From a virus: DNA of 31,225 nt. The notes beneath the pieces are model-generated. The model did no database searches, was not told where the DNA came from, and was given only the letters and a program-made list of their open reading frames with translations. Of the stretch, positions 1 through 31,225 are shown piece by piece. The stretch is taken from IMG/VR virus record IMGVR_UViG_3300020463_000081, positions 1-31,225 of that record, one strand, 5' to 3'. Position 1 is the stretch's first letter, and every line of letters begins with the position of its first letter. A program made the translations under genes and the position numbers.

Positions 1-450
1 TGCCACCGCCATTATTACCTTGACTGGCTGTGCCAAGTCCACCCTGAGAGTTACCGCTAAACTGTCCGCCACCACCGCCACCGGATCCGCCGCTATTAGC
101 AATATTTGCATAGGATCCACCAGCTCCACCGCCTAATGCAGTAAGTGTTCCACTAGCGGCATATATTACACTATCTGCGCCAGACCCTATGGTACCACTA
201 TAACCAGTTTGCCCGGCGCCCCCAGCTCCAACAGTAATTGCTATACTACCAAGTGCAGCATTATATGATCCTTCTAACATGCCACCGGCGCCGCCGCCAC
301 CGCCTCCAGTAGTGTTGTGTTGTCCGCCACCGCCGCCGCCACCACCTGCAACTATTAGATATTCAATAGTAGAAGTACCACTAGCAGAAAGAGTATTTAC
401 TACTAAATTCCCGCTAGAAGTAAAAGTATGAATTCTATAATTGCCGACTT
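1..450 (-). other. Glycine-rich tip region of the giant fibre
   Basis: From about residue 1485 the fibre reads YRIHTFTSSG, then IEYLIVAGGGG, followed by runs of Gly broken by short polar stretches up to the window edge. This is the composition of the glycine-rich domains at fibre tips, of the kind known from adhesins such as Salmonella phage S16 gp38, where polyglycine strands pack into a sandwich and the loops between them bind the receptor. The loops here would be the variable, host-determining part. The region is cut by the edge of the window. Confidence 0.65.
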
Positions 451-3400
451 CAGTTATAGTACCACCAGAAGCACCTACAAAAGCTAAAGCCGGCCGATAT
501 ATTGGACTCGCTGTGCCAGTTCCATAAAAATCAGACATTCTTAATGTTTCATTCTGAGCCGCAGTGACCTGACTTCCTATTATTATTCCTTTAATATTTA
601 CAAGAGGAGAAAAATTACTATCAATATTATTATGATATGGCACACCTATCGTATCAGCAATTACTGCAGAATCGTTTGCATTTAGACTAAAAGCTGTGCC
701 ATCAAGACTAGCACTCTTCTCGTTGTTAGTAGTATTCTTTGCTTTAACTCTAAAAGATCCTTGAGCTTTTAGTTTAAAATTGTTACTAGTACTATTTACT
801 GGTAAATAATATGAGTATGGATAAACTGGTAAATGGTCATTCTCAGCTGCTGGAGTGCTTCCCCAATAAAAATTATCAGGGCCTTGAGAACCTTCCCATT
901 GCCTAAATTCAGTATACATTTTTAAGTAATCATTATTATACCCACTTACACTTTGGCTTGAAGGTCCGTATCCTTGATTAAATGTCGTATTCGGTCCATA
1001 ATCATCAAAATTCATATATTCTTGAGATCGTATGTTAGTATTCGAATAATATGCCTGGCCAGCTGCAGGATATGTTCCCCAGAACGGTATTTCTCCTTGT
1101 GACCTCCCCATAAATAGCGTTTCATTTTCGACCCTCAGATTAAACATATATCTGTTTCTTGCTCTTCTTGTATTAATTAATGAAACTATATCTGAACTAT
1201 TTTGATCTAATATTTCATCAGGGTTTGATCTCCATCTTTCATGAATATCAGATATTTTTATTACATTAGCAGAACTTCCTGTTACTACAGCCGCATACGT
1301 AACCGCGTTTGAGCTTGTCCCGCCATATGATCCTCTTGATATAGTATAAACTAATCCATCTTTTGGAAATAATATTTTAATACTAGTAACAGATTGTGGG
1401 CGCCAATGAATATCTAACATGCTGTCGAAGTAGTAAAAGCTTCGTCCATAAGTGTATGCTCTAAAGTGTGTCAGGGTAGAAGGAGGATTGATTAAAAGAA
1501 TTTCACCTCTTCCGCTGGATCTTCCTCTTGGAAAAAAGTTACTAAAAGTACCCTGAAAATATACTCTCGTCTGGGGGTTTGTCCCAGTGGTATATTGAAC
1601 ATATTGATCGCCTAATGTTCCTCCATAGGTTGGCACTGGACCATAGCTAGTCGAAAGATTCATATATTCAAGAGTAGCGACAGTATCTCCAAAATTATCT
1701 ACATAAGTCTGAGGTGTGCTTAATGTACTAATTGAATTTACTGTTTCAACTTTTCTTTCTTCAATATCAAACAAAAGCTCACCATTATTATAAAAATCAA
1801 TATCAGATGCTTCTGCTGTATACGAAATTTCTCTATTGCCTCCTCCGCCAATAGCTCCTATTATTAAATTGACATTAAACGAATCATTTGCTGCATCATA
1901 ATCTCCTACGTGTTGACCTATAACGGCTGAATCATTTGAATTTAAAAAAGTCATTTGTGAAGATATATATTCTCCATCCATTAAAACAACCTGCTCACCT
2001 ATAATAGTATTTTTTGCTGTCACTTTATAAAGGCCTTGAGCATTAAGTGACCACGATGAACCTCTTGGTAGACTTCCTCCGGTTGGTGAAACTAAAGTAT
2101 GGCCTCCAGTCTCAAATGAAAGATATTTTTCTTTTGCAGCAGTACTTAATCCATTTCGATCCGGTTGATCCCATACTGGGTTTAAACCTGATACTGTAGC
2201 AACGTTTAATGATCCGCCAGATACTGTATACTGATACGCTGCCGCTGGATTTCCATAAGTATACCAATGGCCGCCCCTATTAAAAGTAAAAACTTTTCCT
2301 TCGTTAGGGAAAAATAACACAACTTGAGTCAAATTCGTCCCGGCGTTGGAGGAGTGTGAATTTGCACTACCGTAAAAACTAAATGAATACCCACCACCTG
2401 TGTTCCCAACACCAGCAGTACCACCCACACCGCCGGATTGAGAGTATGCACCTAATCCAGATATTCGAATTATTCCTCCATTAGCAAATGACCGACCTGA
2501 CGGTAATATATCAGCTCCTTGTCCATTGGCTTGCGAGATGCGGTCATAATAATTACTATTGTATTGGCCTAGATAAAAGTGCGCCCAAGCGGATTGGTTC
2601 ACTGCAAGGCCATATGTTGCTGTTGCTGAAGCCGAAGTAGTAATAGTGCTGAGAGAAACATCGGCGGCGCTATCTCCAAAATTATCCAAAATGCCGGTAG
2701 TTGATGTTGTACCAGTAGCAGATATAAGTCTTTCTTTAATATTAATTAAAAGACTGCTATCGTTAAAAAAGTCATCATTTACTACGTGATTAGAATCATA
2801 TGTTTTAAAAGTTGCTTCACCGGAAGGAACTGATACAGTATGATTTGGATGCCAAGCAGCACTATCTGTGTAGTATTCACCAATTTTCTGGTCAAGAAAT
2901 ACATTACTTGAATTAGATGGAACTTCTACTCCTGCTCCACCGCCGCCACCGGTAGTAAAATTCACAGCATCTGAAGTAGTATTCACACCAAAAAATTTAA
3001 ATATACCAGCTGCATTAAAACTCCAAGCCGCATTTGAAGAACCGATTGGTAAACCAAATTTATGAGACTCGCTATCAAGACCTGTTCCGCCTGAATTGGG
3101 AAGTATTGACTGTGAAGCACTGCCAGATGTTAAATTCCAAAATGCACTTCTATTTCCATTTGATATAGAACCAAACGGAATATGCCAATTTGGATGAATA
3201 TCTGTAGTTTGAATTACATTACTTTTACTCGTTGGAGAAACATTGATCAAATATCCCGTGGCGTTGGAAAAACCTGTATAGACTCCTCCTCTAGAAAGTG
3301 TCCAGATTTTATTATGAAATGGAAAGTATGCTGTAAAAGAACTAACCCCACTATGGGGTTCGTTGTAGGCGCGAGATGGAGTGCCGCCGGTAGCTTTACC

Positions 3401-4891
3401 ACTCGCCGACGTAGACATATTGACGCTAGGAGTGGTTATAATAGTTCCAGCATACGTGCTGCAGTTGGGTGGAAATACATTTTGGGCTGTATTAATATTA
3501 CCGCACGAGAAGGTCATATTTTTGCCATCATATGTGCCATACCAGATCATCTTATCGACATTGAAAGTACTGGTATCGTATGGATTAAAACCCGCTGCTG
3601 AGCCTGACCCTCCTCCTGTGCCAGAAATAGTACCGGCTGCAGTAACTGTACAGACCGAATCGCCAAAATCATCAAAAATTTGAGTTGCTGTAGATCCGCT
3701 TCCAGTACCAGTCGCTGTTCTTTGAAGTGTAGTAACTCCTAAACCAGGTGATATTTGCTGGTTCACACCGCTATCAACAACATTTAAAGTTATAGATCCC
3801 GCAAGTGGAACATTACCGCTACCTGCAAAATAATCACTTAATTTAATATTCTCACCTACTAAATTTCTTCCGTATTCTCCTTGAATTGAAGTTTCTTTTG
3901 TAGCAACATATACTGGAGTAAAATTTTGAAGTCCAAATACTGTTGGAAGACTGGCTGCATAACTAGAAAAACTGCTATTACCTGTAGTACTTCTAAATTT
4001 AAATCCACCTGTACTAATAGTAGTTGCGTCGGTATCTGTATATTCATCTTTAACTAACTCATTACCGATAAACCAATCTTTATATGCATTTCTTTTAGCA
4101 GCAATTTCTATTTTATAAGTAGATGCGCCGCTTACATCTGCTAGTCTCTCGGTTTTAAGGTAAGTTGTGATTGGTTTTCCGTCGTCAAGCGCAATTCTTA
4201 ATCCTACTCCATAATCTGTAAATCCAACTTCTTGACCAATAGGATTTGTGACACTACCTGGTGTTATTCCGAGAGCAGTTAAAGCCTGCGTGAATATACT
4301 ATTCATACTGGTCGCTTGATGATTACCAGTTACTGTCGAAAATCCAGTATTTGAATTAGTATTATCAAATGAGATATAACCAAGGCCATCTAATAAATTT
4401 AATTTAAATCCATATTGGCTATCAGTTGTTGCAGCCGATGTAGTAAGTTGTCCTCCCATGCCACTGTGGTTTGTGCAATAATAATAAAGCGTAGGCGCTC
4501 CAATAGCTACTGTTATTTGAGTATATGCACCAGCTGATCCTGGAGATCCTACAGATGTTACTCCAGTTGTATATTCGATTCCTCCACCATGCGTTCCGTT
4601 CGATGTAGTTGAAAACCGTAATGGATGAGTTGAGTTAGAAGAATCTGATTGGTCAAATACGTACGTATTTCCTTCTGTTAGATCTATAGTAGGTGCTGGT
4701 CCCGCAGCATCTATATAATACCTATTTCCTACTCCTGGATTCGAAACAGTTATTGCAAGAGAAGTTTTAGGCATAGACCATTGTATAACAAACCCACCGT
4801 TTACCACATCTGGATCTGACGTGATAGATCCAATGGATCCATATGAATCATTACCACCAAGACTTAAAAGCCCGCTTGCAATTAATGCCAT
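1..4891 (-). CDS. Giant tail fibre / adhesin, 3' end outside the window
   Basis: This frame is open from the ATG at 4891 to the left edge, about 1630 codons without a stop, so the C-terminus is missing. Its start overlaps the stop of the upstream fibre gene by one base (TAATG), which fixes the start and implies coupled translation. In order I see a cupredoxin-like domain (residues about 20-155), a linker, three related modules of about 330 residues each marked by a D-N/D-F-G-D-S/T motif near residues 406, 738 and 1068, and a C-terminal glycine-rich region from about residue 1485 with the lead-in IEYLIVAGGGG. That lead-in is typical of the glycine-rich domain found at the ends of many phage fibres. 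Position at the end of the fibre cluster and this composition support a virion adhesin that touches the host surface. The receptor cannot be inferred. It could be one of several fibres, since more genes may lie to the left. Confidence 0.85.
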   Translation of the reverse strand, partial: MALIASGLLSLGGNDSYGSIGSITSDPDVVNGGFVIQWSMPKTSLAITVSNPGVGNRYYIDAAGPAPTIDLTEGNTYVFDQSDSSNSTHPLRFSTTSNGTHGGGIEYTTGVTSVGSPGSAGAYTQITVAIGAPTLYYYCTNHSGMGGQLTTSAATTDSQYGFKLNLLDGLGYISFDNTNSNTGFSTVTGNHQATSMNSIFTQALTALGITPGSVTNPIGQEVGFTDYGVGLRIALDDGKPITTYLKTERLADVSGASTYKIEIAAKRNAYKDWFIGNELVKDEYTDTDATTISTGGFKFRSTTGNSSFSSYAASLPTVFGLQNFTPVYVATKETSIQGEYGRNLVGENIKLSDYFAGSGNVPLAGSITLNVVDSGVNQQISPGLGVTTLQRTATGTGSGSTATQIFDDFGDSVCTVTAAGTISGTGGGSGSAAGFNPYDTSTFNVDKMIWYGTYDGKNMTFSCGNINTAQNVFPPNCSTYAGTIITTPSVNMSTSASGKATGGTPSRAYNEPHSGVSSFTAYFPFHNKIWTLSRGGVYTGFSNATGYLINVSPTSKSNVIQTTDIHPNWHIPFGSISNGNRSAFWNLTSGSASQSILPNSGGTGLDSESHKFGLPIGSSNAAWSFNAAGIFKFFGVNTTSDAVNFTTGGGGGAGVEVPSNSSNVFLDQKIGEYYTDSAAWHPNHTVSVPSGEATFKTYDSNHVVNDDFFNDSSLLINIKERLISATGTTSTTGILDNFGDSAADVSLSTITTSASATATYGLAVNQSAWAHFYLGQYNSNYYDRISQANGQGADILPSGRSFANGGIIRISGLGAYSQSGGVGGTAGVGNTGGGYSFSFYGSANSHSSNAGTNLTQVVLFFPNEGKVFTFNRGGHWYTYGNPAAAYQYTVSGGSLNVATVSGLNPVWDQPDRNGLSTAAKEKYLSFETGGHTLVSPTGGSLPRGSSWSLNAQGLYKVTAKNTIIGEQVVLMDGEYISSQMTFLNSNDSAVIGQHVGDYDAANDSFNVNLIIGAIGGGGNREISYTAEASDIDFYNNGELLFDIEERKVETVNSISTLSTPQTYVDNFGDTVATLEYMNLSTSYGPVPTYGGTLGDQYVQYTTGTNPQTRVYFQGTFSNFFPRGRSSGRGEILLINPPSTLTHFRAYTYGRSFYYFDSMLDIHWRPQSVTSIKILFPKDGLVYTISRGSYGGTSSNAVTYAAVVTGSSANVIKISDIHERWRSNPDEILDQNSSDIVSLINTRRARNRYMFNLRVENETLFMGRSQGEIPFWGTYPAAGQAYYSNTNIRSQEYMNFDDYGPNTTFNQGYGPSSQSVSGYNNDYLKMYTEFRQWEGSQGPDNFYWGSTPAAENDHLPVYPYSYYLPVNSTSNNFKLKAQGSFRVKAKNTTNNEKSASLDGTAFSLNANDSAVIADTIGVPYHNNIDSNFSPLVNIKGIIIGSQVTAAQNETLRMSDFYGTGTASPIYRPALAFVGASGGTITEVGNYRIHTFTSSGNLVVNTLSASGTSTIEYLIVAGGGGGGGGQHNTTGGGGGGAGGMLEGSYNAALGSIAITVGAGGAGQTGYSGTIGSGADSVIYAASGTLTALGGGAGGSYANIANSGGSGGGGGGQFSGNSQGGLGTASQGNNGGG
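590..3700 (-). repeat. Three diverged protein modules in the giant fibre
   Basis: Three tandem modules recur at the protein level. Each opens with a D-N/D-F-G-D-S/T motif (coding positions near 3675, 2680 and 1690). Each goes on through a strand with F-P-x-x-x-x-x-x-T-x-x-R-G (AYFPFHNKIWTLSRGG, LFFPNEGKVFTFNRGG, ILFPKDGLVYTISRGS) and a D-I-H/W motif (IHPNWHI, NPVWDQP, IHERWRS). Each ends with a segment such as GIFKFFGVNTT, GLYKVTAKNT or GSFRVKAKNT. The first two spacings are about 990 bases. The copies are well diverged, so the duplication is old. I do not recognise the fold. Confidence 0.65.
4430..4834 (-). other. Cupredoxin-like domain in the giant fibre
   Basis: Residues about 20-155 of the giant fibre look like a small beta-sandwich cupredoxin. 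They contain EGNTYVFDQSDSS, then STHPLRF with His89, then LYYYCTNHSGMGG with Cys139, His142 and Met145. His...Cys-x2-His-x2-Met is the type 1 copper ligand set, and the Cys-to-Met spacing equals that of amicyanin. The 50-residue gap from the first His to the Cys is close to that of plastocyanin (47). All four ligands are present, so copper binding is possible. A copper-free structural use of the fold is equally possible. The ligand pattern is seen directly; the function is inferred. Confidence 0.7.
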
Positions 4892-6165
4892 TATTGATTT
4901 TCCAATTTTTTAATCTTAGTATTTAAATCTTTAATTGCTTCAATTAATACTCCGACTAAAGATCCATATGATACAGTTTTAAAACCATCTTCTCCAGTAG
5001 TAACTACTTCAGAAGCAATTTGTTCCATTTCTTGAGCAATTACTCCAATTTTGCGTGATTCATTAAGATCAAATGAGACACCTCTCATATTAATGACTTT
5101 ATCTAATCCGTTATCAATAGTTTGAATATTGGATTTTAATCTCTCATCAGAAGTAATCATAAAATCTTGAGCTATATACGTATGTGTTTCATCTAATTCA
5201 GATGAACCAACCGCATTAGCAGATATTGTTCTACGAGTAATAGCGTCAGCTGCAATTTTATCTTCAACAACTGCTAAATTTCTAATTTTATTTGTAATTA
5301 TAGCATCATTAGTTATAGTATTACTATCTGCAAAAACCCAATTTGCTGTAGTGCCATCAGTACCTAAAACCTTTCCACTATGTCCAGCTTGATCAGGTAC
5401 AGCAGCTCCTGGAGCTAACATTCCAGCCGTCACTTGAAGTGAACTTAAATTTCCAATGCTATCTCTTCCAAGAACTCTATCTGCACCAATTACTAAATCT
5501 GTCGGTCCAGCCGTGCCGCCAGTAGCATTTACTTTAACTGTATTCGCCGGCATATTAGCTAGCTTATCATTAGTTACTTGATCATCCGATATCATAGCAG
5601 TTTGAATTTGCACTTCTTCAACTGTGCCAGCTGTTGTTTTGCCAAGAACTCTATTTGCAGTTACGATGTCTTGCATTTTATCATAGGTTACAACATCAGG
5701 TTGAATTGTAACCACGCCAGCATTTGTCATAAGAACATCTTGAGATAAAGCAGCAGATGTGAAACCAGTTCCATCACCAATTAAAATTTGCTCGTTAGTA
5801 ACTACTTTATCCGTTGATCTACCGGTAGTGGCAGCATCTCGTACTTTAACAGTGTTTCCTGCCATATCTGTTAACTCAAGTCCACTATCAAGTTGAGTAA
5901 GACCGTGTCCTGCCGATACAGAAAATGCTCCGCTTGAATCTCCGGTAACATTTCCATTAACACTAGTCTTTAAAATTCCGTTTCCTGCAGTATATTTTCT
6001 GCGCTGTGATTGACTTAAATTTAAAGCTTGGACAATATCCGAATCATGGCCAGTATAGTCATTATTAAGATCATCCAAATCTCCAATTTGAGCAGCAATA
6101 GTATTAGTTTTCACTCTAAAAGTGTTAATTGTATCACTTAAACCTACGTATACTTTTCTAGCCAT
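4891..6165 (-). CDS. Tail fibre with C-terminal S74 self-cleaving chaperone
   Basis: The 424-residue protein ends in an intramolecular chaperone of the peptidase S74 family (residues about 335-424). Key signs are SDERLKSNI with Ser339 and Lys344, the pair that makes up the cleavage dyad in this family with the same five-residue offset, then IGVIAQEMEQI, VSYGSLVGVLIEAIK and a terminal coiled coil. The family trimerises a beta-rich fibre and then cuts itself off at the Ser, so the mature fibre would be about 338 residues. The N-terminal part is rich in short repeats around DQVTNDKLANM and NRVLGKTTAGTVEE, common in phage fibre shafts. The start overlaps the end of the 76-aa gene by 8 bases. Adhesin or fibre-shaft role is inferred from family and place. 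Confidence 0.85.
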   Translation of the reverse strand: MARKVYVGLSDTINTFRVKTNTIAAQIGDLDDLNNDYTGHDSDIVQALNLSQSQRRKYTAGNGILKTSVNGNVTGDSSGAFSVSAGHGLTQLDSGLELTDMAGNTVKVRDAATTGRSTDKVVTNEQILIGDGTGFTSAALSQDVLMTNAGVVTIQPDVVTYDKMQDIVTANRVLGKTTAGTVEEVQIQTAMISDDQVTNDKLANMPANTVKVNATGGTAGPTDLVIGADRVLGRDSIGNLSSLQVTAGMLAPGAAVPDQAGHSGKVLGTDGTTANWVFADSNTITNDAIITNKIRNLAVVEDKIAADAITRRTISANAVGSSELDETHTYIAQDFMITSDERLKSNIQTIDNGLDKVINMRGVSFDLNESRKIGVIAQEMEQIASEVVTTGEDGFKTVSYGSLVGVLIEAIKDLNTKIKKLENQ

Positions 6166-6388
6166 TTTGTTCTACCATCTTTTTTGTTAGTTCTGCTATC
6201 ATTTGTTTAATTTCACTTACATCATTTTTTAATTCGGCTAATTCTTTTTCTTTATCAGCAGCGTTTTTCTTTCGAAGTCTTGCCATTTTAACAGCATCGC
6301 TATTTATATTTAATATGGCACCCGTTTCTAAGTCTTTAGCAAGATTCGGATGACCTTGTATTTTTACATAATCTACTTTTTTCTTCAC
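6158..6388 (-). CDS. Small coiled-coil protein, function unknown
   Basis: This 76-residue protein starts with GTG, not ATG. A strong ribosome site (TAGGAG, 6 bases upstream) and the one-base gap after the DUF4815-type gene support that start. The N-terminal half contains HPNLAKDLETGAILNINSD. The C-terminal half (about residues 38-72) is a charged heptad-like helix rich in Lys and Glu, KEKELAELKNDVSEIKQMIA, which should form a coiled coil. Similar small proteins sit among fibre genes in marine T4-like phages, but I know no tested role. A fibre assembly helper or connector fits the position between two fibre-related genes. This is inference from context only. Confidence 0.75.
   Translation of the reverse strand: MKKKVDYVKIQGHPNLAKDLETGAILNINSDAVKMARLRKKNAADKEKELAELKNDVSEIKQMIAELTKKMVEQNG
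6301..6308 (-). promoter_or_regulatory. Possible internal late promoter (TATAAATA)
   Basis: A perfect TATAAATA octamer on the minus strand lies inside the 76-aa gene, about 136 bases upstream of the S74 fibre start. It could boost transcription of the two downstream fibre genes. It also encodes the Asn-Ile-Asn stretch of the protein in AT-rich DNA, so chance is a real alternative. Confidence 0.3.
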
Positions 6389-6389
6389 T

Positions 6390-9300
6390 TTAAACTCCTA
6401 ACGCAATGACTCTCATATCTTTTACAGTAGGAACTTTTGAATTATTAGTTGCATATAATACTATTTTAATTTGGAAAGTAGTAAATGCTGGTATATTTCC
6501 AGCTTCGGTTCCTATCAAATATCTATAGTCTTTATAGGTAAACAAATTATCTGAAATAGATACTGGTGCTTCAAGCGTGGCAAGTGTCCAATTAATATCT
6601 GTCAATATTGTATCTTCTGTACCAGTTTTATAATAAACTTCTACAACTGCGCCGGTAGGTCTGTTTATAGCTGCTAATACTTTTAGACCAACCGCAGTAT
6701 TTGTTAGAGTGACGGGTTTAGTGATATGTTTAGCCAGCGCACTTCCACCAAACGGAGTTGTTTCTGCCGCAAAGTCAAATACCACGTTTTGTCCACTTAT
6801 AGCTGATCCTACCGGATAATCAATTTCATTCTTAGTATAAACCAATGATGCCCTTTGAAGATCAATTACCGGTGAAACAAAATCATTTGTAGTATTCATT
6901 GAAATTTTTAATGAAGCGGTATCGGCTCCACCCAATCCACCATTGCCAACTAATGCATCTTCTTTTGTTGCCGCCGCCACCATAACCGGATTGTCAAAAT
7001 AATTTTTTTGATTTAACGCGATTGGAGTATATCCAGCAGCGGGCGTAATATACGGAGTTTCCAATGCAACATTTGAATACCCACTATATAATTTAGAAGT
7101 AGCTGTTATACTCGTATTTTCTGGACTTAAAGTTTGAAGTATTGGATATACAGTACTACCTTGAATGTTTTTAGTTGCAGTAGCGACTAATCCGCCACCC
7201 ATACCATCACTAGTTGCAGTACCGGCTGCTAGTGTAATCTTATAACCTGTTGGATCAATATGTGTAATAGTATGAGTGGTATTTAATTGCGCTGCAGTAA
7301 TACCATTGGTTGCTGTTAAACCAGCTAATGTTACTTTATCGCCAACAAATAAATTATGACTTTTCTGATAAACTCTTATAACTGCTGAAGAGTTAGTTGT
7401 TTCAATAGGATTACTTTGCAATCCAGCAAGAGGTAAATTTGCATTTTTAAGATACGCATCACCACCAGCTGTTGAAAATACTGCTCTATGTAATACAAAT
7501 TTCATATCTTGTTCTTGTGACGCTTCCCAAGTTGTACTGTTTTGTGATTTAAAGAAAGATCCTAAAAACGGCTGCTTTGTAATTTTTCTTGCGGTAGAAC
7601 CTAATTCAAAATCACCCATAAATGATGTCCACAATAAATAATCAGTATTGTCGGTTATGCATACAATTGCGTATTCTGTATTTCCGCTTAAATAAATCGG
7701 CTCATCAAAAGTAAATGATGTTGCTACAGTAGCATCATCTGATACGTTTACTTCTGATCCTGGATTTAAATATTTTCTAGATCCTGGTACAATTGTATTA
7801 GACGCTGGATAACCATTCACTAACGGCCGTATTTCGATCCATACTGGAAGAGTCGGGTGTTTTGTTTTGAAAAATAAATCTACCTTACAAACAAACATTC
7901 CTTCTTTGTTTGTTACATAAAAGGATTGTGCTAATGGATCAGAATTTGGGCCATCTGAATTAGCGATTATCCGCGCCAGCTCCTCATTGGTCTGTCGAGG
8001 TTGTCGCCGCAAGGCCGCTGATGCCCCGGTTTGAACTCTATTTGAACTTGTAGTTACTCTCTGCCCTACAATAGTTAAATGACGAGTTGATACTATTTCT
8101 TCTTGCCAGGTCTGCAGCGCACCGGCGGAATTGTAATTAGCAACTCCAACCGATCCGGGTACTCCACCGTTTGTTTCAATTTCGGTTACATCAAGAAGTT
8201 TAAACTCAGAATTTCCTGTTCTAAACTTAGTAGTACTATTATTAGGAATAAAGAATGATCCTGAAACGGTACCTAAAGCATTAGTTAAGAGTGTACTTGC
8301 CCCATCTGGGTGAGATGTTATATTATTAGGACTTTCAAACTCTACTCTTGCTGAATTTATTCTGTCAAAAGTTCCGGTAGATTTGACAAAATCATTGATT
8401 TTAACATTATTTAAATATGCAAAATGATATGCATTTGGTCTCAATCCAATTCCTTCAAAACTAACTTTTCTACTTCTCATAAATGGTATAACGGCAATGT
8501 CAATAATTTTAGAGCCTAGTGATACTCTGATTGTTTCAGATGCTACTACTCTATTAACTACTGCACTTGTAGACTGATCAAATCCCCATCTAGTCCAATT
8601 GCCTGTTCGTTCTCTAAATGCAGTTGAAGTAGTCCGTTCTGATCCTGACACTGTAGTTTCGTTACCTACTTCAAGACCTTCAACGTCAGTACCTAACCAA
8701 CCCCATTCTGATTGGTCGAACATTAATGCTTGATCAGTATTTAATCTTGTTCCGCCATCAATAACTCTAGCTGCTGCTTGTTGATCTACTTTCCATTCAT
8801 CGGACTGCGGAGAAAGATTTATAGAACCACGATACATAGAAATCATGAATGGATTAACATTTTCAGTTCTTGAAACTTTCTCCTGTGTTATATACGGAGT
8901 AGTAGTATATTTAAGATATACATTATCTCCTTCTAATGTAGTATCACAGACGCCATCAGTTTCAGATGATTGAGATGCATCATACAAAAGTCCTACATTA
9001 TATTCAGTAAATCCAGGATGTAATGTCATTCCTTTTGGATCGATTGCAGCTTTATATTCTACATTAGTAACATCAGAATGAAATAGGTCTTTAAAATTAT
9101 CAACTAAGAATCCTGATTTAGTTCTGTTATTACCAGAACCGTCTAATACTTCAAGGGCATTTGTATCAAGTTCAAGTAGACTTAATGCAACAGTTTCCTC
9201 TAACAAGTCAACTCGTTTATCAATTTTACCAATGTCTTTCATGGTGTAACCTTTGTTATCCATGAATTTTACTACCATGTCTGATAGAGAAATAGTACCA

Positions 9301-11678
9301 CCATTAAGAGAGGTTCTATACAATTCTAAAGTTTTTGGCGGTAACTGTGGTAATTTAGGCTGATCAGCTGGAACTCCAGCTAAATTTGAAAGAACGCCAT
9401 CTTCTCCAATAACAATTCTATCCTGTCTAGCAAGATAATGTTCTATTCTTGAAGTAATAAGAGTATCATTTTGTGGTAATTCATTGACAACACCTCCAGA
9501 TGCGCCGCCGGCATCATCAAAAGTTCCGTCAGCCTTTTTAGCAGATCTAAAATCTAATACTTCTCTTAGCTCAACAACGGTTCCATCTCGCATAGTATAT
9601 GATGGAATATTACCGTAAGATGTAGTAGCATACGACCCGACTGCAAAACAGTTACCAGCACCATGCTGATAGTATGTAAATTCTACATAAATATTTCCTG
9701 TAAGCCCACTTGTTGATTTTTGGACTAATTGACCTGGTGCATAAAATCCATCTCTTTGACCATTATCTACTATAAACTGATCACTAACATCAGCCCCGGA
9801 TGACGATCCAGCTTTTATTACTGTTACATCAATAATATCATTTTGGCCCAGAGCTACTGCGTTATTAGATATTGCTACTGTTTTAGTTTGATTAGTCGAA
9901 ATATTTTTTGCTCTTACTGATATATTAGAAGTTTTTGTAACATAAGCTAATACTTCAATTGGATTATCTGCTCCTAATCCTGTCAGAGTTATTGTTTGTC
10001 CACCAATAGTTCCGGTTGAGTTAGATATAATTGTACCATTTACCATCACAATCCAGTCACCTCTATTACTAAATACCTCACCGGATTGAGCTGTTAAAGT
10101 TACTGTATCAGATGCTATTGTGCCTGTAAACTTTCTTTGAACTGTAATATTTGTAAGTGCCACATCTTTTGGACGAGTTACTGGTAATTGGAAAAACAAA
10201 TTATTATCATTTGCTTCTTTAATAGCCGCAACGCTATTCTCTAAAACTAAAGTAGCGAAATGAGTATTATCATAATCTGCAAGAACACTATTATAAAATG
10301 CTAGTGTCTTTGCATCTCTAAAACTATTTGTGCCGGTCATTACTACATCAAATACAAACAATCTGTAGTTACTTCCAAATGCTGCTGGACTATCAGTATG
10401 TCGAATTCTACATGTTCCAATTTTAGTGGTATTACCATTTGGTGTAGTATTATTATGAATTTCTACTTCCGGATAAGTAGTTTTCCCATTTCCTCCAGGT
10501 GAGTCCATAGGCAACGCGCCGGTTATCGCTGATACTACAACATAGCTTCCATATTCAGCAGCTATCGATGACTGAGGTCCTGTAGAAGTGTTTCCCGCAA
10601 AGGTAATTGCTTTTGGAACTTCCAATGTGGTTTTTACCGGATGATTAATTCTATTACCATTTACATAAGCTTTTCCAGGACTTAACACAGCATTTAATGC
10701 AGTTGATGATCCAGAATCATAATTTAAATAGTAAGGATTTACAACATAGTCTCCGGACTCTTCTGCAGTTCTTCTTGCAACTAAATCATTAATTTTATTG
10801 TATTGATTAAATCCATTCGCCTGTTCTACTATAACTGAATTTACAATATTTGCAATATACATAAAAGTATCTAATCCAGGAGTAGAAGGTTTTACAGCAA
10901 GATTTAATGTAATTCTAAATCTATCGGCACCAGGTGCCGCAATGTTTGGAAATGCTCCTTGATTGTCAAATAACGCGTCCTCATCACTTGCAGTAACAAT
11001 ATCCTGAACAACATTAAAACCAACTTCTCCAGTAAAATTGTTTGTATATTTTGAAATAATTAATGATTGTGCTTTCGCAAAGCAAAAATGCCCTTGTGTA
11101 AAATAATCACCGGATGCAACAGATATTCTAACTCCTTGCCCAACCGCTGGATTTGAAACTGTATTAACAGTTTGTACTTTATATTGATCACTACCATTAT
11201 CTAACTGAATAGTTTCTCCTGGCTGAAATTTTAATGATGTAGTTCCAGCGGCCTGTGCTCCACCGCTTCGATACATAACATAAAGAGTAGGAGGATTATT
11301 AGCTGTGCCATCGCCATCTACAATTTCAATAATTTCTGCGCTAACTCCAGAAGTTAGTCCATTATAAATTGCACCAGGAACTGCATTAGTAGTAGTTGGA
11401 AATGCACTAACAGGACCACTTAAATCCCCTGCTACAATTTTAACAAAATCAATATTAGCATTAATACTAATTCCACCAGGATTAACCATTGCTCCTTCTT
11501 TAAAGATATTCCGACCAAATCTTTCCATATCTTTTTGAATAATAGTTTGAGATTGTGTTAATTCTCTGGCTTGTAGAGCTCTACGTGGATTAAAAAGTAT
11601 TCTCTTATAGCCAGCGCTATCGGAAAAATCATCCTTATAAGTAGCATTCATTAGGTTTTCTGAGAAGGTTACTGTCAT
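6390..11678 (-). CDS. Large DUF4815-type baseplate/fibre protein
   Basis: The 1762-residue protein opens with FNPRRALQARELTQSQTI within its first 60 residues, followed by GRNIFKEGAMVNPGG, the signature start of DUF4815 phage proteins. These are large structural proteins of the baseplate periphery or fibre base in marine T4-like phages. A later segment (about residues 1190-1330) has SDPLAQSFYV, FFKTKHPTLPVWIEIRP and NGYPAS, a block that recurs in this family. Around residues 1430-1500 lies a small module, SHNLFVGDKVTLAGL...NGITAAQLN, which recurs in viral structural proteins. It follows gp8 where T4 has gp9 and gp10, so it may replace gp10 in holding fibres on the wedge. That replacement is inferred. 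The gene starts 15 bases after gp8 ends. Confidence 0.75.
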   Translation of the reverse strand: MTVTFSENLMNATYKDDFSDSAGYKRILFNPRRALQARELTQSQTIIQKDMERFGRNIFKEGAMVNPGGISINANIDFVKIVAGDLSGPVSAFPTTTNAVPGAIYNGLTSGVSAEIIEIVDGDGTANNPPTLYVMYRSGGAQAAGTTSLKFQPGETIQLDNGSDQYKVQTVNTVSNPAVGQGVRISVASGDYFTQGHFCFAKAQSLIISKYTNNFTGEVGFNVVQDIVTASDEDALFDNQGAFPNIAAPGADRFRITLNLAVKPSTPGLDTFMYIANIVNSVIVEQANGFNQYNKINDLVARRTAEESGDYVVNPYYLNYDSGSSTALNAVLSPGKAYVNGNRINHPVKTTLEVPKAITFAGNTSTGPQSSIAAEYGSYVVVSAITGALPMDSPGGNGKTTYPEVEIHNNTTPNGNTTKIGTCRIRHTDSPAAFGSNYRLFVFDVVMTGTNSFRDAKTLAFYNSVLADYDNTHFATLVLENSVAAIKEANDNNLFFQLPVTRPKDVALTNITVQRKFTGTIASDTVTLTAQSGEVFSNRGDWIVMVNGTIISNSTGTIGGQTITLTGLGADNPIEVLAYVTKTSNISVRAKNISTNQTKTVAISNNAVALGQNDIIDVTVIKAGSSSGADVSDQFIVDNGQRDGFYAPGQLVQKSTSGLTGNIYVEFTYYQHGAGNCFAVGSYATTSYGNIPSYTMRDGTVVELREVLDFRSAKKADGTFDDAGGASGGVVNELPQNDTLITSRIEHYLARQDRIVIGEDGVLSNLAGVPADQPKLPQLPPKTLELYRTSLNGGTISLSDMVVKFMDNKGYTMKDIGKIDKRVDLLEETVALSLLELDTNALEVLDGSGNNRTKSGFLVDNFKDLFHSDVTNVEYKAAIDPKGMTLHPGFTEYNVGLLYDASQSSETDGVCDTTLEGDNVYLKYTTTPYITQEKVSRTENVNPFMISMYRGSINLSPQSDEWKVDQQAAARVIDGGTRLNTDQALMFDQSEWGWLGTDVEGLEVGNETTVSGSERTTSTAFRERTGNWTRWGFDQSTSAVVNRVVASETIRVSLGSKIIDIAVIPFMRSRKVSFEGIGLRPNAYHFAYLNNVKINDFVKSTGTFDRINSARVEFESPNNITSHPDGASTLLTNALGTVSGSFFIPNNSTTKFRTGNSEFKLLDVTEIETNGGVPGSVGVANYNSAGALQTWQEEIVSTRHLTIVGQRVTTSSNRVQTGASAALRRQPRQTNEELARIIANSDGPNSDPLAQSFYVTNKEGMFVCKVDLFFKTKHPTLPVWIEIRPLVNGYPASNTIVPGSRKYLNPGSEVNVSDDATVATSFTFDEPIYLSGNTEYAIVCITDNTDYLLWTSFMGDFELGSTARKITKQPFLGSFFKSQNSTTWEASQEQDMKFVLHRAVFSTAGGDAYLKNANLPLAGLQSNPIETTNSSAVIRVYQKSHNLFVGDKVTLAGLTATNGITAAQLNTTHTITHIDPTGYKITLAAGTATSDGMGGGLVATATKNIQGSTVYPILQTLSPENTSITATSKLYSGYSNVALETPYITPAAGYTPIALNQKNYFDNPVMVAAATKEDALVGNGGLGGADTASLKISMNTTNDFVSPVIDLQRASLVYTKNEIDYPVGSAISGQNVVFDFAAETTPFGGSALAKHITKPVTLTNTAVGLKVLAAINRPTGAVVEVYYKTGTEDTILTDINWTLATLEAPVSISDNLFTYKDYRYLIGTEAGNIPAFTTFQIKIVLYATNNSKVPTVKDMRVIALGV

Positions 11679-11693
11679 ATTATTACTCTACTC

Positions 11694-13094
11694 TTATAGT
11701 TGGATGATGACTTTAATGTCTTCGGATTGACTTGTGGATCTCTGAACAGCGGCTCTATTATCTAGATATAATACTTCACCGCTTAATCTATTTACTTCAC
11801 CTGGCCGGTCTGCGGAAAGAATAACTCCTTCACCGTTTCCATTTATTTCTTGAATAGTTTCTCCATCTACAAACTGTTTATACCCAGTTTCGGCCGATTG
11901 ATGATAAAACACTCTCGTTCCTTCTGCCACACTAGAATCAACATTATCTATATAAGCCTTTGCACTAGAGCTCACACCTTGAATAGTTTTATCTTTTCCA
12001 AGAGCAACGGTATATTGAGAAAGTTTCATGTTCCGACTAGCAATACCAGTTATAGCATTAAAACCGCCGGCTGAATCACCACCACTTGGGTTTTTAATTA
12101 ATCCTATTTGCCTAAAGTCCTGGGCCAATATAAAATCGTCGTCGGTGTCTAAAATCTTACTTCTAAACATCAAAGCGGTTGATTTCAAATCCTTACGAGG
12201 GTCAAAGCCAAACCCAGGATCAGGACCAACTACTGGTCTTGCTCTTGCGCTATCACCTCCTCCACCTGTAATGATGGCTTCCGCGAATGAATAACTATCT
12301 AAATAATCTAGTGTATTGCCAATACCGGTCTTTGTTTTAATTGCAGTAATTGTACCTGTGTCGGAATCGATTACAGCTGATAGAACCAAAGATGCAGAAT
12401 CTCCGAATAAAAGTTCACCGTTACCTCTAATAGCCACATTTGGTATTTGGCCAACTGTACCGTAATTTTGTCCGCCATTAGTCATTAAAAATGTAGTAAT
12501 TCTACCACCTTTTGCAGCTCCTTGTACAGCAAATTGTTTAAGCTCAATACCAGTAGAATTAGAATCTATAGCTTCTTGCCGATGAACTGGCATATATTGA
12601 GAAGATAAAAAGTAATTTGCTTTTAGAGCTGATATTGTATAAAGAAACTTCCACACATATCCGTCAGAAAGTTCAAAAGGATCAAGGTTACTTGAAGCTG
12701 GTTTTATAAGAGACGGCTGTGTCACCCCTTGTTTATTTTTACCAGTTCTTAGACAAATATATACACCATAATTATCTGTTAAAACGTAATAATATCTACC
12801 AGTGCTAACATTTCCCTGCCTTTGATCATCCCATTGTGGATAGATTGTACCATAAACCCAATCTTGTCTAGGGACAACAAAGCTAGCGGCCTCTACCTTT
12901 TTTATAGATTGTAGTCGCTCTTGAAAATCAATAATATCATACTTCGAATTGATAGGTGTAGTAGCAGTATCATTACTGTCCCATTGCTCAGATCTTGCTA
13001 CGCCAACATAATACTCTGTACCAGAAGTATTATAATCTCCTAGTAATGATTGTAGAATATTAAATTTTAAATCATCGGTAACGACAGCTGTCAT
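11694..13094 (-). CDS. 8: Baseplate wedge protein gp8
   Basis: This 466-residue protein matches T4 gp8 (334 residues) at its marks: GVARSEQWDS near the start (T4 GRSEPWSS), VVPRQDWVYG (T4 VIPRRDW), DGYVWKFLYTIS (T4 DGYVWEYLFEI), and a C-terminus with GEVLYLDNRAAV...SEDIKVII (T4 GEMIYMENRPPI...TEEINILF). gp8 dimers join gp6, gp7 and the outer wedge proteins. The extra length lies mainly in the middle, with GFGFDPRKDLKSTALMF and FRQIGLIKNPSG, as in marine relatives. The ribosome site AGAGGA sits well before the ATG. The gene has its own late promoter in the 84-base gap behind gp7, which sets it apart from the wedge genes before it. Confidence 0.9.
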   Translation of the reverse strand: MTAVVTDDLKFNILQSLLGDYNTSGTEYYVGVARSEQWDSNDTATTPINSKYDIIDFQERLQSIKKVEAASFVVPRQDWVYGTIYPQWDDQRQGNVSTGRYYYVLTDNYGVYICLRTGKNKQGVTQPSLIKPASSNLDPFELSDGYVWKFLYTISALKANYFLSSQYMPVHRQEAIDSNSTGIELKQFAVQGAAKGGRITTFLMTNGGQNYGTVGQIPNVAIRGNGELLFGDSASLVLSAVIDSDTGTITAIKTKTGIGNTLDYLDSYSFAEAIITGGGGDSARARPVVGPDPGFGFDPRKDLKSTALMFRSKILDTDDDFILAQDFRQIGLIKNPSGGDSAGGFNAITGIASRNMKLSQYTVALGKDKTIQGVSSSAKAYIDNVDSSVAEGTRVFYHQSAETGYKQFVDGETIQEINGNGEGVILSADRPGEVNRLSGEVLYLDNRAAVQRSTSQSEDIKVIIQL

Positions 13095-13157
13095 ATTAGT
13101 TTCCTCTTAATACTTACTCAAAATTGCAATGCTAAAAATATTAATTTATGTTAGTTA

Positions 13158-13165
13158 TATTTATA
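13158..13165 (-). promoter_or_regulatory. T4-type late promoter upstream of gp8
   Basis: The minus strand reads TATAAATA here, in the 84-base gap between gp7 and gp8, about 64 bases upstream of the gp8 start. The 19 bases at 13150-13168 are identical to those at 26384-26402 in the gp48/gp4 divergent region, which argues for conserved promoter sequence beyond the octamer. Confidence 0.75.
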
Positions 13166-13178
13166 TAGTTTATTCATG

Positions 13179-14348
13179 CTATACTACCACATCTGAGTCA
13201 TAAAGTGGATAAAGTTGTGTCATATCGGAATCAGCTTCAAAGTGTGCTGCTCCGAGCTCCGCATATGCAAGAGATGTAGTAATAACAGAAGGATATGGTT
13301 TTTTCAAATAATCTGGATTATCGCCAGTTCCCACATAGAATGATGGATATGTTCCATAATATCCATAAGAATCTGCACCGATATGTGTAGGTGCATCATC
13401 TACACGAATTAAAGTTGCGCTATCTGTAGTAGTATTCCAAATCTGCCTTGTCTGAGATCCCCAATCGTATATACTAGATCTCTGCGTATTTAGTACAGCT
13501 AAAGTTAGATTTAAATAAGCATCTTCTTTCAAAGGTCTTACGTGCATTCTTATATTATAATTCACCCCGTTATAATTCATTGTATTTAATGCTGTAATAT
13601 CTACTAACTGTAATGTATCAGCAACAGGTCTTGTTCCAATTGAATCGTATAAAAAGTTTTCTGATATTGAAGCTGGTTCGGAGGGTGCTAATATAAATTC
13701 AGGGAGAGCAAACGAGGTTGCGATAGCTGGTGTTTCAAATAACTTACCTGGTGATTGAGTAACAATTTCAGCCCCTAAGTGAAATCCTGCCGGATGGACA
13801 AACTTTTTATAAAGTTGCTGCCAATTAGGCATAGCAACGTCAGTCCTAATTAAGTGTGATAATAATTGGTATATTCCGCCATCTTGAATTACTTTTTGGG
13901 CATCAACTCCTATTTCAGATGCACTATCATTTAGGAAGAACAAATCATTTTTAGGATAATGTATTTCAGCATCAGTTAAAAAGAAAGCCCTAAAAAATCC
14001 TTCAGCCGAATATTTAGAACCTTTTACTCTATAGAATTTTGCAAATTGCCTAATAACTTCTCTAGGATTAGATGGAAAATATTTAACACCAGTTCCTAAA
14101 GCAAACTCATTAAACATTAGATCTAGTTGAGTTAAAAGATTATCTTCGGCATCTCGAACAGTATACAAGTCTTGAATTAATTCACCAAAATTAGAATTGT
14201 CATCTAAAAAATCATAATAATATTCTAAAAACAAAATAATATTTGGATACTCTGTTTGAAAATACTCAGGTAAGACTTCTTGAATAGAAGACCTATGTAG
14301 ATTTATTGGTAGCCTGTTAAAGTCTTTCAGAGTTTTTGTCTTTGCCAT
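13179..14348 (-). CDS. 7: Short baseplate wedge protein gp7 (C-terminal part only)
   Basis: The 389-residue protein sits between gp6 and gp8, the place of gp7 in T4. It resembles only the last third of T4 gp7 (1032 residues). Shared signs include LPEYFQTEYPNIILFLEYYYDFL (T4 LLQDSNFEAFCEAYIQYL), an acidic/aromatic helix block, FAKFYRVKGSKYSAEGFFRAFF (T4 FFESRSYDFYSTKGIEASYKFLF) and FVHPAGFHLGAEIV (T4 FVHPVGFGFIAITL). In T4 this part wraps around the gp6 dimer to make the wedge core, while the missing N-terminal domains reach outward to gp8 and gp10. So this looks like a minimal gp7. The gap to the gp6 stop is four bases. The ribosome site is weak, so coupling to gp6 translation is likely. Confidence 0.8.
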   Translation of the reverse strand: MAKTKTLKDFNRLPINLHRSSIQEVLPEYFQTEYPNIILFLEYYYDFLDDNSNFGELIQDLYTVRDAEDNLLTQLDLMFNEFALGTGVKYFPSNPREVIRQFAKFYRVKGSKYSAEGFFRAFFLTDAEIHYPKNDLFFLNDSASEIGVDAQKVIQDGGIYQLLSHLIRTDVAMPNWQQLYKKFVHPAGFHLGAEIVTQSPGKLFETPAIATSFALPEFILAPSEPASISENFLYDSIGTRPVADTLQLVDITALNTMNYNGVNYNIRMHVRPLKEDAYLNLTLAVLNTQRSSIYDWGSQTRQIWNTTTDSATLIRVDDAPTHIGADSYGYYGTYPSFYVGTGDNPDYLKKPYPSVITTSLAYAELGAAHFEADSDMTQLYPLYDSDVVV

Positions 14349-14352
14349 ATTA

Positions 14353-16194
14353 TTAGCCTAATACTACATTTGTATTTTGGAAATCAACTGTGATTCCAAC
14401 TTGCATAGTTTTATCATCGGCTTTTAATAGATAATTTCTAAGTGGTTTTATTACACTCTGATCAGCCGGAGTGACTGTAAACTTTATAGAAGGTGAGCCG
14501 TCTAAAATAGATCTTGGGGTAAACGCGTTCAAAGATACTAAACCACTTTGCGTAAAATATTCTCCAATAGTATCTACAATAACTGCACTATTAGCGTCAA
14601 CAATTTGAAGTACTGTAGTTCCTAACTTATTACGTATTCTTGCAATTTTATTTGATGCCCCATATGTAAATGAGGTTGATTCAATACTATAAAATGTAAG
14701 ACCTGGTGCTTCTAGTCTAACCGGAAAATACATCTTATATGACTGTTCTTTATTTAAAAGCGGAATTAAATTTATTATAAGTTTAACATCCATTTTTGAA
14801 GAAAGAATAGATGGATCAAACGCATCAATTTCAGTTAACAAAGCTGATCTTCTAAATGTCTTTCCGAATCCATTTAATTTGGTTGCAAAATGTGTTTTAA
14901 TAAGATTTTTTACTTTATTTTCAACATTACCGCTTTTAAGTCCAGTAAGATTTGGATCCCATTGTATCTGAGTTTCTAAATTAAATCCAATAGTTACAGG
15001 ATCAACAAATTTTGTTCCTATAGCCATAATTCCTAAATTATCAGCATATGTATTTTCTATAGCTGCTTTAAGTGCAACCTTTTCATCTTCAGTTACAGTA
15101 TCATCAAACCCCAAACTAATATACACTTTACCGTAATCAACTGGAACATTATCTTGACTTCCCCATGCAGAAACTGCAGTAATAGTTGGAAAATTAGCTT
15201 TAATCATAGATTCATAGTCAAGAGCTGTAACAAGCCTTTGTTGAGTTGCAAAAGCCGCTGGGGCGAGTTGTTTAATAGCATCAATTGATTGTAAATCAGC
15301 TCCACTTATTGAATTAGTTAGCGGAGTAACGCTAATAACTTTAGAAGCGCCGTTTACTGTTAATTGTGTATTTGAAGTGAATGTTGTTCCACCATTAGCA
15401 CTCGCTCCACTAGTACTAAGGTAGTTAACAACAATTTTATTTCCCGCATTAGGAGCTTTACCAAAAGTAACTCCATCACCAAAATTAAGTTCATAAAAAC
15501 CATTTGGAGTTTCTCGTATTGTATAAAGTGTAGAAGCAGCACTGACAGTAACAGCTTTATTTAATTCAGTATATACGGTGCTATCGGTTGATGTTACTGA
15601 GTTGAATACTGTTACAGTCGCTGTTTTAACATCTATGTTTTTATCAGGAATTACATAAACTTGTCTATCAGTGGTTTCACCGACAAAGAATGTTTTATTT
15701 TTTATAACGCCTTCATATGCAATTATTTCTTCAACGCCAGTAGCAGTTGCAAATGTATATACTCCATTTGCATCAATAGCAGTATATTGTTGTCTTGTAA
15801 AAAATTGAAATGTATTACCATCAATAGTAGTCGAAAAGCTGGCTCCGGCTGGTAAAACAACTGCGGTTGGTCTATTAGCATCGTTTGATAAATTAATACT
15901 CGCTCTTAATGTAACCTGCGCCGATGTTTTTGAAGAAACGTCTAAACCTAACATTTCAGCATGAGAAACAACTGATGATCGTAGCTGTGCAGTATCTAAG
16001 AAAGATTCATTTAAAGCAAAGTTAGCAATCAATCCATTAAAATGAGTATTATATGCAAGAACATCTAATATATTATTGAGTCCAGATGCATCAAAATCGT
16101 AATCTGAAAATTCTGATTTTGCTTTTAGATATGTTTTAAGCGAAGCTTTGATTTGATCAAAGTCAAGTTGAGTTGATGTAATATTCGTTGCCAT
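14353..16194 (-). CDS. 6: Baseplate wedge protein gp6
   Basis: The 613-residue protein (T4 gp6 has 660) begins with LDFDQIKASLKTYLKAKSEFSDYDFDAS and NILDVLAYNTHFNGLIANFALNESFLDTAQLRSSV in pieces that are typical of gp6 and of the wider baseplate J-like family. It continues into LINFG-type strands (YELNFGDGVTFGKAP) and TALDYESMIKANFPTI. gp6 dimers form the continuous inner ring of the baseplate and link wedges together. The start lies directly after the gp25 stop, with no gap, and the GAGG before it sits inside the end of gp25. The C-terminal 200 residues carry the dimer-forming region in T4. Nothing in the sequence suggests damage. Confidence 0.92.
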   Translation of the reverse strand: MATNITSTQLDFDQIKASLKTYLKAKSEFSDYDFDASGLNNILDVLAYNTHFNGLIANFALNESFLDTAQLRSSVVSHAEMLGLDVSSKTSAQVTLRASINLSNDANRPTAVVLPAGASFSTTIDGNTFQFFTRQQYTAIDANGVYTFATATGVEEIIAYEGVIKNKTFFVGETTDRQVYVIPDKNIDVKTATVTVFNSVTSTDSTVYTELNKAVTVSAASTLYTIRETPNGFYELNFGDGVTFGKAPNAGNKIVVNYLSTSGASANGGTTFTSNTQLTVNGASKVISVTPLTNSISGADLQSIDAIKQLAPAAFATQQRLVTALDYESMIKANFPTITAVSAWGSQDNVPVDYGKVYISLGFDDTVTEDEKVALKAAIENTYADNLGIMAIGTKFVDPVTIGFNLETQIQWDPNLTGLKSGNVENKVKNLIKTHFATKLNGFGKTFRRSALLTEIDAFDPSILSSKMDVKLIINLIPLLNKEQSYKMYFPVRLEAPGLTFYSIESTSFTYGASNKIARIRNKLGTTVLQIVDANSAVIVDTIGEYFTQSGLVSLNAFTPRSILDGSPSIKFTVTPADQSVIKPLRNYLLKADDKTMQVGITVDFQNTNVVLG

Positions 16195-16638
16195 TTATCT
16201 TAGCCTCGCTACTGATGTTTCGATGACTTCTATTGAGCCTGTTGCAATTATTTGAAATTCTATTCTACAAAAAATATTATTTAGATCCGGCTGGACTTGT
16301 GACTGAACATTTATAACTCTTGCTCTAGGTTCCCAATTTTTTACTGCCATCGTAATTTCTTGATTAATATCATCTTCCATTAAATCATCTGCTAATTCAA
16401 ATAATAAACCAGACAAGTCAGCACCGAATTGATGTTGAAATGGCTTTTCAAATTTATTAGTCATTAATAAATTCTTTACAGCTTGCTTAACTGCTGCGGC
16501 GTCTTCTTTTTTAAAAATATCACCATTAGTCTTTTTATTAAAAGATAAATTGATATCTTTACTGGGGTTTATTACCGAAGTAATAATACCCGGACTAGCT
16601 AAATCACCATCTTCTGCTGCAAATGCTTTTGTTACCAT
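16195..16638 (-). CDS. 25: Baseplate wedge protein gp25 (sheath initiator)
   Basis: The 147-residue protein (T4 132) carries the gp25 core: FGADLSGLLFEL at about residues 71-82 and WEPRARVINVQ with the conserved Glu-Pro-Arg at 103-105. That motif is shared with TssE of type VI secretion and other contractile systems, where it holds the first sheath ring to the wedge. The N-terminus is longer than in T4. The gene starts a new late transcript from the promoter at 16663-16670 and is followed without gap by gp6. In contractile systems both proteins meet at the inner wedge, so tight pairing makes sense. Confidence 0.92.
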   Translation of the reverse strand: MVTKAFAAEDGDLASPGIITSVINPSKDINLSFNKKTNGDIFKKEDAAAVKQAVKNLLMTNKFEKPFQHQFGADLSGLLFELADDLMEDDINQEITMAVKNWEPRARVINVQSQVQPDLNNIFCRIEFQIIATGSIEVIETSVARLR

Positions 16639-16662
16639 TTTTCTATCTTCTATTGTTTATTC

Positions 16663-16670
16663 TATTTATA
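16663..16670 (-). promoter_or_regulatory. T4-type late promoter upstream of gp25
   Basis: The minus strand reads TATAAATA in the 79-base gap between the spike gene and gp25. The start codon of gp25 lies 25 bases from the end of the octamer, which leaves a short leader with room for a ribosome site. The rest of the gap shows nothing else I recognise. Confidence 0.7.
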
Positions 16671-16717
16671 TGATTTTTAGCTAACTCTAATTATTTTCCA
16701 AAAATCGCCACCGCGAA

Positions 16718-19480
16718 TTACTTTATATATCCTTTTTCAACTGCGTATGCTCTTTCCGCTTCAGTGAGTTCAGCTTGAGCTAATCCTCCTCCAAGTGATT
16801 TATTAAAATTGCGTAAAGCTTCAACATTTTCTTTAGCAATTTCGTCTTTAGTTTCTGTTGTTTTATATACTTCTGGTTTTCTAGGAGCGGGAATAGTTCC
16901 ACCTTCTTCACTTCTAGCACTAAACAGGCTAGCATCTTTATAATTTTTAAAACTACCTCCCCAACCTAATCCGTGTTTTTTTGCTAAACTAGCAATTCCA
17001 GAAGGCAAGTCCGTAACTAGCTTTGGTCCTTTTAAATTTGTTACCGGATTAATATTAACTCCTAATCCTGAAGCATTTGCTGTCCATAGATCCTCTCCTG
17101 TATATTCATTTGAAACATTACCGTATCTTTGGGAAGTAGCAGAATGTCCTTGAATATTATTAATAATATATCCTGCTTCTTCAAGCTCATTAACAAATCC
17201 TTGAAAATTATTCCATACAGCAGCTGATACAAACGTTGTATAACCTTTTTTAGTTTTTATTTTCTTTAATCCGTCAGGAGTAATTTTAGGTGTACTTACG
17301 TCTGGAACCTCACGTAGGCCAGTATCAGTTAACACCACTTCAACTAAATCTTCTTCTGATTGAGAAGTGTCATTAAATATTGTTGATATTTTTTGTTTAA
17401 ATTTTACATTATAGTCCTGTGGAATTTCTGGCATTACAGCTATAATAGTAGCAAATAAAGTCTCACTTCCATCTATATCTGTTTGATAAGTATCATACGC
17501 CATTATTAGTTTATCATATTCGCTATTATCTTTTAAATATGTAACTAAATCATAAGCTATATCAGGAGCTAGTTCACCAGTTCTTGAATTAGATACTGTA
17601 AATCCTACTACTCTGCCTGATGCTGATAGCTTTGTAATTGAATCTAGAGGTAATGCAGCGTCAGTAGGCCCTAATTTTTGCACTCCTTCAGTAATAGTAA
17701 TATTGAAATTATCCATAAATTTTGGAGTTTTTACTAGCTTTAATAATTTAACAGCACCAACTAAATTCCTCGCAATACGTTTTCTTTCTATCTGACTTAA
17801 ATGATTCATAGTTTCAGAATTAGGAAAGAACTTTGAAATAGGCATTCCTGGACCAAGCAAAGTTCCCATTTTTATTTCAGCTATATTGTTTGGATTATAT
17901 TGTGCCTCTGGAATAATAAATTTAATTCCTTTTTTAGAAGTATCACTTGCCGTAAATCTATTAGTAATAGTAGTAGGTTCTGTTGCACCTATCATTCTAG
18001 ATCCTAATCTAGTTTGTGTTTGTTTACCTACAATTCTTCCAATGTGTGGAGGAACCTTTGAACTATGTTTACTTGATAATGTTCCGGCTGCAACTTGCTC
18101 TTGGACAAAAGAAGTATTTGCTTTATTATTGCTATTCCGCATTTTAATTCTTATTTCGGCTGTAGTAAGTGGCTTATCTGTTACTCCTCCAGTAGACACT
18201 GTTTTATCTAAATAATTGTAAATACCATCATCTTCATCCACAAATACAGATTGAACCATATAAGCAGATTTATCTAAGAATACTGCAGTAGTTGCAGCTG
18301 TAGGTTTTTGTTTAATGGCTGATACTGCAGATGCGTCTGGCCCGCGATCAGTATTTACTGCAGTCGCATCTACAGCATCCGCCGTAATATTAGCATTTGT
18401 AAATCCAGCCGCACTGCCGGTAGATGGACCAACATTTGCAGTATCAGCAGAAATTGCTTGATCAGCCATTCCAGTTAAGTCACCATGGAAAGTTGTTGCG
18501 TGCATAGATGTTGAATTGATTCTTGTTCCAGTTATTGTTTGTGAATTTAAAGTATCAGTAGCATACACACTTTTTGTAGTAACAGTGTCGACTGCTGTAA
18601 TAGAATGTCCGGTGTACATATTATAATTAAACATCACGATATTCTCACCGCCGATGGTTCCAGTATCTCCAGTGACCGTCAAATCTTGTGCAACAATATT
18701 AATATTTGGTGCGGTCAACGTAGTTTCATTTTCAGATGTTAATGTTGTAGATCCTTTATGATTGTAATCTGCGTTTCCTCTTACAACAAATTCATAGTCT
18801 TTTTTAATTGATGTACTAACTTTACCTAAAAATATATTTGATACATCTTTTAAGACTGTAGTACTTTTTACTTTTTGAATAGTTTCGGTCATCATTCCAA
18901 TGATGCGTTTAGTATATGAGCCAAATATATTTACAATCCAATGCCCGCCAACTTTTAAACTATAATTACCACCCACGTCAAGATTAAAATCTCCACCAAT
19001 ATTCATATTTAAATCACCTGAATATGTAAGTGTACCATTGCCTTCCGTGTACAAATGATGATTAGCAGTGATAAGATCCACTCTATTATTTCGTGAATTA
19101 ACAATAATAGATCCATCTGGCTTTATTTCTACTCCAGCACCAGATAGGTGCTTCATAAGAATACGCTCTCCTCCAATTGTATCATCAAAAATCATTACAT
19201 GACCTTTAGGAGTTTTCTTTATGGATAGATTCACTGAGTCTGACGGTGATTCATGAACTAGGTGTATATCTTCTCTTCCGGCAACAATAGCAACATCAGT
19301 TTCTAAATTATGAACTAAAGCATTTCTGGTGCTTTTTTCAGTTCCTTGTTCATAATGATATTCAGACCTAGGATTTTCACCGGTAATATCATCGTATCCA
19401 TGAGTTACAGCTTTGCCGGCAAGCGCCGCGTGCTGATTATTTTTCATAAGGTTAGATTCTTCGTTTGGAACTACACTCAT
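16718..19480 (-). CDS. Beta-helical central spike protein with decayed M15-like domain
   Basis: The 920-residue protein has an N-terminal region with HLVHESPSDSVNLSIKKTPK and a run of short beta repeats at about residues 145-195 (LNMNIGG, FNLDVGG, YSLKVGG, WIVNIFG). This is like the triple-stranded beta-helix of T4 gp5 and VgrG spikes. The middle (residues 330-740) is less familiar. Residues about 739-860 resemble the M15 (DD-carboxypeptidase/L-Ala-D-Glu peptidase) fold: FQGFVNELEEAGY, a conserved Arg785, NASGLGVNIN and GLGWGGSFKNYKDASLF. The M15 metal ligands expected in HxxGxAxD and MHFE are Asn802, Asn809 and Leu852, so this domain is unlikely to be an active zinc enzyme. Place in the hub cluster supports a role as the membrane-facing needle. 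A larger baseplate protein with only local beta-helix is the alternative. Confidence 0.7.
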   Translation of the reverse strand: MSVVPNEESNLMKNNQHAALAGKAVTHGYDDITGENPRSEYHYEQGTEKSTRNALVHNLETDVAIVAGREDIHLVHESPSDSVNLSIKKTPKGHVMIFDDTIGGERILMKHLSGAGVEIKPDGSIIVNSRNNRVDLITANHHLYTEGNGTLTYSGDLNMNIGGDFNLDVGGNYSLKVGGHWIVNIFGSYTKRIIGMMTETIQKVKSTTVLKDVSNIFLGKVSTSIKKDYEFVVRGNADYNHKGSTTLTSENETTLTAPNINIVAQDLTVTGDTGTIGGENIVMFNYNMYTGHSITAVDTVTTKSVYATDTLNSQTITGTRINSTSMHATTFHGDLTGMADQAISADTANVGPSTGSAAGFTNANITADAVDATAVNTDRGPDASAVSAIKQKPTAATTAVFLDKSAYMVQSVFVDEDDGIYNYLDKTVSTGGVTDKPLTTAEIRIKMRNSNNKANTSFVQEQVAAGTLSSKHSSKVPPHIGRIVGKQTQTRLGSRMIGATEPTTITNRFTASDTSKKGIKFIIPEAQYNPNNIAEIKMGTLLGPGMPISKFFPNSETMNHLSQIERKRIARNLVGAVKLLKLVKTPKFMDNFNITITEGVQKLGPTDAALPLDSITKLSASGRVVGFTVSNSRTGELAPDIAYDLVTYLKDNSEYDKLIMAYDTYQTDIDGSETLFATIIAVMPEIPQDYNVKFKQKISTIFNDTSQSEEDLVEVVLTDTGLREVPDVSTPKITPDGLKKIKTKKGYTTFVSAAVWNNFQGFVNELEEAGYIINNIQGHSATSQRYGNVSNEYTGEDLWTANASGLGVNINPVTNLKGPKLVTDLPSGIASLAKKHGLGWGGSFKNYKDASLFSARSEEGGTIPAPRKPEVYKTTETKDEIAKENVEALRNFNKSLGGGLAQAELTEAERAYAVEKGYIK

Positions 19481-19499
19481 ATCATTTGCCCTTTATAAT

Positions 19500-21734
19500 T
19501 CATAGCCCGGATTCGTCTACTGCTTTTGTTACTACGTCAGCAAACCCAACTGCGTCTTGTACTTCCTGTTCAAGTTGAAGTGATCTTAATTCTATTTCGC
19601 CAATCGCTAATTGTCTAAGTTCCCCATCAGTAAGGCCTCTCAGATCTACTAAACCAATATTGTCCTTGCCTTTTTGTAAAAGTTCGATATCGGCAACAGT
19701 AATATTTGCTGGTAAACTATTTTTAAGCTCTTCAAATTTTTGATCATCTCGTGTAACTGTAAATACATCATCTGTAAGATTATTTGCTGACTTTATAATA
19801 TCGCCTGCTTTTAGTTTACCTTGATTAAAAAGATGCACTGCTTCATCGTAGCCACTAACAGAAATTGGAATTTTACCCGCTATAATTGCCCCAACGTTAT
19901 CCTGTACAGCTTCAGCTACTTGTGGAAATTTAGCTATAGGAGTTACAAGAGGAGCAGTAGGCTTATTATATTCTGTTGTTGCGTTTGTTAACATTACAGA
20001 TTCAGCCACGAGAGCTGACTGATCTAAAGCATCTTCACTTGGATTAGTTTGATTAGTTTTATTAAAATTTGTCTTTACAAATCTTGCAACATCGAATCCA
20101 GGATCTTGTGCCCATTCATGTATATCATTATGTCCAAACGCAGATCCTCCAGGCCATATTTTATAATATGCATTTAGTATTTTTTTTAATGATTCCATTT
20201 GAAGTGTTGTAAAATTTTCTTTTCCATATTCCCAATCATCTTCAGGCTCATGAGTATATGAATTTACTCCACCAATAAGACATACGCCTAAACTAAACTT
20301 ATCATGTCCATCACAATGTTGTCCAGGCTGTTCAGCTGGTCGACCTCTTTCAATATGTCCTTTTTTAGTTATTATATAATGATATGCGCAGCCATCTAAA
20401 TTTAATGCTATATTTTTTTTATGTATTTCCTCAGCTCCTGCATGTGGTTGATCTAAAAAATGACCTGACCAATGCACAATCATTTCAGTTATTTCTCTTT
20501 GAATACTATTAAAATCTGCTACTAATTCTTCTTCATTTGATACTCTACTAAATTTAAAATCTGCTGAAGTAGTGCTAGCAGTCTTATCTTCTGAGATTAC
20601 TGTATTAGCACCTTCCCATTGATTACTAGTTGATCCTATATTCGTAACTTTTCCGGTTGAACCAGAAGTTGTTGAAACCTCATCAACCACCACATTTGTA
20701 GCAATATCAGTAGTAAGCTTGTTAATTTTCGTTTCCAAATCCGCTGTAGTTAATCCTAATGTTTCCTGAATATTTTCTGCTACTGACGCAGTTGCAATAT
20801 TATTTATTTTTGCAGCTGCAGATGAAATAGTATTAATAACTGTATTATATTTTCCTAATTTAATATCTTTAATAGCTTTTAATTTTGCTATAGGATCAAG
20901 AACGTTACCGGCTATAGTATTAATACCGGCTTCAATATGATCTACCTCTGATAATTTTATATTTTGTAACATTCCTAATGAACTAAGGTCAGCATCTACT
21001 TTTGCTAATGCATTTAAAGAAAAATTAGTGCTTTTAATAGCTTTATTTAAATCACCATTTAATACACCTCCAGCTAATCCTCCTAGCCCATCTGTAAAAT
21101 CTTTTAAGCCATCAGGAATATTTTTTATAGCATTAAGCTTTGATGTAATATTTGATCCAAAATCTTTAACTACATTTTCCAAACTAGCTATCTTTGCTAA
21201 ACCTGCTTTAGCAGAAGCTTCAAATTCAGGAGTAACTATTCCTTTCATAATCTTATTGAAATCAGGTATTTCTCCAGTAATTTTATTAATATTTGATTGA
21301 ATTGATTCTGGAGTCCCTACTAATTTATTAGCTCTTTTTACTCCTACTATTTGATTAGCATCTTGACCTTTTGGTATTCCAACAACACCGGTATCAGGAT
21401 TAGTCCATGGAGAACCGGTCATCTGTTGAACTAATACTTTCTCATCATCAGTCAAAGCTTTATTCATTTTATTTTCTAAACCTGGCATCTTATTTGTTAA
21501 TTCAACTATCGGTGCCACAGCTTCTAAATTAGCAATACTTTCCTTAACCTCAGGGAGAGCTTGATTTAGCGACTTAATTCCATTGATAGATTTTCCTACT
21601 TTATTAATAGCTAAAGTAGTTTGTTTTAATGAATTAAGTGTTTCACCAGCTTCTGAGATTTTTTTCTCTAATGAACTAAAGTCTAAAACACCTTTAATAT
21701 TATTTAACTTTGAATTTAATCGTCCTATATCCAT
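19500..21734 (-). CDS. Baseplate hub protein with AmpD-type amidase domain
   Basis: The 744-residue protein has an N-terminal 350 residues of mostly helical, coiled-coil-like sequence, and an N-acetylmuramoyl-L-alanine amidase (Amidase_2) domain at about residues 400-556. Candidate zinc ligands are His421 (MIVHWSG), His534 (AFGHNDIH) and Asp544 (QDPGFD). The 10-residue step from His534 to Asp544 equals that in AmpD. CAYHYII carries a Tyr at the usual catalytic-site position. The enzyme would cut the bond between the sugar and the peptide of peptidoglycan, from the virion, during entry. The gene shares one base with the gp5-like gene (TAATG). Residues 557-744 show no known domain. A gene for a lysis enzyme is less likely, because the long helical N-terminus and hub position point to a virion part. 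Confidence 0.8.
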   Translation of the reverse strand: MDIGRLNSKLNNIKGVLDFSSLEKKISEAGETLNSLKQTTLAINKVGKSINGIKSLNQALPEVKESIANLEAVAPIVELTNKMPGLENKMNKALTDDEKVLVQQMTGSPWTNPDTGVVGIPKGQDANQIVGVKRANKLVGTPESIQSNINKITGEIPDFNKIMKGIVTPEFEASAKAGLAKIASLENVVKDFGSNITSKLNAIKNIPDGLKDFTDGLGGLAGGVLNGDLNKAIKSTNFSLNALAKVDADLSSLGMLQNIKLSEVDHIEAGINTIAGNVLDPIAKLKAIKDIKLGKYNTVINTISSAAAKINNIATASVAENIQETLGLTTADLETKINKLTTDIATNVVVDEVSTTSGSTGKVTNIGSTSNQWEGANTVISEDKTASTTSADFKFSRVSNEEELVADFNSIQREITEMIVHWSGHFLDQPHAGAEEIHKKNIALNLDGCAYHYIITKKGHIERGRPAEQPGQHCDGHDKFSLGVCLIGGVNSYTHEPEDDWEYGKENFTTLQMESLKKILNAYYKIWPGGSAFGHNDIHEWAQDPGFDVARFVKTNFNKTNQTNPSEDALDQSALVAESVMLTNATTEYNKPTAPLVTPIAKFPQVAEAVQDNVGAIIAGKIPISVSGYDEAVHLFNQGKLKAGDIIKSANNLTDDVFTVTRDDQKFEELKNSLPANITVADIELLQKGKDNIGLVDLRGLTDGELRQLAIGEIELRSLQLEQEVQDAVGFADVVTKAVDESGL

Positions 21735-22960
21735 TAGTATCCTCCCCCGGCAGCGGACGTTCCACCGCTAATCGCATCTGGTACTGCACTAGTTCCACTA
21801 CTTGTATTTCCTGAATTTGGATTATTATTTTGTCCGCTACCAGATGCAGCGCCGGTCTGATTACCTTGCACGAATCTTACATAATATACCTTAGCCCAAT
21901 ATATTCTCTTAGATAATGAGGGTGACCAATATCTTCTTCCAGGAGCACTTGAACTAGATCCAGCTGATGTATAAGGACACGCACCATATTCTCCAGTGCC
22001 GTAACGAACAAACTTAAATGCAGGCCGCTCATAATATCTACATACATGATATGCAGCATTAGCTACATCTGCTCCACATGCATTGATATAATTCCAAGCG
22101 CTGTTTTCATTTCCTGCTTGTGTACCAGTACATTCATGCCATACAAAATCGCATTGAGCAGGAATGCTTTGCCATGGATATTTACCTTCTGAAAACTCTA
22201 CTAAATTTTCCCATCTTTTTCCTCTCCACTGGCATAATCCAAATGAAGGTAATCCAACATCATTTGGATTTACTATTTCACTCCATGGTCCAGATTTAAT
22301 AAATAATTTTTTACCTTCAAATGCACTTTGATATTGGTGACTTGATGATGCTTTAGTTACGGTAAATACGTCGTCATAATCTCGACCCTGGCTAAAACCA
22401 GATTCAATCCGCATATTACCTAAAAAGGCACACGCTTGAGCTGGTTCCATATGAACTCTTAGCGAATTAAAGATTTTTTCTTCAGTTCCATCTCCAGTTA
22501 TAGATTGTGCTGCTGCTTCAATTTCTGCAGAATTTTGTTGTACTGATGCGGTAGATTGCCCGGGTTGAAAACTTTTGGCACTTCTTGTAAATCCTCCGGC
22601 ATCAACAGGTAAAGTGTCAGCTCTCGGATCTGACACCTGAGTTTCAGATGGTAGTTGAAGCGTTGTAAAGCTGCCTAAAACGAGTGGAATTTGAGATAAT
22701 TTTCCATCTAAAAACATTCCATAAACCATTGCTCCTCGAGCAAGATTACAGTTTTCTCCATCACCTGATATTCCAGGTGACGTTACAGGCAAAAGTGTCT
22801 GCGCCCAAGGGAGATCGTAATCTAGAATTTCATAGTTATCATGAATACCAATTATTCTAACTTGAACTCTTCCCATATTTTTTGGATCATCGGCCCTTCT
22901 AATTTTTCCTATAAAAAATCTAGGATCGTCTCCCCAATATTGATGACTAATACTTTTCAT
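21734..22960 (-). CDS. 5: gp5-like hub protein: OB-fold plus phage tail lysozyme
   Basis: Residues 1-100 match the gp5 N-terminal OB domain (FFIGKIRRADDPKNMGRVQVRIIGIHD, DLPWAQTLLP, GAMVYGMFLDGK), which in T4 sits on the gp27 trimer. After a Gln/Ser-rich linker, residues about 155-362 look like the phage tail lysozyme family (PF18013-type): CAFLGNMRIESGF with a candidate catalytic Glu186, and SFGLCQWRGKRW at 239-250. T4 gp5 has a T4-lysozyme-like domain here, so the enzyme type differs. The last 45 residues are low-complexity Gly, Ser and Asn and there is no beta-helix. T4 gp5 carries its helix in the same chain, so that part appears to be encoded separately at 16718-19480. Start and stop both overlap neighbours by one base. 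Confidence 0.85.
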   Translation of the reverse strand: MKSISHQYWGDDPRFFIGKIRRADDPKNMGRVQVRIIGIHDNYEILDYDLPWAQTLLPVTSPGISGDGENCNLARGAMVYGMFLDGKLSQIPLVLGSFTTLQLPSETQVSDPRADTLPVDAGGFTRSAKSFQPGQSTASVQQNSAEIEAAAQSITGDGTEEKIFNSLRVHMEPAQACAFLGNMRIESGFSQGRDYDDVFTVTKASSSHQYQSAFEGKKLFIKSGPWSEIVNPNDVGLPSFGLCQWRGKRWENLVEFSEGKYPWQSIPAQCDFVWHECTGTQAGNENSAWNYINACGADVANAAYHVCRYYERPAFKFVRYGTGEYGACPYTSAGSSSSAPGRRYWSPSLSKRIYWAKVYYVRFVQGNQTGAASGSGQNNNPNSGNTSSGTSAVPDAISGGTSAAGGGY

Positions 22961-24438
22961 TATCTTTTCCGATGTGCTAGTTTAACTAGTTGTAAATTAG
23001 ATATCATAGCTCCATCTCCTCCAGGGCTAAATGAATGCCTAGCGCTATATATTAAATATTCTCCGGATTTTTTAATATCTAACTCAGCACCGTATGCATT
23101 TGTATCATTTTCATTTTTTCTAAATTCTACTAATATCCTATTTCCTATTGATATATTATTGTCTTTAGAAATAAAGTTTCTTCCTGGAACTTCAATAGCT
23201 ATTGAAGACTTATGTAAGTAATTTCGATATGCCTTTGCAGTTATTTTTATATTATGGCTATCAGTATATAGAACTTCATTATAATTTCTATTTTGATCAT
23301 CTATGCCTAATTTACTGCCGCTTTGAGATTTACTTGTAGTGATATTAGTTATCGTTCTAGCTGAATAGTCATCGATATTTCTTCCACCAAATTCTGCTTT
23401 ATCATCATATACTGGTACATCGTCGTCTTTAAGAATTCCTACTCCAAAGGCTCTGCGAAACGTATCACCTGGATTATGTTTTTTTACATGAATAGTTCCT
23501 CTAAACGTGTCAATAAAATTAAATGTAGCAGGACCCATACCTTTTTGGTTTAGTGAATGCTGACTATTACCTCCAATATTCTGATAATTCGATATTATAA
23601 ATGATTTAGCAGCAGGTGGTAGTGTATTAGCTTTATGCATTAATGCTTGTGAATATGTATACGGCATAAGTCCGCTATTTTTATTATTTAATGTAGCAGC
23701 GTTTAACATACTATCTAAATCTAAAAATCTAATTTTATCATCCGCCATTGTTGCATATATATAAAAAGGAAAACCAGTAGGAGTTACACATCTATCACAC
23801 ATCCATTTTACAGCGTCTAATACTCCTAAATTAGGTATACATACTTTTAATGCTCCATCAAATTCTGGCGGAACTTCCCTGTTATGCATTAATTCATTAC
23901 TCATATAATAATCGCCGTTAAATGACGTATATTGATCTAATTCTCGTAATAAACTTTGAATTATTTCAGTAGCGCTACTAGTAAATCCACCTTCATTAAA
24001 CCCTCCTCGAGATTCAACTTTTTTAAATACCTTATTAACTGACATAAGGCACGATTGATAGTATCTTTCTTCTACTAAATGTAATACTACTAATTCGTTA
24101 CTATCATTGGATTTTGCTGCATTGACTACCGTATCTACAATAAAACGTTTTACTATGGTATTTTTACCGGCATCATCTCGTTCATCAGATGATATTAAAG
24201 TAATTTGTACTCTTTCAGTTCCAGTAAATTGATAGTTGTCTCCTATATTTGCATTATCTAAAAATGTTAGATTTGCTGTCAAATAAGGTTTATCTAAATG
24301 CTCAAACAAATTAATTTCAGCACATACATTTTTTATATCTATTCCTTCTAAGGCAAACTCCCATCGATCCGCTGTAATAATAACAGATTCAATAGTAAAA
24401 TCATATGGAGTTGATGACGTGCTGTACTCTTCTAACAT
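22960..24438 (-). CDS. gp27-like baseplate hub protein
   Basis: The 492-residue protein (T4 gp27 has 391) is rich in beta strands and lies between gp53 and the gp5-like gene. It has INLFEHLDKPYLTANLTFLD, RVQITLIS, KRFIVDTVVNA and LVVLHLVEERYY, a pattern seen in the first tube-like barrel of gp27 and related hub proteins. It goes on to CVTPTGFPFYIYATMADDKIRFLDLD and, near the end, IGNRILVEF. These suit a trimer that forms a six-fold-like ring on which the gp5 OB-domain rests. The match to T4 gp27 is by pattern, not by clear identity, and the gene position is the stronger argument. Another hub protein of the same fold is the main alternative. Confidence 0.65.
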   Translation of the reverse strand: MLEEYSTSSTPYDFTIESVIITADRWEFALEGIDIKNVCAEINLFEHLDKPYLTANLTFLDNANIGDNYQFTGTERVQITLISSDERDDAGKNTIVKRFIVDTVVNAAKSNDSNELVVLHLVEERYYQSCLMSVNKVFKKVESRGGFNEGGFTSSATEIIQSLLRELDQYTSFNGDYYMSNELMHNREVPPEFDGALKVCIPNLGVLDAVKWMCDRCVTPTGFPFYIYATMADDKIRFLDLDSMLNAATLNNKNSGLMPYTYSQALMHKANTLPPAAKSFIISNYQNIGGNSQHSLNQKGMGPATFNFIDTFRGTIHVKKHNPGDTFRRAFGVGILKDDDVPVYDDKAEFGGRNIDDYSARTITNITTSKSQSGSKLGIDDQNRNYNEVLYTDSHNIKITAKAYRNYLHKSSIAIEVPGRNFISKDNNISIGNRILVEFRKNENDTNAYGAELDIKKSGEYLIYSARHSFSPGGDGAMISNLQLVKLAHRKR

Positions 24439-24441
24439 AAA

Positions 24442-25275
24442 TTATCCAGTCATACGTTCAATAAAGGCACGATGCACAGATCTAATAACTTCAGGTTTAA
24501 GATAATTTATTTCTCTTAACTTATCATTCTCCGCTTGTAAAACATCCAAATGTGTTTTTTCTACTAATAATGCAGCCTGAGATTCAGTATTGGGATCGGT
24601 ATCCACCCATTCTCCGGCTGCATTTTCCATGTGATGGCAACTAAGATATTCAGCTGAAAATGAATTTAATATAGCATGCTCATAAATTGTAATATTTGCA
24701 TATTCAGCAAAAGGATTTGGATCAAACGCGGCTAATGGATTTTGAATGATTCTATTAAAATATACTGCTTCTCCAGGTATCCATATGCCTACAGAATCAC
24801 TTATAATAACATGGCCTTGATCAAGATCTTTACGAATAACCGTGCCGTACGCGCCAGACTGTGCGCCGTAAATTACTGATCCTATCTTCCAAATATTTAC
24901 TAAATTTTGAGTCGCATCAGTATGACCGACATGGCCAATCCCAGTTCCATCAGTTCTAAAAACTAATGTTGTATTTGGATACTGTTCTTTTGCTGTTTCT
25001 TCCATCTCATTGTATGATAACGGCCATCCTTGTCTTCTAATATGATCATTCAATAGATAATATGTCCAATAATATTTTTGATCGCCATACATCTTTGATG
25101 ATAATACATCAGGTCGGTCACCATCTAAAATACTGTATTTTAAATAGCTTTGTTCTGCTTCTTTAAATTTATCTACTATATCAGCATATGCCGATATGTT
25201 TTGAAACGAAACAGTTGCATTATCTGCCTCTCCGAATTTGTAAACTGTTTGTCCAAAAGGTGCAAAATATGTCAT
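24442..25275 (-). CDS. 53: Baseplate wedge protein gp53
   Basis: The 277-residue protein (T4 gp53 has 196) shows the gp53 pattern: ISAYADIVDKFKEAEQSYLKYSILDGDRPDVL in two pieces, SSKMYGDQKYYWTYYLLND (T4 AIYGNPQLYWVLLMCND), GWPLSY, and a C-terminal helix LDVLQAENDKLREINYL (T4 EAAVLENEKLRQIKII). gp53 clamps adjacent wedges together around the hub late in baseplate assembly. The extra 80 residues lie in the middle (about residues 110-190), with VNIWKIGSVIYGAQSGAYGTVI, which looks like a small inserted beta domain. The ATG overlaps the gp48 stop by one base. Confidence 0.9.
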   Translation of the reverse strand: MTYFAPFGQTVYKFGEADNATVSFQNISAYADIVDKFKEAEQSYLKYSILDGDRPDVLSSKMYGDQKYYWTYYLLNDHIRRQGWPLSYNEMEETAKEQYPNTTLVFRTDGTGIGHVGHTDATQNLVNIWKIGSVIYGAQSGAYGTVIRKDLDQGHVIISDSVGIWIPGEAVYFNRIIQNPLAAFDPNPFAEYANITIYEHAILNSFSAEYLSCHHMENAAGEWVDTDPNTESQAALLVEKTHLDVLQAENDKLREINYLKPEVIRSVHRAFIERMTG

Positions 25276-26351
25276 TAGAAGCCTTCCTCTATATCTGCTC
25301 TATCTAACAATTCATTCTCTTGGAACGTCATTGAGATTGATGTTTCTTGAAAATATCCACCTTTATAAAATGTCGAATTAGTTGCATTAAAATTAGTAGT
25401 AAAGTTTTTTAAATAGCAGGGCTTTAATTTTATAAAGTTTCCGGTGCTATACCTAGATTCTTCAGTTTCACGATTTAATCCATAGTGAAAACTAATATTA
25501 AACTCATTAGGAAATCTATATCCAAACGGAATAGAAACATCACCTTGATCATAATTAAAGGTGGATGGATATAACTCGGTTCTAAAGAATTTAACTATAT
25601 TATTAACTTCTTTGGCTTCTTCTTCTGTTACAGGTTGCATTTTAAATGTAAATGAAAACTCTCTTAAATTAGGTTTATCAAATAACATTGTTATATTTGC
25701 AACAGGAGATGTTCTTAATGATCCTCGGACAGCACCATCAACTGCTCCATTTTTACCAGCCATACCTGCAAGTTTAGTAGTCATTAACCTTGCAGCATCT
25801 TGATTCATGCTTCCTGACATCGCGTCATATACATTCTTAATAGAGCTGCCTAGTGCACTCCCTAAACTACCGGCAACGCTACCGCCGCTATTTATTCCGG
25901 CTTCAAGAGCAGCTCCAAATACACCAAGATCTGCTTGTGAATAATTTACTCCGTCTTGAAAGTTTAATGAAGAAGGCATATACATTACACAACTGTTTTG
26001 TGAATTGCGTTTCTTTGAGTCTTTAAGAAGATTATTACCAACGCCTTCTTGGCCGCTAGGACTTACATTTCCACGTAGACCATCATCTGGGCCTGGATTA
26101 GATTGAGATTGGTCAACCGCAAATTGGCCTGTTACAATATTCATAATCTGATCAGTACTATTTTTTACTAATTCACCAAGTTTTTTAAAATCATTTCCAA
26201 GTGCTGGCGGGTCTGTAATTACTGGTTGAAATTTTATAAAGGCTTTATAATCAGCTTGATTTTCAATAGGAAATTTTACTCTCTTTCTGCGACTGCCATT
26301 ATTACTTGATCTATCAAGTGGTCCGCCGGGTCTGAAACGCTCTTCTAGCAT
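25275..26351 (-). CDS. 48: Baseplate tail-tube cap protein gp48
   Basis: The 358-residue protein (T4 gp48 has 364) starts the leftward late transcript. It has a disordered Arg- and Ser-rich N-terminus, a small-residue helix with AGINSGGSVAGSLGSALGSS, and a tube-fold second half: REFSFTFKMQPVTEEEAKEV, VKFFRTELYPS, PFGYRFPNEFNISFHYG, KPCYLKNFTTNF and a C-terminal SISMTFQENELLDRADIEEGF-type strand. In T4, gp48 forms the first ring on the hub, followed by gp54 and then the tube protein gp19. Its partner gp54 is probably encoded at 27490-28203 on the other strand. No fault is visible. Confidence 0.88.
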   Translation of the reverse strand: MLEERFRPGGPLDRSSNNGSRRKRVKFPIENQADYKAFIKFQPVITDPPALGNDFKKLGELVKNSTDQIMNIVTGQFAVDQSQSNPGPDDGLRGNVSPSGQEGVGNNLLKDSKKRNSQNSCVMYMPSSLNFQDGVNYSQADLGVFGAALEAGINSGGSVAGSLGSALGSSIKNVYDAMSGSMNQDAARLMTTKLAGMAGKNGAVDGAVRGSLRTSPVANITMLFDKPNLREFSFTFKMQPVTEEEAKEVNNIVKFFRTELYPSTFNYDQGDVSIPFGYRFPNEFNISFHYGLNRETEESRYSTGNFIKLKPCYLKNFTTNFNATNSTFYKGGYFQETSISMTFQENELLDRADIEEGF

Positions 26352-26363
26352 ACTAATTTTCCT

Positions 26364-26371
26364 AATAAATA
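26364..26371 (+). promoter_or_regulatory. Probable late promoter for gp4, one mismatch
   Basis: The plus strand reads AATAAATA, one base off the T4 late octamer, 37 bases upstream of the gp4 start. A ribosome site AGGA follows at 26401-26404, well placed for the ATG at 26409. It lies next to the opposing promoter, so both units would be switched on together late in infection. Confidence 0.5.
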
Positions 26372-26391
26372 GTGTTAAATTCTGTTAGTTA

Positions 26392-26399
26392 TATTTATA
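26392..26399 (-). promoter_or_regulatory. T4-type late promoter for gp48 and the leftward unit
   Basis: The minus strand reads TATAAATA, 40 bases from the gp48 start. The surrounding 19 bases (26384-26402) are identical to the promoter segment before gp8. In the 57-base divergent gap it faces the weaker plus-strand octamer at 26364-26371, so the two promoters overlap head to head. Confidence 0.75.
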
Positions 26400-26408
26400 T
26401 AGGAAATT

Positions 26409-26903
26409 ATGAAAACATACTCAGGTAAATTTAATCCTCGCAATCCTGCAAAATACCGCGGTGACTATACTAATATAGTATATCGATCTATGTGGGAGCG
26501 GCATTGCTTTAAATGGTGCGACGAAAATAGTGAAGTAGTTTCATGGTCAAGTGAAGAGGTAGTAGTTCCATATTTGTATGAGGTTGATAAAAAATATCAT
26601 AGGTATTTTGTAGATCTTAAAATCACATTTAAGAATAAGAAAACGATTTTAGTAGAAGTAAAACCAGATGCCCAAACACGACCCCCAAAAAATCCAGGTA
26701 AAAAAACAAAACGATATATCACTGAAGGTCTTACTTACGTTAAAAATATGAATAAATGGAAAGCCGCTAGGAAAGTTGCACAGGATAATGGCTGGGAATT
26801 TCAAATATGGACCGAGAATACACTTGACTCACTTGGAATAAGACCTAAAGTTAAGGCGCTCAAGCCTCTTCCGAAAATCAAAAAACCTAAGAAAAAGATA
26901 TAA
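26409..26903 (+). CDS. 4: Head completion protein gp4
   Basis: The 164-residue protein (T4 gp4 has 150) has KYRGDYTNIVYRSMWERHCF, then VVVPYLY, RYFVDLKITF and ILVEVKPDAQTRPP. Glu30, Asp69, Glu83 and Lys85 form a PD-(D/E)xK nuclease pattern, the fold known for this family and shared with TnsA-like enzymes. T4 gp4 acts on the filled head before tail joining. A role in trimming or sealing the packaged DNA end is possible, and its neighbour gp2 protects that end. The ribosome site AGGA sits 5 bases before the ATG. The gene opens the rightward late unit. Its TAA stop lies inside a TATAAATA octamer. Confidence 0.88.
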   Translation: MKTYSGKFNPRNPAKYRGDYTNIVYRSMWERHCFKWCDENSEVVSWSSEEVVVPYLYEVDKKYHRYFVDLKITFKNKKTILVEVKPDAQTRPPKNPGKKTKRYITEGLTYVKNMNKWKAARKVAQDNGWEFQIWTENTLDSLGIRPKVKALKPLPKIKKPKKKI

Positions 26904-26906
26904 ATA
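26899..26906 (+). promoter_or_regulatory. Late promoter overlapping the gp4 stop codon
   Basis: A perfect plus-strand TATAAATA covers the gp4 stop codon (26901-26903). In T4, late transcripts begin about 6 bases after the octamer, which would put the start at or next to the ATG of the next gene (26912). That gene has no visible ribosome site, so a leaderless transcript is possible. Confidence 0.5.
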
Positions 26907-26911
26907 CAATC

Positions 26912-27493
26912 ATGACAGAGATATTTAAAACACTAGAATTAGAAGCTTTTAAAGCCGGTATTACTCCTCGAACAAAACAATCGAGAGAATGGTTCCGTAA
27001 AAAAATCAGTACTTTACGAGGCAAAGAGTTTCGTAGAATCAATCAGGGTCAACTGATGCAGGAAGAAGAATTAACTCTTAACAATGCCACTGATATTGGT
27101 AAGATGTGTATGTTTTTCTATGATCCTAAGCATAAAGATACTTTACCTTTCTATGATAGTTTTCCTCTTGTGATTATTATTGGTAAAGCAAAGGGCGGAT
27201 TTCTTGGAATGAATCTGCACTATCTTCCACCAGTATTAAGGGCTAAAATGTTAGATGGGCTTATGGCTAATGCCAATGAAGATGATTTTAACGTTACATA
27301 TAAAATTGTTAAATCAGCTGCTAACATGAGATACTATAAACCATGTGTTAAACATTATCTTAAGAAACATTTAAGAAGTAAACTTGCAAAGGTACACGCG
27401 CCGGAATGGGAGATCGCAACATTTCTTCCAACCGCGTCTTGGAATAAAGCCTCTGGTCAAGAAGTATATAAACAATCGAGGGCTATGCTATGA
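26912..27493 (+). CDS. 2: DNA end protector protein gp2
   Basis: The 193-residue protein has SREWFRKKISTLRG near the start, then IGKMCMFFYDPKHKDTLPFYDSFPLVI, GGFLGMNLHYLPPVLRAKMLDGL and a basic C-terminal helical part with KPCVKHYLKKHLRSKL. This conserved pattern is annotated as the T4 gp2 DNA end protector family in marine T4-like phages, and T4 also keeps gene 2 beside gene 4. gp2 rides on the packaged DNA end and shields it from host exonuclease (RecBCD) after injection. T4 gp2 is longer (274 residues). I see no Shine-Dalgarno motif before the ATG. Its stop overlaps the next start as ATGA. The family name rests on recall of the motif, so some doubt remains. Confidence 0.7.
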   Translation: MTEIFKTLELEAFKAGITPRTKQSREWFRKKISTLRGKEFRRINQGQLMQEEELTLNNATDIGKMCMFFYDPKHKDTLPFYDSFPLVIIIGKAKGGFLGMNLHYLPPVLRAKMLDGLMANANEDDFNVTYKIVKSAANMRYYKPCVKHYLKKHLRSKLAKVHAPEWEIATFLPTASWNKASGQEVYKQSRAML

Positions 27494-28203
27494 GTTTAAA
27501 TATAGAAGAATTTAAAGGTGCATTATTATCTGGTATAGCTAGACCTAATAAATTTAGAGTTCAACTACCGGGTAATATTGTTGGCACTAGTCAACGTCAG
27601 GGAACAATTGCAGCACTTAATGGAGGTATGCGGGATATTAATATATTGTGTAAAAGTTGTACCTTACCGATGAGACAAATGCTAACAGCTCCAAGACAGA
27701 TTGGAATGAAATCAGAAGAAGTAACACATGGATATGCTGTACAAGACGTAACCTTTTCTTTTCACGAGCCAAATACTTATCTAATAAGAAATTATTTTCA
27801 AGCGTGGATGGATAAACAGGTTGATTTATTTACACATGAATTAGAATTTAAAAAAGGTTCAAGAGGTGAAGGTGGTTATGCAAAAGACGTGGGCATTTTT
27901 CAATTAAATAATGCTGGCCAGGACATATATCGGTGTGTATTAATAGATGCTTTTCCAAAAACTTTAGGGCAAATAGACCTTTCAAATGACAACAATGGAA
28001 CAGTTGAAACAACTGTTACTATGACATACACTAATTGGAGGGCTTCACCAATTGCATTATCTAATCTGACGCCTGTAAAAAGAACAAGACCACCAGTAAA
28101 ACCACAAACCGCTACTGCATGGATTAATCCTGATATAGCAGCCGCAAAGGCTAGAAAGAAATTTCCAAACGTGCAGCCGTTTACTAGCGGCAGCGTGTGG
28201 TAA
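27490..28203 (+). CDS. gp54-like tail-tube initiator protein
   Basis: The 237-residue protein has the T4 tail-tube fold: PNKFRVQLPG at the start, CKSCTLPMRQ, VQDVTFSFHEPNTYLIRNYFQAWM in pieces, VGIFQLNNAGQDIYRCVLIDAFPKTLGQIDLS, and VTMTYTNWRASP. gp54 (T4 320 residues) and the tube protein gp19 (163 residues) share this fold. Length, the extra basic Pro-rich C-terminus, and the company of gp26 and the tape measure gene favour gp54. gp54 forms the ring between the gp48 cap and the first tube ring. The alternative is a tube protein paralogue. The ATGA overlap with gp2 suggests coupled translation. Confidence 0.7.
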   Translation: MSLNIEEFKGALLSGIARPNKFRVQLPGNIVGTSQRQGTIAALNGGMRDINILCKSCTLPMRQMLTAPRQIGMKSEEVTHGYAVQDVTFSFHEPNTYLIRNYFQAWMDKQVDLFTHELEFKKGSRGEGGYAKDVGIFQLNNAGQDIYRCVLIDAFPKTLGQIDLSNDNNGTVETTVTMTYTNWRASPIALSNLTPVKRTRPPVKPQTATAWINPDIAAAKARKKFPNVQPFTSGSVW

Positions 28204-28241
28204 ACCGTGAATAATATAATTTTAAACAATGAGGTAATATA

Positions 28242-28949
28242 ATGGCACTACCAGTACTGAATGACCAACCAAAATATGAATTAAATATCCCTTCTACCGG
28301 CCAAACCGTTCGATACAGACCATATCTTGTGAGAGAAGAAAAAGTTTTAATGTTAGCTATGGAATCACAAGATCCAAGGCATATGTTTTCAGCTATTCTT
28401 GATACTATAAAGGCATGTATTGTAGATGAAAATATTAAATGGGATGAACTAGCGATTTTTGATGTTGAATATATGTTTATTATTATCAGATCAAAGTCTG
28501 TTGGAGAGTCAGCAAAACTGAATTTTAAATGTTCAGAATGTGAAGAACCAAATGAGTTATCGGTTGACTTGACTGATATTAGTCCAAAAATGCCTGATAT
28601 TACAGGCGAAATAAAATTAACTGAGGACATTTCAATTCAGATGCAATGGCCTTCTTATCATAGTATGAGTAGAGCTACAGAGGAAGAAATAAGTGAAACT
28701 GAAATGACGATGGTGATGATTGGTAATTGTATTAAATATGTTAATACTGACACTGATCAAATTATTGTAAAAGATGAACCACAACAATCGATCAATAATT
28801 TTCTTGAATCATTAAGTACATCTCAATTTGAATTGATTAAAGAATATACTGATCAAATGCCACAGATAGTAAAAAATATTGAATATGAATGCAGTGAATG
28901 TTCGCACCACAACAAAGTTAAATTACAAGGAATGTCTGATTTTTTTTAG
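28242..28949 (+). CDS. 26: gp26-family tail protein (zero-frame product, putative chaperone G)
   Basis: The 235-residue protein matches the T4 base plate (gp26, PF12322-type) family, with IPSTGQTVRYRPYLVREEKVL-like opening, ILDTIKACI, FDVEYMFIIIRSKSVGE, and two CxxC pairs (Cys97/Cys100 and Cys217/Cys220) that could bind one zinc. T4 gp26 (208 residues) has a similar CxxC pair and acts in hub assembly. The ribosome site GAGGT stands 8 bases before the ATG, so translation should be strong. It ends Phe-Phe-stop on a run of eight T, the probable frameshift site, and a longer -1 product follows. The position before the tape measure gene matches that of the tail assembly chaperones G and GT of other phages. 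Confidence 0.8.
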   Translation: MALPVLNDQPKYELNIPSTGQTVRYRPYLVREEKVLMLAMESQDPRHMFSAILDTIKACIVDENIKWDELAIFDVEYMFIIIRSKSVGESAKLNFKCSECEEPNELSVDLTDISPKMPDITGEIKLTEDISIQMQWPSYHSMSRATEEEISETEMTMVMIGNCIKYVNTDTDQIIVKDEPQQSINNFLESLSTSQFELIKEYTDQMPQIVKNIEYECSECSHHNKVKLQGMSDFF

Positions 28950-29143
28950 TATGCCTCTCTCATGAAAATCTTCTTAATTACTATAAAAGTAATTTCAGGA
29001 TGATGCAGGATCACAATTATTCGTTAACAGAGTTAGAGAATATGATACCGTGGGAAAGAGAAATTTATATGACTATGTTGATTGAACATTTAAAAGAAGA
29101 AGAACAAAGACACAAAGACCAAGCACAGAAGAATAATTTTTAG
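28242..29143 (+). CDS. gp26 -1 frameshift fusion (putative GT-type chaperone, 300 aa)
   Basis: If ribosomes slip back one base on the T-run at 28940-28946, translation goes on for 65 codons to a TAG at 29141-29143, giving about 300 residues. The extension reads LVCLSHENLLNYYKSNF, then SLTELENMIPWEREIYMTML and a Lys/Glu-rich helical end. It is helical, charged and coherent, as expected of a real protein. The -1 frame has a TGA at 28937-28939 just before the slippery site, so it opens exactly there. Its first ATG comes only at 29000, after about 18 coherent codons. This is how the T part of GT chaperones is encoded, and it explains the whole 200-base stretch to the tape measure gene. The GT part would hold the tape measure protein during tail assembly. 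Confidence 0.75.
28940..28946 (+). promoter_or_regulatory. Programmed -1 frameshift site (T TTT TTT)
   Basis: The sequence is GAT TTT TTT TAG in the gp26 frame. T TTT TTT is a perfect X XXY YYZ heptamer for two Phe tRNAs, and the zero-frame stop codon follows directly, which would pause the ribosome on the site. A 7-bp hairpin (28976-28982 with 28988-28994, 5-base loop) lies 29 bases on. It is AT-rich, weak and rather distant, so it may not matter. Confidence 0.75.
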
Positions 29144-29154
29144 GAAGATCAACC

Positions 29155-31225
29155 ATGGCAGTAACTACATTAAATGACCTAGCCGAATCCCTACGAAGCG
29201 ATAATGATGCGCAACTTGCAGCTACTGTGCGGCAGAGTATACATATATCAAATCTTGTGGAGCAAAATGCATCTTTAAATGCATTCTTAAGAGCTGGGGT
29301 TGCTGCAGAAGACGCTGAAAGAAGAGCAGCTGCTGCACGACGAGTAGAAGAAGATAGAGAAGCTTCTGCCGCATCGGCTGCAGTAAGAACTTCAGAATCA
29401 TCTTCAGAATCATCAGTATCCGGCTCAGGATCAGGTCCGGGATTTTTTGGTAAGTTACTGACAATGGGCCCTCTTGGAAAAATGATTAAAGCCGTTGGAT
29501 CAGTACTTGCGACTGCAAAAAAACTTGGAGGACTCTTTTTAAAAGGCGGCATATTTGGTGCTGTTATATATGGAGTTTATCAAGTATTTAAAGATATTGG
29601 TGAAAATGAAAAATTTAAAGCCACGATTGCATCTCTTAAAAAATCGTGGGAATCTATTAAAACATCTTGGAATGAAATAGTAGAGTTATTTGCTGATCCT
29701 CAAGAAGGTTCGGTAATTTCAAGAATTAAAAGTGCAATTTCCGGTGTAATGGATTGGGTTGCATCATTTGGAGTTAGCTGGGAAGACATAAGATGCGGCA
29801 TACAAGATGTCGCTCTTTTTATAGCTGATAATGTGGTTGGAGGAGTTGCGCTCGCGCTTGAAGGCGTTAAGAATTTTATGAAAGATCCAGTTGCTACATG
29901 GAATAGATGGACAGCTGGAATTCAAGCTGGATGGGACAATGCTATGACTTTGCTTGATGGAGCTTGGACAACTTTTAAATGTTTCTTTACCGATGATATT
30001 CCGGAATGGTTTGCAACACAGAAAACAAGATTTGATGCATGGGTTACAGGTGTTGGAGAAGCTTTTACAAAAAAGTGGGAAGCGTTTTCTGGATTCTTTA
30101 CTGAAACAATACCGGACTGGTTTACACTTCAAAAAATAAAATTTGATGCATGGGTCTTTGGGGTTGGAGAAGCTTTCACAAAAAAGTGGGAGGCGTTTTC
30201 TGGATTCTTTACTGAAACAATACCGGGCTGGTTTAGTGCTCGTAAAGAAGAATTTGACATTTGGCTTGTTGATACTAAAAAAGCTTTTACAGATGCATGG
30301 GCAAATTTTAAAAAATTCTTCTTAGAAGATATTCCAGGCATGATTTCAGGATGGTGGGATGGCGTTAAAGGGTCGGACCTTTTTTCTGAGGTTAAATATT
30401 ATTGGGATGAGATATATAAATTTATGACTGTAGATATACCAGAAACAATTAGTCTTTGGTATATAAAAGCGTCTAATGCCGGTGAATTTATAATGGATTT
30501 TTTAAAATCATCATGGGACAATGTTGTATGCTTCTTTACAAAAGATATTCCTAAAGTAATAGATACGTGGGTTAATAATGTATTTGCAGTTAAAGATAGT
30601 TTTATGGATTTTTTAAAATCATCATGGGACAATGTGGTATGCTTCTTTACAAAAGATATTCCTGAAGTAGTAGATAAATGGGTTGGTAAGGTAATTAAAG
30701 TTAAAGATAATTTTATGAACGGCATTGCCAATGCATGGACTGCTGTCACAACATTTTTTACTGAAACAATACCTACAACTATAAAAGAATGGATAGTTCC
30801 AGATTTTGATTTAATGGGCAATATCACTGCAAAAGTTACTGATATGCTAACTATGATTTTTGATCTTATTCCAAGCATGGAAGATATTAAAAACAGTCTT
30901 ATTAGTCAAGTAGGCAAATTAGGCACTGTTGGTCAGTCAGTATTAGAATTTTTTGGCGTTGGCGGATCTGATATCAAACCAGGTAATAGAGGATATGATC
31001 CTTCGCGAGTCCAAACATCCGACTTAAGATTTCTTGGTGAAGAGGGCGGACCCACAAATTTTGAAAATATGCGTAATTTTGTCAAGAATAACGGTAAAAA
31101 TCCGGCTCTTTTAAAAAAGTCTGAAGTATCGGAGCTAATAAGAGCAGCCGAAGCTGAGGTAGAAGCCAAAAAAATGGTGGACGTGGTAGGTTTTCCAACT
31201 AATACTGTGATTGGATCTGTTGGTG
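29155..31225 (+). CDS. Tail tape measure protein, 3' end outside the window
   Basis: The frame is open from the ATG at 29155 to the right edge, 690 codons. The ribosome site AGGA at 29143-29146 overlaps the end of the frameshift extension. The N-terminus is helical with an Ala/Arg/Glu stretch and a Ser/Gly linker (about residues 55-98). A hydrophobic segment follows at about 122-149 (GGLFLKGGIFGAVIYGVYQV). Residues about 265-560 consist of a 37-residue repeat with Trp, Phe-Phe-Thr and Ile-Pro at set places. Length, helical repeats, hydrophobic segment and position after the chaperone pair are those of tape measure proteins, which span the tube, fix its length and leave before the DNA. T4 uses gp29 (590 residues) here; clear identity to gp29 is not visible. 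The sequence past residue 560 shows no known domain. Confidence 0.8.
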   Translation, partial: MAVTTLNDLAESLRSDNDAQLAATVRQSIHISNLVEQNASLNAFLRAGVAAEDAERRAAAARRVEEDREASAASAAVRTSESSSESSVSGSGSGPGFFGKLLTMGPLGKMIKAVGSVLATAKKLGGLFLKGGIFGAVIYGVYQVFKDIGENEKFKATIASLKKSWESIKTSWNEIVELFADPQEGSVISRIKSAISGVMDWVASFGVSWEDIRCGIQDVALFIADNVVGGVALALEGVKNFMKDPVATWNRWTAGIQAGWDNAMTLLDGAWTTFKCFFTDDIPEWFATQKTRFDAWVTGVGEAFTKKWEAFSGFFTETIPDWFTLQKIKFDAWVFGVGEAFTKKWEAFSGFFTETIPGWFSARKEEFDIWLVDTKKAFTDAWANFKKFFLEDIPGMISGWWDGVKGSDLFSEVKYYWDEIYKFMTVDIPETISLWYIKASNAGEFIMDFLKSSWDNVVCFFTKDIPKVIDTWVNNVFAVKDSFMDFLKSSWDNVVCFFTKDIPEVVDKWVGKVIKVKDNFMNGIANAWTAVTTFFTETIPTTIKEWIVPDFDLMGNITAKVTDMLTMIFDLIPSMEDIKNSLISQVGKLGTVGQSVLEFFGVGGSDIKPGNRGYDPSRVQTSDLRFLGEEGGPTNFENMRNFVKNNGKNPALLKKSEVSELIRAAEAEVEAKKMVDVVGFPTNTVIGSVG
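29950..30810 (+). repeat. 37-residue (111-bp) repeats in the tape measure gene
   Basis: Ile-Pro pairs occur at Ile282, 319, 356, 393, 428, 465, 502 and 539. Every step is 37 residues except one of 35. A typical unit has Trp, Phe, Phe-Phe-Thr, acidic or Glu-Thr, Ile-Pro, then Trp and Lys/Asp. At the DNA level two neighbouring pairs are almost identical at an offset of 111 bases: about 30029-30120 with 30140-30231, and about 30493-30552 with 30604-30663. The others have diverged, so there were old and recent duplications. Confidence 0.9.

Follow-up and report, generated by a model that had tools for sequence, protein, structure and literature searches.

Vladimirov and colleagues reportedly found frameshifting to be conserved in several groups of T4-like phages, with T4 itself said to use genes 26 and 51. 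The tail assembly chaperone (TAC) genes of T4-like phages were identified by Vladimirov, Gautam and Davidson (Virology 2022, 566:9-15), as cited in PMC10274946 and PMC12846349. According to the statements that refer to this work, some T4-like phages do not frameshift but carry two genes, one short and one longer and fused (PMC10274946), and poly-T -1 frameshift signals are present in the TAC-N genes of T4-like phages (PMC12846349). The G-T frameshift has also been described as conserved in long-tailed phages 'except T4' (Atkins et al. 2016, PMC5009743). Among other phage families, the TAC locus of the Vandenendeviridae and Andersonviridae (phage Adele, PMC12846349) resembles the locus studied here in layout: a conserved T-rich -1 motif (GTTTTT) likewise ends TAC-N, and the -1 frame is likewise open up to the tape measure gene.

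In this study, we analyzed a stretch of 31,225 bases from one virus record (hereafter the window), which very probably contains a tail assembly chaperone gene from which a marine T4-like phage makes two products by a -1 slip on T_TTT_TTT. The scheme and, reportedly, the gene family (gp26/gp51) are the same as for the chaperones of Vladimirov et al. (2022), and the mechanism is no different as far as testable, whereas the window represents another marine lineage with its own sequence. Because this arrangement was described for T4-like phages as early as 2022, the window adds a well-supported example rather than a discovery, and the gain over that publication lies in breadth, statistics and correct annotation. 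In this way gp26 and gp51, classical T4 hub genes of long-unclear role, are placed in the common tail-chaperone scheme. The locus also follows the plan of lambda G/GT, where ribosomes shift by -1 close to the end of the short gene, a C-terminal domain is thereby fused on, and the tape measure gene lies downstream. However, lambda uses another protein family and another slippery heptamer, and the likeness seen in this analysis is one of scheme, with no similarity of sequence and no significant one of fold.

Anatomy of the junction and the predicted products

All features discussed here lie on the + strand. The short-form gene (28242..28949), a putative TAC-N or G-like chaperone gene of the gp26 family, encodes 235 amino acids and ends with the codons GAT TTT TTT TAG. 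It matched PF12322 ('T4 bacteriophage base plate protein', E=3.5e-55, over the curated cut-off) and phrog_150 ('baseplate hub', E=6.9e-58), and hhalign comparison of the profile of the gp26-gene family with T4 gp26 gave 99.4%. The candidate slippery heptamer T_TTT_TTT is located in frame at 28940..28946, within a run of eight Ts (28940-28947), and is followed directly by the zero-frame stop TAG (28947..28949), exactly as the initial annotation had described. No other T_TTT_TTN stands in frame in any + strand ORF of the window that encodes 150 amino acids or more. The -1-frame TGA claimed to precede the heptamer was found directly 5' of it (28937..28939), and thus a start inside gene 26 cannot supply the extension. 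Past the heptamer, the -1 frame reads FFLVCLSHENLL...NNF* up to the TAG at 29141-29143. The full reading of this extension (28946..29143; 65 codons plus stop) is FFLVCLSHENLLNYYKSNFRMMQDHNYSLTELENMIPWEREIYMTMLIEHLKEEEQRHKDQAQKNNF, and the predicted fusion has 235+65 = 300 amino acids.

The extension, a TAC-C or T-like domain that resembles gp51, matched phrog_634 ('baseplate hub assembly catalyst', gp51) with E=5e-28. A second match, to the C-terminus of phrog_150 (E=2.3e-6), shows that some relatives carry the extension in the same chain. A tape measure-like gene had been claimed shortly after the extension, and its ATG at 29155 is indeed separated from the extension stop by only 11 bases. 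This gene (29155..31224), the presumed client of the chaperone, runs off the window and matched phrog_1272 ('tail length tape measure protein', E=1.6e-13), and the neighbourhood consists of T4-like baseplate and tail genes.

From this anatomy we infer the following course of events, including the slip itself and its low rate. Most ribosomes would read gene 26 to the TAG and release the 235-residue short form, whereas a minority would slip by -1 on T_TTT_TTT, with two Phe-tRNAs re-pairing one base back, and read 65 more codons to give a long form of 300 residues that ends in a helical domain of the gp51 type. If lambda gpG/gpGT is taken as the model, the short form would coat the product of the adjoining tape measure gene, and the rarer long form would link it to the growing tail tube through its extra domain. 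In T4, the same two products come from separate genes, 26 (short) and 51 (long). The proposal of the initial annotation that a gp26-family gene forms a G/GT-type pair is thus supported by the anatomy, by conservation in 109 of 110 relatives, by constraint on the extension and by its homology to gp51, with slippage, the short:long ratio and chaperone function as presumed parts of the scheme.

Conservation of the site and constraint on the extension

Relatives were gathered from viral contigs and annotated phages. The extension was matched by tblastn in 602 phage records, in many of which this domain is either missing from the annotation or entered as a short gene of its own. A T-rich candidate site was present near the junction in 199 of the 200 loci with an extension match, the lone locus without it (L109, phage JSE) being a T4-type in-frame gp51. 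Clustering of the loci at 90% nucleotide identity resulted in 112 groups, comprising 109 with the frameshift layout, two in-frame T4-type gp51 loci (L104 and L105) and L116. T_TTT_TTN, the zero-frame stop and the -1 extension were kept together in 109 of 110 non-redundant relatives, the window included, which bears out the joint conservation that had been predicted. In all 109 relatives the zero-frame stop lay 0-12 nt past the heptamer and the extension was open for 57-69 codons in the -1 frame, which usually closed 0-60 nt upstream of the heptamer. The last base of the heptamer was C in 68, T in 35, A in 4 and G in 2. The hosts covered include those of cyanophages and of Pelagibacter, Vibrio, Aeromonas (among them Chrysonvirus), Rhizobium, Sinorhizobium, Caulobacter, Stenotrophomonas and Pseudoalteromonas phages; the Rhizobium site is T_TTT_TTG and the Pseudoalteromonas site T_TTT_TTA. 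Searches with the Vibrio and Sinorhizobium extensions added few new loci. The exception, L116 (Synechococcus phage S-SCSM1, 2986-3183), carries T_TTT_TTC in frame with gp26, but its extension lies in another frame; its sequence looks one base short, reflecting either a sequencing error or a real exception.

An in-frame heptamer was found at the junction in 109 of 109 relatives vs 10 of 23,576 codon positions in the gene bodies, and its position is therefore not a matter of chance. A different reading is that the genomes are AT-rich and the T run merely encodes a conserved Asp/Ser-Phe-Phe protein motif, frameshifting being incidental. Some site-less T4-type gp26 proteins do keep FF or F near the C-terminus (EFFELL), and the other six Phe codons of the window gene are all TTT. 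However, Phe-Phe pairs elsewhere in the same genes were slippery in only 3 of 87 cases, and T4 (GAG TTC TTT) and JSE (AGT TTC CTT) encode theirs without a heptamer. In addition, Phe codon usage in these genes is 70% TTT, whereas at the site the first Phe codon is always TTT and the second is free and mostly TTC (68 TTC, 36 TTT), as an X_XXY_YYZ site would predict. Given the usage of each gene, the joint probability of TTT as first codon was about 10^-22, with shared ancestry ignored. TTC-rich genomes still place TTT first: in DLP6 (L112) all 11 other Phe codons are TTC and yet the site is AAT TTT TTC, and phiN3 (11 of 13 other Phe codons TTC) and VH7D (7 of 8) still carry T_TTT_TTY. The motif reading also leaves the conserved and constrained -1-frame extension without a reason. 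Thus, by its codon pattern, the conserved site goes beyond a mere Phe-Phe motif, and we regard an incidental role of frameshifting as barely credible.

Stuttering of RNA polymerase on the T run, rather than slippage of the ribosome, is another conceivable source of the long form, and the eight Ts of the window would be suited to it. On the other hand, 68 of the 109 relatives have only six Ts followed by C, and TTTTTTA and TTTTTTG also occur. Moreover, the run is in register with the X_XXY_YYZ frame, which is needed for ribosomal but not for transcriptional slippage. Transcriptional slippage therefore seems very improbable to us, and a ribosomal -1 slip remains the preferred explanation.

The extension is under purifying selection, with a median dN/dS of 0.115 (333 pairs) vs 0.29 for the zero-frame gene. 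Past the junction in the 109 relatives, the other two frames soon end: a stop comes within 0-2 codons in the zero frame and after a median of 5 codons in the +1 frame. Nevertheless, most database records annotate the extension apart, as 'baseplate hub assembly catalyst', and ribosomes might translate it as a gene in its own right (gp51), either from a dedicated start or by reinitiating once gp26 has been terminated. Such a dedicated start is rejected for the window, whose extension has its first ATGs at codons 20 and 21, both without a Shine-Dalgarno (SD) motif, in agreement with the claim that no usable early start exists. Among the 109 relatives, none had an ATG with SD within the first 10 extension codons, and one had any start with SD there. 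Furthermore, annotated starts vary, and in syn9 and HTVC008M the CDS on record leaves out about the first 20 codons of the conserved domain. A separate gene would also leave unexplained the conserved T_TTT_TTN and the residues FFxxxLSH that precede any start, and in T4-type gp51 the extension domain forms one chain with a gp26-like N-domain.

In favor of reinitiation, 11 of the 109 relatives, the window not among them, have an ATG in the extension frame that shares bases with the zero-frame stop (TAATG/TGATG), so that reinitiation is possible there. These junctions (L102, L103, L107, L108, L110, L111, L115, L198, L200, L020 and L050) belong to Vibrio, Rhizobium, Caulobacter, Sinorhizobium and Pseudoalteromonas phages and a few marine contigs. 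We consider it unlikely, if worth mentioning, that they give a third product, a free gp51-type domain, by termination-reinitiation beside the frameshifted fusion; such a domain could be a step toward the separate gene 51 of T4. As a general account of the extension, a separate gene is still less probable, and production of the extension by -1 frameshifting is favored.

Relation to T4 gp26 and gp51

The initial annotation had linked the gp26 family to the common chaperone scheme while reserving judgement on T4 itself, and our comparison carries this link further. First, T4 gp26 and gp51 both matched PF12322 (E=8.8e-64 and 3.9e-52, respectively), the same family as the window gene, and their short and long forms correspond to those predicted here. 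Of the two, gp51 alone runs through the extension domain in frame (phrog_150 positions 13-280 of 282), and it also matched phrog_634 (E=1.2e-23). Second, an extension profile built from frameshifting phages only, without gp51, was aligned by hhalign to the C-terminus of in-frame gp51 (96.1%, E=3.3e-9). Judging from these profile matches, the extension shares ancestry with the domain that ends T4 gp51, and T4 gp26 is to be read as the short form and gp51 as an in-frame long form, from two genes.

T4 differs from the window in that its genes are separate and divergently transcribed (gene 26, 208 amino acids, - strand; gene 51, 249 amino acids, + strand) and in that gene 26 ends without a slippery site. 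Indeed, such a site was absent from the ends of the four T4-type gp26 genes inspected (T4, 44RR, Aes508 and JSE), the corresponding codons being GAG TTC TTT GAG in T4 and AGT TTC CTT in JSE. Finally, a tree built from the N-domain that all three types share placed frameshifted proteins, T4-type gp26 and T4-type gp51 each on one side of a branch (98/93, 91/97 and 100/100), as would be expected if one two-product gene had been replaced once by two one-product genes. The direction of this replacement, from the two-product gene to two genes, is probable rather than given by the tree, whose root is not fixed.

Among the Straboviridae, the frameshift layout persists in Schizotequatrovirus and Chrysonvirus phages. 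This fits the remarks of Sullivan et al. (2010) that Aeh1 is without gp51 and that cyanophage gp51 has only about 20% of the length of T4 gp51; the cyanophage protein would be short because the missing part is gp26, joined to it by the frameshift. A third paralogue, T4 gp28, was considered and rejected: T4 gp26 gave a one-way weak match to phrog_1140 (gp28 family, E=9e-4), and hhalign with the family profile was unsupportive. The gene in question is gene 28 of L001 (6349-6882).

Structure, possible stimulators and neighbouring features

AlphaFold2 predicted the window short form confidently, with a mean pLDDT of 92.4, and in the likewise confident model of an in-frame gp51 the extension appeared as a helical C-terminal domain (mean pLDDT 89.6). 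Relatives of the family among solved structures were none convincing by sequence search and none significant by fold search, in which the HK97 tail assembly chaperone 2ob9 appeared at rank 6 (E=0.34, probability 0.28). A fold search of a viral library retrieved baseplate hub and hub-assembly proteins of other phages. It is therefore gene position, the short/long scheme and T4 genetics (PMC3004832) that speak for the proposed chaperone role, not the fold. That source classes both T4 gp26 and gp51 as hub assembly chaperones and lists gp51 as missing from the particle.

With regard to stimulators of the slip, no RNA structure was detected downstream of the window heptamer (z ~0). The relatives showed a weak mean signal at +6 (z -1.27 vs about -0.7 to 0 in most nearby windows), which was nearly equalled at +200 (z -1.25), and a conserved downstream structure was rejected as a stimulator. 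An SD-like 4-mer was present within 22 nt upstream of the heptamer in 99 of the 109 relatives, and upstream anti-SD pairing was modestly stronger, at -5.6 vs -4.9 kcal/mol in synonymous shuffles (p=5e-7, with ancestry ignored). For the window this pairing was unremarkable, as 28% of its shuffles pair as well. Thus, an upstream SD-like stimulator is a possibility in the relatives, and the window offers a persuasive case for neither type. A strong stimulator is not always needed for slippage at U-rich heptamers.

Several other features of these loci were observed. The short form (28242-28949) contains two CxxC pairs, one CSEC near residue 97 and another near the C-terminus, and both sit in predicted beta hairpins that might be zinc-ribbon-like. 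Six loci of several non-cyanobacterial phages (L107, L108, L110, L111, L112 and L113) have an extra small ORF of about 80-150 amino acids between the extension and the tape measure gene. Within the tape-measure-like gene of the window, tandem repeats of 111 bp (37 amino acids) are found at 30001-30291 and 30493-30717, with about two copies each and 77-89% matching, and variation in repeat number possibly affects tail length.
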